A stretch of DNA of 64,000 bases, taken from the NCBI GenBank assembly GCA_029782335.1, contig JAKOVA010000259.1:1-64000 (forward strand), in the 5' to 3' direction. Shown here piece by piece: positions 1-64,000 of this stretch. The notes below the pieces were generated by a model. That model was not told the DNA's origin. It was given only the letters and a program-made list of their open reading frames with translations, and searched no databases. Position numbers and translations under genes: made by a program. Positions within the stretch are counted from its first letter, which is position 1, and each line of letters starts with the position of its first letter. The DNA comes from Actinomycetes bacterium. GTDB taxonomy: Bacteria; Actinomycetota; Acidimicrobiia; Acidimicrobiales; Microtrichaceae.

Positions 1-1508
1 CGGGCGCGGGCAGCACGCCCGGCGCCACTTCGACGGGTTCCGCCACGAGGGCCGGGGGTGGCGCAACCGCCGCACGGCGACCCGGGGCGGTCGCCGCAGG
101 GAGGGCGTCGAGCGACGCCGCAGCAGGACGGGTGCCCTGTCCCGACCGCAAGATCCAGGTGCCGGCAGACCCGTATTCGCCCAACTGTTATGTGTGGACG
201 AAGGGCGCCGACAACGGCGGTGCCACCGCCCCCGGTGTCACGGCAACCTCGATCAAAGTCGCCGTGCGGATCGGCGCCTTCCTCGACGGCCTGAACAATG
301 CGCTCTCCAAGGCCGCCGGCGCGGCCGACATGGCGGAGACGCCCGAGGTCGTGAAGCGCACGTTCAACGGGCTCATCGACTACCTCCACGCCAAGTACGA
401 GTTCTACGGCCGCAAGATCGAACTGGTCATGTACGGCGGCAAGGGCAACGTGCTCGACGAAGCGCTCGGCGGCGGGAAGGAAGGCGCACAACAGGACGCC
501 CGCTCGGTGGCCAAGGACATCGGGGCGTTCGCCGACGCCAGCGCCGTGACCGTCCCCTACGCCGATGCGCTGGCGCAGCAGGGCATCATCAACATCGGCG
601 CCCCGTACGTCTCGAAGGACTGGCTCCAGAAGCGCCGGCCGTACTCCTGGACGCCCCTCACCGACTGCTCGACGGTCGTGTCCGCCGTCTCGTCCTATTA
701 CATCCGACGTCTCGCCGGTCGGACCGCGGCGTGGGCCGGCGGTGACCTCCAGGGCCAGAAGCGCCGTACCGGGATCATCTCGCCCGAGAACGACTGGTAC
801 CAGGAGTGCGTCAGCGCCGGGGTGAAGGTCCTCAACGACTCCGGCTTCGGCGGCGACCTCGTTGCCCGACTCACCTACCGCCTCGACCTCAACGCCATGC
901 AGAACCAGGCGACCGCCCTGCTGCCCAAGCTCAAGGCAGCTGGCGTCACCACGGTGCTGTGCGGCTGTGATCCGGTGCTGCTGAGTCTCCTCACCGCACA
1001 GGCGAAGCAGCAGAACTACTACCCGGAATGGGTCGAGACCGGCGTCGCCTACAGCGACCAGGATCTCGTGGCCCAGTTGTTCGAACCCTCCGTCTGGAAG
1101 CGTGCCTTCGGCGTCTCCTATGCCGGCAGCACCGTGCCGATCAAGGCGAGCTTCGCCTACCAGGCGTACAAGTCCAGCGGACGCCCCGGCGAGCCGTCGA
1201 TCGGAGCGCAGCTCATCTTCGATCAGCTCCAACTGCTGGCGATCGGGCTCCAGATGGCCGGCCCGAACCTGACGCCGCAGAACTTCGAGTCGGGAATGTT
1301 CGCCTACCTGCCGCGCAGCGGCGTGTCTGGCCGTTGGGACTTCGGCCCCGGCGACTACTCCACCTCGAGTGACGCCCGCGAGATCTACTGGGATCCGAAC
1401 GCCACCTCGATCCAGAACGGCAAGAGGGGCGCCTGGAAGGAATCGTCCAACCAGCGCTTCCCGATCGGCCAGTGGCCCGCCGGCGAACCGAACATCCCCA
1501 AGCCATGA
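1..1508 (+). CDS. ABC transporter substrate-binding protein (branched-chain amino acid / Leu-Ile-Val type), 5' end outside window
   Basis: Open frame continues from the window edge through an Ala/Gly/Thr-rich linker; periplasmic binding protein fold sequence; ATGA overlap with the downstream permease-ATPase gene. Confidence 0.85.
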   Translation, partial: GAGSTPGATSTGSATRAGGGATAARRPGAVAAGRASSDAAAGRVPCPDRKIQVPADPYSPNCYVWTKGADNGGATAPGVTATSIKVAVRIGAFLDGLNNALSKAAGAADMAETPEVVKRTFNGLIDYLHAKYEFYGRKIELVMYGGKGNVLDEALGGGKEGAQQDARSVAKDIGAFADASAVTVPYADALAQQGIINIGAPYVSKDWLQKRRPYSWTPLTDCSTVVSAVSSYYIRRLAGRTAAWAGGDLQGQKRRTGIISPENDWYQECVSAGVKVLNDSGFGGDLVARLTYRLDLNAMQNQATALLPKLKAAGVTTVLCGCDPVLLSLLTAQAKQQNYYPEWVETGVAYSDQDLVAQLFEPSVWKRAFGVSYAGSTVPIKASFAYQAYKSSGRPGEPSIGAQLIFDQLQLLAIGLQMAGPNLTPQNFESGMFAYLPRSGVSGRWDFGPGDYSTSSDAREIYWDPNATSIQNGKRGAWKESSNQRFPIGQWPAGEPNIPKP

Positions 1509-4500
1509 GCCCCTCGGCACTCCTCGACCGATACGGGTCGCTCCCCAAGTGGGCGCGTGGCCTCGTCTCGGTCGCCCTGCTGCTCGCGGGTTGGGCGGCA
1601 GCGGCGGCGATCCTGCCTCGTGGCGCACCGAGCGAGATCGTCCTCCAGGGTCTGATCCTCGGATCCGCCCAGGCGCTCACCGCCTTCGGCATCATCCTCA
1701 TCTGGCGGGCGAACCGGGTCATCAACTTCGCGGCGACGGCGATGGGTGCGCTCGGCGGCGGTATCGGTGTCCACCTGTTCCGAGAGTGGGGCTGGCCGTA
1801 CGTCGCGAGCGTCCCGATCGGTGTCGTGATGGGCATGATCGTCGGCCTCGGTGTCGAGTTCCTGGTGATCCGCCGGTTCACGAAGTCGTCGCGGCTGGTC
1901 GTGATGGTCGCCACCTTGGGCCTCACCCAACTCCTCGGCGGCCTTGACCTGATCATCGGCGAGAACGTCTTCGGCAACGGATCGCTCTTCAGCGGTTCCT
2001 TCGACACGCCGCTCACCCAGTACACGAAGAACATCGGCTTCGTGCTGTTCAACGGCAATCACCTCTTGATGGGCGTCGTCGCACCACTCGTCGCCGTCGG
2101 GCTGGGCTGGTTCCTGCGCAAGTCCCTCGCCGGCCAAGGCATCCGCGCCGCGGCGGAGAACGCCGAGCGCGCTCGTCTGGTGGGCATCCCGGTCCGCCGC
2201 CTCCAGTCGTTGGTCTGGCTGATCGCCGGCGGTCTCAGTGCCCTGACCCTCGCCCTCAGCGCGCCGGTCTCCGGGCAGATCAACTCCGCCGCCACCGGGC
2301 CAACGCTGCTGCTGCCCGCTCTCGCCGCGGCGGTTGTCGCCCGCATGGAGTCGCTCCCGGTGGCGTTCGGTGCGGCACTCACGCTCGGAGCGATCGACCA
2401 GGTCGCCTACTGGAACACCGACTCGCCCGATCTCACCAACGTCGCGTTCCTGGTGATCATCCTGATCGCCCTGCTAGCACAGCGCGCATCGACCTCGCGG
2501 GCCTTCGACGCGGAATCGGCGTGGCAGGACAACGGCTCGACCCGCCCGATCCCCGCAGCGATGATGCGTCTGCCGGAGGTCCGCGCGGCACTCGTGATCG
2601 GCGGCGCACTGCTTGCCGCCGCCACGGTGCTCGTGCCGCTGTGGGTGTCGGACGGCACCACGACGAGCCTCACGATCATGGTCATCTGGGGGATGGTCGC
2701 GCTGAGCCTCGTGGTGCTCACCGGCTGGAGCGGACAGATCAGCCTCGGCCAGTTCGCCTTCGTCGGAGTCGGCGCGATGGTCACGGGCAACCTGATCATG
2801 CGCACCGACCTCGACCTGTTCCTGGCGCTGGCGCTCGCCGCACTTGCGGGCGGGCTCATCGCGCTCGCGCAGGGAATCCCCGCTCTGCGCATCAATGGCC
2901 CGTTCCTCGGCGTCGTGACACTCGCGTTCGCCGTGGTCTTCGACGCCTACCTCCTGAACCCCAACCACTTCCCGAGCCTCATCCAGACCTCGGTCGACGC
3001 ACCGGTGCTCTTCGAGCGGTTCAGCCTCGACAACGCCCGGACGCTCTTCTATCTCTGCGCGGCGCTGCTCGTGCTGGTGGTGTTGGCGGCTCGTGGCGTG
3101 CGTCGCTCCCGCAGCGGTCGCCTGCTGATCGCGACCCGCGACAACCGCAAGGCGGCCGAAGCGATGGCCGTCTGGTCGAAGCGCCAGACCCTCGCCGGGT
3201 TCCTCTTCGCCGGCATGGTCGCCGGCTTGGCGGGTGGTCTCCACGTGATCGTGCTTCGCGGCATCGGCGTCGGCTCCTACCCCCCGATGCAGAGCATCAC
3301 GGTCTTCTCCATGGCGACCATCGGCGGGCTGGGTTCCATCGGCGGCTCGCTGCTCGGCGCCTTCGGGATGCGCGGTCTCAACGACTGGGTGCCCGGCAAC
3401 ATCCGCCTGATCCTCAACGGCACCGGGATGCTCGTGATCCTGTGGCTCCTGCCCGGCGGCATCGGGCAACTCATGGCGTATGTCCGCGAGTTCGCGCTCC
3501 GGGGAATCGCCCGACGCCGAGGGATGAGCGTGCCGGGCCTCACCGACGTGCACACCCTCGAGGAGCTTCCGTCGGCACCGGCATCGGCGCCTTCGATGAA
3601 CGGGTCCGTCGGCCTCCCGGGTGTCGGACAGCCCGACGGCGTCCCCCAACGGCCACTCATCGAGTGCCGAGACATCGACGTTTCCTACGGCCAGCTCCAG
3701 GTGCTCTTCGGTGTCGACTTCTCGGTCATGCAGGGCGAGATCGTCGCTCTGCTCGGCACCAACGGCGCCGGCAAGTCAACCCTCCTGCGGGCGCTGGTCG
3801 GCTTGACCGCATCGAAGGGCGCCCGGCGGGTGGGAGACGTCGACCTGACGAAGCGGTCGGTCGAACAGGTCTGCACCGACGGCGTGGCACTCATGCCCGG
3901 CGGTCGGTCGATCTTCCCGACGCTGACGGTGACGGAGAACCTGAAGCTCGCCACCTGGACGTTCCGGGGCGACCACGAGCGGATCGCCTCCGACACCGAA
4001 GCGGTGCTCAACCTGTTCCCGGTGTTGCGCACGCGTCTCGATCAGATGGCCGGGAATCTCTCCGGCGGCGAGCAACAGCAGTTGGCGCTCGCCCAGACGC
4101 TGCTGCTGCGGCCCCGGGTGCTGTTGATCGACGAGCTCTCACTGGGCCTCGCGCCGTCGATCGTGGCGCAGCTCATCGAGGTCGTGCGCGCCGTCTGGCG
4201 GAACGGAGCGACCATCGTCATCGTCGAGCAGTCGGTGAATGTGGCGCTGTCGCTCGCGGAACGGGCGGTATTCCTCGAGAAGGGCACCGTGCGATTCGAG
4301 GGCCCGACCCGTGAGCTGCTCGATCGGCCCGACATCCTGCGGTCGGTGTTCATTCACGGCGCTGACGGAGCGGAGGGCGCACACGACGGCGCTGCGAACG
4401 GGCACGACGCGGCAGCCACCAACGGCGCCGCGAACCCCTTCGCGCAGGTTTCGCTCGGTGCCGGGTCGATCGACCTGCGCAACCGTGCGACGGGCACCGT

Positions 4501-5290
4501 CCTCGAGTGCCACGGTGTGGTGAAGCGTTTCGGCGGCATCGTCGCGGTCGATGGTGCCGAGCTGTCGGTGCAGGCCGGCGAGATCGTCGGGCTCATCGGC
4601 CAGAACGGCGCCGGCAAGACGACCCTGCTCGACTGCATCTCGGGGTTCCATTCCATCGACGGCGGTCACATTCGGTTCCGCGGACGCGACATCACCTCGT
4701 GGGCACCCCACGAGCGGGCCTCCGCCGGGTTGGGGCGCTCCTTCCAAGAGGCACGGCTGTTCCCGTCGCTCACGGTCGCCGAGACGGTCGCGGTCGCGCG
4801 CGAGCGCCACGTCGGCTCGCGATCGATGCTCGCCGATGCCATGCGCCAGCCGGCGTCGTTCGAGTCGGAGCTCGAGACGGCACATCGGGTCCGGGAGCTG
4901 TTGGGCTTGTTGGGCCTGCGGGACCACGCCGAGAAGCGCACCTCCGAGTTGTCGACCGGCATGCGCCGAATCGTGGAGTTGGCGTGTCTGTTGGCGGAGG
5001 ATCCGACGGTGCTCTTGTTGGACGAGCCGTCCGCCGGGGTCGCCCAGAAGGAGACCGAGGCGCTCGGCCCGCTGCTCATCCGGATCCGCGACCACACCGG
5101 CGCGGCGCTGGTCATCATCGAGCACGACATGCCGCTGCTCTCCGGCGTCTGCGACACGATGGTCGCCCTCGAGTTGGGCGCGGTCATCGCGTCAGGGACA
5201 CCCGACGAGGTCCTCGCGAACGACCGGGTGATCGCCAGCTACCTCGGTACCGACGACGTCGCGATCAACCGTTCCGGTTCCCTCGCCTGA
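1505..5290 (+). CDS. Branched-chain amino acid ABC transporter, fused LivH-LivM permeases plus two ATPase domains (LivF-like, LivG-like)
   Basis: ATG at 1505 overlaps previous stop; two permease halves, then two nucleotide-binding domains with Walker A GTNGAGKST and GQNGAGKTT and signature/Walker B LSGGEQQQLALAQ...LLIDE and LSTGMRRIVELA...LLLDEPSAG, all in one uninterrupted frame. Confidence 0.93.
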   Translation: MSPSALLDRYGSLPKWARGLVSVALLLAGWAAAAAILPRGAPSEIVLQGLILGSAQALTAFGIILIWRANRVINFAATAMGALGGGIGVHLFREWGWPYVASVPIGVVMGMIVGLGVEFLVIRRFTKSSRLVVMVATLGLTQLLGGLDLIIGENVFGNGSLFSGSFDTPLTQYTKNIGFVLFNGNHLLMGVVAPLVAVGLGWFLRKSLAGQGIRAAAENAERARLVGIPVRRLQSLVWLIAGGLSALTLALSAPVSGQINSAATGPTLLLPALAAAVVARMESLPVAFGAALTLGAIDQVAYWNTDSPDLTNVAFLVIILIALLAQRASTSRAFDAESAWQDNGSTRPIPAAMMRLPEVRAALVIGGALLAAATVLVPLWVSDGTTTSLTIMVIWGMVALSLVVLTGWSGQISLGQFAFVGVGAMVTGNLIMRTDLDLFLALALAALAGGLIALAQGIPALRINGPFLGVVTLAFAVVFDAYLLNPNHFPSLIQTSVDAPVLFERFSLDNARTLFYLCAALLVLVVLAARGVRRSRSGRLLIATRDNRKAAEAMAVWSKRQTLAGFLFAGMVAGLAGGLHVIVLRGIGVGSYPPMQSITVFSMATIGGLGSIGGSLLGAFGMRGLNDWVPGNIRLILNGTGMLVILWLLPGGIGQLMAYVREFALRGIARRRGMSVPGLTDVHTLEELPSAPASAPSMNGSVGLPGVGQPDGVPQRPLIECRDIDVSYGQLQVLFGVDFSVMQGEIVALLGTNGAGKSTLLRALVGLTASKGARRVGDVDLTKRSVEQVCTDGVALMPGGRSIFPTLTVTENLKLATWTFRGDHERIASDTEAVLNLFPVLRTRLDQMAGNLSGGEQQQLALAQTLLLRPRVLLIDELSLGLAPSIVAQLIEVVRAVWRNGATIVIVEQSVNVALSLAERAVFLEKGTVRFEGPTRELLDRPDILRSVFIHGADGAEGAHDGAANGHDAAATNGAANPFAQVSLGAGSIDLRNRATGTVLECHGVVKRFGGIVAVDGAELSVQAGEIVGLIGQNGAGKTTLLDCISGFHSIDGGHIRFRGRDITSWAPHERASAGLGRSFQEARLFPSLTVAETVAVARERHVGSRSMLADAMRQPASFESELETAHRVRELLGLLGLRDHAEKRTSELSTGMRRIVELACLLAEDPTVLLLDEPSAGVAQKETEALGPLLIRIRDHTGAALVIIEHDMPLLSGVCDTMVALELGAVIASGTPDEVLANDRVIASYLGTDDVAINRSGSLA

Positions 5291-5328
5291 GCCCACCCAC
5301 GCCACGCACCCTGTTCGCCGCGTCGACG

Positions 5329-5354
5329 CCATCCCGGATCTCGACCCGGGATGG
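5329..5354 (+). terminator. Hairpin downstream of the Liv fusion gene
   Basis: CCATCCCGG / CCGGGATGG perfect 9-bp arms, no clear U-tract. Confidence 0.35.
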
Positions 5355-5561
5355 TCGCCGGGTTACCCACGCCACGACGTTGGAGAGGATGCCGGAATCC
5401 CGGCCGGCCCCGAACCTGGCAGGGACGTGCCGGAATCTCGGCTCCAGGCTGCTGAGAACGAGGTCGGGTCCCCGACGAGGCTGCTCCGTTGGCGGCGCGC
5501 CACCGCCGCGGACGGAGCCCGGTATCCAATCGGCGACCACACGCCGATTAGCGTGGCGGCC

Positions 5562-5634
5562 GGGCCGTTAGCTCAACGGGTAGAGCAGGGGACTTTTAAT
5601 CCTCAGGCACTGGGTTCGAGCCCCAGACGGCCCA
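5562..5634 (+). tRNA. tRNA-Lys (anticodon TTT)
   Basis: GGGCCGT/ACGGCCC acceptor stem, GCTC D-stem, anticodon loop CTTTTAA, T-loop TTCGAGC. Confidence 0.95.
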
Positions 5635-5641
5635 CGCTGCG

Positions 5642-7237
5642 ATGACCACCACCGACACGTCGACTGACCCCGCCGCTCCGAACGGGCCGACGGCCGACAG
5701 CCCTGACGACGCCGCGATCCTCGGTCCGAGAGCGCTCGCGGGTGCGCTCATCACCGTTGCCGCTGTTGCCCTCGCCGCACGCTTCGCGCAACCGTCGCCC
5801 ATCTGGGGGCGCGAGGCGGTTGACGTTGCGCTCGCCAACCTGCCACTCGATCGACTTCCCGACGCGCTGCGCCACGCCGGCGGACCGCCGCTGTGGATCG
5901 TGGTCCTCCACGGTTGGGAGGCCGTGGCCGGCACCGGCGACGCCGCGCTGCGGGCACTCTCCGGCATGTTCAGCGTCGCGACCATCCCCGTCGCCTGGAT
6001 GCTCGGCCGCCGGCTCGGCGGTCCTCGAGGCGGCAAGTCGGTCGGGACCTACCTCGCGCTGTTGGCCGCCCTGTCGCCGTGTCTCCTGCGCTACGGGAGC
6101 GATGCCGGGCCGGCGTCGATGGTCATCCTGCTCACGGCACTCGGAGCGGTGTTCCTCCTCGATGTCGTGGCGACACCGACGCCGCTGCGCTTCATCGCTC
6201 TGGCGCTCTGCACCGCCGGCCTCCTCTGGACCGACTACTGGACGGCGACGGTTGTCGCCGGTGCCGCGTTGGCCGTCGGGGCCGTTCGACGGGCCTCACG
6301 TTCAGGCGGCCCCGCGCCCGACCGGCTCCACCGTCGAGCCGCGACCGCAGCACTCGCAGCGATCGCCGCCGGAGCGGCGACGTTCGCGCTGTGGCTTCCC
6401 GTGCTGTGGTTCCAGTTGTCGAAGGCCGGCACACCGTGGGGTGACCGGGTCCGCCCGGCGACGGTGGTGACGACCGCCGTCATGGAACTGAACGGCGGCC
6501 CGACGTTGCTCGTCTTCGTCACGGTTCCCCTGCTCGTGATCGGCATCTTCGGGCGACGCGGCAACGAGCGGTCCGTCAACCTCGATTTCCACGGCAACCC
6601 CGACGCACGCGGCCCCGCCGCGACGCTCGGGGTCGGCTTCGTGCTCGCTGCGGCCCTCAGCCTCGCCACCGGCACGACGTTCGTGTCGGCTGACTCGGTC
6701 GCCTACCTCGTTCCGTACCTGTCGCTCGTCGCACTCGGCGTCGCCCGCTTCACCGGCCGCAGCCGGTGGGTGGCGATCGCGGCGGTTTCGGCGATCTCGA
6801 TCGTCACCTTGTCCGCGGCGTTTGGGGATGCCCGCTCGCAGGTGCGGCCGGCGCTCGACGCGATCGCACAGACCACCGACGGCCCCGGGCTCATCGTCGC
6901 GTGCCCCGATCAGGTTGGCCCGTCGCTGTACCGCTCGGCACCACGCCGGTTCCGGGTACTCCGTTACCCCGACCTCCGCCCGGCCGACGCAATCGACTGG
7001 GTCGGCTACGACGCCAGGATGGCCAACGCCGACCCGACCAGCGTCGCGAGCGAGGTCCGGACGGCTGCCGCGGGACGGCCGGTGTTCGTCGTCATCGGAC
7101 GCGGCTATCGAGGCGGTGGCGGGTGCAGCGGGCTGATCGCCGCACTCGGTGCCCAGTCCGCCGGTCGGATCATCCTCGAAGCCGACGTCGACGAGTACCG
7201 GGAGTCCATGCGCGTCTACGAGTTCCGTGCGCTCTGA
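5642..7237 (+). CDS. Membrane glycosyltransferase (GT39/ArnT-like dolichyl-phosphate-mannose type)
   Basis: Multi-TM protein with N-terminal catalytic-loop-like segment followed by repeated TM helices. Confidence 0.6.
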   Translation: MTTTDTSTDPAAPNGPTADSPDDAAILGPRALAGALITVAAVALAARFAQPSPIWGREAVDVALANLPLDRLPDALRHAGGPPLWIVVLHGWEAVAGTGDAALRALSGMFSVATIPVAWMLGRRLGGPRGGKSVGTYLALLAALSPCLLRYGSDAGPASMVILLTALGAVFLLDVVATPTPLRFIALALCTAGLLWTDYWTATVVAGAALAVGAVRRASRSGGPAPDRLHRRAATAALAAIAAGAATFALWLPVLWFQLSKAGTPWGDRVRPATVVTTAVMELNGGPTLLVFVTVPLLVIGIFGRRGNERSVNLDFHGNPDARGPAATLGVGFVLAAALSLATGTTFVSADSVAYLVPYLSLVALGVARFTGRSRWVAIAAVSAISIVTLSAAFGDARSQVRPALDAIAQTTDGPGLIVACPDQVGPSLYRSAPRRFRVLRYPDLRPADAIDWVGYDARMANADPTSVASEVRTAAAGRPVFVVIGRGYRGGGGCSGLIAALGAQSAGRIILEADVDEYRESMRVYEFRAL

Positions 7238-7330
7238 GCACACCTCTTACCCGGTTCTCAGAATGATGGGTTTGACTGAACCGACGAAACATCCGAAGGT
7301 CTCCCACAAGACCATGGAGGATCCGGGCTG

Positions 7331-8896
7331 ATGAGCCAGGACACGGAACCGACCTACCACTCGACCATCCCGCTCGGGGGCCATCCCGGCCTCGCCACCG
7401 ACTCGACCCGGCAGTTGCCGACGGCCCCGCCCGCGCCGCCGTGGTGGGTGAACGAGCCCGCGGAGGCGACCCAACGGTTCTCCGCGCTGTGGCCGCCCAC
7501 TTCCTCCCACGGCCCGGCGACCGCGATCCTCCCGCAGCCCGCTACCCGTACCGCGCCGTGGGGCAGCACCGAGGCGTTCCGGGCCCCGAGTCCTGCCGAG
7601 CGTGTCGGGCCGGGCGGGCCGGTGCCGCCGCTCGGGGGGTTCGGCGTGCCGCCAACCCCGCCACCCGCCACGCCTCGCCCGCAACGAGGGCCGACCGTCG
7701 CGATGGTGGCGCTCCTCGCCCTGATCGCGATCGTGGTCGGGCTGACCGCCGGAATCACCATCGACCAGGCGATCCAGCGCCACTCCGATGAGCTCGCGGA
7801 TCGTGCGCTGAGCGATCGGGTGGCCCGTAACGGTGCGTCTGACCCCGCGAACCCCACCGACCCGAACACCGTCGACCCCAACACCATCGACCCCGGGAGT
7901 GGGTCCTCCGGCCAGAGCGGCCAGCCGGGGACCACCGAACCGTCGAACCCAGGTGTCGCCCCCACCGCCGAGGAGGCGCAGGACATCGCCGGCGGCATCA
8001 CGCCTGCGCTGGTCAACATCAACACGCAACTCGGTTACCGGGCCGCGGCCGCAGCCGGCACCGGCATGATCCTCACCGCTGACGGCAAGGTGCTCACCAA
8101 CAACCACGTGATCGACGGCTCCACCAAGATCCAGGCCACCGTCGTGGGCACCGGCAAGGTGTACGAGGCGAAGGTGCTCGGCACCGCTCCCACCCTCGAC
8201 GTGGCGCTCATCCAACTCGTCGGAGCTTCCAATCTCCCGACGGTCAAGATCGACCGGAACAAGACCGTCAAGATCGGCGATCCGATCGTCGCCGCCGGCA
8301 ACGCCGGGGGGAAAGGTGGCGACCCGTCCGTCGTGAGCGGCGTGGTCACCGACCTGGGCCAGACCATCACCGCCAGCGACGAGAACGGCGCCAACGTCGA
8401 GACGCTGCACAACCTCATCGAGACGAACGCCCCGATCCGGCCCGGCGACTCCGGTGGCCCGCTCATCGACAGCGCCGGCGCGGTCATCGGCATGAACACC
8501 GCCGCCGCGGCGAGCAACCAGTTCCAGACGGCGGAAAGCGTCGGCTACGCGATCCCGATCGGCGACGCGCTCGACATCGTCCGCAAGATCGAGCGAGGCG
8601 AGGAGTCCGACATCATCCACCTCGGCCTTCCCGGGATCATCGGCGTGCAGGTCATCCCCCAAGGGGGTGCCGCACTCGTGAACGGCGTGGCGGTCGACTC
8701 GCCCGCCGCCGCTGCGGGCATCCAGGCCGGTGACACCATCACCTCGATTGACGGATCGGCCGTCACGACGCCCGACTCGCTCTCCGCGCTGATGGTCAAT
8801 CGCCACCCCGGCGACAAGGTGGAGGTCGGCTGGGTCACCGCGACCGGTGAGCAACGCAGCGCCCGCGTCACCCTCATGGAGGGCCCGGCGAACTGA
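7331..8896 (+). CDS. HtrA/DegP-like S1C serine protease with one TM and PDZ domain
   Basis: NNHVI, TLDVALIQL and RPGDSGGPL catalytic motifs; C-terminal PDZ; Pro-rich cytoplasmic N-terminus. Confidence 0.93.
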   Translation: MSQDTEPTYHSTIPLGGHPGLATDSTRQLPTAPPAPPWWVNEPAEATQRFSALWPPTSSHGPATAILPQPATRTAPWGSTEAFRAPSPAERVGPGGPVPPLGGFGVPPTPPPATPRPQRGPTVAMVALLALIAIVVGLTAGITIDQAIQRHSDELADRALSDRVARNGASDPANPTDPNTVDPNTIDPGSGSSGQSGQPGTTEPSNPGVAPTAEEAQDIAGGITPALVNINTQLGYRAAAAAGTGMILTADGKVLTNNHVIDGSTKIQATVVGTGKVYEAKVLGTAPTLDVALIQLVGASNLPTVKIDRNKTVKIGDPIVAAGNAGGKGGDPSVVSGVVTDLGQTITASDENGANVETLHNLIETNAPIRPGDSGGPLIDSAGAVIGMNTAAAASNQFQTAESVGYAIPIGDALDIVRKIERGEESDIIHLGLPGIIGVQVIPQGGAALVNGVAVDSPAAAAGIQAGDTITSIDGSAVTTPDSLSALMVNRHPGDKVEVGWVTATGEQRSARVTLMEGPAN

Positions 8897-8930
8897 CCGG
8901 AGTCGAGCCGTCGATGAGCGATGATGCGGT

Positions 8931-9731
8931 GTGGCTCCCCCACCGCTCATCCTGATCCCCCCGTCGGAAGGCAAGGCGCCCGGCGGCGACGGACCGCCGT
9001 GGCGCGACGACGCGATGTCGCTCCCGCTCGGTCCTCAGCGACGGAAGGTCCTCACCGCGCTCGTCGCGGCGATGGGTGACGAGTCGGTCGATCTCGAGAA
9101 GTTGCTGGGCGTCAAGGGCGACGCCCTCCGCAGCGCGGTGCTCGCCAACCGACGGGTACGCCGAAGCCCGACTCGCCCGGCGATCGAGCGCTACACGGGT
9201 GTCCTCTACGACGCGTTGGACCTCGCTCGGATCAGCGCCCGGGACCGGCGCCGCCTCAACACGCAGGTGCTGATCGCGTCGGGAGCGTTCGGGCTCGTCG
9301 CGCCGAGCGACCCGATCCCCGACTACAAGCTGAAAATGGGTGCGACCCTGCCGGGACTCGGCAAGCTTTCGTCGATGTGGCGTCCCCACATCGACGCGAT
9401 CCTGACGCCGCTGGTCGGGGGGCGAACCGTGTGGAACCTCTGGCCGAACGAGCACGCGGCTGCGTGGCGGGGCGCCGGCGCCGCCGGCCTCGAGGTCACC
9501 GTCCGATTCCTCGACGACGTCGAGTCCGACGATGGATCCCGACGGCTCGTCGCCGTCAGCCACTGGAACAAGCTGCTGAAGGGCGCCCTCGTCCGTCACG
9601 TGCTCGCCACACAGCTCGACGACCCCGCCGGCCTCGCCCGCTTCGACCACCCCCTCGGCTACCGCTACCGCCCGGATCTCGAAGAACGGGCCGGCAACCG
9701 GGTCGCCGTTGCGATGGTGGTGCGCCGATAG
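8931..9731 (+). CDS. YaaA/DUF328 family protein (peroxide stress)
   Basis: N-terminal LILIPPSEGKAPGG and YTGVLYDAL motifs typical of the YaaA family. Confidence 0.85.
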   Translation: MAPPPLILIPPSEGKAPGGDGPPWRDDAMSLPLGPQRRKVLTALVAAMGDESVDLEKLLGVKGDALRSAVLANRRVRRSPTRPAIERYTGVLYDALDLARISARDRRRLNTQVLIASGAFGLVAPSDPIPDYKLKMGATLPGLGKLSSMWRPHIDAILTPLVGGRTVWNLWPNEHAAAWRGAGAAGLEVTVRFLDDVESDDGSRRLVAVSHWNKLLKGALVRHVLATQLDDPAGLARFDHPLGYRYRPDLEERAGNRVAVAMVVRR

Positions 9732-9743
9732 CCTCGCCCGCCC

Positions 9744-10580
9744 ATGGGTGACATCTACTCGCGCGGCATCCTGTCCGACCCGATCGATCTCGACGGCGGC
9801 GATCGCGTCGCCCGCCGCACCTACCCGAAGGTCGCCGCGGTTGTCGGCCTCGATGTCGTCCACGTCGCCACCGGGTACTTCGGCGCCGTCGTCGAGTTCA
9901 CCGAAGCTGCCGTCACTCTCCGCGACGACTCCGGCCGTGACCATCGCTTCCGCAATACGGCGGGTGCGTTCACCGTCGACGACCGCAACGTGCAGCTCGT
10001 GACTCCGAGTGTCCAGAAGCAACCGACCCGCACGATCACGGCGTCAGGGTCGATCTCGCTCGGCGAGGTGCCGGCGCGGGTGGCCCGCGCCAGCCGAATC
10101 CTCGTCGAGGGGATCCACGACGCCGAGCTGATCGAGAAGGTGTGGGGCGACGACCTCCGCGGAGAAGGCATCGTGGTCGAACCGATGGGCGGGATCGACG
10201 ATCTCGTCACGGTGGTCCGGGGGTTCGGGCCGCGGCCGGGCCGACGGCTCGGCATCCTCGTCGACCACCTCGTGGATCGCTCCAAGGAGTCACGCCTCGC
10301 GGCGCAGGTCGACCACCCCGACGTACTGATCCGCGGACATCGCTTCATTGACGTGTGGGCGGCGGTCAATCCCCGCTTGGTCGGCCTCGACGCCTGGCCC
10401 GACGTGCCACGCGACCGTGTCTGGAAGGACGGCATCTGCGACGCCGTCGGGGCGACGGATGCCGCCGCGTTCTGGCGCACGCTGCTCGGCAAGGTCACGT
10501 CGTTCCGTGACCTCGACCCGTCGCTGGTCGGCGCCGTCGAGGAGCTGATCGACTTCGTCTGTGAGCCACCCGCCTACTGA
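9744..10580 (+). CDS. DUF3097 family protein, Toprim-like
   Basis: ILVEGIHDAELIEKVWGDDLR and GILVDHLVDRSKE motifs. Confidence 0.8.
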   Translation: MGDIYSRGILSDPIDLDGGDRVARRTYPKVAAVVGLDVVHVATGYFGAVVEFTEAAVTLRDDSGRDHRFRNTAGAFTVDDRNVQLVTPSVQKQPTRTITASGSISLGEVPARVARASRILVEGIHDAELIEKVWGDDLRGEGIVVEPMGGIDDLVTVVRGFGPRPGRRLGILVDHLVDRSKESRLAAQVDHPDVLIRGHRFIDVWAAVNPRLVGLDAWPDVPRDRVWKDGICDAVGATDAAAFWRTLLGKVTSFRDLDPSLVGAVEELIDFVCEPPAY

Positions 10581-10642
10581 GCGACCGCTGGCCGCCGCCC
10601 GGTCGAGCGCCGCCCGGTGACCCCAGGGTCGTCGCGGTGAGC

Positions 10643-11632
10643 TCAGCGGGCCGAGACGCCTCCGCCCGAGAAGATCCGATCCCGGTACCAGTCGTAGGTT
10701 CGGCGTACACCGGCTTCGAGGGTGACGGCCGGCTCGTGGCCGGTCGCACCGATGGTGCGGGTCATGTCGGGACAACGCCGTGGCGGAGAGCCGGGTGTCG
10801 TCTCACCCGGCACGATCTGCACGTCACGGCCGACCACCGAGATCAACAACTCGGCCAGCTCGCCGATGGTGACCTCCGGTGACTGCACCCCGATGTTGAA
10901 CGTTCCGCCCTCACCGTTGGGGCCCAACAGCCGCACGATGTATTCGACCGCGTCGTCGATGAAACAGAACGTCCGACGATGATCCATCGAGTAGACGACG
11001 AGTTCGTCACCGTCTGACGAATCGTGGATCCGTTGGAGCAGTTGCGGCACGACGTGCGCGAGCCCCATCCGCGTGCCGTAGAAGTTGTGGGGCCGGATGA
11101 TCGTGAACGGCAGGCCGGCCTGGTGAACGAGCGCCTCGCCGTAGATCTTCGACAGCATGTAGCTCGTCCGCGGATGCTCGAGGGGCGAGATGGCGAGCGG
11201 GGTCGTCTCGGGGCTCGGGATCGGCAGCTCGAAGTGCTGTTGGGTTCCTGCGTACACCTCAGAGGTGGAGGGGAACACGAAGCGTTCGAGGTGGTCCTGC
11301 GCGGCGGCGACGTCGAGCATCGTCTCGAGCATGGCGACGTTCTCGCGCAGCACGGCGGCGGGTCGGTCCAGCACGTTCTGCACGCCGAGGAGCGCCGCGA
11401 AGTGGAAGACGTGGGTGAAGTCGGTGCCCACGTCCGCGAGCGACGACGGGTCGCGGAGATCCGCGACCCGAACCGAGAACCCCGGACGGGCGGCGAGTGC
11501 TTCGAGCGTCTCGTCGCGCACCCCACGGCTGAGGTTGTCGACGAGCACCACCTCGTGGCCCTCGCCCAACAGCCGGGCGGCGAGATGCCCGCCGATGAAC
11601 CCGGCACCGCCGGTGATGAGCGTCTTTGGCAT
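10643..11632 (-). CDS. NAD-dependent epimerase/dehydratase (extended SDR)
   Basis: MPKTLITGGAGFIGGHLAARLL nucleotide-binding motif; YMLSKIYGE active-site region; ATGA overlap with upstream gene. Confidence 0.9.
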   Translation of the reverse strand: MPKTLITGGAGFIGGHLAARLLGEGHEVVLVDNLSRGVRDETLEALAARPGFSVRVADLRDPSSLADVGTDFTHVFHFAALLGVQNVLDRPAAVLRENVAMLETMLDVAAAQDHLERFVFPSTSEVYAGTQQHFELPIPSPETTPLAISPLEHPRTSYMLSKIYGEALVHQAGLPFTIIRPHNFYGTRMGLAHVVPQLLQRIHDSSDGDELVVYSMDHRRTFCFIDDAVEYIVRLLGPNGEGGTFNIGVQSPEVTIGELAELLISVVGRDVQIVPGETTPGSPPRRCPDMTRTIGATGHEPAVTLEAGVRRTYDWYRDRIFSGGGVSAR

Positions 11633-13050
11633 CAGTCCTCCGGTCGCTGATGGTCGAGGTGGCCGCGCCCGATCGAGTGGACCTGGCAGCCGGCGGCGCG
11701 CAGCGTGCGCACCTGTTCGTCGTCGAGCACGTCGAAGCCGTCGTAGATGATCGGCCGTGCGGATCCGAGCCACGTGGTGACGTCGAGATCGCGGTAGGAA
11801 CGGTGGGGTACCGCGAAGACCACCGCGTCGAACCCGTCTGCCTCGGGAACCTCGGCTGGGGTGTCCCAACCCAGCTCGTCCCAATGGGAGATCAACGGGT
11901 CTTGGGCAACCACCTCAGCGCCCGCGTCGAGCGCGGCGCGCACGAACGTCTCTGACGGCGAGTAACGGGTGTCGCCGACGTCTTGGCGATAGCTGATGCC
12001 CAGCAAGAGGATCCGGCGACCCGCCAACGACCCGCCCAGCAACTCGGCGAGCTGCTCGGCGATACGTCGCGGGCTGTCGTCGTTGGTCCGGACGGCGGCG
12101 GTGGAGAACGGGAACTCCATCGACATGCCCCACAGTTCCGACGCCGCGAGCTTCGCGAACAGCGGGTCCTTCGTGAGGCAGTACCCGCCGACGCCGAAGC
12201 CCGGGGTCCGCATGTTGGCGTGCGTCGGCCGCATCCGGATGGCGTCGACGACCTCGAAGAGATCGACGCCGACCGACTCGGCGAAGCGGCCCCATTCGTC
12301 CATCAACGCGATGGTGGTCGCGCGGAAGGTGTTCTCCATCACCTTCGCGGTCTCGGATGCGGTCGTGGACCCGACCCGCGTCAAGGGGTACTGCTCGGTG
12401 TCGATCACCGTCGTGAGGAACCGCTCCGCAGCGTCCGCCGCGGCCGGGGTGTGGCCGGCGTAGACCCGCCAGTAGTGCACGATCGACGCGAAGTAGTCGG
12501 CGCCGGGCATCACCCGCTCATAGGAGTGCGCGATGTCCACCGAGGCCGGGTCGATGCCCCGGGCGCGCAGCTCCTCAGCGAGCAGCGGCACCACGATCCG
12601 CTCGGTCGTCCCCGGCGGGACGGTTGTCTCGACGAGCACGAGCGCGCCAGGCGACACGTGTCGGCCGACCGTGCGGATGGCCGCCTCGAACCCGCCGAGT
12701 CGCAGCGTCGGCGACGCCGCCCGCCAGTCGATGTCGAGGGGAACGTCCACGACGATCACCGCCGCGTCGCCGTACACCGAGGGGTCGGTCCCGGCACGGA
12801 GGTTCCCCCGGTCGCGGGCCGCCTCCAGCGCAGCGACGAGCGCCGTGTCGGTCGTCTCGAAGGGGAAGCGGCCCTCGTTGAGCGCAGCGACCCTCGCGGA
12901 ACCAGCGGCGTCGTCGAGGTCGACACCGACCACGTCGTAGCGGGGAGCGCCCGTCTCGTCGAGCGCGGAGGCGACGGCGATCGCCATGGCAGCACCGACG
13001 AACCCGAGGCCCTGCACCGCGACGGTCGGCCGATCTGTGGATCCGCTCAT
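11632..13050 (-). CDS. Nucleotide-sugar dehydrogenase (UDP-glucose/UDP-ManNAc dehydrogenase family)
   Basis: VAVQGLGFVGAAMA Rossmann motif, ETTVPPGTTE, GFGVGGYCLTKD active-site region. Confidence 0.9.
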   Translation of the reverse strand: MSGSTDRPTVAVQGLGFVGAAMAIAVASALDETGAPRYDVVGVDLDDAAGSARVAALNEGRFPFETTDTALVAALEAARDRGNLRAGTDPSVYGDAAVIVVDVPLDIDWRAASPTLRLGGFEAAIRTVGRHVSPGALVLVETTVPPGTTERIVVPLLAEELRARGIDPASVDIAHSYERVMPGADYFASIVHYWRVYAGHTPAAADAAERFLTTVIDTEQYPLTRVGSTTASETAKVMENTFRATTIALMDEWGRFAESVGVDLFEVVDAIRMRPTHANMRTPGFGVGGYCLTKDPLFAKLAASELWGMSMEFPFSTAAVRTNDDSPRRIAEQLAELLGGSLAGRRILLLGISYRQDVGDTRYSPSETFVRAALDAGAEVVAQDPLISHWDELGWDTPAEVPEADGFDAVVFAVPHRSYRDLDVTTWLGSARPIIYDGFDVLDDEQVRTLRAAGCQVHSIGRGHLDHQRPED

Positions 13051-14144
13051 CGCAGCACTCCTTCGTAGAGCTCGACGTAGCGGGCGACGGTCGCCTCCAC
13101 CGTGAAGCGCTCCAGAGCAACCTTCCGCGCCGCGGCGCCCAGACGCTCGCGTCGCGCGGGCTCCGAGAGCAGATCACCGATGGCCTTCGCCAACGCCGCG
13201 GGATCCTCCGGCGGAACAATCACGCCGGTCACCCCGTCGTCGAGTTCCTCGCGGATCGCTCCGATGTCGGTGGCGACGATTCCGACACCGGCGAGCATCG
13301 CCTCCATGATCGAAACCGGCAGCCCTTCGTCACGCGACGGCAGCACGAACAGGTCGAACCCGGCGATCAGGTCGGCGGCGCGTTCGTCCCACGACAACTG
13401 GCGGAACTCCACGCGGTCGCCGAGGCCCAGCTGAGCGGCGAGCTCGATGAGCCGCTCGCGTTCTTCACCGTCGCCGATCTGCACGAGCCGCACCTCGGCG
13501 GGCAGCAACGCCATCGCCTCGAGCAACACGTCGACGCCCTTGACGCGCTGGTGACGACCGATGTGCAACACGACCGGACCGTCGCCATCGACACGGGGAA
13601 CATCGCGGCGCACGTCGGGGACACCGTGATAGAGCGTCCCCACCGAGCCGCGACGCAGTTTCGCGAGCTCCTCGATGCGACGGGCGGTCGCCTCACCAAC
13701 CGCCACGTGCGCGCTCACCCGCGGCGAGGTGAAGCGCTTCAACAACGTCGAGGTCGACGACCACGTGTCCACCGGAGAGTTCTCGACCACAACGGTGGGA
13801 GCGCGGCCCTTCAACACCGCGACGAACAGCGCCCACTGACACGACGACATCATCCCGAGGTTGAAGTGGAGGATGTCGGGCGCCATGCGCTTGAACGCCT
13901 TGGCATGCGCCAACATCGGTCCGATGTCCCGCCGATCCGAGATTGCCGGGAGGATCTCGGTCGACGCGGAGGGTCGGTGGGCCGCCAGCCACTCGACCAC
14001 GTCGGGCGAGGGGCCCGCGACGGTGATCTCGAATCGGTCGGGCAGATTCGCGAGCACCTGACTCAAGGTCATCTCGGCCCCACCTCGGTAGGGCGCATCG
14101 GTGTAGACGACCACCCGCACCGGGCGCTCGTCGCGATCGTTCAC
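13047..14144 (-). CDS. Glycosyltransferase family 4-like protein
   Basis: VVLHIGRHQRVKGVDVLLEA and PSRDEGLPVSIMEAMLAG motifs; GTG start overlaps upstream stop. Confidence 0.9.
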   Translation of the reverse strand: MNDRDERPVRVVVYTDAPYRGGAEMTLSQVLANLPDRFEITVAGPSPDVVEWLAAHRPSASTEILPAISDRRDIGPMLAHAKAFKRMAPDILHFNLGMMSSCQWALFVAVLKGRAPTVVVENSPVDTWSSTSTLLKRFTSPRVSAHVAVGEATARRIEELAKLRRGSVGTLYHGVPDVRRDVPRVDGDGPVVLHIGRHQRVKGVDVLLEAMALLPAEVRLVQIGDGEERERLIELAAQLGLGDRVEFRQLSWDERAADLIAGFDLFVLPSRDEGLPVSIMEAMLAGVGIVATDIGAIREELDDGVTGVIVPPEDPAALAKAIGDLLSEPARRERLGAAARKVALERFTVEATVARYVELYEGVLR

Positions 14145-14866
14145 GTGGCCGGGAGGAGCTTCGGCCGGAGCGCCTCCCATTCCTCGTTCGCCGTGTCGTA
14201 GTCGTCAGGGCGACCGATGTCGAGCCAGTAGCCGTCGAAGGGGTGAACTCGGGGCAGCTCATCGCCCGCTGCGAGCAGGTCCAAGATGAGCTCGTCGAAA
14301 CCGAGCGGCTCGCCCGGCGGATAGCGGCGGAGCGTCTCGCGCGAGAGCGCGTAGATGCCCATCGACACCGAGAACGACTCGACTGGCTTCTCGCGGAAGG
14401 CGACGATCCGGTCGTCGTGGTCGCCGCCGATCTCGAGCACTCCGAAGTCGATCTTGACGGTCCGGGAGTAGGTCGACACGGTGATCGGCGCACCCGAGGC
14501 GACGTGTCCGGCGAGGAGGCCGGCGTAGTCCAAGTCGGTGAGCACGTCGCCGTTCATCACCAAGAAGTGCTCGGCGACGTCGTCGAGGTGGGCGACGATC
14601 GGACCCATCGTGCCCAGTGGTTGGTCTTCGTCCCAGTAGCGGATCGCTAGACCCCACTGCGAGCCGTCTCCGCAATAGGCCCGGATGAGCTGGCCGAGGT
14701 GCCCGATCGCGATCGTGACGGTGTCGAAGCCCGCGGCGCGCAATTGTCGGAGCACCACCTCCAAGATCGCGTACTCGTCGCCAATGGGCACGAGCGGCTT
14801 CGGGAAGGCGGTGGTGTAGGGCCGGAGCCGGACCCCTCGTCCGCCAGCAAGGATCACCGCGTGCAT
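14141..14866 (-). CDS. Sugar-1-phosphate nucleotidyltransferase
   Basis: MHAVILAGGRGVRLRPYTTAFPKPLVPI signature; start at 14866. Confidence 0.93.
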   Translation of the reverse strand: MHAVILAGGRGVRLRPYTTAFPKPLVPIGDEYAILEVVLRQLRAAGFDTVTIAIGHLGQLIRAYCGDGSQWGLAIRYWDEDQPLGTMGPIVAHLDDVAEHFLVMNGDVLTDLDYAGLLAGHVASGAPITVSTYSRTVKIDFGVLEIGGDHDDRIVAFREKPVESFSVSMGIYALSRETLRRYPPGEPLGFDELILDLLAAGDELPRVHPFDGYWLDIGRPDDYDTANEEWEALRPKLLPAT

Positions 14867-14900
14867 CGTCGCGATTGTAGAGGTGTCCCCGACGAATCCC

Positions 14901-15953
14901 TCAGCCCTCTGCCGCGGCGAGCCGACGCTCGCGCCGCAACAACGAACGGCGCTTGGCGTCCACCGCCGCTGCCACCACCAGGCCCCGCACCCCGATTCCG
15001 CCGATCGAACGCCGGATGATCCGCTTCGCCGACGCCCATTCGGCCTTGTACGACTCATTTCCGCGGAGCAGGTCGAACTCGGTCGCACCGTCGGCGATCG
15101 CGTCCCGCAGGACGGCCGCCTTGAGCACCGTGCCCGATGCCCGAAGCTCGTGGTCTTCGAGACGGCCCGCCTGGTAGAAGCCGGCGCGGGTTCCTGCCCA
15201 GAGTTCGAGTTCGATCGCGACCACCCGCCCGTGCTCGTCGACCAGATCCGTGAAGCGGACCTCACCGCTCGAAGCGCCGGCGCGGATCGCGTCGGCGAAT
15301 GCCGGCCACGCGTCGAGGAAGCCCGAGGTCTCACCCCAACGCGTGTCGTGGAGGCGACGCAGATCTTCGAGTGCGCTCTCGACCGCGCCCACATCCACGA
15401 CGTCGCGTCGTCGGGGCCGGATCCCGCCACGCTCGAGTCGTTTCGTCGCGCGTTTGATCGTCGAACGCACCTGACCCGGCCGCTGCGCGAGGTACTCCTC
15501 CCACGTCGGAGGGAGCGGGGCGTAGGGAGCCACGGAATGGATGACGGTGAGCGAGGTCGCCGGCATCGCGTCGATGATCCACGCGGAGTCCGCGAGTCCG
15601 ACCAGATCGATCACCTGGGGTCCACCCGAGCGCAGCCAGCGGCCGACCACCTCAACGACGTCACCAACTCGACCGGGGACCGCGACGAGATCCAGATGAT
15701 CGGGCGCCAGTGGCCCGTCACCCAGCATCCCCACGGCGGCACAGCCTCGTCGTCGTGTGAGCTGAAACGCGGCGCCGCCCACGAGGACGTCACCCTCAAC
15801 CGCCAGCACGAACGCCGGCTCCCCGACCGCGACACTGCCGAGCCACCACGAGCGGAGGAACGGGGTGGGCAGTGGCGAGAGGTCCACGAGGGCGTCCCAC
15901 TGCGTCGCCCACGTGCCCAACTCGGCGACCACGAGCATGCGAGGGGCACTCAT
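14901..15953 (-). CDS. GNAT-family acetyltransferase (CelD/BcsL-like)
   Basis: RRLHDTRW...FYQAGRLEDHELRASGTVL...LLRGNESYKAEW pattern of the GNAT_6 family. Confidence 0.8.
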   Translation of the reverse strand: MSAPRMLVVAELGTWATQWDALVDLSPLPTPFLRSWWLGSVAVGEPAFVLAVEGDVLVGGAAFQLTRRRGCAAVGMLGDGPLAPDHLDLVAVPGRVGDVVEVVGRWLRSGGPQVIDLVGLADSAWIIDAMPATSLTVIHSVAPYAPLPPTWEEYLAQRPGQVRSTIKRATKRLERGGIRPRRRDVVDVGAVESALEDLRRLHDTRWGETSGFLDAWPAFADAIRAGASSGEVRFTDLVDEHGRVVAIELELWAGTRAGFYQAGRLEDHELRASGTVLKAAVLRDAIADGATEFDLLRGNESYKAEWASAKRIIRRSIGGIGVRGLVVAAAVDAKRRSLLRRERRLAAAEG

Positions 15954-17125
15954 CGTTCCGCCCGCCAGAGGTCCACCGCGACCACGAGCCGTTCGAGCAT
16001 CTCGTCGAGGATCGCGGTCGACGTCGAAATCGTCATCCGCACAAAGCCCTCCCCGCCCGGCCCGAACGACGTGCCGTCCGCAACGCGCACGAGAGCCCGC
16101 TCGGTGACGAAGTCACCGGGCCGGTCCCCGAGCGCGAGCGGCCGGAGATCGAGCCACAACATGAACCCCGCCTGGGGCGCGACCACGTCGAGCTCTGGCA
16201 GTTGGGCACCGAGGAACGCGAGGGCCCTGTCGCGACGCTCGGTGATCGAGGCTCGGAAGGCGTCGAGCCACTCGTCGCCGTGCCGCCACGCGGCGATGGT
16301 CGCGACGAACCCGAGGTTGGAAACCTGCCCGATCTGCGCCGGGGAGACCTGTCGCATCGGATCGAGCGCGGAGCCCGCTCCGAGGTGCGCCACCGCACAG
16401 CGGACCCCTCCGAGGTTGTGGCTCTTGGCGGCGGAGGTGATGGTGACGGTCCGCGCCGCGATGTCGTCGCTCAGCGAGGCGAACGGAACGTGCGCACGGC
16501 CATCGAGGGTGAGGTCGGCGAACATCTCATCGGCGACAACGATCAGATCGCGTTCATCGACAACGGCGGCGAGTTCCTCGAGTTCAGATCTGCTCCACAC
16601 CCGACCGGTCGGGTTGTGGGGGTTGACCAGCAGCAACAACCGCGCCCCGGCATCGGCGCCTGCGACGACGTCGTCGATCCTGCTCGACCACCCGAGCGAA
16701 CTCCGATGCCACGGCAACGGCCAGGTGGTGCGTCCCAGCGCGCGGATCTCCTCCTCGAGCGCCCCGTAACACGGGGTGTGGATCATCACCGGCTCGGCGG
16801 GCCGGCTCAGCCGGTCGATCGCGAACGAGACGGGCTGCACGACGTCGGTGTAGGCAACAACGTCGTCAGGCTCGATCCGCCAACCATGGCGAGCCTCCAC
16901 GTGTGCCGCGAACGCCTCCGCGAGCTGTCCCGGCGCCTCATCGGGCGGGTAGGTGAGCTCGCCCGCGCGCAGCATCCGGTCGAGCGCTTCGAGGATGACG
17001 GGTGCCACCTCGGCGTCGCTCTCTGCGATCCACGCCGGGAGCACCGGCGCTTCGAGGCCACCCCACTTCAGCCCCCACCCTGCCCGTAGCCCCTCGGCGT
17101 CGACCGTCGCGAGCGGGTCGCTCAC
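15950..17125 (-). CDS. PLP-dependent aminotransferase / MalY-PatB-like C-S lyase
   Basis: NPHNPTGRVW, VVADEMFADL, SAAKSHNLGGVRCA PLP-lysine motif; GTGA overlap with upstream SDR. Confidence 0.9.
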   Translation of the reverse strand: MSDPLATVDAEGLRAGWGLKWGGLEAPVLPAWIAESDAEVAPVILEALDRMLRAGELTYPPDEAPGQLAEAFAAHVEARHGWRIEPDDVVAYTDVVQPVSFAIDRLSRPAEPVMIHTPCYGALEEEIRALGRTTWPLPWHRSSLGWSSRIDDVVAGADAGARLLLLVNPHNPTGRVWSRSELEELAAVVDERDLIVVADEMFADLTLDGRAHVPFASLSDDIAARTVTITSAAKSHNLGGVRCAVAHLGAGSALDPMRQVSPAQIGQVSNLGFVATIAAWRHGDEWLDAFRASITERRDRALAFLGAQLPELDVVAPQAGFMLWLDLRPLALGDRPGDFVTERALVRVADGTSFGPGGEGFVRMTISTSTAILDEMLERLVVAVDLWRAER

Positions 17126-17964
17126 GCCTGCTCACCCAAGATGCGTCCGTCGACCACATCGGTGAACATCATGCGAGCGAACATCCCGTAATCGGGGCCG
17201 CAGCGCAAGTGATGGCCACCGTCGATGCTCAGACACACCCCCGTGATCCACGAAGACTCCGGGCCACACAGGAACCGGATGGCGGGAGCGACGTCGTCCA
17301 CGGTGCCGAACCGCGACAGCGGCATGTTTCGGAGGTAGCTCAGCCCGACCTCATCCTCGGGCGTGATCATCGCGACGAGGTCGGTGGCGACGATTCCCGG
17401 GTTGACGGCGTTGACCCGCACGCCGACGGCTCCAAGCTCATCCGCCGTGGTCCGAACGAGCATGTCGACGCCCGCTTTCGCTGCGTTGTAGGGCGCCATG
17501 AAGCGGTGGGTGACGTTCGACGCGATCGACGAGACGGCCACCATCGCGCCGCCGCCCGCCTCCGCGATCGCAGCGCCCGCATGCTTGAACGTGAGGAACA
17601 CGCCCGTGAGCGATACCGAGATCACCCGCTGCCACTCGTCGATGCTGGTCGCGACGACTGGCCCGACGGTGCCGTCACCCGCGGCGGCGACACAGATTTC
17701 GAGGGTTCCGCTGCGTGCGGATGCCGCCGCCACCGCCGCTTCGACCTGCGCCTCGTCGGTGACGTCGCCGGCGAACACGTCGACGGACGCGTCATCTCGG
17801 AGCTCCCGGAGGGACCCAGCGGCGGCTTCGAGCTTCGTGGCCGTCCGCCCCATCAGGGTGACGGCGGCTCCCGAGCGAACCAACTCGGCCGCCGCAGCGA
17901 GACCGATCCCGCTTCCGCCTCCGGTGACCAACGCCGATCGGCCTGCGAGTGGCAGTTCTCCCAC
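17122..17964 (-). CDS. SDR-family oxidoreductase
   Basis: ALVTGGGSGIGLAAA cofactor motif, YNAAKAGVD active site. Confidence 0.92.
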   Translation of the reverse strand: MGELPLAGRSALVTGGGSGIGLAAAAELVRSGAAVTLMGRTATKLEAAAGSLRELRDDASVDVFAGDVTDEAQVEAAVAAASARSGTLEICVAAAGDGTVGPVVATSIDEWQRVISVSLTGVFLTFKHAGAAIAEAGGGAMVAVSSIASNVTHRFMAPYNAAKAGVDMLVRTTADELGAVGVRVNAVNPGIVATDLVAMITPEDEVGLSYLRNMPLSRFGTVDDVAPAIRFLCGPESSWITGVCLSIDGGHHLRCGPDYGMFARMMFTDVVDGRILGEQA

Positions 17965-18141
17965 GGTCCCTCCTTGGGTGGCCCGCCGGATGCGGACGCA
18001 GTGTCGGGACCCTAGGCCGTCATGCTGCGATGATCCGACGGTGCGACACCACGGTTGGACCCTCGGCGCGTTCGCCGCTCGCGCCGCGAGCTCGCGCAGC
18101 AGCGGCGTGTCGCGCGCCGAGAACCTGCGAGGATCGCGTCA

Positions 18142-19542
18142 GTGAACCGCGACCGTCGCCTCGTCAGGGCGCTAGGCCGTCTCGCCGACCGTGTCGACAG
18201 CGCTCGTATCGCAAGCGGAAACGCCCACCGCCCGGGCGTCGTTGCACGCAGCTGGGCGAGCCTGAAGCTGGTGGTGTGTTCACTGCTCGCTCCCCCCGCG
18301 ATCGTCGTGGTCGCCTGGAGGGCGGCGGCGAACCACCTGCGAGCGAAGCGGGTGATGGAAGGCCTCGCCGAGTTCATCGGCCGCCTCGACGGAACGTCGG
18401 CGAGTTCGCGGCTCGGCCGGATCACCACCCTCGACGCGGCGACCCCGCTCGTGATCACGTCGGACCTGCACCGTTGCATCGCAGGTCGCCTCGACCTCGT
18501 CGGGGCACAGGACGACCGGGCGCTGTATGTCGCCATGCTCGACTGGTACGGGGCTCAGGGACTCACGCTGATCGAGAACGGCGACGTCGAGGACTTCTGG
18601 ATGGTCGGCGGTTCCACGTGGGGGGCGGTCTACGACATCCTTCGGCTGAGCGGCGCGGCCCTGGTCGGCCGGCTCGGCGACGAGCTCCGCCAGGCCACCT
18701 ACGCCGAGCACCTCGATCGCATCGTGTCGAACAACCGTGCCGTCTACCAACGGATCACCGAGCACTTCGGCAACCACGGTCGGTACTTCCGCACCATCGG
18801 GAACCACGACGACGTGTACGAGGACGGGCGCCTCGTGAACGCGTTGGCGCGGTACGTCGGCGGTCTCCGGATGAGCAGTTGGATCGTGCTGCGGAACGAC
18901 TCGCACGTCGAAGCGGTCATCACGCACGGCAACGTCGCCGACGGCTGGAACGCCCCGGGCCGGGCGACGTTGGGGAAGCTGTCGAGTTGGATCGCGGACA
19001 TGGTTCGCGACGCACCCATTCCCGTCACCCCCGACGACCTCGCACCACCGGCGCGAACCCGCGAACTGCTGGGAGGGAGACGACGCAACGGCCTGAAGCG
19101 AGTGAACCAGCGCTTCGGCGCAAGCTCCTCCTACGACAGCCTCGACGAGGAGTTGCTCTTCGACGCGCTCGGTGGTGCCGCAACGGTCGGCCCGTGGATT
19201 CTCATGGGTCACACCCATTTCCCGGTGCTCCAGCCAGCGTCGGACACCGGAGCGAGGTGGTGGCGCTACGCCAACTCCGGCCATGGCCTCGGGTCGGGAC
19301 TGATCACCGCCATCGAGTGGCCGGGCGACGAGCCCGCGCCGCGGGCACCCCGCCTGGTCGCATGGGTTTGGGGCGACCACCCCGAGTGGGCCGAGTTGGT
19401 GGCGGGATCGCCACCGACGACACATTCGGAGGGTCGCCCCGTCGCACGGGTCGAGCTGATGCCGACTCCTGGCGGGCGGCGCCTGGTGACCGCCCGACGG
19501 GGTTCAGGCCGCCGGATGGAGCATGCGGTGCAGGGTCAGTAG
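18142..19542 (+). CDS. Metallophosphoesterase (calcineurin-like)
   Basis: TSDLH, NGDVEDF, GNHDDVY, THGN and MGHTHFP motifs; GTG start proposed at 18142. Confidence 0.85.
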   Translation: MNRDRRLVRALGRLADRVDSARIASGNAHRPGVVARSWASLKLVVCSLLAPPAIVVVAWRAAANHLRAKRVMEGLAEFIGRLDGTSASSRLGRITTLDAATPLVITSDLHRCIAGRLDLVGAQDDRALYVAMLDWYGAQGLTLIENGDVEDFWMVGGSTWGAVYDILRLSGAALVGRLGDELRQATYAEHLDRIVSNNRAVYQRITEHFGNHGRYFRTIGNHDDVYEDGRLVNALARYVGGLRMSSWIVLRNDSHVEAVITHGNVADGWNAPGRATLGKLSSWIADMVRDAPIPVTPDDLAPPARTRELLGGRRRNGLKRVNQRFGASSSYDSLDEELLFDALGGAATVGPWILMGHTHFPVLQPASDTGARWWRYANSGHGLGSGLITAIEWPGDEPAPRAPRLVAWVWGDHPEWAELVAGSPPTTHSEGRPVARVELMPTPGGRRLVTARRGSGRRMEHAVQGQ

Positions 19543-20166
19543 GTCAACGAACGCACCGGCCACGTCCGCATGTACGGCGTCCCAGGTGGCACGGGTTCCG
19601 GCCGGATCTGCGTTGAAGCTCTCCGGGGAGACCGATGCGATCTTCGCCGTTGCGTCCTGCAACCGGGCACCGGCCGAGGCGAGCAGCGCTTCTTCTTCGG
19701 TGGTGTCCGCCCCACCGTCGTGGGCTGCGGCGACCTGCGCCGAGAGGGAGTCGCTGAAGTTCCCGAGGGCATCCACCATCGCGCTGTAGCGAACCTGCGG
19801 CGCGTACACCGCGAAGATCCGGAGGTCGACGAAGATCGAACTGCACGCCTGGGCGAGCGCCGCACGCGTGGTGGCGGTGTTCACGGCGGGTCGGTACATG
19901 CCGTTGAGGACGGCGATGGTCTCGTTGATCCCGGCGATCATCGGGGCCTTCTGCGCTTCGCTGAGGCGGCGGGTGGCGCTGATGCGGGCTTCGAGATTCG
20001 CGAGCGTCGCAACCCGGTTATCGATCTTGCGGTTGCACTCGTGGCGCACCGCAGCCATGGTGCGTCGGGGGACACGGGTGACGCTCGCGCCGGCCGCACC
20101 GGCCGGAACGGCGAGCGCGACCGCAGCGGCAACCGCGGCGGTGGCGATTCGGATGGTTCGCTTCAT
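19504..20166 (-). CDS. Hypothetical secreted protein
   Basis: MKRTIRIATAAVAAAVALAVPAGAAGA signal peptide; no recognisable enzyme motif. Confidence 0.7.
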   Translation of the reverse strand: MKRTIRIATAAVAAAVALAVPAGAAGASVTRVPRRTMAAVRHECNRKIDNRVATLANLEARISATRRLSEAQKAPMIAGINETIAVLNGMYRPAVNTATTRAALAQACSSIFVDLRIFAVYAPQVRYSAMVDALGNFSDSLSAQVAAAHDGGADTTEEEALLASAGARLQDATAKIASVSPESFNADPAGTRATWDAVHADVAGAFVDLLTLHRMLHPAA

Positions 20167-20262
20167 CTGAGGGGCTCCTGTCCTGCCGACGGCGTTTCCA
20201 TCGGTCACTGACGTTGTCGCCCCCAGATGTGATGAGTGTGTGAGGCGCCGGTGAGGCCCGTA

Positions 20263-20889
20263 TCAGGGCAGCGGCTCGAGATTCGCGAACGCACGGGCTC
20301 GGTCGATGCCCGCCTGGCGCTCGTCGGTCGTCGCTGCTCCGACGAGGCGGTAGTCCGCCGCGAACTCCGGGCGGACCTCCCCGTTGTCATCGACCAGCCA
20401 CACCATCGCGAGCCGCCGGGGGACCGACACGACCCCGGGTGCCTCGTAGGTGCCGAAGACGTGGTCCCACAGCGGGATGGTCACGCCGTGGTTCGAGAGG
20501 GGGTGGCCGAAGTGGTGGTGGAAGTGATGGATGCGAAGCCACCGCTCCCAACGGTTCCGCGGCGCTCGCAGGTGCGCCATCGCGTGGTGGTACTCGTAGA
20601 AGAAATAGCCGGCGATCCACCCGACGCCGAACCCGATTCCCGCCGCCGGTGACACGACCGCACCCGCCGCCCAACCCCACCCGACGCCGGTGAGGACCAC
20701 ACCCAACCAGGCCAACAGGATCATGGCGTCGAAGCGCCAGCCCGATGTCACATGGTGGTTGAGGTGCTCGCGCGAACCGATGCCCCAGCCGCGGAGCTCG
20801 TGGAATGCCCAACGGTGCAGCACGTACTCGAACAGGCACCACCAGAACGCCCCGGCCGCCCCCGCTGCAACGATGATCAACAGCGTCAT
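20263..20889 (-). CDS. Sterol desaturase / fatty acid hydroxylase family membrane protein
   Basis: Histidine clusters EYVLHRWAFH, HLNHH, HHAMAH, HHFHHHFGH. Confidence 0.9.
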   Translation of the reverse strand: MTLLIIVAAGAAGAFWWCLFEYVLHRWAFHELRGWGIGSREHLNHHVTSGWRFDAMILLAWLGVVLTGVGWGWAAGAVVSPAAGIGFGVGWIAGYFFYEYHHAMAHLRAPRNRWERWLRIHHFHHHFGHPLSNHGVTIPLWDHVFGTYEAPGVVSVPRRLAMVWLVDDNGEVRPEFAADYRLVGAATTDERQAGIDRARAFANLEPLP

Positions 20890-20907
20890 AGAGGCATCGT
20901 ACGAAAC

Positions 20908-20922
20908 GTGAACGTGTTTCAC
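20908..20922. promoter_or_regulatory. Candidate operator palindrome GTGAA-N5-TTCAC in a divergent intergenic region
   Basis: Perfect 5-5-5 inverted repeat 19-33 nt upstream of the 20889 start codon. Confidence 0.35.
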
Positions 20923-21033
20923 AATAGGAAATAGGCCGAATTGCACGTTGACACGAGGGCCCCGCGCGTCGTACACCACTATTCCTACTGATTTGGTGGA
21001 GTATGACGGCGGGCGCCGTACTCCGGAGGTGTC

Positions 21034-21828
21034 GTGTCCTTCGATCCTGGACTCATTGTCGGCGGCTTGCTCGGCGGCTTTCTCATCGGCCTGACCGGCA
21101 TGGGCGGCGGGGCGTTGCTCACGCCGATGCTCATGTTCGTCTTCCACGTCAACCCCGTGACCGCTGTGGGCAGCGACCTCGTGGCGTCGCTGGTGATGAA
21201 GCCGGTCGGCGGAGCGGTCCACTGGCGAACTCGAACGGTCCGCACCGACATCGTCCGCTGGTTGTGTCTCGGGTCGGTTCCCGGGGCATTCCTCGGCGTC
21301 GGCATGTTGCGGGTCCTGTCCTCGGAGACCGCAGATCACGCCGTCAAGGTCCTCCTCGGCGCAGCGCTGGTCGCGACCGCGATCGTCATGCTGATCCGCG
21401 ACCGGCTCAACCGTCGCCGGGCGGCAGTTGTCGGCGCTGAGGTGGCAACGTCTTCACCAGCGAAGGACCTCCGACCGGCGGCAACCTTCGCGCTGGGCCT
21501 GATCGGCGGCATCGTCGTGGGCTTCACGTCGGTCGGCTCCGGGTCGCTCATGATCGTGGTGCTGTCCCTGCTCTACCCGCGCCTCTCCCGTGCGGAGCTC
21601 GTCGGAACCGACCTGGTCCAGGCCGTCCCGCTCGTCGCGGCGGCGGCGATCGGTCACCTCCTGTTGGGTGAGGTGGCGTTCGGGCTCACCGCCGCGCTGC
21701 TCGTCGGCGGCCTGCCCGGCGTCTTCCTCGGAGCCCGGCTCTCCTCGACCAGCGCGACGGCAATGGTCCGCCTTGCGATGCCCGCGGTGCTGGTGGTCAG
21801 CGGGCTGAAGATGCTCAACGTCTTCTGA
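21034..21828 (+). CDS. Sulfite exporter TauE/SafE family protein
   Basis: Multi-TM repeat GFLIGLTGMGGGALLTPML ... GGIVVGFTSVGSGSLMIV; GTG start. Confidence 0.88.
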   Translation: MSFDPGLIVGGLLGGFLIGLTGMGGGALLTPMLMFVFHVNPVTAVGSDLVASLVMKPVGGAVHWRTRTVRTDIVRWLCLGSVPGAFLGVGMLRVLSSETADHAVKVLLGAALVATAIVMLIRDRLNRRRAAVVGAEVATSSPAKDLRPAATFALGLIGGIVVGFTSVGSGSLMIVVLSLLYPRLSRAELVGTDLVQAVPLVAAAAIGHLLLGEVAFGLTAALLVGGLPGVFLGARLSSTSATAMVRLAMPAVLVVSGLKMLNVF

Positions 21829-21855
21829 GTGCCTCGCCGGCGTCGTCTGCGGCGT

Positions 21856-22515
21856 TTACAGCCGCCAGTCGACCGGCTCCCGTCCGTGCGCCTCGAGCGC
21901 CCGGTTCGCCTGGGAGAAGGGGCGGGAACCGAAGAACCCGTTGTGGGCGGAGAGCGGCGAGGGGTGGGCGGACTCGATCACGGTGTGGCGCTCCGCGTCG
22001 ATCAGTGCCCGCTTCCGTCGCGCAAAGGCCCCCCACAGGATGAACACGACGTGGTCGGGTTTGTCGCTGACCGCCCGAATCACGGCGTCGGTGAAACGCT
22101 CCCAACCCTTGCCCTGGTGAGAGGCCGCCTGGCGGGCGCGCACGGTCAGGGTTGCGTTCAACAGCAGCACTCCCTGCCGGGCCCACGGCTCGAGACAGCC
22201 CGTCGCCGGCACGTCGATGCCGAGATCGGTGTGCAGTTCCTTGAAGATGTTCACCAACGACGGCGGCGGCGAAACCCCGTCACGGACCGAGAAGCACAGG
22301 CCGTGTGCCTGGCCGGCGCCGTGGTAGGGGTCCTGGCCCAAGATGACCACCTTGACCGACGCGTACGGCGTCAGGTGGAGTGCCGCGAACTCCTCGTGTG
22401 GCTCGGGGTAGACGGTGTGGTGTGAGCGTTCTGCTCTGACGAAGCTCCGGAGCTCTGCGAAGTACGGCTGGTCGAGTTCCGCGCGTAGGACCGGGTTCCA
22501 GTCGGTGACACCCAC
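21856..22515 (-). CDS. ung: Uracil-DNA glycosylase
   Basis: VVILGQDPYHGAGQAHGLCFSV and AHPSPLSAHNGFFGSRPFS motifs; GTG start at 22515. Confidence 0.95.
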   Translation of the reverse strand: MGVTDWNPVLRAELDQPYFAELRSFVRAERSHHTVYPEPHEEFAALHLTPYASVKVVILGQDPYHGAGQAHGLCFSVRDGVSPPPSLVNIFKELHTDLGIDVPATGCLEPWARQGVLLLNATLTVRARQAASHQGKGWERFTDAVIRAVSDKPDHVVFILWGAFARRKRALIDAERHTVIESAHPSPLSAHNGFFGSRPFSQANRALEAHGREPVDWRL

Positions 22516-22549
22516 GAGTGGATCCTGCCACTCCGATGCTCGCCTCAGC

Positions 22550-23572
22550 TCACGGGACCGTCCAGGTCGGGCCGGACGCGAGCACCGCAGCCAGGTCGCC
22601 CGGCCCCTGGCGTTCGACCGCGGCGTCGACCTGCGCCGCGACCTCCACCTCATAGACCGGTCGATCGACGTCGCGGAACACGCCGATGGGCGTCGGCATG
22701 TGAGGACCGGTCGACAGCCGCGACAGCGAGAAGGCAAGCGTCGGATCCGGACGGTGCTCGTCGTGGATCAACAGGCCGTCCTCGCCGACATCAGCCACCT
22801 CACACACATACGGCTCCCCGAATCGGTTCACCGCCACGCCGTGAGCACCATCCGCGCCGAAACGGATCGGTTCGCCGTGCCGAAGCGGGATGAGCATGTC
22901 GGGGCGGGCGTCCTTCTTGAGGATCGCGTCGAACGCGCCGTCGTTGAAGACGTTGCAGTTCTGGTACACCTCGACGAACGCTGCGCCGCGATGCTCGTGC
23001 GCCCGGCGGAACGTCTCCATCATGTGCTTGCGGTCCATGTCATGGGTACGTGCGACGAAGCTCGCCTCGGAGCCGATCGCCACCGAGATGGGGTTGAAGG
23101 GGTGATCGATCGAGCCGAACGGCGTCGACTTGGTCACCTTCCCCTGCTCCGAGGTCGGTGAGTACTGGCCCTTGGTCAACCCGTAGATCTGGTTGTTGAA
23201 CATCAGGATCTTGATGTTCACATTCCGGCGCAGCGCGTGGATCAGGTGGTTCCCGCCGATGGACAGCATGTCGCCGTCACCGCCGATCACCCACACGTGC
23301 AGATCGGGCTGCGTCATCGCGACGCCGGTCGCCAGCGCGGGGGCCCGGCCGTGGATCGAGTGCACCCCGTAGGTGTTCATGTAGTACGGCAATCGAGCCG
23401 CGCAGCCGATGCCCGAGACGAACACGGTGTCGTGCGGCTGCATGCCGATCTCGGGAAACACGCTCTGCAGCGCCGCGAGGATGCTGTAGTCACCGCAGCC
23501 CGGACACCACCGGACCTCTTGATCGGACTCGAAGTCCTTTCGCGTGAGCGTCACGCCGGCCGTCTCGTTCAT
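22550..23572 (-). CDS. korB: 2-oxoacid:ferredoxin oxidoreductase beta subunit
   Basis: WCPGCGDYSILAAL, GGDGDMLSIGGNHLIHALRRN TPP motif; overlaps upstream stop. Confidence 0.93.
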   Translation of the reverse strand: MNETAGVTLTRKDFESDQEVRWCPGCGDYSILAALQSVFPEIGMQPHDTVFVSGIGCAARLPYYMNTYGVHSIHGRAPALATGVAMTQPDLHVWVIGGDGDMLSIGGNHLIHALRRNVNIKILMFNNQIYGLTKGQYSPTSEQGKVTKSTPFGSIDHPFNPISVAIGSEASFVARTHDMDRKHMMETFRRAHEHRGAAFVEVYQNCNVFNDGAFDAILKKDARPDMLIPLRHGEPIRFGADGAHGVAVNRFGEPYVCEVADVGEDGLLIHDEHRPDPTLAFSLSRLSTGPHMPTPIGVFRDVDRPVYEVEVAAQVDAAVERQGPGDLAAVLASGPTWTVP

Positions 23573-25437
23573 CGCCGAATCTCCTCGAGCATCCGGGCCT
23601 CCATCTCCGCAGCACGGAACGGGACGCCTCGAACCTTCGTGTAACTGCGAACGTCGACGAGGTACCGGCCTCGCAACAACATCGCCAACTGACCCAGGTT
23701 CATCTCCGGGCACAGCACCTTGGGGTAGCGAGCGAGCACGTCGCCAAGATCCGCGGGGAACGGGTTGAGGTGGCGGAGGTGTGCGTGAGCGACCGCCTCG
23801 CCGCCTGCCCGGACGCGTCGGACGCCCGCTTTGATCGCCCCCCAGGTCGACCCCCAACCGATCACCAGCAGTTCCGCGCCGTCCTGGTGGTCCAACTCGA
23901 CGCCGGGGATGTCGGCGGCGATGCCGTCGACCTTCGCCTGACGGAGATGGACCATTCGCTCGTGATTCTCCGGCTGGTAGCTGATGTTGCCGGATCCGTC
24001 TTCCTTCTCGATGCCGCCGATCCGGTGCATGAGCCCCGGCGTCCCCGGGATCGCCCAGGGTCGTGCCAGGGTGGTGGGGTCTCGCAGGTAGGGCCAGAAC
24101 CCGTTGTCGTGGTTCGCCTCGGTCGCGAACGGCACCGAGATGTCGGGGAGCGCACTGAGGTCGGGGAGCCGCCACGGCTCGGCGCCGTTCGCGAGGTATC
24201 CGTCGGTCAGCAGGATGACCGGTGTGCGGTATTTCACCGCGAGACGAACTGCCTCGAAGGCCGCTGCGAAACAGTCCGACGACGAGGTGGCGGCAACCAC
24301 CGGCACCGGTGACTCACCGTGGCGGCCGTAGAGCGCCAGCAGCAGGTCGGTCTGCTCGGTCTTGGTCGGCATCCCCGTCGAGGGCCCCGCCCGCTGCACG
24401 TCCACGATCACCATCGGCAACTCGAGGCTGACCGCCAAGCCGATCGCCTCCGCCTTGAGATCGAGCCCCGGCCCCGACGTGCCGGTGACCGCGAGGGCCC
24501 CGGAGAACGCTGCACCCACCGCAATCGCCGCTGCCGCGATCTCGTCCTCCGCCTGCATCGTGCGCACCCCGAAGTTCTTGTGCTTCGAGAGTTCGTGGAG
24601 GATGTCGGAGGCAGGAGTGATCGGGTAGCTGGCGTAGACCATCTGCAACTTCGCCTGCTGCGCGCCGGCGATCAACCCGTAGGCCACCGCGGCGTTGCCG
24701 ACGATGTTCGTGTAGGTGCCGGGCGGGAGTGATGCGGGTTCGACCTCATAGGGATGATCGAACAGCTCCGCCGTCTCGCCGAAGTTCCGCCCCGCCCGGA
24801 ACGCCGCGAGGTTCGCCTCTCGAACCTGCTCCTTCTTCGCATACTTGGCTTCGATCCACTCCACGATCGGCTTCACCGGCCGCGTGTACATCCAGCAGAT
24901 CAGCCCGAGCGCGAAGAAGTTCTTCGAACGTTCGGCGACGCGGGGTTTCACCTGCAGGTCGCGGGTCGCCTCGATCGTGATCGAGGTCATCGGCACCTCG
25001 TAGACCGTGAAGGCGGCGAGGGATCCGTCGTGGAGGGGGTTGTCGAGGTAGCCGGCCTTGTCGAGATCACGCTCCCCGAAGCCGTCCACGTTGACGATGA
25101 CCGTGCTCCCCGGCGAGAGATCGGACAGGTTGGCCTTCAACGCGGCGGGGTTCATCGCGACCAGCACGTTGGGCCCGTCGCCCGGCGTGACGATGTCGTG
25201 ATCGGAGATGTGCACCTGGAACGACGACACGCCGGCCACGGTTCCTGCCGGCGCCCGGATCTCGGCCGGATAGTTCGGCAGCGTCGCCAGGTCGTTGCCG
25301 AACGCTGCAGACAACTCGGTGAACCGGTCCCCCACGAGTTGCATGCCGTCGCCCGAATCGCCCGCGAAGCGGATCACCACCCGATCGAGCTTCGCGGCGT
25401 CCCCCTTCGTCGCGACAGCAGGTGTCTCGATGGACAT
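23569..25437 (-). CDS. korA: 2-oxoacid:ferredoxin oxidoreductase alpha (fused gamma-alpha) subunit
   Basis: N-terminal gamma domain (FAGDSGDGMQLVG) followed by alpha domain (YPITPASDILHELSK, TGTSGPGLDLKAEA). Confidence 0.93.
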   Translation of the reverse strand: MSIETPAVATKGDAAKLDRVVIRFAGDSGDGMQLVGDRFTELSAAFGNDLATLPNYPAEIRAPAGTVAGVSSFQVHISDHDIVTPGDGPNVLVAMNPAALKANLSDLSPGSTVIVNVDGFGERDLDKAGYLDNPLHDGSLAAFTVYEVPMTSITIEATRDLQVKPRVAERSKNFFALGLICWMYTRPVKPIVEWIEAKYAKKEQVREANLAAFRAGRNFGETAELFDHPYEVEPASLPPGTYTNIVGNAAVAYGLIAGAQQAKLQMVYASYPITPASDILHELSKHKNFGVRTMQAEDEIAAAAIAVGAAFSGALAVTGTSGPGLDLKAEAIGLAVSLELPMVIVDVQRAGPSTGMPTKTEQTDLLLALYGRHGESPVPVVAATSSSDCFAAAFEAVRLAVKYRTPVILLTDGYLANGAEPWRLPDLSALPDISVPFATEANHDNGFWPYLRDPTTLARPWAIPGTPGLMHRIGGIEKEDGSGNISYQPENHERMVHLRQAKVDGIAADIPGVELDHQDGAELLVIGWGSTWGAIKAGVRRVRAGGEAVAHAHLRHLNPFPADLGDVLARYPKVLCPEMNLGQLAMLLRGRYLVDVRSYTKVRGVPFRAAEMEARMLEEIRR

Positions 25438-25519
25438 GTCCGACCCCCTTGTCGGTCGCCCTATTCAGGATCTGCAGCTCACGCTATCGCCGCGAATCGC
25501 GGAAATCGGCGAGGAGGCG

Positions 25520-25957
25520 CTATTCGCGGCCGGTGTGACCGAAGCCACCGTGGCCACGGTCGGAGTCGCCGAGGTCGTCGACCTCGATGAGTCGAACGTG
25601 TTCCACCGCCTGGACCACCAGTTGCGCGATGCGTTCGCCACGGGTGATCTCGAAGGGTTCGGCGCGGTCGGTGTTGATGAGCAGCACCTTCAGCTCGCCG
25701 CGGTAGCCCGAATCGATGAGCCCGGGCGTGTTCAGGCAGGTGATGCCGTGCTGCAACGCCAGGCCACTTCGCGGCTGCACGAACCCTGCGTACCCCTCGG
25801 GGATCGCGACGGCAACGCCCGTCGGCACCAACGCTCGCTCACCGGGGCCGAGCACCACGTCGGTGGCGGCCCGGAGATCGAGACCGGCGTCACCCGGCTT
25901 CGCGTAGCTCGGGAGCTCTACATCGGGGTCGAGGCGGCGGACCGGCACGTCGAGCAT
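25520..25957 (-). CDS. dut: dUTP diphosphatase
   Basis: [45 protein letters not shown] motifs. Confidence 0.95.
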
Positions 25958-26042
25958 CCGGCGATGATACGGGCGTTCAGGTCCGATCCCGGCCTCTCGT
26001 CCGGCGGGTGGGCCGCTGGTTGCCCACCGATAGGCTCCGGCG

Positions 26043-26588
26043 GTGCTCGTCTGGATGGACCTCGAAATGACCGGCCTCGATCACACCACCGACGTGATCG
26101 TTGAGATCGCGACGCTGGTGACCGACGACGAGTTGCAGATCATCGCGGAGGGCCCAGATCTCGTCATCGCCCAGCCGGAAGCGGCGTTGGCGACGATGGA
26201 CGACGTCGTCGTCGCCATGCACACGGCGTCGGGACTCCTCGACGCGATCCGCGCGTCGACGGTCACCCTCGAGGAGGCGGGCGCAGCAACGCTCGAGTTC
26301 ATCAAGCAGCACGCGCCATCACCGCGGACGGTCCCGCTGTGCGGGAACTCGATCGGAATGGACCGGCGGTTCCTCGCCGCGTACCTCCCCGAGATCGAGA
26401 ACTGGCTCCACTACCGCTCGATCGATGTATCGACCATCAAGGAGCTCGCACGCCGCTGGTACCCCGGCGCCTTCGGCGGAGCACCTCGAAAGGCGACCGC
26501 GCATCGCGCGATGGATGACATCCGCGAGAGCGTCTCGGAGCTTGCCTACTGGCGCGCAGCGATTTTCGCTCCGTCGACAACCGCCTGA
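26043..26588 (+). CDS. orn: Oligoribonuclease
   Basis: [13 protein letters not shown] and [11 protein letters not shown] exonuclease motifs. Confidence 0.95.
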
Positions 26589-26701
26589 AGCAACCGAGCC
26601 GCCCGTCGCGGTCCACCGGCCATCGCAGCGGTAGCGGATGGCCCCACCTAGGGTCACCGGTGCCGGGGGTTGGCCCGGCCCCAACACACGGAGGTGGTGT
26701 C

Positions 26702-27291
26702 GTGGACGAACGGGTCCGGATCTTTCTCGCTGTCATGTGAACCCGGCGGTCACACTCGGCGCCGTCGCCAGCGGCAAGCTCGACGTCGCGCTGATTCCCG
26801 TCTACTGGTCCGGTCAGATCCTCGGCGGTCTCCTCGGCGGGGCGATTCTCCGCGCCGTCTTTGCGCTGAGTGACGGCGTCGCCGTTCCGGCCGGATTCGC
26901 CACCAACGGCTACGGCGAGCACTCGCCGCTGGGCTTCAGCCTCGGATCGGTAGCGATCGTGGAGATCGTGATGACCGCTCTGCTGATCATGGTGGTCCTG
27001 TCGACGACCCACCCGCGTTTCCCGGCCGGCTTCGGCGGTCTCGCGGCCGGCGGAACGCTGTGGTTGATCCATCTCATCTCGATTCCGGTCTCCAACACAT
27101 CGGTCAACCCGGCCCGTTCACTCGCGGTGGCCCCGTTCGCCCCCGACTCCGGCTTCCAGCAGGTCTGGGCGTTTCTGCTCTTCCCGCTCATCGGTGGTGT
27201 CCTCGGCGCGTTGATCCACCGGGTGATCAGCCCGGAGGGCGCCGAGGTCACCCAGACGCCCGACATCGAGGGGAACGTCACCGGCGACTGA
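26702..27291 (+). pseudogene. MIP/aquaporin-family gene with apparent internal deletion of its N-terminal region and frameshift
   Basis: SD (GGAGGT) and GTG start at 26702 give MDERVRIFLAVM-stop; from 26731 another frame reads CHVNPAVTLG...NTSVNPARSLAVAPF, i.e. an AqpZ-like protein starting only at the first NPA motif. Confidence 0.7.
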
Positions 27292-27321
27292 GGCGCCCCG
27301 GCCATCACCTACGGTTGCGAG

Positions 27322-28434
27322 GTGGCCGACCCGACTCCAGCCGAACGCCAAGAGAAGCAACCGGCCTCGGACGAGGTGACCGAGGTCGCCCCCGGGGTGT
27401 ACCGCGCCCAGTTGCCCATCGCGTTGCCGGGTCTCGGACATGTCAACTGCTACCTGCTCGAAGACGAGCGCGGGTTCACCGCCGTCGACCCGGGAATGCC
27501 CGACCCCGACTCGTTCGCCGCGCTCTCCCACCGACTCGCGCAGCTCGGCGCCACTCCCGAGCGGATCCACACCGTGTTGGTCACCCACAGCCACCCGGAC
27601 CACTTCGGCGGCGCCGGACGCCTCCGGATCCTCGCGGGAGCCGACGTGGTCGCCCACGAACGTTTCCGGTCGATTTTCGACGACACCGATGACGACCTCG
27701 TGCAGCTCCTCGACGAACGGGCACCCAAGGTCGACGAGGAGGGATTCGACCCTGTCGAGTTCGCCGGCTACCTCCTCGGCGACGGAGACATCCCCGACAT
27801 CCCCGGACGTGTCACCCCGTGGGGCGGCGCGATCCCCTTTCCCGGCCGCGAGGAGATCCTCTTCATGCGGTCGTGGGACGAGCTGACGAAGCGCGGCTTT
27901 CTCACGCCGCAGCCGTCCCGGCGCGTGGCCAACAGCGAGGTCATCCGCCTCGCCCGGCGTGAGTGGGTCGTGATCCACACACCCGGCCACACCGGCGATC
28001 ACATCTGCCTCCTCGACCCGGCGGGCGGCACGCTGCTGTCGGGAGACCACGTACTGCCGACGATCACCCCCCACATCTCGGGGCTTCACGCCAACGACAC
28101 GCTCGCCGAGTTCTTCGACGCCCTCGACACGGTGGCGGCCATCGAGGGGGTCACGACCGTGTTGCCCGCCCACGGCCATCCGTTCTCCGACCTGCAGGGA
28201 CGTGCCGCAGCGATCCGCCAGCACCACGAAGAGCGGCTCGAACTGCTCGTATCGATTGCGACGCAGATCGGTGAGGCCGACGTCGAAGCGTTCTCGCACC
28301 ACCTCTTCCAGCCGCGCTCGTGGGGCGCAATGGCCGAGTCCGAGACCTACGCCCATCTCGAACACCTCCGGCTCAACGGCCGGGCACGACGACATCGTGA
28401 CGGGATGAAGCTGCGCTACGTCGTCGACGCCTGA
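27322..28434 (+). CDS. MBL-fold metallohydrolase
   Basis: THSHPDHFGGAG and TPGHTGDHICL, SGDHVLP motifs. Confidence 0.92.
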   Translation: MADPTPAERQEKQPASDEVTEVAPGVYRAQLPIALPGLGHVNCYLLEDERGFTAVDPGMPDPDSFAALSHRLAQLGATPERIHTVLVTHSHPDHFGGAGRLRILAGADVVAHERFRSIFDDTDDDLVQLLDERAPKVDEEGFDPVEFAGYLLGDGDIPDIPGRVTPWGGAIPFPGREEILFMRSWDELTKRGFLTPQPSRRVANSEVIRLARREWVVIHTPGHTGDHICLLDPAGGTLLSGDHVLPTITPHISGLHANDTLAEFFDALDTVAAIEGVTTVLPAHGHPFSDLQGRAAAIRQHHEERLELLVSIATQIGEADVEAFSHHLFQPRSWGAMAESETYAHLEHLRLNGRARRHRDGMKLRYVVDA

Positions 28435-28459
28435 GCGCAGCTCCGACACCGGAGCGCGC
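28435..28459 (+). terminator. Hairpin after MBL-fold hydrolase gene
   Basis: GCGCaGCTCCGacacCGGAGCGCGC stem-loop immediately after the stop. Confidence 0.45.
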
Positions 28460-28468
28460 AACGCCGTC

Positions 28469-28509
28469 GAAATAATCGCTTGACGCACCCGCGGATCCTG
28501 TGGTGATCT
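28469..28509 (+). promoter_or_regulatory. Candidate WhiB7-type autoregulated promoter of the whiB7 leader
   Basis: AT-rich AAATAAT just upstream of TTGACG (28480-28485); -10 region weak (TGATCT). Confidence 0.45.
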
Positions 28510-28544
28510 CCGAGCCACACGAGCCCAGAAGGGAACGAACACCG

Positions 28545-28730
28545 ATGTTCAGCTACGCCGCACCGACGAACCGGATCGCATCCGCCGCTCGTCGCGCGGC
28601 GGGCGCTCGCGGTGGCTTCGGCTCCGTCGCTCGGGTGTGGGCAACCGACTCCACCCTCATCGACACGACCACCGTCAAGTTCTTCCACCAGTTCATGAAT
28701 GTTCCGGCGGCCCGAGGAGGCCCCTGCTGA
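28545..28730 (+). CDS. Upstream ORF / leader peptide of whiB7-like gene (61 aa)
   Basis: ATG with AAGGGA upstream; ends shortly before an intrinsic terminator that precedes the whiB7-like CDS. Confidence 0.6.
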   Translation: MFSYAAPTNRIASAARRAAGARGGFGSVARVWATDSTLIDTTTVKFFHQFMNVPAARGGPC

Positions 28731-28776
28731 GAGCCCCGCTCACAGAAGGACACCCTCTCCGAAAGGCCGCCGGGAT
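28702..28776 (+). promoter_or_regulatory. Candidate antiterminator (mutually exclusive with terminator)
   Basis: CCGGCGGCC at 28704-28712 (inside uORF) is exactly complementary to GGCCGCCGG at 28765-28773, the 5' arm of the terminator. Confidence 0.6.
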
Positions 28777-28795
28777 CTCCCGGCGGCCTTTCTGT
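28762..28795 (+). terminator. Intrinsic terminator / attenuator upstream of whiB7-like gene
   Basis: AAAGGCCGCCGGGATCTCCCGGCGGCCTTT followed by CTGTTTCT. Confidence 0.85.
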
Positions 28796-28841
28796 TTCTC
28801 CCCGCCCGCTCACCCCTCGCCCAAACCACCAGGAACCACCC

Positions 28842-29207
28842 ATGACGACCGTCACCGAACCCCTCGACAGCGCTCTCGACGAACCCGACGTCCCACCGAC
28901 CCTCGCAGCGTGTTCGACGCTCACCGGGGAACTCACCCGCGTGTTCTTCTCCGACGACCTGCGTGACATCGCCCGCGCCAAGCGCATCTGCGCCACCTGC
29001 CCCGTCCTCGCGGAGTGCCTCGAAGGCGCGCTCGAGCGACGTGAACCCTGGGGCGTGTGGGGCGGCCAGCTCTTCGTCGGCGGGAAGGTCACTCTGACCA
29101 AACGCCCCCGGGGTCGACCACCGAAGACACCGCGCCCCGATGACCAACTGCCGTCTGTCCCGGTGCCCGACCGGCTCCGCTCACACCGTCTCCTCCAGGG
29201 GGTGTGA
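28842..29207 (+). CDS. whiB7: WhiB-family transcriptional regulator, WhiB7/WblC-like with C-terminal AT-hook
   Basis: Four Cys pattern with CATCPVLAEC, EPWGVWGG turn, and KRPRGRPPK AT-hook. Confidence 0.9.
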   Translation: MTTVTEPLDSALDEPDVPPTLAACSTLTGELTRVFFSDDLRDIARAKRICATCPVLAECLEGALERREPWGVWGGQLFVGGKVTLTKRPRGRPPKTPRPDDQLPSVPVPDRLRSHRLLQGV

Positions 29208-29257
29208 GCGGAGCCCGATGGGTTCCGTGCGGCATCGACCCGTAACCTGATGCGGCC

Positions 29258-29926
29258 ATGGACCGCGACAACCCTCCGGCTGACTCCGCTGCGTCCAGCA
29301 CCGTGACGACGTCATCGGACGCCGCCGCCACGACGCCAGCGCGTCGGCGCGAACCCGTGCTCGGGATTCGGCTGATCGTCACCGTCACGGCACTGGCGGT
29401 CGCCGCCGCGCTGACCGCCGGCTGGTGGGTCGGTTCCCGGAGTGCGGCGAAGGACTCCGTGTCGCCCGACCAACTCCTCAGCGGTGAGGCCCGCTCGAAG
29501 TCCTCGGTCACGGGTACCGCAAAGGTCGGCGCAGCGGCCCCGGCAACCTCCTTCACCTACCTCGACGGCACCAGCGGTTCGCTCGCCACCTTCTCCGGCA
29601 CGCCGATCCTCCTGAACTTCTGGAGTTCGACTTGCGCGCCGTGTCTGCGTGAGATGCCAGCGCTCGAGCAGGTGGCACAGGAGCGCGCCGGCGCTCTGGT
29701 CGTCATCGGCGTCGACGTGACCGACAGCATCGATGCGGGAACCAAGATGGTCGAGCGAACCGGGGTGACCTATCCGATCGTCCGCGATCCGGACGGATCG
29801 ATCATGGCGGCGTTCGGCGGGCGCCAACTCCCCCACTCGGTGATGATCGACGCCAACGGAACCGTCACGGCACTTCGTGACGGCGCCATGGACCTCCAGG
29901 AGATCCGCGACCTGGTGGGCTCCTGA
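29258..29926 (+). CDS. TlpA-like thioredoxin/redoxin domain protein, membrane anchored
   Basis: WSSTCAPCLREMP thioredoxin motif, N-terminal TM. Confidence 0.9.
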   Translation: MDRDNPPADSAASSTVTTSSDAAATTPARRREPVLGIRLIVTVTALAVAAALTAGWWVGSRSAAKDSVSPDQLLSGEARSKSSVTGTAKVGAAAPATSFTYLDGTSGSLATFSGTPILLNFWSSTCAPCLREMPALEQVAQERAGALVVIGVDVTDSIDAGTKMVERTGVTYPIVRDPDGSIMAAFGGRQLPHSVMIDANGTVTALRDGAMDLQEIRDLVGS

Positions 29927-30795
29927 TGTTGGCCGCCGCCCCGTCGCCCGGCTACGCATTCGCAGCCGGCATGCTGGCGACCCTGAATCCCTGCGGGTTC
30001 ACGATGCTGCCGGCGTACCTCTCCTACTACCTCGGTCGGGCGGACGAGGCCGAGGTACCCCGCTCCACGTCGATGCTGCGTGCGGTCGGCGTGGGTGCGA
30101 GCCTGACCGCCGGGTTCCTCCTCGTGTTCGGGATCATGGGGGTGATCTGGAGTTCGGTCGCGTCGACGATCGCGGAGCGGCTCCCGTGGGTCACCGCAGC
30201 GATGGGCGTCGCGGTGGTCGCCTTGGGGGTCGCGATGATCTTCGGCTTCGAGCCGGTGGTGCGCCTCCCGAAGCTCACGACGGGCAAAGGCGGCCAGGAG
30301 GCGTGGTCGACGTTCCTCTTCGGCGTGTCCTACGCGGTCGCCTCGCTGAGCTGCACGATCCCTGTGTTCACCACCGTCTTGTCGACCAGCTTCTCGGAGA
30401 GTTTCCTCGGCGGTGTCGGGACCTTCCTCACGTTCGGCCTCGGGATGGGTTCGGTCGTGACGGTGCTCACCGTCGCGGTCGCGTCGACCCGCGAGGGCCT
30501 CGTCCGGTGGATGCGTTCGATCGTCCCGCATTTCGGGCGGATCAGTGGCGTCCTGCTCGTCGTGACCGGCGCCGTGGTCGCGTACTACGGGTGGGCCGAG
30601 CACCAACAGCTGAACCTCCGCACCCGCGGCACGGGCTTGGCCACTGCGCTGCAGGACGCACAGTCGTGGCTCGGCGACCGCATCGACGACGTCGGCGCGG
30701 TGTGGCTCGGGATCGCGTTCCTCGTCATCGTGGCGGGCGTCGTGGGTCTCTCGGTCACGAGATCCTCGGGACGGCGCGAGACTCCTTCCTCGTGA
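29926..30795 (+). CDS. Cytochrome c biogenesis protein CcdA family
   Basis: LNPCGFTMLPAYLSYYLG and SCTIPVF motifs; TGATG overlap with tlpA-like gene. Confidence 0.9.
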   Translation: MLAAAPSPGYAFAAGMLATLNPCGFTMLPAYLSYYLGRADEAEVPRSTSMLRAVGVGASLTAGFLLVFGIMGVIWSSVASTIAERLPWVTAAMGVAVVALGVAMIFGFEPVVRLPKLTTGKGGQEAWSTFLFGVSYAVASLSCTIPVFTTVLSTSFSESFLGGVGTFLTFGLGMGSVVTVLTVAVASTREGLVRWMRSIVPHFGRISGVLLVVTGAVVAYYGWAEHQQLNLRTRGTGLATALQDAQSWLGDRIDDVGAVWLGIAFLVIVAGVVGLSVTRSSGRRETPSS

Positions 30796-31553
30796 CCTCT
30801 TACGCGGCGGCGATCGACACACACTTCCCGAACGCGATGAGCGTTCCCGACTTCCTCTCCGAGGTCACCGAGACGGTCGGGCAGCTCGGGATCGTGGCCG
30901 AACGGACCCTCGCACTCGTCAGCATCTGCCGGGATGAGCTCACGACCGACTTCTTCCACGCCGTCGAAACCGAGTGGGGCTCCTCGTTCACCCTGGCAGG
31001 CCTCGGCGGCGTTCCCGCCCTGGGCCGAACCGGATGGCAAGCCGCGCTGGCACACATTCCCGAAACGGCGGGTCGCGGCGCCCTGCTGGTCTTCGGCTGT
31101 CCGCACATCGGGATCGAGGAGGACGGCTCCATCGGGTTCACCATCCGAGACGGCCAAACGAGACCGACCGCGACCTGCGGCGCGTTGAGCGCGATCCTCG
31201 CCCAGTCGCAAGCCGGCGAGCTTCCCACCGCGGTCGACCCCGACGACTACGAGGCCACCTCCTTGGCGTTGCGCCTCGTCGACCCCCAACTCCCGCCGTC
31301 CGGCCTCGTTGAGCTCACGATGGCGGCACTCGACGCGATCGAGGTGGACTTGTGGAAGGCGATCGACGAGGCGGCGGTCTGGCGTGACCACGACGTCGCG
31401 GTGTTCTGCGGCGTGCAGATCCACGGCCATGACCACGACGACCGGATCTGGCCCCGTGACGCCTGGTACTGCGGTGCTGACGGACACCGTCGACGCCTCC
31501 GTCTCGGCGCCGCCCACCCGAACGCGCTCGATCTCGACGCGCCCGTCGCCTAA
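30792..31553 (+). CDS. LCIB/LCIC-like beta-carbonic anhydrase domain protein (candidate)
   Basis: GTG start overlapping ccdA stop; AIDTHFPNAMS, SICRDE, FGCPHIGIEEDGSIG, ATCGAL motifs in the order expected for the LCIB_C_CA family. Confidence 0.6.
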   Translation: MTSYAAAIDTHFPNAMSVPDFLSEVTETVGQLGIVAERTLALVSICRDELTTDFFHAVETEWGSSFTLAGLGGVPALGRTGWQAALAHIPETAGRGALLVFGCPHIGIEEDGSIGFTIRDGQTRPTATCGALSAILAQSQAGELPTAVDPDDYEATSLALRLVDPQLPPSGLVELTMAALDAIEVDLWKAIDEAAVWRDHDVAVFCGVQIHGHDHDDRIWPRDAWYCGADGHRRRLRLGAAHPNALDLDAPVA

Positions 31554-32179
31554 GGCGCGAGTCGTTCGATCACCCAACCGTCTCCGGCCCGTCGGTAGCG
31601 GAGCCGATCGTGGAGCCGATCCGCACGTCCCTGCCACAGTTCGATCGTCGCCGGGATCACGCGGAACCCGCCCCAATGCGGCGGCCGCGGCACCGCGGCA
31701 CCGGCGAAGCGCGCCTCGGTCTCTGTCACCGCGTCGTCGAGCACATCCCGGCTCACGATGACCTCCGACTGCGGCGAGGCCCACGCCCCGAGTTGACTCC
31801 CCCGAGGCCGGCTGGCGAAGTAGTCGTCACAGGTCGCGTCGTCGAGGCGTTCCGCAACACCGTCGACGCGGATCTGACGCTGCAAACCGAGCCACGAGAA
31901 CAGCAATGCACAGTTCGGGTTCCCCGCGAGGTCACGGCCCTTGTGCGACGTGAAGTTCGTGTAGAAGACGAACCCGTGGTCGAGGCCGCGGAGCAACACG
32001 TTGCGCGCAGACGGCCGGCCGGCATCGTCCACCGTCGAGACCGCCATCGCGGTCGGCTCGTCGACACCCGCCGCAGCGGCATCGTCGAGCCATCGTGTGA
32101 CCGCGACGAACGGATCGTCACCAACGTCCGCCTCGTCGAGGCGGCCCCGTGTGTAGTCGGTGTGCGCCGGGGGCTTCAC
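31550..32179 (-). CDS. pdxH: Pyridoxamine 5'-phosphate oxidase
   Basis: RNVLLRGLDHGFVFYTNFTSHKGRDL, SRPRGSQLGAWASPQSEVI, WQGRADRLHDR motifs. Confidence 0.96.
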   Translation of the reverse strand: MKPPAHTDYTRGRLDEADVGDDPFVAVTRWLDDAAAAGVDEPTAMAVSTVDDAGRPSARNVLLRGLDHGFVFYTNFTSHKGRDLAGNPNCALLFSWLGLQRQIRVDGVAERLDDATCDDYFASRPRGSQLGAWASPQSEVIVSRDVLDDAVTETEARFAGAAVPRPPHWGGFRVIPATIELWQGRADRLHDRLRYRRAGDGWVIERLAP

Positions 32180-32186
32180 GACCGGC

Positions 32187-33470
32187 TCACTCCCCGATCC
32201 GCTCCAGCCCGCGCATGTACGGTTGAAGCACCTCGGGGATCACGATGCTGCCGTCGGGTTGGCGGTGGGTCTCGACCAGCGCAGCCCAGACCCTCGGCAC
32301 CGCGAGCGCCGATCCGTTGAGGGTGTGGCAGATCTGCGTGCCGCCGCCCGCTTGGGGGCGGTAGCGGATGTTCGCCCGCCGAGCCTGATAGTCGGAGAAC
32401 CACGACACCGAACTGCATTCGAGGTACCGGTCCACTCCCGGCGCGTACGCCTCGAGGTCGAAGGTCCGTGCAGAGGATGCACCGAGGTCGCCGGCGCAAA
32501 GATCGAGGACCCGATACGACAGCCCCAGCTCCACGAGCAGCGACTCGGCCCGTCGCAACAGTTCGGCATGAAGCTCCGCCGAGTCCTCGGGGGTCGAATA
32601 CGCGAGGATCTCGACCTTGTCGAACTCGTGGACCCGCAGCAGGCCACGGGTGTCCTTACCGGCAGAGCCCGCTTCGCGCCGGAAGCAACTGGTGTGCGCC
32701 ATGAAGCGCATCGGCAGGTCGGCACCGTCGAGGATCTCGCCACGGGCGAGCGAGGTGAGCGGCACCTCTGCGGTGGGAATCGCCCAGAGGTCGTCCCGCT
32801 CCACGTGGTAGGCGTCCTCCTCGAACTTCGGGAGGTGGCCGGTGGACACCATCGTCTCGGTGCGCACCAGCATCGGCGGGCGGATCTCCTCGAACAGATC
32901 GGCGTTGCGGTCGAGTGCAAGTTGACACAACGCCCGGACGAGGGTCGCTCCCGCACGTCGGTACATGACGAACATCGAGCCGGAGAGCTTCGCCCCGCGG
33001 GTCAGGTCCAGCAGGCCGAACTGCTCTCCGATCTCCCAGTGGGGCACACGCTGGTGAGCTTCGAAACTCGCCGGGTCGGCTCCCTCGACCCGAACGACCA
33101 CGTTCTGGTCCTCGTCGAGACCGTCGGGGGCGTCCGGCGACGGAAGGTTCGGGATGACCAGCAGCAGCTCGGTCAGCCGCGCGGAGGCCTCATCAGCGGC
33201 GTGATCGAGCCGCTTCTCCTCTTCGCCGAGGGCGCGGCTCTCGGCCTGGAGTTCCCCTGCCTCCTCACGGCGACCGTCACGGTGGAGTTGACCGACCTCG
33301 TGGGAGATCGTGCGGATGCGGGCCCGGATGTCGTCCCGGCCGGCGCTGAGGCGTCGCACTTCGGCGTCGAGCGCCACCACCTCATCGACGATCGCCGGGT
33401 CCTCACCGCGTCGGGCGAGGCCGGCGCGGACGACGTCTGGTTCAGTGCGGAAGCGCCGGACATCGAGCAT
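32187..33470 (-). CDS. serS: Seryl-tRNA synthetase
   Basis: MLDVRRFR start, class II motifs TSCFRREAGSAGKDTRGLLRVHEF and ECSSVSWFSDYQARR. Confidence 0.97.
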   Translation of the reverse strand: MLDVRRFRTEPDVVRAGLARRGEDPAIVDEVVALDAEVRRLSAGRDDIRARIRTISHEVGQLHRDGRREEAGELQAESRALGEEEKRLDHAADEASARLTELLLVIPNLPSPDAPDGLDEDQNVVVRVEGADPASFEAHQRVPHWEIGEQFGLLDLTRGAKLSGSMFVMYRRAGATLVRALCQLALDRNADLFEEIRPPMLVRTETMVSTGHLPKFEEDAYHVERDDLWAIPTAEVPLTSLARGEILDGADLPMRFMAHTSCFRREAGSAGKDTRGLLRVHEFDKVEILAYSTPEDSAELHAELLRRAESLLVELGLSYRVLDLCAGDLGASSARTFDLEAYAPGVDRYLECSSVSWFSDYQARRANIRYRPQAGGGTQICHTLNGSALAVPRVWAALVETHRQPDGSIVIPEVLQPYMRGLERIGE

Positions 33471-33549
33471 GGATCGCCACGGTAGTGCCGGAGTGTCGGC
33501 CGCCCCGTCACGGCAGATAGCGTCGCTCCCCGGCGTCGCACGCGAGGAG

Positions 33550-34509
33550 GTGCCGTTGCCTGCAGTAGAGGTCGATTCGCTCTCGGTGCGTTACGGCGAC
33601 GTGGTCGCCGTCGACTCCGTCTCGTTCACGGCGGAGGCCGCCGAGGTGACCGTCGTGCTCGGCCCCAACGGGGCCGGCAAAACGTCGACGCTCGAGTGCC
33701 TCGAGGGATACCGGCGACCCTCCGCGGGAACGGCGACGGTCTGCGGCCTCGACCCGATCCGCGATCACGGTGAGCTGGTCCGCCGGATTGGCGTCATGTT
33801 GCAGGCGGGTGGGGTCTACACCTGGGCCCGGCCACCCGAGGTGCTGCGGTTGTTCGCCGCCTACTACGCCGATCCGCTCGATCCCGACGAGCTCCTCGAC
33901 CGAGTGGGCCTCCAGCATCGTCGCACGTCCTCGTGGCGATCCCTTTCGGGAGGCGAGCAACAGCGGTTGTCGTTGGCCATGGCTCTGATCGGCCGTCCCG
34001 AGGTCGCCTTCCTCGACGAACCGACCGCCGGCGTCGACCTCCAGGGCAAGCAGCTCATCCGATCCCTCATCGACGAACTCCGCTCCGACGGTGTGGCGGT
34101 CGTGCTGAGCACGCACGACCTCGACGAGGCGGAGAGTCTGGCGGACCGGATCGTGATCATCGACCACGGGCGGGTCGTCGCGAACGGATCGCCGCGGGAT
34201 CTCCTGGCGAGCGGGGAACCTGACGACTTCGAGTTCCGAGCCGCGATCGGTCTCGACACCGCGGATCTCGGCACGCGTCTCGACGCCCCCGTCGCCGAAG
34301 AGAGCCCCGGCGTCTATCGGGTTCACGAGCGACCGACACCCGCGAAGATCGTCGAGCTCACCCGGTGGCTGGCCGATCAGGGGGAGCTCATCGGCGACCT
34401 CCGCGCCGGCCGTCAGCGCCTCGACGAGTTGTTCCAACGCCTGACGGGTGAACGCTCACCGGCGGAGCAGCGGGGACGACCGAGCTCCCGGCGGCAGGGG
34501 GCGGCATGA
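33550..34509 (+). CDS. ABC transporter ATP-binding protein (drug/multidrug type)
   Basis: GPNGAGKTS, LSGGEQQRLSLA, AFLDEPTAGVD motifs; start GTG 33550 or TTG 33556. Confidence 0.92.
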   Translation: MPLPAVEVDSLSVRYGDVVAVDSVSFTAEAAEVTVVLGPNGAGKTSTLECLEGYRRPSAGTATVCGLDPIRDHGELVRRIGVMLQAGGVYTWARPPEVLRLFAAYYADPLDPDELLDRVGLQHRRTSSWRSLSGGEQQRLSLAMALIGRPEVAFLDEPTAGVDLQGKQLIRSLIDELRSDGVAVVLSTHDLDEAESLADRIVIIDHGRVVANGSPRDLLASGEPDDFEFRAAIGLDTADLGTRLDAPVAEESPGVYRVHERPTPAKIVELTRWLADQGELIGDLRAGRQRLDELFQRLTGERSPAEQRGRPSSRRQGAA

Positions 34510-35234
34510 GCGCGATCGTGGCGCAGGCCCGCATGGAGCTGCGGCTCGCCTTCCGGCAGGGCGAGCAGCTCATCGTGGCGATCGGAATCCCGCTCGGGAT
34601 CCTCGTCTTCTTCGCGAACGTCGACGTCTTGCCGAAGGGCAAGATCGCCCGACCGGTCGACTTCCTCACTCCCGCGGTGCTCGCCCTCGCCGTGATGTCC
34701 TCCGCGATGGTCTCGCTCGGGATCGGGACCGGCTTCGAGCGCTACTACGGGGTCCTGAAACGGCTCGGCGCGACCCCGCTCGGGCGCCCCCGACTCGTCG
34801 CGGCGAAGGCGCTCACGGTGGTGGTGATCGAGATCCTCCAGTTCGCCGCCCTCATCGTGGCCGGCGTGTTGCTGGGGTGGTCTCCCGGTGCCGGTTGGAT
34901 CGCAGCCCTCGGTGCGGCGCTGCTCGGTACGGCAGCGTTCGCTGGCCTCGGCCTCCTCCTCGCGGGCACCCTTTCGGGGCCGCTGAACCTGGCGGTCTGC
35001 AACGGCCTGTATCTGGTGTTGCTGATCACGGGCGGGATGATGGTTCCCTTCGAGAAGCTTCCCCACGCCCTACGGGCCGTGGCCGAGCTGCTCCCTGCGG
35101 CGGCCCTCTCCGACGCGATGATCGGGTCGCTCACGCCTGGCCAGAGCGTGCACGCCGGCTCGTGGGCGGTCCTTGCGGTGTGGGCCGTCGCGATGCCTGC
35201 GCTCGCTGCGTGGCGTTTCCGCTGGGAGCCCTGA
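34506..35234 (+). CDS. ABC-2 type transporter permease
   Basis: Multi-TM, ERYYGVLKRLGATPLGRP motif; ATGA overlap with ATPase. Confidence 0.88.
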   Translation: MSAIVAQARMELRLAFRQGEQLIVAIGIPLGILVFFANVDVLPKGKIARPVDFLTPAVLALAVMSSAMVSLGIGTGFERYYGVLKRLGATPLGRPRLVAAKALTVVVIEILQFAALIVAGVLLGWSPGAGWIAALGAALLGTAAFAGLGLLLAGTLSGPLNLAVCNGLYLVLLITGGMMVPFEKLPHALRAVAELLPAAALSDAMIGSLTPGQSVHAGSWAVLAVWAVAMPALAAWRFRWEP

Positions 35235-35261
35235 CCGCCCGGCGAGCGGCTCGATCGCCGC

Positions 35262-36158
35262 TCAGCGGCCTGCGGCCCCGGCGGGATCGGACGGGCCGGG
35301 CACCTCGGAGGAAGACCCGGCTGACGGAGGCGCCGAGACGACGAGCTTGCCGCGGAACTTCGAGCCGCGGTTGCGATCCGCGGCACCGAGCCAGTGCAGC
35401 ATCATTGCGATGATGATCGCCCAGAGGTAAGCGCCCTCGATCACCTTCATGACCACACCCGCGTACTGCTGGTCATCGAGCACCGAGATCCCCCAGAGGC
35501 GAGGGCCGTGGTCGTACGCCTTGTAGAGCACCGAGTCGGACGCTGTGAGGAAGGCGGCTGGAATCGTCGGAACGACCGACATCAGAAAGACATAGGCCAT
35601 CTTGCCGGGAGGCGACATGTGCAGCTCGCGGAACGGACCGCACACCGGCACCCACAACAACAACGCCGTCCCGAAGATGAGGACGTGCATCAGGTAGTGG
35701 AACGGGCCGTTCTCCACGGAGAGATTGACGATCCCGCTCCAGTGGCTCGCTGCGGCCATGATGTTGTAGCCGATCGCCGCCGGCAGCGGCCGAGCGAGAC
35801 GGTGGAACCACCGGTTCACCCTGCCGTTCCCGAGGATGAAACGGCCGAGCCACTCCGGTGTCGCGAGCAGCATCACCGGCGGGACAACCACCGTCAGCAG
35901 CATGTGCTGCAGCATGTGCATTCCGTAGAGCCGCTCTTCGGCGAGGTCGTGGAGCGGCCAATCGGAGGCGATCCACAGCGACGCCACCCCGGCGACGAAC
36001 CACCAGCGCTGCGCCTTCGTGATCGGGGCACCCCCGGCCGCGACGGCATGCGGCTGAATCACCCGCGCCGCGTAGAACCCGAACGCGATCACCGTCGCGA
36101 CGAGCAGCCAGACCTCAGGGTGTGCGTCCCATCCCGGGAACGCCGAGGTGGCGGTCAC
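35262..36158 (-). CDS. ctaG: Cytochrome c oxidase assembly factor CtaG-like
   Basis: Multi-TM protein with HMLQHMLL and HYLMHVLIF histidine motifs at end of oxidase operon. Confidence 0.85.
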   Translation of the reverse strand: MTATSAFPGWDAHPEVWLLVATVIAFGFYAARVIQPHAVAAGGAPITKAQRWWFVAGVASLWIASDWPLHDLAEERLYGMHMLQHMLLTVVVPPVMLLATPEWLGRFILGNGRVNRWFHRLARPLPAAIGYNIMAAASHWSGIVNLSVENGPFHYLMHVLIFGTALLLWVPVCGPFRELHMSPPGKMAYVFLMSVVPTIPAAFLTASDSVLYKAYDHGPRLWGISVLDDQQYAGVVMKVIEGAYLWAIIIAMMLHWLGAADRNRGSKFRGKLVVSAPPSAGSSSEVPGPSDPAGAAGR

Positions 36159-36170
36159 GGGACCACGCGA

Positions 36171-36593
36171 TCAGTGACCGCCGGCAGCGGGAATCGACGG
36201 AGGTGGCTCCGTCGGCGTGGGCGGCAGCGGCTTGGCGTGAGGCGGGTCGACGAACTCGGCGTTGCCCGAGTCGGTCCAGTAGGTCATCGACGTCAACACC
36301 GCCATGTAGAGGGCGACCGCCGAGATCAGCCCCAACATGAAGACCCGCCGCAGCGCTGCCGAGTCGAACTTCAGGTGCATGAAGTACGCGGCGACGGCTC
36401 CGAACTTGATCACCATCATGATGATCAACACGACCGCCGCGAAACGGTGCGCCGACTTCGGCCACCAGTAGGTCGACACCTCGAGGCCGGTCAGGACGGC
36501 CAGGAACAACCCGACCTTCCAGTACTCGGCATCGGAAGGGTGGCCGTGATCTTCCTCGAGATGGGTCTCGGAGTCAGCGGTGATGGAGGTCAT
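36171..36593 (-). CDS. Cytochrome c oxidase subunit IV-like
   Basis: Small 3-TM protein YWKVGLFLAVLTGLEVSTYW...YFMHLKFD. Confidence 0.8.
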   Translation of the reverse strand: MTSITADSETHLEEDHGHPSDAEYWKVGLFLAVLTGLEVSTYWWPKSAHRFAAVVLIIMMVIKFGAVAAYFMHLKFDSAALRRVFMLGLISAVALYMAVLTSMTYWTDSGNAEFVDPPHAKPLPPTPTEPPPSIPAAGGH

Positions 36594-36606
36594 GGAAGTG
36601 CTCGCT

Positions 36607-37314
36607 CTACGGAATCAGGTAGACGATGGTGAAGATCAGGATCCAGATCACGTCGACGAAGTGCCAGTACAGGCCGACGATCTCAACCGCCTCGGGCGAC
36701 GCCTTGCGAGCCCGGAAGGTCATTGCGAGACACGTGAGCAACATGATGATGCCCAGCGTCACGTGCACCCCGTGGAAGCCCGTGAGGGTGTAGAAGGCCG
36801 AGGTCGACACGTTCGAGGTGTAGCCGAGGCCTTCCTTGACGAAGGAGGTGAACTCGTAGACCTGACCGCCGACGAACACCGCACCGAGCGCTGCGGTGGC
36901 ACCGAGCCACAGTCGCAGACGCGACTCCTGGTTACGAGCCGCAGCAAGGACGGCGAACACCATCGTGAGGGAGCTCGCGAGGAGCACGAAAGAGCTCACC
37001 GAGGTGAACGGGATGTCGAACAGCTCGGAGATCCGAACCGGGCTGCCCGCACGGGCACCCTTGGCGGCGTCCTTGAAGAGCAGCGCGCCCGGACGGTTCT
37101 TGTAGAGCAGGTAGGTGGAGATCAACCCGCCGAAGAGCAGGCACTCCGAACCCAGGAACAGCCACATCGCGAGCTTCTCGTTGGAGATGCCCGTGTTGGT
37201 GTGGTGCCCGGCGTGAATCCCGAACTCATCTTCCGGTCCGGGGGTGTGGGCCTCGGCGGCGCCGCCGACCTGTGCGGTGTCGTCAAGGTCCCCCACTGCG
37301 ATGACCTCAGCCAA
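36607..37314 (-). CDS. ctaE: Cytochrome c oxidase subunit III
   Basis: LFLGSECLLFGGL, FYTLTGFHGVHVTLG, YWHFVDVIWI motifs; TTG start with GAGGAGG SD. Confidence 0.92.
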   Translation of the reverse strand: MAEVIAVGDLDDTAQVGGAAEAHTPGPEDEFGIHAGHHTNTGISNEKLAMWLFLGSECLLFGGLISTYLLYKNRPGALLFKDAAKGARAGSPVRISELFDIPFTSVSSFVLLASSLTMVFAVLAAARNQESRLRLWLGATAALGAVFVGGQVYEFTSFVKEGLGYTSNVSTSAFYTLTGFHGVHVTLGIIMLLTCLAMTFRARKASPEAVEIVGLYWHFVDVIWILIFTIVYLIP

Positions 37315-39328
37315 CGGGGGCCTCCTCTCGTTCGGCAGCCGGCAGTTCGGCGGCCGCGGCGTCGGCGGAGCCGTCCGGCTCATCACCGTGGCCGCTGTCG
37401 TCGTGCGGATGTTCCGACGCTGGTGCGGTCGAAGGCTCGATCACCCAGCCCCACACACCACCGGCGAGCAGGATCGAACCGAGGATCGCCCAGCCCAGGT
37501 TGAAGATCAGGCCGTAGGCGATGAACGGCAGGCCGGCGGACACGACGATCGGCCAGTACGACGGCGACGGCAGATGCACGTTCTTGGCGTCGCCCTTCTG
37601 GGCGATGTCGGCGGCATCCGCGATCTTCACCGGACGACCCTGCTCGTCGTGGCCGTACTTGCGGTGCCAGAAATCGTCGAGCTCCTCGATCTGGGGCACG
37701 TAGTCGAAGTTGTGCTCCGGGGTCGGGGAGGGAATCGACCACTCGAGCGTCCGGGCATCCCACGGATCTGGGCCGGGATTCACCGGGTTCGCCTTGTGGC
37801 GACGGTACGACACCCAGCAGTTCACGAGGAACACGATGACGCTGATGGCGATGATGTAGGCGCCGATCGTGGCAACGAAGTTCCACAGGTCGAAGCCCTG
37901 GCCCTCGCTGTAGGTGAAGATCCGGCGGCTCATGCCCTGGAGGCCGAGCATGTGCATCGGGCCGAAGGTCAGGTTGAAGCCGATGAAGGTCAGCCAGAAG
38001 TGCCACTTGCCGAGCTTCTCGTCGAGCATGAACCCGAAAATCTTCGGCCACCAGAAGTAGAAGCCACCGAGCAGCACGAAGAACGAACCACCGAAGAGCA
38101 CGTAGTGGAAGTGCGCCACGATGTAGTAGGTGTCGGTCTGCTGGGTGTCCGCCGGAGCGAAGGCGTGGGTCACCCCAGAGAGACCACCGATCGTGAACAG
38201 CGGGATGAGCGCCAAGGCGAACATCATCGCCGCCGTCATTTTCAGACGGCCTCCGTAGATCGTTGCCATCCAGTTGAGGATCTTCACCCCGGTCGGCACG
38301 GCGATGAACATCGTCGAGAGCGAGAAGGCCGTCACCGACACCGGGCCCATGCCCGAGGCGAACATGTGGTGCGCCCACACACCGAAGCCCATGAAGCCGA
38401 TCGCGACACCAGAGGCGACCATGAACGGGTACCCGAAGATCGGCTTGCGGCTGAACACCGGAAGGATCTCCGACACCATCCCGAAGGCCGGTAACACCAT
38501 GATGTAGACCTCCGGATGCCCGAAGAGCCAGAACAGGTGTTGCCACAGCAATGGATCGCCACCGAGCGCCGCGTTGAAGAAGTTGGCGCCGAAGAGCCGG
38601 TCGAACATCAGAAGGAACAACGCGACGGTGATCGGCGGAAGGGCGAAGAGCAACAGGAACTGGTTGATGAAGGTCATCCAGGTGAAGACCGGCATCCGCA
38701 TGTAGGTCATGCCCGGAGCCCGCAGGTTCATCACGGTGATGATCAGGTTGACGGCACCCACCGTCGAGGCGATACCGGTGATCAGCAGACCGAGTGTGTA
38801 GAAGTCGATGCCGTGGCCGGGAGAGAACGTGACACTGCTGTTCGGCGCGTAGTTGAACCATCCGCCGTCGGCACCACCGCCGAGGAACCACGAACTGTTC
38901 AGGAACAGACCGCCGAAGAGGTAGCACCAGAAGCTGAACGCATTGAGGCGCGGGAAGGCGACGTCACGCGCTCCGATCTGGAGCGGGATCAGATAGTTCG
39001 CGAAGGCGGCGAACAGCGGCATGACGACGAGGAAGATCATCGTGACGCCGTGCATCGTGAAGACCTGGTTGTACAGCGCTGCGGACAACAGTTTCTGACC
39101 CGGCCGGGCGAGCTGCGTACGAATCAACAGCGCTTCGGAGCCCCCGATCGCGAAGAAGGACATCGACGCGACGCCGTACATGATGCCGATCCGCTTGTGA
39201 TCGACGGAGAAGAGCCAGCTCTTCCAGCCCTTCGTCGCGACCGGTCGGGCAAAGATTCCGAGCGGTTTGGTCGGCTTCGGAGCGGTCGGGAGCGCGAGTT
39301 GCGTCGTGTCGGCTTCGATAACTGCCAT
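37307..39328 (-). CDS. ctaD: Cytochrome c oxidase subunit I (canonical; with C-terminal membrane extension)
   Basis: All ligand motifs present: TMHGVTM, GHPEVY, WAHHMF, AHFHYV. Confidence 0.97.
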   Translation of the reverse strand: MAVIEADTTQLALPTAPKPTKPLGIFARPVATKGWKSWLFSVDHKRIGIMYGVASMSFFAIGGSEALLIRTQLARPGQKLLSAALYNQVFTMHGVTMIFLVVMPLFAAFANYLIPLQIGARDVAFPRLNAFSFWCYLFGGLFLNSSWFLGGGADGGWFNYAPNSSVTFSPGHGIDFYTLGLLITGIASTVGAVNLIITVMNLRAPGMTYMRMPVFTWMTFINQFLLLFALPPITVALFLLMFDRLFGANFFNAALGGDPLLWQHLFWLFGHPEVYIMVLPAFGMVSEILPVFSRKPIFGYPFMVASGVAIGFMGFGVWAHHMFASGMGPVSVTAFSLSTMFIAVPTGVKILNWMATIYGGRLKMTAAMMFALALIPLFTIGGLSGVTHAFAPADTQQTDTYYIVAHFHYVLFGGSFFVLLGGFYFWWPKIFGFMLDEKLGKWHFWLTFIGFNLTFGPMHMLGLQGMSRRIFTYSEGQGFDLWNFVATIGAYIIAISVIVFLVNCWVSYRRHKANPVNPGPDPWDARTLEWSIPSPTPEHNFDYVPQIEELDDFWHRKYGHDEQGRPVKIADAADIAQKGDAKNVHLPSPSYWPIVVSAGLPFIAYGLIFNLGWAILGSILLAGGVWGWVIEPSTAPASEHPHDDSGHGDEPDGSADAAAAELPAAEREEAPVG

Positions 39329-39345
39329 GGATCCTCCAGCCCCCG

Positions 39346-40557
39346 CTACTTGAGGGTGGTCAGGTAAGCGACGAGCTTACCGATCTCGTCTTCGGACAGA
39401 TTCAGGTTGGGCATGCCGCGAGCGCGGTCTGCCGCCATCGGCTTCTTGTTCGGCGGGTCGCGAAGCCAGTCGCCCAGCTCGCCCTGGTTCGCGACCCCGT
39501 CGGGCATCGCAGAGGTCTTGGGCGCCGCCTCGTCGTAGCTGTCGTAGAGCGGGAACATGCCACCCGCAAAGTGGTCGCGGCTCATCAGGTGGGTGAGGTT
39601 CGGCGCGTTCCCGGAGATCAGGGGATGCTCCGCGCCGCCGTAATCCGGATTGGGCTCGTGCGAATCGGTCTGCTCGCCGGCCGGCGTGTAGCCGTTGATC
39701 TGGTGGCAGCTCGCGCACTTCTGATCGAAGACGGTCTTGCCTTCAGCGGCGAGGGTTCCGTCCTTCGGCTCGACCGGCCCGCTCAGCTGGTTCTCGACCC
39801 AGGCGTCGTAGTCGGACGCGGACAGTGCCTTGACCTGCATCCGCATGTAGCCGTGGGACAGACCGCAGTACTCGGTGCACTGACCTTCGAAGACGCCTGG
39901 CTCATCCGCGTGCAGGGCGATGCGGTGAACTCGGCCCGGAACGGCGTCCTTCTTGCCGTTGAGGGCCGGGATCCAGAAGGAGTGAATGACGTCGTTCGAC
40001 GCGATCTTCACGGCGACCATCGTCTTGGTCGGGATGACGAGCTGGTTCGCCGTGATGATGTCGGGCTTGCCGTCGTTGTTGGTGTCGTAGCGGAACTCCC
40101 ACCACCACTGCTGGCCGATCACCTCGACCGACATCTTCGCCTGTTCGGCGTCGCTCTCGAGATCCCACAGCGTCGAAACGTTGAACGCAGCGAGAATCGC
40201 GAGGGTCAGCGCGGGAATGGCCGTCCACGTCCACTCGAGCACGGAGCGGCCATGCACCTGCACCGGCTCGTCCTCGCCGTCGACGTCGTCGTGGCGGCGA
40301 CGGAACCGGTAGACGAGGAACAGCGTGCCGCCCTCGACGAACACGAACACGAGGCCCGCGATCCCGAACACCAACCGGGAGAGGTCGTCGATCTTGCGTG
40401 CCTCTTCGCCACGCGGCTTCAACGTGGTCAGCGGGTGATTCACCGCGTCGGTGATGTTGTGGAGGATCAGCAGCATGCCGCCGATCATCAACAGCGTGAG
40501 AACGGTCGCGATGACGTAGTCACGGGTATGGGAGCGACGAGGGGTATTCGCAGCCAT
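39346..40557 (-). CDS. ctaC: Cytochrome c oxidase subunit II fused to cytochrome c domain (caa3 type)
   Basis: CuA motif CTEYCGLSHGYM and heme c motif CASCHQ. Confidence 0.95.
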   Translation of the reverse strand: MAANTPRRSHTRDYVIATVLTLLMIGGMLLILHNITDAVNHPLTTLKPRGEEARKIDDLSRLVFGIAGLVFVFVEGGTLFLVYRFRRRHDDVDGEDEPVQVHGRSVLEWTWTAIPALTLAILAAFNVSTLWDLESDAEQAKMSVEVIGQQWWWEFRYDTNNDGKPDIITANQLVIPTKTMVAVKIASNDVIHSFWIPALNGKKDAVPGRVHRIALHADEPGVFEGQCTEYCGLSHGYMRMQVKALSASDYDAWVENQLSGPVEPKDGTLAAEGKTVFDQKCASCHQINGYTPAGEQTDSHEPNPDYGGAEHPLISGNAPNLTHLMSRDHFAGGMFPLYDSYDEAAPKTSAMPDGVANQGELGDWLRDPPNKKPMAADRARGMPNLNLSEDEIGKLVAYLTTLK

Positions 40558-40560
40558 CGA

Positions 40561-41415
40561 TCAGCCTTCCTGGCCCACGGCCGGGGTGAGGACAGCCGGC
40601 ACCGCGCCTTCCTGAGCGCCGTGATGCTCGAAGTCGCGAGGGCCGGTGACGGCGCCGGCGACTCCGACGGCCAGTACCACCACGGCACCCAACACGAGCA
40701 CCCCGACGACCAACGAGCGCCGGATCTGAGGACGGGAGTTGAGAATGATCGCAACACCGAAGAACAGCGCTGCGAGGGCAAGCGCAACCCAGACGGCCCC
40801 GAGCTTGGAGACCGCGAGGAACACACGCGAGAAGCAGTAGACGATCGCGCCGATCAGGAACAGACCGCCGAAGGGGACCTCGACGGGCAGCATCAGGCGG
40901 TTCCGCATCACGCGGTTTGCCGCAGCGTCAGCGCTGCGCTGCTCGGCCCAGTTGGCGATCGTCCACTCGACGCCGACGATGGCCAGACTCGAGCAGCCGA
41001 TGAGGAAGAGGATCGGCGAGGCGGCGAGGCCGATCACGATGGCAGTCGCGGCGAGCCCTGCGATGAACGGCCAGGCGTTGAGCATCACCGACGGGGTGAC
41101 GACGACGGTCGCCTCGCTGCCGTCGAGCTGCGCAAGCGCTTCGGCGTCGCTGTCGCGGAAGGCCGAGGCGGCCACTCCGAGACCGAAGGTCCCGCCGGCG
41201 AACCCCATGAGGATCGCGTAGCCGACATGGTCACCGACGCCACCCTTGTATCCGAAGGTGATCGGCCCCAACAGGGCGTTGACGGCGCCATCGCTCGAAA
41301 GCAGGTGCACCACGCCGCCGTGTTCCACGCCGTTGGTGACGATGCCGTAGACCACCGCCGCGATGAACGCGGCGCCGGCCAGGCCGAAGAAATACTTGGA
41401 TCCGGTGGTGATCAC
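40561..41415 (-). CDS. Multi-TM membrane protein of unknown function in oxidase operon
   Basis: 284 aa, many predicted hydrophobic helices; no known motif recognised. Confidence 0.7.
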   Translation of the reverse strand: MITTGSKYFFGLAGAAFIAAVVYGIVTNGVEHGGVVHLLSSDGAVNALLGPITFGYKGGVGDHVGYAILMGFAGGTFGLGVAASAFRDSDAEALAQLDGSEATVVVTPSVMLNAWPFIAGLAATAIVIGLAASPILFLIGCSSLAIVGVEWTIANWAEQRSADAAANRVMRNRLMLPVEVPFGGLFLIGAIVYCFSRVFLAVSKLGAVWVALALAALFFGVAIILNSRPQIRRSLVVGVLVLGAVVVLAVGVAGAVTGPRDFEHHGAQEGAVPAVLTPAVGQEG

Positions 41416-41457
41416 GATGCTGTTCCGTTGGACAGGTGGACGGGCGACATTGATGGC

Positions 41458-42042
41458 CTACTTCAGCACGTAGACGCCGAGCCAAACCGCGAAGTAGAGC
41501 CCGGCCATGACGTGCCAGTAGAGCGCGGCGGCCGAGAAGCCGTCGGGACGGAAGCTGGAGGTTTCGCCCCCGAGCGCACGCAGCGTGGTGACGCCGAGGA
41601 AGAGGATCGCAGCGCCCAGCATCGCCAGGTGCGCGCCGGTCACCGCGTAGAAGAGCGGGCCTTCCGGCTGGGTCATCGCGAGCCCGACCTCGGTGTAGAG
41701 GAACCAGGTTTGGTTGAGCACCGCGAGACCCAACACGATCGTGATCAACGACGCCAGGTAGGTGTAGCCACGCTGGTTGCGGGCGATCGAATGCACCGCC
41801 CACTGCACCGTGAACATGCTCATCAGCAACGTGAAGAGCTGCATCGTGGGCTGTGTCAACGGGATGTTGTTGTCTTTCAGCCAGTCGGGGCCGACACCGT
41901 GCCGCTGCTGGAGGTATGCGCCCAGCAGGGTGAGGATGAGCACCGCGGAGCCTGCTGCGGCGAACCCCGCGCCGAACAGGAGCTGGCGGCGTCGTGGCGG
42001 GATCGCCGGGGCGAGCTCCGCGGGAATCGTTGCCACCGACAT
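41458..42042 (-). CDS. Second heme-copper oxidase subunit III-like protein
   Basis: LFYAVTGAHLAML and ALYWHVMAGLYFAVW align with canonical subunit III helices; ATGA overlap with 42042-43583 gene. Confidence 0.8.
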   Translation of the reverse strand: MSVATIPAELAPAIPPRRRQLLFGAGFAAAGSAVLILTLLGAYLQQRHGVGPDWLKDNNIPLTQPTMQLFTLLMSMFTVQWAVHSIARNQRGYTYLASLITIVLGLAVLNQTWFLYTEVGLAMTQPEGPLFYAVTGAHLAMLGAAILFLGVTTLRALGGETSSFRPDGFSAAALYWHVMAGLYFAVWLGVYVLK

Positions 42043-43583
42043 CAGGATGCGTCCTTTCCGTCGAGCACGGGGTAGGCGCTCTCGATCGGGCCGGCGAGAG
42101 GTCCGTCGGACCACTCGAGCGTCCCGCCGCCACCCCACGGATCAGCCGAGTCGGACTCGCCGCCGCGTCGTGGACCGACGGCGGCACCGAGCGTTCCGAG
42201 CGCGACGAGCACGATGATCGCTGCGCCGACAGCGGCGATCGCCGCGAAGGCGTTCGAGTCGGTGTTGGAGAGACCGACGACCAACCACGGGATTCCCCAG
42301 AGGGCGATCCCGAGGGCGACCACGCCAGCGAGACCCTTGCCGGCCGCTTCGGGCAGGGACGCACCGAAGATCTGGCGACCCCAGTAGAAGATTCCGCCGA
42401 GCGCCGCGATGACCGCAGCGCCCAGTACCACACGGAACTGCGCGAGCGACACGGCGGCGAGATTGAAATCGCCGAGGGTTCCCTTCCCGATCGAGTTCAC
42501 GACCCGGAAGGCCCCGATGCCGGCGCCGATCAGTGCGATCGGCAGGGCGAGCGCCACGAACGCCAGCGGCGACATGAACTTCGGCTTGCCACGACCGAGC
42601 GTGTCGGCGACCGCGGCGCCGACGCCGAGGAGCGGCAGACCGGCCAGGAGGACGAAGCCGGCCCACAGAAGCGTCGACTGCGCAACGGTGCCCTGCGCCC
42701 ATGCGCCATAGGAGGCGAGGCCCGCCACGCCGATGAGCGAGAGCACGAGCCCACGGAAGCGCTGGCGATCACCGACGGCCGTCGCCACCACATCGGCGAG
42801 GATCCCGAGCACCGGGATGAACAGCATGAAGACCGCGGGTGGCTGGAAGAGCCAGTCCACCCCGCCGCTGAACGTGGAGGTGGCCAGTGCCGAGCCGTCG
42901 GCACGAGAGATGTGGCCGACCACGACATGCGCGAGCGACGCCGGAATCGTGAGCACGAGGATCGACGCCGTGACCAGCATGGAGAAGGCGAAGAAGGGCA
43001 CACGGTCGAGGCCCAGACCCGCGGGCCGCAGGCTGAGCACCGTTACGGCCACGCACACCGCAGCGAGACACAGGGCGACCATCAGCGCACCGACGGCGAC
43101 GTTGCCGAGCCGCGCGGCCTTGAGGTGACCGCCGCCGTAGGAACCGTCGGCCGCAACGGTCACGATGAACACCAGTGCCGAACCGAGCCACGTCCACAAC
43201 GACGCCGCAGCGGCCCGGGGGAAGGCGACCGCCGGCGAGCCGACCTGGGTGGGGACGACGGCGATGGCGATTCCCAACAGCAACGGCAGGACGCCCAACA
43301 GCAGGAGGCCGACCTGTTCGTTCATCAGGAGTCGCTGGGCGACCTCGCTACTGAAGATCGAGCCGTCGGACGCGGTGTTGGCATCGACCAGCGCCGACAC
43401 GACCGCGCCCGCCGCCAGGAACACAAGCGAGCAGAGAATGAAGACCCGCCCGATGAGGCGGTGATCGCCGGAACCGACGAGACGCTCGAACGCCGTCGGC
43501 TCGGTGGCCCGATTGATTCCCGGGCCCGGTTGTTCGACGGCTGGAGCCGTCTCAACCGCTGGAGATGTATCGGTCATCGTCAT
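42042..43583 (-). CDS. Divergent heme-copper oxidase subunit I paralogue lacking all canonical metal-binding histidines
   Basis: SGDHRLIG, VVPTQVGSPAVAFPR, WLFQPPAVFMLFIPVLGI, YGAWAQG, LAQFRVVLG, IFYWGRQIFG and DPWGGGGTLEWS align with CtaD (37307-39328) but ligands are substituted. Confidence 0.85.
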   Translation of the reverse strand: MTMTDTSPAVETAPAVEQPGPGINRATEPTAFERLVGSGDHRLIGRVFILCSLVFLAAGAVVSALVDANTASDGSIFSSEVAQRLLMNEQVGLLLLGVLPLLLGIAIAVVPTQVGSPAVAFPRAAAASLWTWLGSALVFIVTVAADGSYGGGHLKAARLGNVAVGALMVALCLAAVCVAVTVLSLRPAGLGLDRVPFFAFSMLVTASILVLTIPASLAHVVVGHISRADGSALATSTFSGGVDWLFQPPAVFMLFIPVLGILADVVATAVGDRQRFRGLVLSLIGVAGLASYGAWAQGTVAQSTLLWAGFVLLAGLPLLGVGAAVADTLGRGKPKFMSPLAFVALALPIALIGAGIGAFRVVNSIGKGTLGDFNLAAVSLAQFRVVLGAAVIAALGGIFYWGRQIFGASLPEAAGKGLAGVVALGIALWGIPWLVVGLSNTDSNAFAAIAAVGAAIIVLVALGTLGAAVGPRRGGESDSADPWGGGGTLEWSDGPLAGPIESAYPVLDGKDAS

Positions 43584-43683
43584 GTCGTGAGAGTGACCTC
43601 GTGGTGGCTGGACGCGCCCGGTCGGGCGCCGAGTGCGGACACTACCGGTCGGCTGGGCCGGACAGGAAAACCGTCGCTCACCA

Positions 43684-44586
43684 TCAGCCCGACACCAGGG
43701 CGTCGACGGCCATCGCGCCGAACAGCAGCGTCACGTACGTGATGGAGAACGAGAACATTCGCATCGCGATCTTCGGCGACGACGTGCGGAACACCGCGAC
43801 CGCCAACCCGAGGAAGATCAGGCCCAAGATGATCGCCGACGCGACGTAGATCACTCCGAGGTTCGCGACCGGCGCCAGCACCAACGACAGCGCGACCAGC
43901 ACCACCGTGTAGGCGATCAGCTGGATCCCGACGTTCCGCTCGCTCGCCACCGACGGCAGCATCGGCACATGCGCGCGGGCGTAGTCGTCCTTGTACTTGA
44001 TCGCCAACGCCCAGAAATGGGGCGGCGTCCACATGAAGATGATTGCGAAGAGGATCCACGGCGCTGCGCCGAGATGCCCCGTTACCGCCGCCCAGCCGAT
44101 CAGCGTGGGGGCAGCGCCGGCCGCCCCGCCGATCACGATGTTCTGCGACGAGGAGCGCTTCAACCACAGCGTGTAGATGAAGACGTAGAAGGCCGCCGCA
44201 CCCAGGGCCAGCAGCGCCGAGAGCAGGTTGACGAACGCCCAGAGCCACACGAAGGCGACGACCTCGATGCCGATCGAGAAGGCGAGCGCCGCCCGAGGCG
44301 TCACCGCACCGGTGACCAGTGGACGGCCCTGCGTACGGTGCATGACGGCGTCGATGTCGCGGTCGACGTACATGTTCGCCGCATTCGCGCCGCCCGCGGC
44401 GAGCGTCCCGCCGATCACCGTCGCGGCCATCAGCCACAACGACGGGACACCGCGCTCGGCGACCAGCATGGTGGGCACCGTCGTGACGAGCAGCAGTTCG
44501 ATGATCCGCGGCTTCATCAGCGCGATGTAGGCGCCGATCCGCGACGACGAGGACCGCGCCGAGAGTGCTGGAGCTGCAGGAGACAC
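43684..44586 (-). CDS. ctaB: Protoheme IX farnesyltransferase (heme O synthase)
   Basis: NAANMYVDRDIDAVMHRTQGRPL and WTPPHFWALAIKYKDDY motifs. Confidence 0.97.
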   Translation of the reverse strand: MSPAAPALSARSSSSRIGAYIALMKPRIIELLLVTTVPTMLVAERGVPSLWLMAATVIGGTLAAGGANAANMYVDRDIDAVMHRTQGRPLVTGAVTPRAALAFSIGIEVVAFVWLWAFVNLLSALLALGAAAFYVFIYTLWLKRSSSQNIVIGGAAGAAPTLIGWAAVTGHLGAAPWILFAIIFMWTPPHFWALAIKYKDDYARAHVPMLPSVASERNVGIQLIAYTVVLVALSLVLAPVANLGVIYVASAIILGLIFLGLAVAVFRTSSPKIAMRMFSFSITYVTLLFGAMAVDALVSG

Positions 44587-44673
44587 CGCTGCTCAGGCTA
44601 GGACGGGGCGTCGCAGGCGGCCAACCGACGCCGCGGCTGGCCTTCAGCGCCATTCCGTTGGCACAGTGGTGCG

Positions 44674-45612
44674 GTGAGTGCGCTCCCTCCGGCCATTCGC
44701 ACCCCGTCCGCCTACCGACGGATGTGCATCGCCTCCCTCTGGGCGCTGTGCGCCATCATCGTGACCGGCGCCTCGGTTCGCCTGACCGGCTCAGGCCTCG
44801 GCTGCACCCAGTGGCCGACGTGCAACGACGGCAACATCGTCGCACCGCTCGAGTACCACCCGATGATCGAGTTCGTGAACCGACTCGTCACCGGCGTGGT
44901 GTCGATCGCGGTGATCGTGGCGGTCGCCGGATCCCTCATCCGACAACCTCGTCGCCGCGATCTCACTCGCTGGTCGTTGGCGCTCGTTGCCGGCGTGGTC
45001 GCGCAGATCCTCATCGGTGCCGTTGTCGTGATGAGCGACCTCGAGTACTCGATGGTGGCGTTGCACTTCCTCGTCTCGATGGTGCTCGTCGCCGCCGCTG
45101 TCGTCCTCGTCAACCGGGCCGGGATTCCCGATGACGAGCCGCTCTCGCGCCCGTGGCCAACGTGGGCGAAGGCGCTCGTCGGCGGTTGTGTGGCCGTGTT
45201 GTTGAGCGGACCGCTCGTCTCGAGCGCCGGACCACATCCCGGGGCCCTCGAGGGGGTCGCCCACGACGGCAAAGACCTCGTCCTGAAGCGACTCCCCATC
45301 GACCTGGTGTGGGTGGCGCGCCTCCACAGCGTCACCGTGTGGATCTTCGTGCTCGGGATCGTCGCCGTGGCCTGGCGCCACCGACGTTCCGACGATCCGA
45401 TGCATCGACCACTCGTCGATCTGCTCGTCGTCGCTGTCGCCCAAGGGGCGATCGGCTACACCCAGTACTTCACGGGAGTGCCGGCATTGCTCGTCGGGAT
45501 CCATGTTCTCGGCGCCACCCTGTTGTGGGTCATGACGCTGCGGGTCGCGCAGGTCGCAGCGACCGCCGGCGACACCGTCGCTGCCCGTCCGGCCACGGCG
45601 CTGGTGACATGA
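44674..45612 (+). CDS. ctaA: Heme A synthase (COX15/CtaA)
   Basis: [22 protein letters not shown] and multi-TM pattern; divergent from ctaB. Confidence 0.95.
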
Positions 45613-45899
45613 GTACCGCTCCGATCGAGACGGTCGACCCCGAGATCGACACGACGGAGGATCTCGACGTTCCCTGGGTGGTCATCGTCTGGAACGACCC
45701 GATCAACCTCATGGAGTACGTCGCGTTCGTCTTCCAGAAGCTCTTCGGCTACTCCAAGGCAAAGGCCCGCAAGCTCATGCTCGATGTCCACCTCAAGGGC
45801 AAAGCCGTCGTCTCGAGCGGGGCGCGCTCCGAGGCGGAACTCGACGTGTTCCGCCTCCAGGAGCACGGGCTGTGGGCGACGATGCAACACGACCGTTGA
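45609..45899 (+). CDS. clpS: ATP-dependent Clp protease adaptor ClpS
   Basis: [36 protein letters not shown] overlap with ctaA. Confidence 0.95.
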
Positions 45900-46750
45900 G
45901 CGACGCCCGCTTCGAACCGTCTGACGCGGGGCACTGGATGGTGTCGATCCCCGACCTCGACGAGTGCGTCGCGACCTGCCATGAGGTCGTCGCCCTGCTC
46001 GAGGATCCCGTCGTCGAGCGTCACACTGCGGCCTCGCTCGTCGGCCCCAACGCCGCTCGACACGACGAACTGCTGGCGCTAGCGCGACGGTCCGCGTCCT
46101 TCGCGTCCGACGCGCTCGGGGAGCCAACCCTCGACGACGAGACCTTCGAGTCGCTTGTCACTGCGCTCGGAACCCTCCGCACGCTCACCCTGTGGGCGCT
46201 CGACGCACTGGCGGCCGACGGCTCGGGGCGGGAACATGAACTGATGGGGCTCCTCGAGCGCATCAGCCGCCTCTTCGAGCGGGCGTCACGGTCGCTGTAC
46301 TCGACGGTGGTTCCGATTGGCGACGATGTGTTCCGCCTCCGCTGGTCGGTGAGCGATCGAGCGATGATCCGAGCGTTCTCGGAGGACCTCGACCGTCTGC
46401 TCGACGGCGACGACCCCAGCATCGTGCGACTGTTCCCTCCGGCATACGGCGACGACGCCGAACGCAGCCGCGGCTACGACGCACTCGCCCGATCCGAGCT
46501 GATCGAGTCACGCCGCGCGGCGCTCACGGTTCTCGACGACGCACTTGGCCGCGACGAGATCGACGGCACCCGGCTCGCGACGCTGATGCGAGCGGTCAAC
46601 GACCTTCGCCTCGTGATCGGCACGCGACTCGATGTCGGCGAAGACGGAACGCCCCACGGGGAGCCCGACGAGTCCGACGCCGCCGCGCAGCAGGCCTACG
46701 AGCGATTGAGCCTGTTGCTGTCCGACATCGTCGGTGCCCTCAGCGGGTGA
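45896..46750 (+). CDS. DUF2017-like protein downstream of clpS
   Basis: [11 protein letters not shown]...[14 protein letters not shown]...[12 protein letters not shown] in C-terminal half; TTG start overlapping clpS stop proposed. Confidence 0.75.
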
Positions 46751-46760
46751 CTGGAGCGCA

Positions 46761-48272
46761 CTAGCGACACGCGTCGATGGCGTCGGCGATGAGCGCCTGG
46801 ATCCGTGCGCGCAGCTCCGAGGAACCCGCCTGAGCCTCTAGATCTTTCGGCTGTAGCGCGTCGGCGACACGCGAGCCCACGCACAGCCCGACGCGTCTCG
46901 AACGACCCTCGTTCACCTCTCTGGCGGCAATCTGAGCGCGGAGCACCGGCAGGCTGAGCGCCTGGGAAGATCGGCCCGTCGTGCCCAGGTTGATCTTCGA
47001 ACCCGGGTCACAGCTCCGGAAGGTGACCTCGCGTCGCTGCGCGTTTGCCGAGACCGAGGCCTGATCCGGCTGAGCCAGCTGTTGCCGCCACGCACCGAGT
47101 GCCGAGCGGAGTTCCTCGGCGTCGCCGGCCGAAGCGAGACGCACCGTGGCGGCGACGCACACACGACGATGCCCGTCCCTCTTGACCACCCCGCTCCGGA
47201 CGGCATCGCCACGCCACCCGTCAACGGCGCGCATCGCCGTCGCGGCGTCGATCCGCTCGGAGAGCATCAGGAACAAGACGCTGGCCCCCAACACATCGTC
47301 TCGTCGCCCGGTCGAGCCGGCGATCCGCGGCGGATCGATGCTCTTGAAGGACGCCCGGTCGAAGTAGGTGATCGGATCGAACAGCTCTGCGGAGGTCCGC
47401 GGCAGGCGGCGATACACCGCGTCGATCCGATCGAGGCGCAACCCGCCGCGACCGGCGTCAGCGAGATTCACGAACGACGGCCCCAACGCATAGGGAAGGC
47501 CGAAGATGGTCGTGAGAATGTCGGGCACCTCAGCGAGCTGGTCGTCGGCATCGCCGGCCTGACGCTTTCGTTCCTCGTCATAGGCGGCACCTTCCCGTTC
47601 GCCGAGCGACTCGACGTACGCTCGCTCAACCGCCGTCGCGTCACCCTCCAACACCGCCCGGGCGGCGGCCGAACCCTCGTCCGGGGCCGCCAGCATGGAC
47701 TCCACGTCATAGATCTGGTCCTGGAGTGCGTGGGTCAACTCGTGCACGAGGGTCACCCGCAACCCAACCGTCATGGTCGAACCCCGTACGTTGACCACGT
47801 CCTCGGTCTGGTCGTAGAACGCGAGCGTCCCACTGTCGGCCAGCTCACCCTGCGCTTTGAGGACATCCGGTGAACCGCTGATCAGCCCGAGCGCGCGCAG
47901 CTCCGCGACCTGCCGATCCGCCTCACGCCGCTGCGCTGCGGTCGGTTCGCCAGACAGCCCGGCACCGATCGCGTCGCGGTACTCCTTCGGTGAGAGGAAG
48001 TACACCCGGACCGGATGCCGGAACCGATGCCCGCGGGCGTTCTCCACGAAGCGCGCAAGATCGGCCACCCGTGCGTCCCAACGCGCCGGGGCGACGATCC
48101 CGGCGTGGCCGAGGATCGACCCGATGCCGGCGGCGGCCGCGACCACGGCGACCGTGGCGGCGACCGCCGTCAAGATCCGACGCCGAGGCACGTGCCGACG
48201 CACCGTGAACGCATACGCAGGCTCACCCCACACGGGCGGACCAAGGGGCGAGGACGGAGGTGGGAGGGGCAT
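46761..48272 (-). CDS. Membrane-anchored putative zinc metallopeptidase (HExxH)
   Basis: N-terminal TM, TLVHELTHALQDQIYD and VLEGDATAVE motifs. Confidence 0.7.
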   Translation of the reverse strand: MPLPPPSSPLGPPVWGEPAYAFTVRRHVPRRRILTAVAATVAVVAAAAGIGSILGHAGIVAPARWDARVADLARFVENARGHRFRHPVRVYFLSPKEYRDAIGAGLSGEPTAAQRREADRQVAELRALGLISGSPDVLKAQGELADSGTLAFYDQTEDVVNVRGSTMTVGLRVTLVHELTHALQDQIYDVESMLAAPDEGSAAARAVLEGDATAVERAYVESLGEREGAAYDEERKRQAGDADDQLAEVPDILTTIFGLPYALGPSFVNLADAGRGGLRLDRIDAVYRRLPRTSAELFDPITYFDRASFKSIDPPRIAGSTGRRDDVLGASVLFLMLSERIDAATAMRAVDGWRGDAVRSGVVKRDGHRRVCVAATVRLASAGDAEELRSALGAWRQQLAQPDQASVSANAQRREVTFRSCDPGSKINLGTTGRSSQALSLPVLRAQIAAREVNEGRSRRVGLCVGSRVADALQPKDLEAQAGSSELRARIQALIADAIDACR

Positions 48273-48390
48273 GGCGATGCGGGACGGTCCGATGGCCCGG
48301 GACTCGTGGCGGTCGGGCGAGATCGCCGAAACCCTAGGGGTTCGGACCGACTGGAGGGCCGCTGGTATCGTGCGCAGTCCGGTCATCCGG

Positions 48391-48466
48391 GCCCCCATCG
48401 TCCAGTGGCCTAGGACGCCGCCCTTTCAAGGCGGTAACACGGGTTCGAATCCCGTTGGGGGTGCCA
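48391..48466 (+). tRNA. tRNA-Glu (anticodon TTC), CCA encoded
   Basis: Acceptor GCCCCCA/TGGGGGT, anticodon loop CTTTCAA, T-loop TTCGAAT, CCA at 48464-48466. Confidence 0.95.
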
Positions 48467-48514
48467 ACGCCGATCGCCGTCGGGTCGCGGGACGCCGGCC
48501 CGACGAAGGGTGGC

Positions 48515-48766
48515 TCAGTACTCGATGATGGTGATCGCACCCTCAGGGCAGACCTTCGCCCCGAGGCGCGCCTGATCAGCGAGTTCGGGTGGCACGTCGA
48601 GCAAGTGCAGGCCGATGTAGCCGTCCTCGTCGAGGTGATAGACGTCGGGAGCGAACCGATGGCAGTTCCCCATCCCGTTGCACAGCGCTGGATGCGTCTT
48701 GACCCGGACTCCCTTTGCCGGAGCCTGCGTACCGGAGGCGCCGGGGGTTTCGTCGAGTGTGCTCAT
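48515..48766 (-). CDS. Ferredoxin
   Basis: CNGMGNCHRFAPDVYHLDEDGYI...VCPEGAI cysteine pattern. Confidence 0.88.
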   Translation of the reverse strand: MSTLDETPGASGTQAPAKGVRVKTHPALCNGMGNCHRFAPDVYHLDEDGYIGLHLLDVPPELADQARLGAKVCPEGAITIIEY

Positions 48767-49170
48767 CGGGTGACCTCCGTCAGTGCGGCCAAGGGGCTCG
48801 CGGCCAATTCGTCGAGGAGTTGACGCCGCGCCCGCTGCCACGGCTGGTGCAACAGGCAGGGTTGCTCGTCGCTGCACGGACGATCCTCGAGGACACAACG
48901 GCCGGTCTCGGATGGTCCTTCGATCGCTTCGATGACGTCGAGCACGCTGACCTCGCCGAGATCTGCGACCAGGGAGTAGCCCCCCGTCGGGCCCGGGTCC
49001 GACCGGACCCATCCCCTCGCGGCGAGGGGCGTCATCGCCTGGGACAAGAAGCCGGGACTGGTACCGATCGCATCGGCGAGCTCGCTGGACTTCGTTCGGC
49101 AGCCACGTCGCGCGAGTTCCATCAACGCCTGCGTTGCGAGGTCGGATCGTCGCGTGATCTCCAATCTCAT
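48763..49170 (-). CDS. Rrf2-family transcriptional regulator (Fe-S type)
   Basis: MRLEITRRSDLATQALMELA, GYSL wing, C-X6-C-X5-C cluster CVLEDRPCSDEQPC. Confidence 0.9.
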   Translation of the reverse strand: MRLEITRRSDLATQALMELARRGCRTKSSELADAIGTSPGFLSQAMTPLAARGWVRSDPGPTGGYSLVADLGEVSVLDVIEAIEGPSETGRCVLEDRPCSDEQPCLLHQPWQRARRQLLDELAASPLAALTEVTR

Positions 49171-49188
49171 AGTCAGACACTATAGGAT
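49169..49188. promoter_or_regulatory. Palindrome ATAGT-N5-ACTAT with overlapping divergent -10 elements
   Basis: Perfect inverted repeat at 49169-49183 overlapping the Rrf2 start codon; TATAGT (minus) and TAGGAT (plus) are ~7-8 nt from the two ATGs. Confidence 0.5.
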
Positions 49189-49195
49189 AGGGTTC

Positions 49196-49303
49196 ATGGC
49201 AGACGAACAGCGTTCGGGACACCCACCCGGCAAAGCAGCGGTGCTCCTGATCGTGGTTCTGGCGCTGGTGGTGGCCTTGGCCTACTTCAGCACCATTCGC
49301 TGA
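49196..49303 (+). CDS. Small single-TM membrane protein (35 aa)
   Basis: Reads MADEQRSGHPPGKAAVLLIVVLALVVALAYFSTIR; placed between divergent promoter and globin gene; below the ORF-track length cutoff. Confidence 0.6.
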   Translation: MADEQRSGHPPGKAAVLLIVVLALVVALAYFSTIR

Positions 49304-49344
49304 CGTTCGAGACACCTTGCGATTCGAGAGATGGGAGGCGAGCG

Positions 49345-49770
49345 ATGACCGCAGGACCAATTCGACCGGAACCGTCCTTCGACCTCGACAGCCCCGCCGA
49401 GGTTGCCGAGATGGTGCGGCGCTTCTACTTCGACGTCGCGCAAGACGCGCTCCTCGGGCCCATCTACGACCAGGTCGCGGGCGTCGACTGGGCCACCCAC
49501 ATCCCGAAGCTCACGTCGTTTTGGTGTCGTGCCCTCTTCGGGATGCCGGGCTATGACGGCAACGTCCTGCGGGCGCACCGGGCAGTGAACGCGAAGGCCC
49601 CGTTCCGGGTCGAGCATTTCGAGCGCTGGGTCGACCTGTTCTGCGAGACGGTCGACACCGGATGGGTCGGTCCCACGGCCGAACTGGCGAAGTCGGTGGC
49701 CCGCAACGCGGCGGAGACCCAGTGCCGCAAGCTCGTCGGCACCGAGCTCACCGCGTCCCTCGTCGCCTGA
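49345..49770 (+). CDS. Truncated hemoglobin (group III-like)
   Basis: FYFDVAQDALLGPIYDQV, HIPKLTSFWCRALFGMPGYDGN, AHRAV, FERWVDLF pattern. Confidence 0.85.
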   Translation: MTAGPIRPEPSFDLDSPAEVAEMVRRFYFDVAQDALLGPIYDQVAGVDWATHIPKLTSFWCRALFGMPGYDGNVLRAHRAVNAKAPFRVEHFERWVDLFCETVDTGWVGPTAELAKSVARNAAETQCRKLVGTELTASLVA

Positions 49771-49775
49771 CCCTT

Positions 49776-49833
49776 CTCCCGAACTTTGGGTCCACCGTCC
49801 CGAATCCGGTGACCTCGACCCAAAGTTCGGGAG
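49776..49833. repeat. Palindromic element copy 1 (17-bp perfect arms, 24-nt spacer with inner stem)
   Basis: CTCCCGAACTTTGGGTC caccgtcccgaatccggtgacctc GACCCAAAGTTCGGGAG. Confidence 0.95.
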
Positions 49834-49846
49834 CGCCGACGAACCC

Positions 49847-49902
49847 CCCGAACTTTGGGTCCACCGTCCCGAATCCGGTGACCTCGACCCAAAGTTCGGG
49901 AG
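49847..49902. repeat. Palindromic element copy 2, identical core to copy 1, 69-bp period
   Basis: CCCGAACTTTGGGTCCACCGTCCCGAATCCGGTGACCTCGACCCAAAGTTCGGGAG identical to copy 1. Confidence 0.95.
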
Positions 49903-50034
49903 CGGGTCCGACTCGGGGTGGGGCAGGACTGCGAATTCGGGGCGCGAGTGGCGGTGTCGACCCCCGATGCGGCTACAGTCATCCCCTCGCAGCCCAGCTG
50001 CACTGACATACCTGCGGCACGCCGCGGGGTCAAC

Positions 50035-50109
50035 GGTCCCGTGGTGCAGCTTGGAGTGCACGCCGGCCTGTCAAGCCGGAGGTCGCGGGTTCAAATCCCG
50101 TCGGGACCG
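50035..50109 (+). tRNA. tRNA-Asp (anticodon GTC)
   Basis: Acceptor GGTCCCG/CGGGACC, anticodon loop CTGTCAA, T-loop TTCAAAT. Confidence 0.95.
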
Positions 50110-50149
50110 CTCTGTTCGACCATCGCATCGGCGAATGGTCGCGCAGCCC

Positions 50150-50222
50150 GGTCGGGTAGCTCAGTTGGCAGAGCGACCGCCTGAAAAGCGGTAGGTCACC
50201 GGATCGACGCCGGTCCCGACCA
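50150..50222 (+). tRNA. tRNA-Phe (anticodon GAA), atypical T-loop
   Basis: Acceptor GGTCGGG/CCCGACC, anticodon loop CTGAAAA, T-stem ACCGG/CCGGT with loop ATCGACG. Confidence 0.9.
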
Positions 50223-50230
50223 CAGTCATC

Positions 50231-50257
50231 GGAACCCCCCGCTCCGGCGGGGGTTCC
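50231..50257 (+). terminator. Hairpin after tRNA-Phe
   Basis: GGAACCCCC / GGGGGTTCC arms. Confidence 0.6.
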
Positions 50258-50294
50258 GCATCGCTGCCGAGGTGGGATTCCTACACTCCCGACA

Positions 50295-51074
50295 ATGACA
50301 CGCCGGGACCGACCACCGCCCTCCGCGATGGTGCGTCTCGCCGCCTCGGTCGCCGCCGGGGTGCTCACCGCGCTCCTCGTCGGTCGCGTCACCCACGCGA
50401 CGATGGCGACGCTCAGCGGCATCGCGGTGACCGAGGGGGTCTTCGTCGTGTCCGGCTGGGCCGTTCTCTGGCCGCTCACCGCGGCCGGAACCCGCACGAA
50501 TGCTCGACGAGAGGACTTCCGGCCCGCCACCGAAGAACTCATCGTCGTCGCCATCGCCCTCGGGGCGCTCTTCGGCATCGGTGCCCTCATCGCGCAGCGC
50601 GGGTCGAACCTCGGTCAGGCCGCAACCGCGCTCGGTGCGGTTGCCCTCGCCTGGGCGGCGCTCCACCTGATGTACGCCGCCCGATACGCGGGGCTCTACT
50701 ACCGCACGACCACCGGCGACGACACGACCACCGGCGACGACACGACCGCCGGCGACACACACGCCGCCGACGACACACACGCCGCCGACATGACCAGCGA
50801 GACCGGCGTGACCAGCGAGACCGGCGTGACCGGCGATGAGGCCCGCAACCGCGACGGCGCCGCGATCGACTTCAACTCCCCCGAAGCCCCGTCGTATCGG
50901 GACTTCCTCTACTTCTCCTACAACCTCGGAATGACCTACCAGGTGTCCGACACTGCGGTGCGCAGCTCAGCGGTCCGCCAGGTCGTGCTCCGACATTGCC
51001 TGCTGTCGTACCTCTTCGGCACCGGCATCGTCGCCACCACGATCAACCTCGTCGTCCAGGTGGCGACCCGCTGA
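50295..51074 (+). CDS. DUF1345-like membrane protein with internal tandem-repeat linker
   Basis: [42 protein letters not shown]-terminal signature; 4+ TM helices. Confidence 0.75.
50706..50835 (+). repeat. In-frame short tandem repeats within the DUF1345-like gene
   Basis: Encodes TTTGDD x2-3, HAADDT x2, TSETGV x2 in succession. Confidence 0.9.
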
Positions 51075-51085
51075 GCGCCGGCCGC

Positions 51086-51796
51086 TCAACCCAGCAACGA
51101 CGCGGCCAGCTCGAGATGCGAGCTGATGACGAGATCGCCATCGGGTCGTTCCGAGCGGTCGTCGTACAGGCCGGCGTAGCGAACCGCCGTCCAACCCGCG
51201 GCGCGGGCTCCCGCGACGTCGGTTCGGCGGAGATCACCGACGTGCGCCATCGGGCCCGTCACCGCCAGCGCCTCACGAGCGTGGTCGAAGATGCGCCGGT
51301 CGGGCTTGTAACAGCCGACTTCGTCGGAGAACGACCAGGCGTCGAAATGGGCGAGGAGCCCGTGGTGATCGAGATAGCGCCGCAAGGCGCTCGAGGGGGT
51401 CCATCCGACATCGCAGATGATCCCGACCCGTACACCCGCGGAACGCAGTGCCTCGAGCGCATCGCCGATCTCCGGGGCCGTGGTGACCACCGTCGGGTCC
51501 AACCCGGAGTGCAACGCGGCAACCATCTCGTCGGCCAATCGGGGCGAGTCGACCCCGACGACGGTGAGGAACCGTTCGACGAGCGCTGCGGGCGACACCA
51601 CCCGATTCGCAACCCACTCCTGGTCGAACCAGCCGTACACGTCGCCCATCGCCCGCTCGATGACCGCTTGATCGACCTCGAACCCGGCGTCGCGCAGCAT
51701 CGACGCCCACAGCCGCTCACGCGGTGATCGATTGACGCCCTCTGCGATCAGCGTGTTCCAGAAGTCGAACGTGACCGCTTCGAGCGCCGGCGCCAT
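51086..51796 (-). CDS. HAD-superfamily hydrolase
   Basis: TFDFWNTL and VGDLRRTDVAGARAAGW motifs. Confidence 0.88.
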   Translation of the reverse strand: MAPALEAVTFDFWNTLIAEGVNRSPRERLWASMLRDAGFEVDQAVIERAMGDVYGWFDQEWVANRVVSPAALVERFLTVVGVDSPRLADEMVAALHSGLDPTVVTTAPEIGDALEALRSAGVRVGIICDVGWTPSSALRRYLDHHGLLAHFDAWSFSDEVGCYKPDRRIFDHAREALAVTGPMAHVGDLRRTDVAGARAAGWTAVRYAGLYDDRSERPDGDLVISSHLELAASLLG

Positions 51797-51798
51797 GT

Positions 51799-53202
51799 TC
51801 AGCTGCCCCGACAGACACCGTCGGCCCGAGCGGCGTCTCGGGTCGCCGCCGCCACCGCCGGCACCACCCGGCCGTCGAAGACCGACGGGATGATGAAGTC
51901 CGGGCGGAGCTCGTCACCGACCACCGACGCGATGGCGTGCGCGGCGGCGACCTTCATGTGCTCGGTGACCCGTCGGGCACCAGCATCGAGCGCCCCTCGG
52001 AAAACCCCGGGAAATGCCAGCACGTTGTTGATCTGATTCGGGAAGTCGGAGCGGCCGGTGGCGATGACCGGGCAGATGTCACGAATCAACTCCGGCCGGA
52101 TCTCGGGGTCGGGGTTTGCCATCGCGAACACGATCGGCTCCGCGGCCATGGACTTCACGTCGTCGGCGGTGATGAGGTTCGGGCCCGACAGCCCGATGAA
52201 GACGTCCGCGCCCGGCAGCACGTCGGACAGTGAGCCACGCACGTTGTCGGGGTTGGTGTTCTCGGCGAACCACTGCTTCGACGAGTTCAGGCCCTCACGG
52301 CCTTCGTACACCGAACCCTGTCGATCGGCGCCGATGATGTTGCGGACCCCGGCACCCATGAGGATCTTCGACACCGCGACACCGGCTGCGCCGACGCCGG
52401 CCACCACGACCTTGATGTCCTCGTGACGCTTGTCGACGATGCGCAGCGCGTTGTGCAACGCAGCGAGCGTCACGATCGCGGTGCCGTGCTGGTCGTCGTG
52501 GAACACGGGAATGTCGAGCATCTCGTCGAGACGCGCCTCGACCTCGAAGGCGCCCGGCGCAGCGATGTCCTCGAGGTTCACGCCGCCGAAAGTCGGCTCC
52601 AACTTCATGACGAAGTCGATGATCTCCTCGGGGTCTTTCGTGTTGATGCAGATCGGGAACGCGTCGACTCCGGCGAAGTGCTTGAAGAGCAGCGCCTTGC
52701 CCTCCATGACCGGCATCGCCGCGTACGGCCCAATGTCGCCGAGGCCCAACACGGCGGTTCCGTCGCTGACGATGGCGACCGTGTTGCGTTTGATGGTCAG
52801 CTCGTGGGCGAGGGTCTCGTCCTTGGCGATCGCCATGCACACCCGAGCGACGCCGGGGGTGTACGCCATCGAGAGGTCGTCGACGTCGGACACCGGAGCG
52901 AGTGACAACACCTCGATCTTGCCGCCCTCGTGCATCGTGAAGGTGCGGTCTTCCCACTCGAGGATCTCGAGGCCGTCCACCGCTTCGATCGCGGCCCGGA
53001 CCTCCGCCTGATGCGCTTCGGAACTGCAGTCCACCACGACGTCTTCGTCGAGGTAGGCGGTCTTGACCTCGAACCCCTCGAGGGCCCGGATGTTGCCGCC
53101 GACCTCACCGATCGCGATTGCGAGGTGGCCGAGCATCCCCGGCCGGTTCTCCATTCGAACGCGGATGCGGATGGAGTAGGCGGGCGTCGGAGAATCGGGC
53201 AC
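51799..53202 (-). CDS. NAD(P)-dependent malic enzyme with N-terminal ACT domain
   Basis: MENRPGMLGHLAIAIGEVGGN (ACT), SMAYTPGVARVC, FHDDQHGTAIV, GLSGPNLIT motifs; GTG start at 53202 proposed. Confidence 0.93.
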   Translation of the reverse strand: MPDSPTPAYSIRIRVRMENRPGMLGHLAIAIGEVGGNIRALEGFEVKTAYLDEDVVVDCSSEAHQAEVRAAIEAVDGLEILEWEDRTFTMHEGGKIEVLSLAPVSDVDDLSMAYTPGVARVCMAIAKDETLAHELTIKRNTVAIVSDGTAVLGLGDIGPYAAMPVMEGKALLFKHFAGVDAFPICINTKDPEEIIDFVMKLEPTFGGVNLEDIAAPGAFEVEARLDEMLDIPVFHDDQHGTAIVTLAALHNALRIVDKRHEDIKVVVAGVGAAGVAVSKILMGAGVRNIIGADRQGSVYEGREGLNSSKQWFAENTNPDNVRGSLSDVLPGADVFIGLSGPNLITADDVKSMAAEPIVFAMANPDPEIRPELIRDICPVIATGRSDFPNQINNVLAFPGVFRGALDAGARRVTEHMKVAAAHAIASVVGDELRPDFIIPSVFDGRVVPAVAAATRDAARADGVCRGS

Positions 53203-53242
53203 GATCGGCGAGCCTACCGACGCGTCGCTTTCCGGGGCACGC

Positions 53243-53830
53243 TCAGGAGCCCACGTCGTAGGGGAACCCGAGGTCGGGAGCGGTGACCAAGGCAACGAAG
53301 GGCACACCCGCCTCGGCCGCGTAGCCGGCTGCGGTGCCGCCACGATCGACCAGCGACAACACCAGGATCGGCTCGGCGCCGAACTCGCGAACCACGGCGC
53401 ACGCCTCGGCGATGGTGGTCCCCCGCGAGGTGGTGTCCTCGGTGATCACGACCTTGTCACCCGCTCGCAACGCGCCCGCGACCCGGCCGGTCACGCCGTG
53501 GTCCTTCGCCTCCTTGCGGATGGTGAAGCTCCGAAGTCGTCGGCCTCTCGTTGCGCCGACCGCGGCGACGCCGTAGGCGACCGGGTCCGCGCCAACGGTC
53601 ATCCCGCCGATCGCGGTGGCCTCCGCCGGGATGACCGCGAGCGCTGCGTCGGCCATCAACACCACCCCGTCGGGGTCGCACGCCGTCTGCTTCGAGTCGA
53701 GGAACCATGAGCTCTTCGCCCCCGATTTGAGGGTGAAGTCTCCGCGGCGCACGGAGTGTGCCTGCAGGTGCGCCACCAACTCGGGGTGGCCGTTGGACTG
53801 TGGAGGCGACGCGGGATCGTTCATCGCCAC
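53243..53830 (-). CDS. pyrE: Orotate phosphoribosyltransferase
   Basis: FTLKSGAKSSWFLDSKQTACDP and VVITEDTTSRGTTI PRPP motif. Confidence 0.93.
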   Translation of the reverse strand: MAMNDPASPPQSNGHPELVAHLQAHSVRRGDFTLKSGAKSSWFLDSKQTACDPDGVVLMADAALAVIPAEATAIGGMTVGADPVAYGVAAVGATRGRRLRSFTIRKEAKDHGVTGRVAGALRAGDKVVITEDTTSRGTTIAEACAVVREFGAEPILVLSLVDRGGTAAGYAAEAGVPFVALVTAPDLGFPYDVGS

Positions 53831-54852
53831 CTGACGCCACGCTCGCCGACGACCACGTCGCCGATGACCTGGCCGCGGCGGCCGGCGGCGGCCACCACGT
53901 CGAGGGTGTGGCCGGCAGCCTCGGCGGGAACGGCGATCACGAGGCCGATCCCCAGGTTGAACACCTTCGCCATCTCGTCGTCGCTCACCTCACCGAGGCG
54001 TTGGATCTCACCGAAGATTCGGGGTGGTTCCCATGACGAGCGGTCAACGACCGCTCGTGCACCCTCGGGCAGGACCCGCACCAGGTTCCCGGCGAGCCCG
54101 CCGCCGGTCACGTGCGCGATCGCGTGAACCTCGACCTCGTCGAGCAGGGCGCGCACGGCGGGGGCATAGATCACCGACGGCACGAGCAGTTCGTCGCCGA
54201 CGCTCGGAGCGTCGTGCCCGTCCCACGCCGGGTCGTCAACGCTGCGGCCGGCCAACTCGAACAGCACGTGTCGCGCCAATGAGTAGCCGTTGGAGCGCAA
54301 CCCCGGTGAGCTCAGCCCGATCAGGACGTCGCCCGGGGTGACTGCGGAGCCGTCGATGATGCGGCTGCGTTCGACCGCGCCGACCGCGAAGCCGACCAGA
54401 TCGAACTCCCCGGGCTCCATCGCTCCGGGATGCTCCGCCATCTCTCCGCCGACGAGCGCACAACCGGCTTGGCGGCACCCCTCCGCGACACCGGCGACGA
54501 GGGAGGTCACGTGATCGGGGTCGAGGCGACCGATGGAGATGTAGTCCAGGAAGAACAGCGGCTCCGCGCCCTGGCAGATCAGGTCGTCGACACACATGGC
54601 GACGAGGTCGATCCCGATCGTGTCGTATCGGCCGACCGCGGTCGCGACCATCGCCTTGGTGCCCACCCCGTCGGTGGTCGACACGAGCACCGGGTCGCTG
54701 AATCGGTCGCCCAAGGCGAACAGTCCCCCGAACCCGCCGATGCCACCGATGACCTCGGGACGGGTGGTGGAGCGCACGAGGTCGCCGATGCGGCGCACTG
54801 CCTCCTCACCGGCGTCGATGGAGACACCGGCAGCTTCGTAGGTGGCACCCAT
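53821..54852 (-). CDS. purM: Phosphoribosylformylglycinamidine cyclo-ligase
   Basis: TTDGVGTKAMVA, AMCVDDLICQGAEPLFFLDYI, HVTGGGLAGNL motifs. Confidence 0.96.
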   Translation of the reverse strand: MGATYEAAGVSIDAGEEAVRRIGDLVRSTTRPEVIGGIGGFGGLFALGDRFSDPVLVSTTDGVGTKAMVATAVGRYDTIGIDLVAMCVDDLICQGAEPLFFLDYISIGRLDPDHVTSLVAGVAEGCRQAGCALVGGEMAEHPGAMEPGEFDLVGFAVGAVERSRIIDGSAVTPGDVLIGLSSPGLRSNGYSLARHVLFELAGRSVDDPAWDGHDAPSVGDELLVPSVIYAPAVRALLDEVEVHAIAHVTGGGLAGNLVRVLPEGARAVVDRSSWEPPRIFGEIQRLGEVSDDEMAKVFNLGIGLVIAVPAEAAGHTLDVVAAAGRRGQVIGDVVVGERGVRWR

Positions 54853-56420
54853 CAGTTGCGCGGTGGTGCGTCGGCGCTCACCAGAACCGTCGGCGCTGCG
54901 GCGGGTCGGTCGGCGGCGGCGGGTCGGTCTGCGGGCATCTCCAGCACCGCCTTCGACAGGGAGACCGGAACTTCCACCGGATACTCGCCGGTGAGGCACG
55001 CGTTGCAGAACCCGGCGGTCGGTGCGCCGGTCGCGGCGACGAGACGGTCGAGGGTCAGGTAGGCGAGCGAGTCGACGTCGAGGTAGGTGCGGATCTCTTC
55101 GACGTCCATGTTGGCCGCCAGCAACTCGCCCCGGGTGCCGGTATCCATGCCGTAGAAGCACGGCCAGCGGTACGGCGGCGAGGAGACCCGGAGGTGCACC
55201 TCGCGAGCTCCCGCCTCACGCAACATCGAGATCATCGCCCGCGTCGTCGTGCCACGGACGATCGAATCGTCGACCACCACCAAACGCTGGCCGGCGATGT
55301 TCTCGCGCAACGGGTTCAACTTCATCCGCACGCCCAGCGCCCGCATCTCCTGGGTCGGCGCGATGAAGGTCCGACCGATGTAGCGGTTCTTGACGAGGGC
55401 GTGACCGAACGGCGTCCCGGAACGGCGGCTGAAGCCCTCGGCGGCGGGGATGCCCGACTCCGGCACCCCAACGACCAGGTCCGCCTCGACGGGCGCCTGT
55501 TCCGCAAGCTGCTCGCCCATCCGAACCCGCGCCTGGTGCACGTTGCGGCCGTAGAGGGTGCTGTCAGGTCGAGCGAAGTAGACGAACTCGAAGAGGCACA
55601 GTTTCGGGTCGATCCGCTCGGGCGGGAACGGCCGCTCGGAGCGGACGCCGTCGTGATCGATGATCACCATCTCGCCCGGGTCGAGCTCGCGAACGAAGTG
55701 TGCGCCGACGATGTCGAGCGCCGGGGTCTCCGACGCGAGCACCCAGCCACCATCGAGGCGGCCGAGACACAGCGGCCGGAAACCGTTCGGGTCACGCACC
55801 CCGATGATGCGGTTCGCGTCCATGAGCACAAGCGAGAAGGCGCCTTCGAGGCGGGGCAGGACCGCAGCGAGCGCTCCCTCGAGCTCGTGGCCCTCGCAGC
55901 GAGGCGCCGCGACGAGGTGGCCGGTCAGCAGCTCGGCCAGCAGATCCGTGTCCGAGGTGACGGTGCCGGGAAGCATCCCCGCCTCCTCGGCGAGTGCAGC
56001 CGTGTTGGTGAGGTTCCCGTTGTGACCCAACGCGAACTGCGTGTGGCCCATGTCGCGGAAAACGGGCTGCGCGTTGCGCCAGGCGGATGAGCCGGTGGTC
56101 GAGTATCGGGTGTGGCCGATACCCAGATCGCCGTCGAGGGCCGCGAGCGTCCGGTCGGAGAAGACCGTCGAGACGAGCCCCATGTCTTTCTGCACGGTGA
56201 TGGCCTCACCGTCGCTCGTGGCGATGCCCGCGGACTCCTGTCCGCGGTGTTGCAGGGCGAACAATCCCAGGTAGCAGAGGTGCGCTACGGACTTGCCTGG
56301 TGCGTGAACCGCGAAGACGCCGCACGCCTCGCGCGGCTTACCGCCATCGGCGAGGTCGCGGTCGGTGAGGACCACGCTGCCGCCCTCGACGGGAGTGGGG
56401 GGATGGGCGGGCTCGCTCAT
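54852..56420 (-). CDS. purF: Amidophosphoribosyltransferase
   Basis: EACGVFAVHAPG, LQHRGQESAGI, VVVDDSIVRGTTTRAMI motifs. Confidence 0.96.
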   Translation of the reverse strand: MSEPAHPPTPVEGGSVVLTDRDLADGGKPREACGVFAVHAPGKSVAHLCYLGLFALQHRGQESAGIATSDGEAITVQKDMGLVSTVFSDRTLAALDGDLGIGHTRYSTTGSSAWRNAQPVFRDMGHTQFALGHNGNLTNTAALAEEAGMLPGTVTSDTDLLAELLTGHLVAAPRCEGHELEGALAAVLPRLEGAFSLVLMDANRIIGVRDPNGFRPLCLGRLDGGWVLASETPALDIVGAHFVRELDPGEMVIIDHDGVRSERPFPPERIDPKLCLFEFVYFARPDSTLYGRNVHQARVRMGEQLAEQAPVEADLVVGVPESGIPAAEGFSRRSGTPFGHALVKNRYIGRTFIAPTQEMRALGVRMKLNPLRENIAGQRLVVVDDSIVRGTTTRAMISMLREAGAREVHLRVSSPPYRWPCFYGMDTGTRGELLAANMDVEEIRTYLDVDSLAYLTLDRLVAATGAPTAGFCNACLTGEYPVEVPVSLSKAVLEMPADRPAAADRPAAAPTVLVSADAPPRN

Positions 56421-56465
56421 CTCCCCCCATGGTGTCACAACGTCGTCACCATTCGGTAACGGAGC

Positions 56466-59006
56466 TCACCAGCGGACGATTTCGAGGGGCACCGACCCGG
56501 CTGTGTAGGCGCCACGGAGCGGAGTGATTGCCACGAGTTGGTCGTACCAGCCGACGCCGAGGCGGCCCGGCTGGGAGAACCGCGGCTGCACCCCCGCCGC
56601 GTAACACAGGTAGCGGGTGCCGCCCGCCGTGTCGTTGCAGTCCGCCACGCTGAGGACCAGCGGTGCGCTGAAGGGCCCCTGGGGCGCCGTCGCGAAACGC
56701 AGCGCCATCTGGTTCGTGTAGCCCGGCCAGGGGCTGTAGCCCATGACGTAGAGACCGCTGGTGGCGTCGTGGACGACGTTGACGCCCCCGGGCGGCAGGT
56801 TGGTGACTCCGTCTCGTCCGTCGGGCATGACCACCGGCGCGGCGGAGGACTTCCCCGCAACCCACGCCGAGCCGTTCCAGTACCGGTACGAAGCGGCCAC
56901 CGCCGCGTCGCTCGGGGCGACACGGCTGATCGTGCACGGGCCGTACTCGGTGGGCCAACCCCCCTGTTCGGGGCCGTCACAGGCGTACGCGTAGATCCGA
57001 CCGTCGGTCCCGATGACCGCCGCCTCGGCCTCGTGGAAGTCGCTGAAGAGGCGCTGGTTCAGCACGGTCGCGACGATCGGTTGCCCGTTGCCTCCGGAAC
57101 CCGGTTCGTAGACCCACTCTGCGAGCGCGACGCCGTGGGCCTCGGTTGGTTGCCCGCGGCCCATGCAGATATTCGTGAGGTACACGAGGACGCGGTCGAC
57201 CGGTCCGTCGGCAATGACCACCGCCGAGGTCGGCCACATCGCGCGGGTGTCGGTGGGACGTGTGCAGGTGGGGAACGCGTCTGTCGGTGACGCGAACTGC
57301 ACCGGCTGCCCGCCGACGACGGCGTCGAGGGTCACCCCGGCACTTCCGGGCGGCGCCCAGGCCGCCGTGTTGTTGATGAAGTAGCGGAGCGAACCGTCGC
57401 CGGCGCGTTCCATCGAGTCGCCGAAGAGCCACAACGTCGACCCGTCCCGCAGCATCGCCGTCACCCCGGCGTCACGGTCGATCCGCGTGAGCGGATTCCC
57501 CGGCGGTGGCCCCACGGTCCCACCGGATGCGACCGCACCAGTGGTTGCCACCGAGTAGGTCGATGTCGACACGACGCCACCGCAAGGCAGCACGCGTGTT
57601 CCGACCAGCCCCGCGCCGGCGACCACGTCGGGTGCGGACACGCACACATCGTGAACTCCGTTGGCGAGCCCATCAATGGTGACGTCGAAACCGACCGCAT
57701 CCCCGAATGCCGGGTAGGCGCCCGCGACATCCGGTCGTGACCCGGTTGCGGGCACGCTGTGGGGTGACCCGTCGACGGTGACGACCACTGTGACGGGGGC
57801 GCGCGTGTCGGGATCCGCGAACCAACCTCGTACCCGTACACCACCGGGCACCGGCGAAATGGTGTCGAGGGAACCAACCGGTCGGCTGTCGGCCACGTTC
57901 ACGGTGCGACAGCCGACGATCCGGTCGTTGCCCAGGTGCTGGTTGACGGCAACCGCACAGAAGGTCCGGGTGCCGGCGGCGACACCAGTAATGCGTGCCG
58001 AATAGCCACGCCGCGCGTCGACACCGAGGAACGCGGCGACATCGGGCCGCGGACGATCGGCGACGGTCACCGTGACCGCCGGGTCGCCGACCTGGTCACG
58101 GCTGGCGGTCACGCGGACGTCGATCGAGCCGGCGGTGTCGGGGTCGTCAGCCCACCCTTCGACCACCAGGTCGGCCCCGTCGATCCGCACCGAGTCGAGC
58201 GATCCGCGGGGTTGGGTCACCGGCACATCGACCGTGCGGCAGTCGAGCCGGTGCAGGGCAGCGCCGCCGGCGACCGATGCGGTGACGCAGATCTCGTGTC
58301 GTCCCGGTGCAGCGGGCACCGCCAGGCGGAATCCGTGATCTGCGCCGGCCGCGGGAAACACCGCTGCGAGATCGGGCCGCGACGTCGCTGCCACGGCCGT
58401 CGCCGCGACCGAACCGTCGACGGTGGCCTTCAGTTCGACGGCGTCCGTGGCGGCAGGAAACAGGGCCCAGCCGCTGAGGGTCACCTCATCGGCGGCCAAC
58501 ACCTCCGCGGTATCGATCACCCCGACCGGCGGCGGCCCTGCACTCACCAGGCGGCACCCCAACGGGCGCTGGGGAAGGCGTCCCCCGGCGGCAACGACGC
58601 ACACGAGATGGGGCCCAGGCGACGCCGCGAGTCGCACGTCGAAGCCGTGGAACGGTCCGGAGCGCGGGAAGAACCGCCAGATATCGGGACGCAGGTTCTG
58701 TGCCGGAACGAGTGTCCAGGACCGATCGACGGCGACGGCGACCCCGACGCCGCCACTCCCCAGAGGGTCGAGTGCCCACCCCGCCACCCGTACGGACCCC
58801 GGCGTCCCCTCGACGAGGTCGATCGATCCCTCCAGCCGCGGTCCCCTGCTTGCCGCAGCGGCTGCGTCCGGTGACGTGAGCGCGAGCAGGGCAAACCCGG
58901 CGCCGATCGCCACCACGACCGCGACGATCCAGGCCAGCGACGGCACCCGCCGCTGTGGGCGAGACCGTGGACGCTCGACTCGCGGTTGACGACGAGCGGC
59001 GAGCAC
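56466..59006 (-). CDS. Large membrane-anchored/secreted protein with four ~100-aa beta repeats and a C-terminal DUF4185/beta-propeller-like domain
   Basis: N-terminal TM; repeated G-x-x-D...VxGWAxDPDT...RPDVAxxFP...HGF...CV...GCRxV pattern. Confidence 0.7.
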   Translation of the reverse strand: MLAARRQPRVERPRSRPQRRVPSLAWIVAVVVAIGAGFALLALTSPDAAAAASRGPRLEGSIDLVEGTPGSVRVAGWALDPLGSGGVGVAVAVDRSWTLVPAQNLRPDIWRFFPRSGPFHGFDVRLAASPGPHLVCVVAAGGRLPQRPLGCRLVSAGPPPVGVIDTAEVLAADEVTLSGWALFPAATDAVELKATVDGSVAATAVAATSRPDLAAVFPAAGADHGFRLAVPAAPGRHEICVTASVAGGAALHRLDCRTVDVPVTQPRGSLDSVRIDGADLVVEGWADDPDTAGSIDVRVTASRDQVGDPAVTVTVADRPRPDVAAFLGVDARRGYSARITGVAAGTRTFCAVAVNQHLGNDRIVGCRTVNVADSRPVGSLDTISPVPGGVRVRGWFADPDTRAPVTVVVTVDGSPHSVPATGSRPDVAGAYPAFGDAVGFDVTIDGLANGVHDVCVSAPDVVAGAGLVGTRVLPCGGVVSTSTYSVATTGAVASGGTVGPPPGNPLTRIDRDAGVTAMLRDGSTLWLFGDSMERAGDGSLRYFINNTAAWAPPGSAGVTLDAVVGGQPVQFASPTDAFPTCTRPTDTRAMWPTSAVVIADGPVDRVLVYLTNICMGRGQPTEAHGVALAEWVYEPGSGGNGQPIVATVLNQRLFSDFHEAEAAVIGTDGRIYAYACDGPEQGGWPTEYGPCTISRVAPSDAAVAASYRYWNGSAWVAGKSSAAPVVMPDGRDGVTNLPPGGVNVVHDATSGLYVMGYSPWPGYTNQMALRFATAPQGPFSAPLVLSVADCNDTAGGTRYLCYAAGVQPRFSQPGRLGVGWYDQLVAITPLRGAYTAGSVPLEIVRW

Positions 59007-59012
59007 GCGGGC

Positions 59013-61241
59013 TCAGCCCTGGGTCGTACCGCCGCCGAGCGCGGCGGGGAGCCGGTCACGCCACGCGCTGGTGGCGGCGGCGAGATCGACGTCGAGGAGG
59101 TCTTTGATCTTCAGCGCCGAGCCGCCCGCTTCGCCGATCCTCGCAACGGCCACTCCGGCCGCCTCACAGCGCTCCTCCACCTCGGCGAGGTGTTCTGGAG
59201 CGACGCAGAGCACCGCTCGCCCCGAGCCCTCCCCGAACAGGCCCTGGTGGTCGTGGATCCGCGCCACCGACCATCCCACTCCCGACACGACCGCCATCTC
59301 GGCGAGCGCGAGGCCCAGTCCGCCGCTCGAGACGTCGTGAGCGGCCTGCACCAAGTCGTTGAGGACGAGTGAGCGAAGCACGCCGGCGGTCGCCTGCAAC
59401 GACGCCACGTCGAGCTCGGGAAGTTCGCCGCCGCGCAGCCCCTGACGCCACGCCCACAGCGACCCGGCGAGGGAGGTCGGGCCGTCCCCGAGGACGAGGA
59501 GTCGACCGCCGTCGACCAGTCCGATCCCCGGCGGCCGGCGCACGAGGGTGTCGACCATCCCGAGCACCGCGACCACCGGCGTCGGGTCGATGTCGGCGCC
59601 ACGACTCTCGTTGTACAGGCTGACGTTGCCGCCGACCACGGGGATGCCAAGTGCACGGCAGGCGTCTGCGAGGCCGTCGATCGCCTCGGAGAGCTGCCAC
59701 ATCACCTCGGGATGCTCCGGGTTGCCGAAGTTCAGGCAGTTGACCATCGCGAGGGGTCGAGCTCCGACGGTCGCCAGGTTCATCACCGCTTCGGCCATCA
59801 CCGCGCTCGCGCCGCGCCGGGGGTCGACGGCGCACCAACGGTGATTGCCGTCTGCCGTCAGCGCCAAGCCGCGGCCGGTATCTGCTCCGGTCGCCGGATC
59901 CTTCAGGCGCAAGACGGTCGCGTCCCCACCGGGGCCCACCACGGTATTGAGGAAGAGCTGGGAGTCGTACTGCGACGAGATCCACGTGTTGTCGCACAAC
60001 ATGTCGAGCAACGCCGCGCCGAGATCGTCCGGGGCCAGCTGGGCTGCTGGGTCGTCGGCGCGACGAGCGGCAAGGTCGGCCGGCGGCGCGAGCGGGCGGT
60101 CATAGAGCGGGGCGTCTTCGTGGAGCGACGCAGCGGGCACATCGGCGAAGACCGTCGCGCCGGCGGCGTCGTGGGGGCCGGTGGCGTCGAGGATCCGCAA
60201 CGCTCCCCCTTCGGTGACGGTCCCGATCACCGACGCCCGCACCTCCCATCGCCGACAGATCTCCAGGACCCGGTCGAGGGAGTCGGGTTCGACGATCGCG
60301 AGCATCCGCTCCTGGGACTCCGAGGTCATGACCTCGAAGGGCTCCATGCCCTCCTCGCGGCGGGGCACCGCCCACACGTACACGTCCATGCCGACGCCAC
60401 CGCGGCTCGCCGTCTCACTCGTGGCGCAGGTCAATCCGGCTCCGCCGAGATCCTGGATGCCCACGACGAGGCGGGCGTCGAGCAGCTCGAGGCAGGCCTC
60501 GATGAGCCGCTTCTCTTCGAAGGGGTCGCCCACTTGCACCGACGGCCGCTTCGCGGCGTCGGCTTCAGCGTCGGAGAAGCCCGCCGACGCCAGCACCGAC
60601 ACCCCGCCGATGCCGTCGCGCCCGGTGGTGGAACCCAGCAGCACCGCCAGATTGCCCTCACCGGTCGCCTGACCGAGCACCAGGCGTTCGTGGGGGAGGA
60701 TGCCGAGACAGAACACATTGACGAGCGGATTGTCCTGATAGGTCGAGTCGAAGACGGCTTCGCCGCCGACGGTCGGAACGCCGACGGAGTTCCCGTAGCC
60801 CGACACTCCCGACACGACGCCTTCGGCAATCCAGCGGCTCCGCGGATCATCGAGGGGGCCGAAGCGCAGCGGATCCATCAGCGCGATCGGTCGGGCACCC
60901 ATCGTGAAGATGTCGCGCAGGATCCCGCCGACTCCCGTTGCAGCGCCCTGGTACGGCTCGATCGCGGACGGATGGTTGTGGCTCTCGATCCGCATCGCCA
61001 CGGCGATCCCGTCGCCGACGTCGATCACGCCGGCGTTCTCGCCCGGGCCCACCATGACATCGGGGCCATCGGTCGGGAATCGGCGAAGGTGGATCCGCGA
61101 CGACTTGTAACTGCAGTGTTCCGACCACATCACCGAGTACATCGCCAACTCGAGGTGGTTCGGCCCTCGCCCGAGAATCCGGACAATGTCGTCGAGTTCG
61201 CCGTCGGTCAACCCGAGGCTGCGGTGCAGGGGTTCGGTCAC
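59013..61241 (-). CDS. purL: Phosphoribosylformylglycinamidine synthase subunit PurL
   Basis: MWSEHCSYKSSR, GPGENAGVIDVGDG, RIESHNHPSAIEPYQGAATGVGGI motifs. Confidence 0.97.
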   Translation of the reverse strand: MTEPLHRSLGLTDGELDDIVRILGRGPNHLELAMYSVMWSEHCSYKSSRIHLRRFPTDGPDVMVGPGENAGVIDVGDGIAVAMRIESHNHPSAIEPYQGAATGVGGILRDIFTMGARPIALMDPLRFGPLDDPRSRWIAEGVVSGVSGYGNSVGVPTVGGEAVFDSTYQDNPLVNVFCLGILPHERLVLGQATGEGNLAVLLGSTTGRDGIGGVSVLASAGFSDAEADAAKRPSVQVGDPFEEKRLIEACLELLDARLVVGIQDLGGAGLTCATSETASRGGVGMDVYVWAVPRREEGMEPFEVMTSESQERMLAIVEPDSLDRVLEICRRWEVRASVIGTVTEGGALRILDATGPHDAAGATVFADVPAASLHEDAPLYDRPLAPPADLAARRADDPAAQLAPDDLGAALLDMLCDNTWISSQYDSQLFLNTVVGPGGDATVLRLKDPATGADTGRGLALTADGNHRWCAVDPRRGASAVMAEAVMNLATVGARPLAMVNCLNFGNPEHPEVMWQLSEAIDGLADACRALGIPVVGGNVSLYNESRGADIDPTPVVAVLGMVDTLVRRPPGIGLVDGGRLLVLGDGPTSLAGSLWAWRQGLRGGELPELDVASLQATAGVLRSLVLNDLVQAAHDVSSGGLGLALAEMAVVSGVGWSVARIHDHQGLFGEGSGRAVLCVAPEHLAEVEERCEAAGVAVARIGEAGGSALKIKDLLDVDLAAATSAWRDRLPAALGGGTTQG

Positions 61242-61466
61242 TCCCGAAACCGTAGTGGCGGACGATTCACCCCTCTTACGCGTGCCGTCGCGCTGGGTGT
61301 GGTGCCGAGCCGAGATGCCCGGCGACCGCCGCGGTCACACCGCTGCAGTCCCCCTCATCAGTGAGTAATTGCGTTCAGTCAATTCACACCAATGCACCCC
61401 AGATTCGGCCTGCACACCATGCGGTGGTGCTTGTCCGTGTCGCGTCGATTGTGGTGGGATATTGCG

Positions 61467-61877
61467 ATGCCACCCAAGAAGAAGCATGAATTGTCCCCGG
61501 AGCACAAAGCGGCGATGGCGAGCGGCCGCACCATGGGCCGGAGCGTGAAGGCATATCTCACCGCCTTGGACTCAAACCGTCCCCGTCGTGGGCGCAAGCG
61601 CACGCCCGAATCGATCAACCGTCGGCTGGCAGCGATCCAGGAAACCTTCGATTCAGCCGAACCATTGAAGCGACTTGCCCTCGCCCAAGAACGTATGAAT
61701 CTCGAGGCCGAATTGCAGGCCATGGAGACCACCGTCGACATGTCCGCGCTCGAAGACGCGTTCGTGGCGGTCGCCAAGGAGTACTCGGCCTCGAAGGGCT
61801 TCAGCTACGCAGCGTGGCGTGAGGTCGGCGTCCCTGCCGAGGTGTTGCGCCGCGCCGGGATCAGCCGCTCGTCCTGA
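61467..61877 (+). CDS. Small K/R-rich conserved hypothetical protein
   Basis: MPPKKKHELSPEHKAAMASGRTMGRSVKAYLTALDSNRPRRGRKRTPESINRRL...YSASKGFSYAAWREVGVPAEVLRRAGI; 136 aa. Confidence 0.75.
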   Translation: MPPKKKHELSPEHKAAMASGRTMGRSVKAYLTALDSNRPRRGRKRTPESINRRLAAIQETFDSAEPLKRLALAQERMNLEAELQAMETTVDMSALEDAFVAVAKEYSASKGFSYAAWREVGVPAEVLRRAGISRSS

Positions 61878-61934
61878 TTCCCGGGTCGGTCCGACAGGCA
61901 GGCGAAGTGCCCGTCTTCACCCAATCGACCTGAA

Positions 61935-62606
61935 CTACTGGCGGCTGGCCGCTGCGAGCAACGACAACAGCAGCGGTCGGCCGTCGGTCGAACCCAGCAA
62001 CTCGTGGGAGGCCCGCTCAGGGTGGGGCATCAGGCCAACCACATTGCGACCTTCATTGCACACGCCCGCGATGTCATCGACCGACCCGTTCGGGTTCTCG
62101 ACATATCGCAACACAATCCGATCCGCATCGCGGAGCTCGGCCAGCGTCTCGGTGGAACAGGTGTAGTTCCCTTCGAAATGGTTGATCGGGATCCGCAGCT
62201 CCGCGCCGAGCGTCGCCTCGTTGGTCAGTGCAGAGTTGGTGGACTCGACCCGCAATATCGCGGTATCGCAGCGGAACTTCAGGCCGGCATTCTTCTGGAG
62301 TGCCCCGGGGAGCAGGCCCGCCTCGGTGAGAATCTGGAATCCGTTGCAGATTCCCACAACCGGCCCACCGTCGGCCGCGAACGCCGTGACGGCCTCCATC
62401 ACCGGGCTGAATCGGGCGATCGCGCCTGGTCGGAGATAGTCACCGTGGGCGAACCCGCCGGGGATGATGACCGCGTCGAAGCCCGCCAGGCTGCTCGCCT
62501 CGTGCCAGACGATCTCGGCGTCGCCACCGAGGTGACGAATCGCTTCGACCGCGTCGAACTCGCAGTTGGACCCAGGGAACAACACCACGCCGACGCGTGC
62601 GGTCAT
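61935..62606 (-). CDS. purQ: Phosphoribosylformylglycinamidine synthase subunit PurQ
   Basis: VLFPGSNCEFDAVEAI, GICNGFQILTEAGLLPG, PHPERA motifs. Confidence 0.96.
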   Translation of the reverse strand: MTARVGVVLFPGSNCEFDAVEAIRHLGGDAEIVWHEASSLAGFDAVIIPGGFAHGDYLRPGAIARFSPVMEAVTAFAADGGPVVGICNGFQILTEAGLLPGALQKNAGLKFRCDTAILRVESTNSALTNEATLGAELRIPINHFEGNYTCSTETLAELRDADRIVLRYVENPNGSVDDIAGVCNEGRNVVGLMPHPERASHELLGSTDGRPLLLSLLAAASRQ

Positions 62607-62866
62607 CGCGCGTCCTCGAGGGCCGCCATGCGGATCTCGGAATCCTCAATGACGGGGTTCGTCAGGAACCGACGACAAAGGTCTTCGACCTCGGCGCGTG
62701 CCGTCGCTTCGTCGGGGGCGTCGATCTCGAAACGGATCGACTTGCCGACCCGAACACCCGACACGCCCGGGAAACCGAGCGTCGGAAGGGATCGCTCGAT
62801 CGTGGAGCCCTGGGGATCAGCGACACCGGCTCGCAGCGACACCTCGACGGTCACATCGAAAATCAT
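62603..62866 (-). CDS. purS: Phosphoribosylformylglycinamidine synthase subunit PurS
   Basis: DPQGSTIERSLPTLGFPGVSGVRVGKSIRFEIDA; overlap with purQ. Confidence 0.93.
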   Translation of the reverse strand: MIFDVTVEVSLRAGVADPQGSTIERSLPTLGFPGVSGVRVGKSIRFEIDAPDEATARAEVEDLCRRFLTNPVIEDSEIRMAALEDAR

Positions 62867-62923
62867 GAACTCATGCTCCCACATCACGATGACGGCGCTG
62901 AACGCCGCCGGACTTCACGCGGC

Positions 62924-63808
62924 TCAGCCTCCCGGCCAGTCGGCGAAGCGGCGGCCCGTGACCCGTTCGTACGCCGTGACATAGCGCGTCGAGGTTGCAT
63001 CGACGACCTCTGCCGGCAGCGGCGGGGGTGGCGGTTGCTTGTTCCAGTCGAGACTGTCGAGGTAATCCCGGACCGGTTGCTTGTCGAAGCTGGGCGGCGT
63101 CGCACCCGGCGTCCATTCATCAGCGGGCCAGAACCGCGATGAGTCCGGCGTCAGCACCTCGTCGGCAAGCACGAGTTCACCCTCGATGAAACCCAACTCG
63201 AACTTCGTGTCCGCGACGATGATGCCCCGTTGCGCGGCAAGCTCGGCCCCGCGTTCGTAGACCGCCAGGCTGATCTCACGGGCGAGCGACGCAACCTCCC
63301 GGCCGATCAGCACGGCGGCCTGCTCGAAGGAGATGTTCTGATCGTGTCCGGACTCGGCCTTGGTCGACGGCGTGAAGATCGGCTCCGGCAGCTTCGACGC
63401 CTCGACGAGACCCTCCGGCATCGGCATGCCGTGAACCGTGCCGTGCTCGCGATATTCCTTCCACGCGGAGCCCGACAGGTAACCGCGGACGATGCACTCG
63501 ATCGGCAGCATCGACGCCCGACGACACAGCATGATCCTGCCCGTCGCCGCCGCGGGAAGCCCCTCCATCTCGGTTGCGATCAGGTGGGAACCGACAATGT
63601 CGGCCATCTCGCCGAACCAGAACGCGGAGGTTGCGGTGAGGACCCGTCCCTTGTTGGGGATCGGTTCGGCCATGATCACGTCGAAGGCCGACAAGCGATC
63701 CGACGCCACCAGCAGCAGGCGATCCTCGCCGGCGTCGTAGATGTCGCGGACCTTGCCCGAATACAGGTGTGGGAGATCGATTCGGAGGTCTGAGGCGGAG
63801 TTGGTCAC
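62924..63808 (-). CDS. purC: Phosphoribosylaminoimidazole-succinocarboxamide synthase
   Basis: YSGKVRDIYDAGEDRLLLVASDRLSAFDVIM, GYLSGSAWKEY, DTKFELGF, DEVLTPDSSRFWPAD motifs; GTG start. Confidence 0.96.
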   Translation of the reverse strand: MTNSASDLRIDLPHLYSGKVRDIYDAGEDRLLLVASDRLSAFDVIMAEPIPNKGRVLTATSAFWFGEMADIVGSHLIATEMEGLPAAATGRIMLCRRASMLPIECIVRGYLSGSAWKEYREHGTVHGMPMPEGLVEASKLPEPIFTPSTKAESGHDQNISFEQAAVLIGREVASLAREISLAVYERGAELAAQRGIIVADTKFELGFIEGELVLADEVLTPDSSRFWPADEWTPGATPPSFDKQPVRDYLDSLDWNKQPPPPPLPAEVVDATSTRYVTAYERVTGRRFADWPGG

Positions 63809-64000
63809 AGGATCGGCGCCGGGTCGTAGGAGGCGGCATCGGGATAGCGCGCCGCCACCTTCCCGATGTCGTCGATGATCCGCTGGGTCTGACGGCCGGC
63901 ATGGCCGGCGAACGTCAACGGCTCGTCGAGGAGCGCGTCGAGCGCCGCGCGGCTCAGGCCGAGTCGCTCGTCTGCTGCGAGGCGATCGAGCAGATCGTTC
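63805..64000 (-). CDS. purB: Adenylosuccinate lyase C-terminus (gene continues beyond window)
   Basis: Reads NDLLDRLAADERLGLSRAALDALLDEPLTFAGHAGRQTQRIIDDIGKVAARYPDAASYDPAPIL-stop; GTGA overlap with purC. Confidence 0.8.
   Translation of the reverse strand, partial: NDLLDRLAADERLGLSRAALDALLDEPLTFAGHAGRQTQRIIDDIGKVAARYPDAASYDPAPIL

Follow-up and report, generated by a model that had tools for sequence, protein, structure and literature searches.

Invariant histidines are the mark by which members of the heme-copper oxidase family are recognised. In a 64,000-nucleotide stretch of contig JAKOVA010000259.1 from a member of the Microtrichaceae, referred to here as the window, a subunit I homologue that has none of these histidines at its ligand positions is encoded beside the genes of a caa3 oxidase. 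This raises the question of what such a protein does next to an intact enzyme. The homologue (protein P0002) is called COX1p below, and the term module refers to COX1p together with COX3p and X7.

Table 1. Features of the caa3 oxidase locus in the window, with positions, strand and supporting details.
Feature	Positions	Strand	Details
ctaG, caa3 assembly factor	35262..36158	-	PF09678 E 1.2e-39
Subunit IV (COX4_pro)	36171..36593	-	PF03626 E 5.1e-10
ctaE, canonical subunit III	36607..37386	-	PF00510 E 2.9e-21; start codon not fixed
ctaD, intact catalytic subunit I	37307..39328	-	PF00115 E 4.8e-157; ligands all present
ctaC, subunit II with fused cytochrome c domain (caa3 type)	39346..40557	-	PF00116 E 2.6e-24, PF00034 E 1.6e-9
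X7, 7-TM protein	40561..41415	-	284 aa; N half subunit-IV-like, C half 3-TM domain
COX3p, diverged subunit III homologue	41458..42042	-	194 aa; PF00510 E 7e-11; seen in 66 loci
COX1p, ligand-less cytochrome c oxidase subunit I homologue	42042..43583	-	ATG start, 513 aa, 12 TM, ORF intact
ctaB, heme o synthase	43684..44586	-	NF003349 E 3.3e-119; upstream of COX1p, 100-bp gap
ctaA, heme a synthase, divergent	44674..45612	+	PF02628 E 3.5e-26

COX1p matched the Pfam COX1 family (PF00115) with an E value of 1.2e-23, residues 44-446 corresponding to profile positions 2-411. It also matched the CtaD model TIGR02891 at 6.6e-35, far under the equivalog cut-off of that model. The stop codon of COX1p (TGA, 42044-42042) overlaps the ATG of COX3p (42042) in a TGATG junction. 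Together with the PF00510 match of COX3p, this overlap bears out the translational coupling to a second subunit III-like gene that had been noted in a preliminary description of the locus. The same description treated COX1p as a paralogue in an operon with functional caa3 genes. The placement beside caa3 held, but the wording understates the case because a three-gene module of COX1p, COX3p and X7 is conserved over much of the order. The CtaD of the window carries a C-terminal extension with a weak match to PF12270 (subunit-IV-like) at residues 573-633, yet a separate COX4_pro gene is present at 36171-36593.

The ligand columns were read from an alignment of COX1p with the window CtaD (37307-39328) and 33 other CtaDs, and CtaD residues are given first. 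By fold and sequence family COX1p is a heme-copper oxidase subunit I with 12 transmembrane (TM) helices. The bis-His low-spin heme site of helices II and X is absent, H93 of helix II being replaced by E89 and H408 of the helix X heme pair by R384. The high-spin heme histidine and the three CuB histidines are also absent: the other position of the helix X pair is Q382 (H406), the helix VI CuB histidine is P248 (H271), and the helix VII CuB pair is Q297 (H320) and G298 (H321). The cross-link tyrosine of the A family (Y275) is F252, and both proton pathways are gone, with Ala at D122 of the D-path, Ala at Glu273 and Val at K349 of the K-path. These results confirmed an intact COX1-family paralogue without metal ligands, and all residue assignments made earlier were correct. 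The additional loss of the D- and K-pathway residues weakened the ion-translocation role that had also been suggested.

Misalignment concealing the true ligands was ruled out, since four alignments were concordant for the ligand-less type; the stretch from helix II to P111 aligned without gaps. Migrated histidine ligands were ruled out as well. Apart from the N-terminal H41, no histidine is common to half of the ligand-less family, which leaves no conserved pair of substitute ligands. Among the ligand-less members, H320 is replaced by Gln in 44 of 60 and H406 by Gln in 42 of 60, the Tyr275 column holds Tyr or Phe in 55 of 60, and the C-terminal TLEW tail is almost invariant. The former active site has therefore been remodelled in a shared way. 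In the family, the D-path Asp is mostly Ala, Thr or Ser, E273 mostly Ala or Gln, and the K-path Lys mostly Leu or Val; the only acidic column conserved in at least 85% lies in the C-terminal tail. Structural residues retained in COX1p (CtaD numbering) were P115, Q117, R127, G151, T198, R203, G206, P272, G283 and W426, and 43 of the 233 columns conserved in CtaD survived.

The AF2 model of COX1p reached a pLDDT of 90.1 and a pTM of 0.92. With this model, the top PDB match in Foldseek was 7qhm_D (TMq 0.83), and the best PDB folds were subunit I of the C. glutamicum and mycobacterial (M. smegmatis) bcc-aa3 supercomplexes. The COX1p family profile matched 6adq_F at 2e-116. Model and structural search thus agree with the oxidase fold proposed in the preliminary description. 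Among close pairs of four g9 genomes, dN/dS was 0.09-0.16 for COX1p, 0.03-0.08 for COX3p and X7, and about 0.02 for CtaD, while dS in more distant pairs was saturated or unreliable. Given these values, COX1p is not decaying. The selection test gave no sign of relaxed selection, and the listed COX1p matches contained no internal stops. The evolutionary rate of COX1p is several times that of CtaD. A possible frameshift was noted in the low-quality genome G024, where COX1p is present as two adjacent pieces. The preliminary description had proposed to look for orthologues that share the histidine loss and for purifying selection; the former were found, and the latter was seen in these close pairs. 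No conserved histidine at a ligand position, no assignment to a non-oxidase family and no decay was found.

The whole genomes of 100 relatives, many of them incomplete metagenome-assembled genomes (MAGs), were searched for orthologues. COX1p orthologues were found in all parts of the family and in many of the order's families; the named matches were Microthrixaceae MAGs, Acidimicrobiales MAGs and strain IMCC26207. The gene order ctaB-COX1p-COX3p-X7-ctaC-ctaD was found in 48/48 fully spanned loci, usually flanked by a divergent ctaA upstream and by ctaE, the subunit IV gene and ctaG downstream. About 70 orthologues share one operon position, and the finding is far beyond chance. The module was missing from about 20 of the 100 genomes. 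One genome (G001) had two diverged cta clusters, C80 (L004) and C46 (L072), each with its own COX1p-COX3p-X7, although MAG contamination is possible. Beyond the order, X7 was searched for and about a dozen operons were inspected; none of these other-class operons contained COX1p.

A profile of the N half of X7 (A2) matched PDB chains of mycobacterial-type subunit 4 with E values from 2.7e-4 (best) to 2.8e-3. The AF2 model of X7 contained seven helices with good local confidence (pLDDT 83.7) and low global confidence (pTM 0.58), and Foldseek gave no significant match for it. A Pfam search of the window X7 gave no match, and the cupredoxin domain is absent from this copy. In X7 of relatives, cupredoxin (PF13473) had Pfam support in several, and the type-1 copper ligand pattern His...Cys-x-x-His...Met was visible in the alignment. 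In other classes of the phylum the C half is a separate 3-TM protein, usually with a cupredoxin, located after ctaG. In L103-L114, from these classes, such a 3-TM and cupredoxin homologue ends the ctaC-D-E-ctaG operon. COX1p is without the IV-like tail of CtaD while X7 has a IV-like part, so COX1p-COX3p-X7 looks, from its domain content, like a duplicated oxidase core consisting of subunits I, III and a IV-like domain fused to a 3-TM domain.

On the tree, a fully supported branch separated the COX1p set from CtaD, and a long-branch warning applies to its root relative to caa3 and other aa3 CtaDs. The CuB site was kept in no COX1p examined. The bis-His heme a pair was retained in 13/68 COX1p, with about five changes on the tree, and seven of these 13 also keep the heme a3 histidine. 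In a clade near CtaD (L060, L064, L065, L066, L067 and L069), the helix II histidine and both helix X histidines are kept, and the members share Arg at the helix VI CuB histidine, Arg or Asn at D122, and His at the second propionate Arg. L118, L115 and L063 keep the heme a pair only. Among more diverged COX1p, all three heme histidines occur in L051 and the heme a pair in L047, L070 and L038. An X7 cupredoxin, scored on orthologues collected by single-query hits, was present in 9/13 bis-His loci versus 1/53 others, a pattern rather than a test because the tree holds only four independent pairs. The COX1p nearest to ctaD have thus kept heme ligands, usually with a type-1-copper cupredoxin in X7, while most others, including that of the window, lost both. 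It looks as though redox centres were shed stepwise from a duplicated core that retained its operon position and fold. In the near-CtaD clade, a CuB-less COX1 with all heme histidines is accompanied by a type-1-copper subunit of the 7-TM type; this pairing may represent a heme/blue-copper electron-transfer complex that is so far undescribed.

A short split cytochrome b was found in 68/77 module-bearing versus 2/23 module-less genomes, but phylogeny and the caa3-type operon itself are both confounders of this co-occurrence. The two module-less genomes with a split cytochrome b are draft assemblies. Module-less genomes mostly have a full-length QcrB, and those inspected carry a different CtaD type. 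Common descent, and not a functional link, may explain the co-occurrence. At the one locus examined (L197:1810-5690), the split cytochrome b (petB-like and petD-like) is encoded with Rieske and cytochrome c genes.

All heme and copper ligands are lost and yet the gene is preserved by selection over much of the order, which suggests that a duplicated respiratory enzyme has become a structural or assembly component. In the explanation that we favour, to which we give an even chance, COX1p is a cofactor-free pseudo-oxidase protomer that acts as a structural partner of the caa3 oxidase, in a supercomplex or a hetero-oligomer. In the window lineage, the apo protomer would pack against the active CtaC, CtaD and CtaE as a permanent partner, possibly in a pseudo-heterodimer, or in a supercomplex as the spacer that separates caa3 from the split cytochrome b/Rieske complex. 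Its emptied pocket would have been refilled, commonly with Gln at the helix VII CuB and helix X heme a3 histidine positions, and O2 chemistry and proton pumping would be left wholly to CtaD. Of the steps in this mechanism, the structural role as a subunit is the least secure. The intact fold, the structural residues kept, the shared new states at former ligand positions, the constant gene order, the low dN/dS and the way the module tracks split cytochrome b argue for a structural partner, as do the separate modules of the two G001 clusters and the precedent of CydB described below. However, evolution several-fold faster than that of CtaD is unusual for a tightly packed core subunit, the slot beside ctaB also suits an assembly role, and the cytochrome b association is confounded in a sample with many incomplete MAGs.

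The structural protomer is favoured over an assembly platform, which we regard as a serious but clearly less probable possibility. Here COX1p-COX3p-X7 would form a chaperone complex for caa3 assembly, outside the mature enzyme, that holds CtaE, CtaC, heme A or copper while CtaD matures. The module lies between genes for heme synthesis (ctaB, ctaA) and the structural genes, which fits such a platform. The fast evolution of COX1p relative to CtaD suits a transient partner, and beyond the order a cupredoxin-bearing homologue of the X7 C half adjoins ctaG, a proposed CuB insertion factor. Duplication as an origin of assembly proteins has also been proposed (PMC9145763). However, the window module is unable to carry cofactors itself because the copper domain of X7 and the heme ligands of COX1p are lost; a 12-TM protein with copies of III and IV is a heavy chaperone, and COX1p is missing from the other-class operons. 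The window COX1p is unlikely to retain redox activity or to conduct ions. An ancestor was probably redox active, because near-ctaD relatives keep heme ligands, mostly with a type-1-copper X7, and these relatives are what speaks for a module that is still redox active, in which COX1p would use non-canonical ligands to bind hemes and would pass electrons. We consider this improbable for the window's family, which has Glu and Arg at the helix II and helix X ligand positions, no conserved histidine except H41 and no cupredoxin in X7. The 12-TM fold and the Gln pair as polar replacements in the former active site would suit an ion or proton channel, or a pump driven by conformational change of the partner, but this is quite improbable with the D-path Asp, E273 and the K-path Lys replaced and the sole conserved acidic column in the C-terminal tail. 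Least probable is a decaying duplicate, a pseudogene in the making: the long branches, the progressive loss of conserved residues and the split gene of G024 point that way, whereas the constant gene order, the absence of internal stops in the listed matches and the confident fold do not, and the selection test, with dN/dS far below 1, largely ruled it out.

Compared with the actinobacterial aa3 CtaD of the bcc-aa3 supercomplexes (M. smegmatis 6adq, C. glutamicum 7qhm), COX1p has the same fold, 12 TM helices, structural Gly, Pro and Trp residues and a C-terminal TLEW/SLEW tail. In contrast to CtaD, it is without heme and CuB ligands and without both proton pathways, and it is an extra gene beside an intact ctaD. 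Other members of the heme-copper family, such as NOR, NOD and further non-oxidase proteins, are likewise derived from COX1 with altered active sites; as far as we know, all of them keep heme ligands, whereas the P0002 type keeps none. The N half of X7 resembles actinobacterial subunit IV (CtaF; 8hcr_H, 6adq_H) only in the weak sequence match given above, and X7 differs in having three extra TM helices, to which some relatives add a cupredoxin domain. We know of no cofactor-free counterpart in the heme-copper superfamily. No published description of the COX1p module, and no precedent within this superfamily, was found in the open-licence papers searched. The precedent in kind is CydB, which in C. 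glutamicum cytochrome bd is a cofactor-free structural partner of CydA in a pseudosymmetric heterodimer (PMC9846854). The likeness lies in the partner role that is proposed for COX1p, which is of an unrelated family; unlike in cytochrome bd, the duplication seems to have involved a whole I+III+IV core, and the active oxidase stands apart as an enzyme complete in itself.

We tentatively propose that in many members of the order the caa3 complex may be a pseudo-heterodimeric heme-copper oxidase, built from a catalytic protomer and a second one entirely free of cofactors, with intermediates in relatives that include a CuB-less, heme-bearing COX1 with a blue-copper subunit. If true, the latter would be an undescribed electron-transfer complex by itself. 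A branch without any of the invariant histidines, under selection over much of the order, indicates that the heme-copper fold has a role apart from catalysis. COX1-family matches in Acidimicrobiia are not always oxidases, which calls for caution in annotation. The graded series, in which CuB is missing throughout, heme ligands disappeared repeatedly and the partner lost its cupredoxin, offers a natural dissection of the path from a respiratory enzyme to a scaffold.
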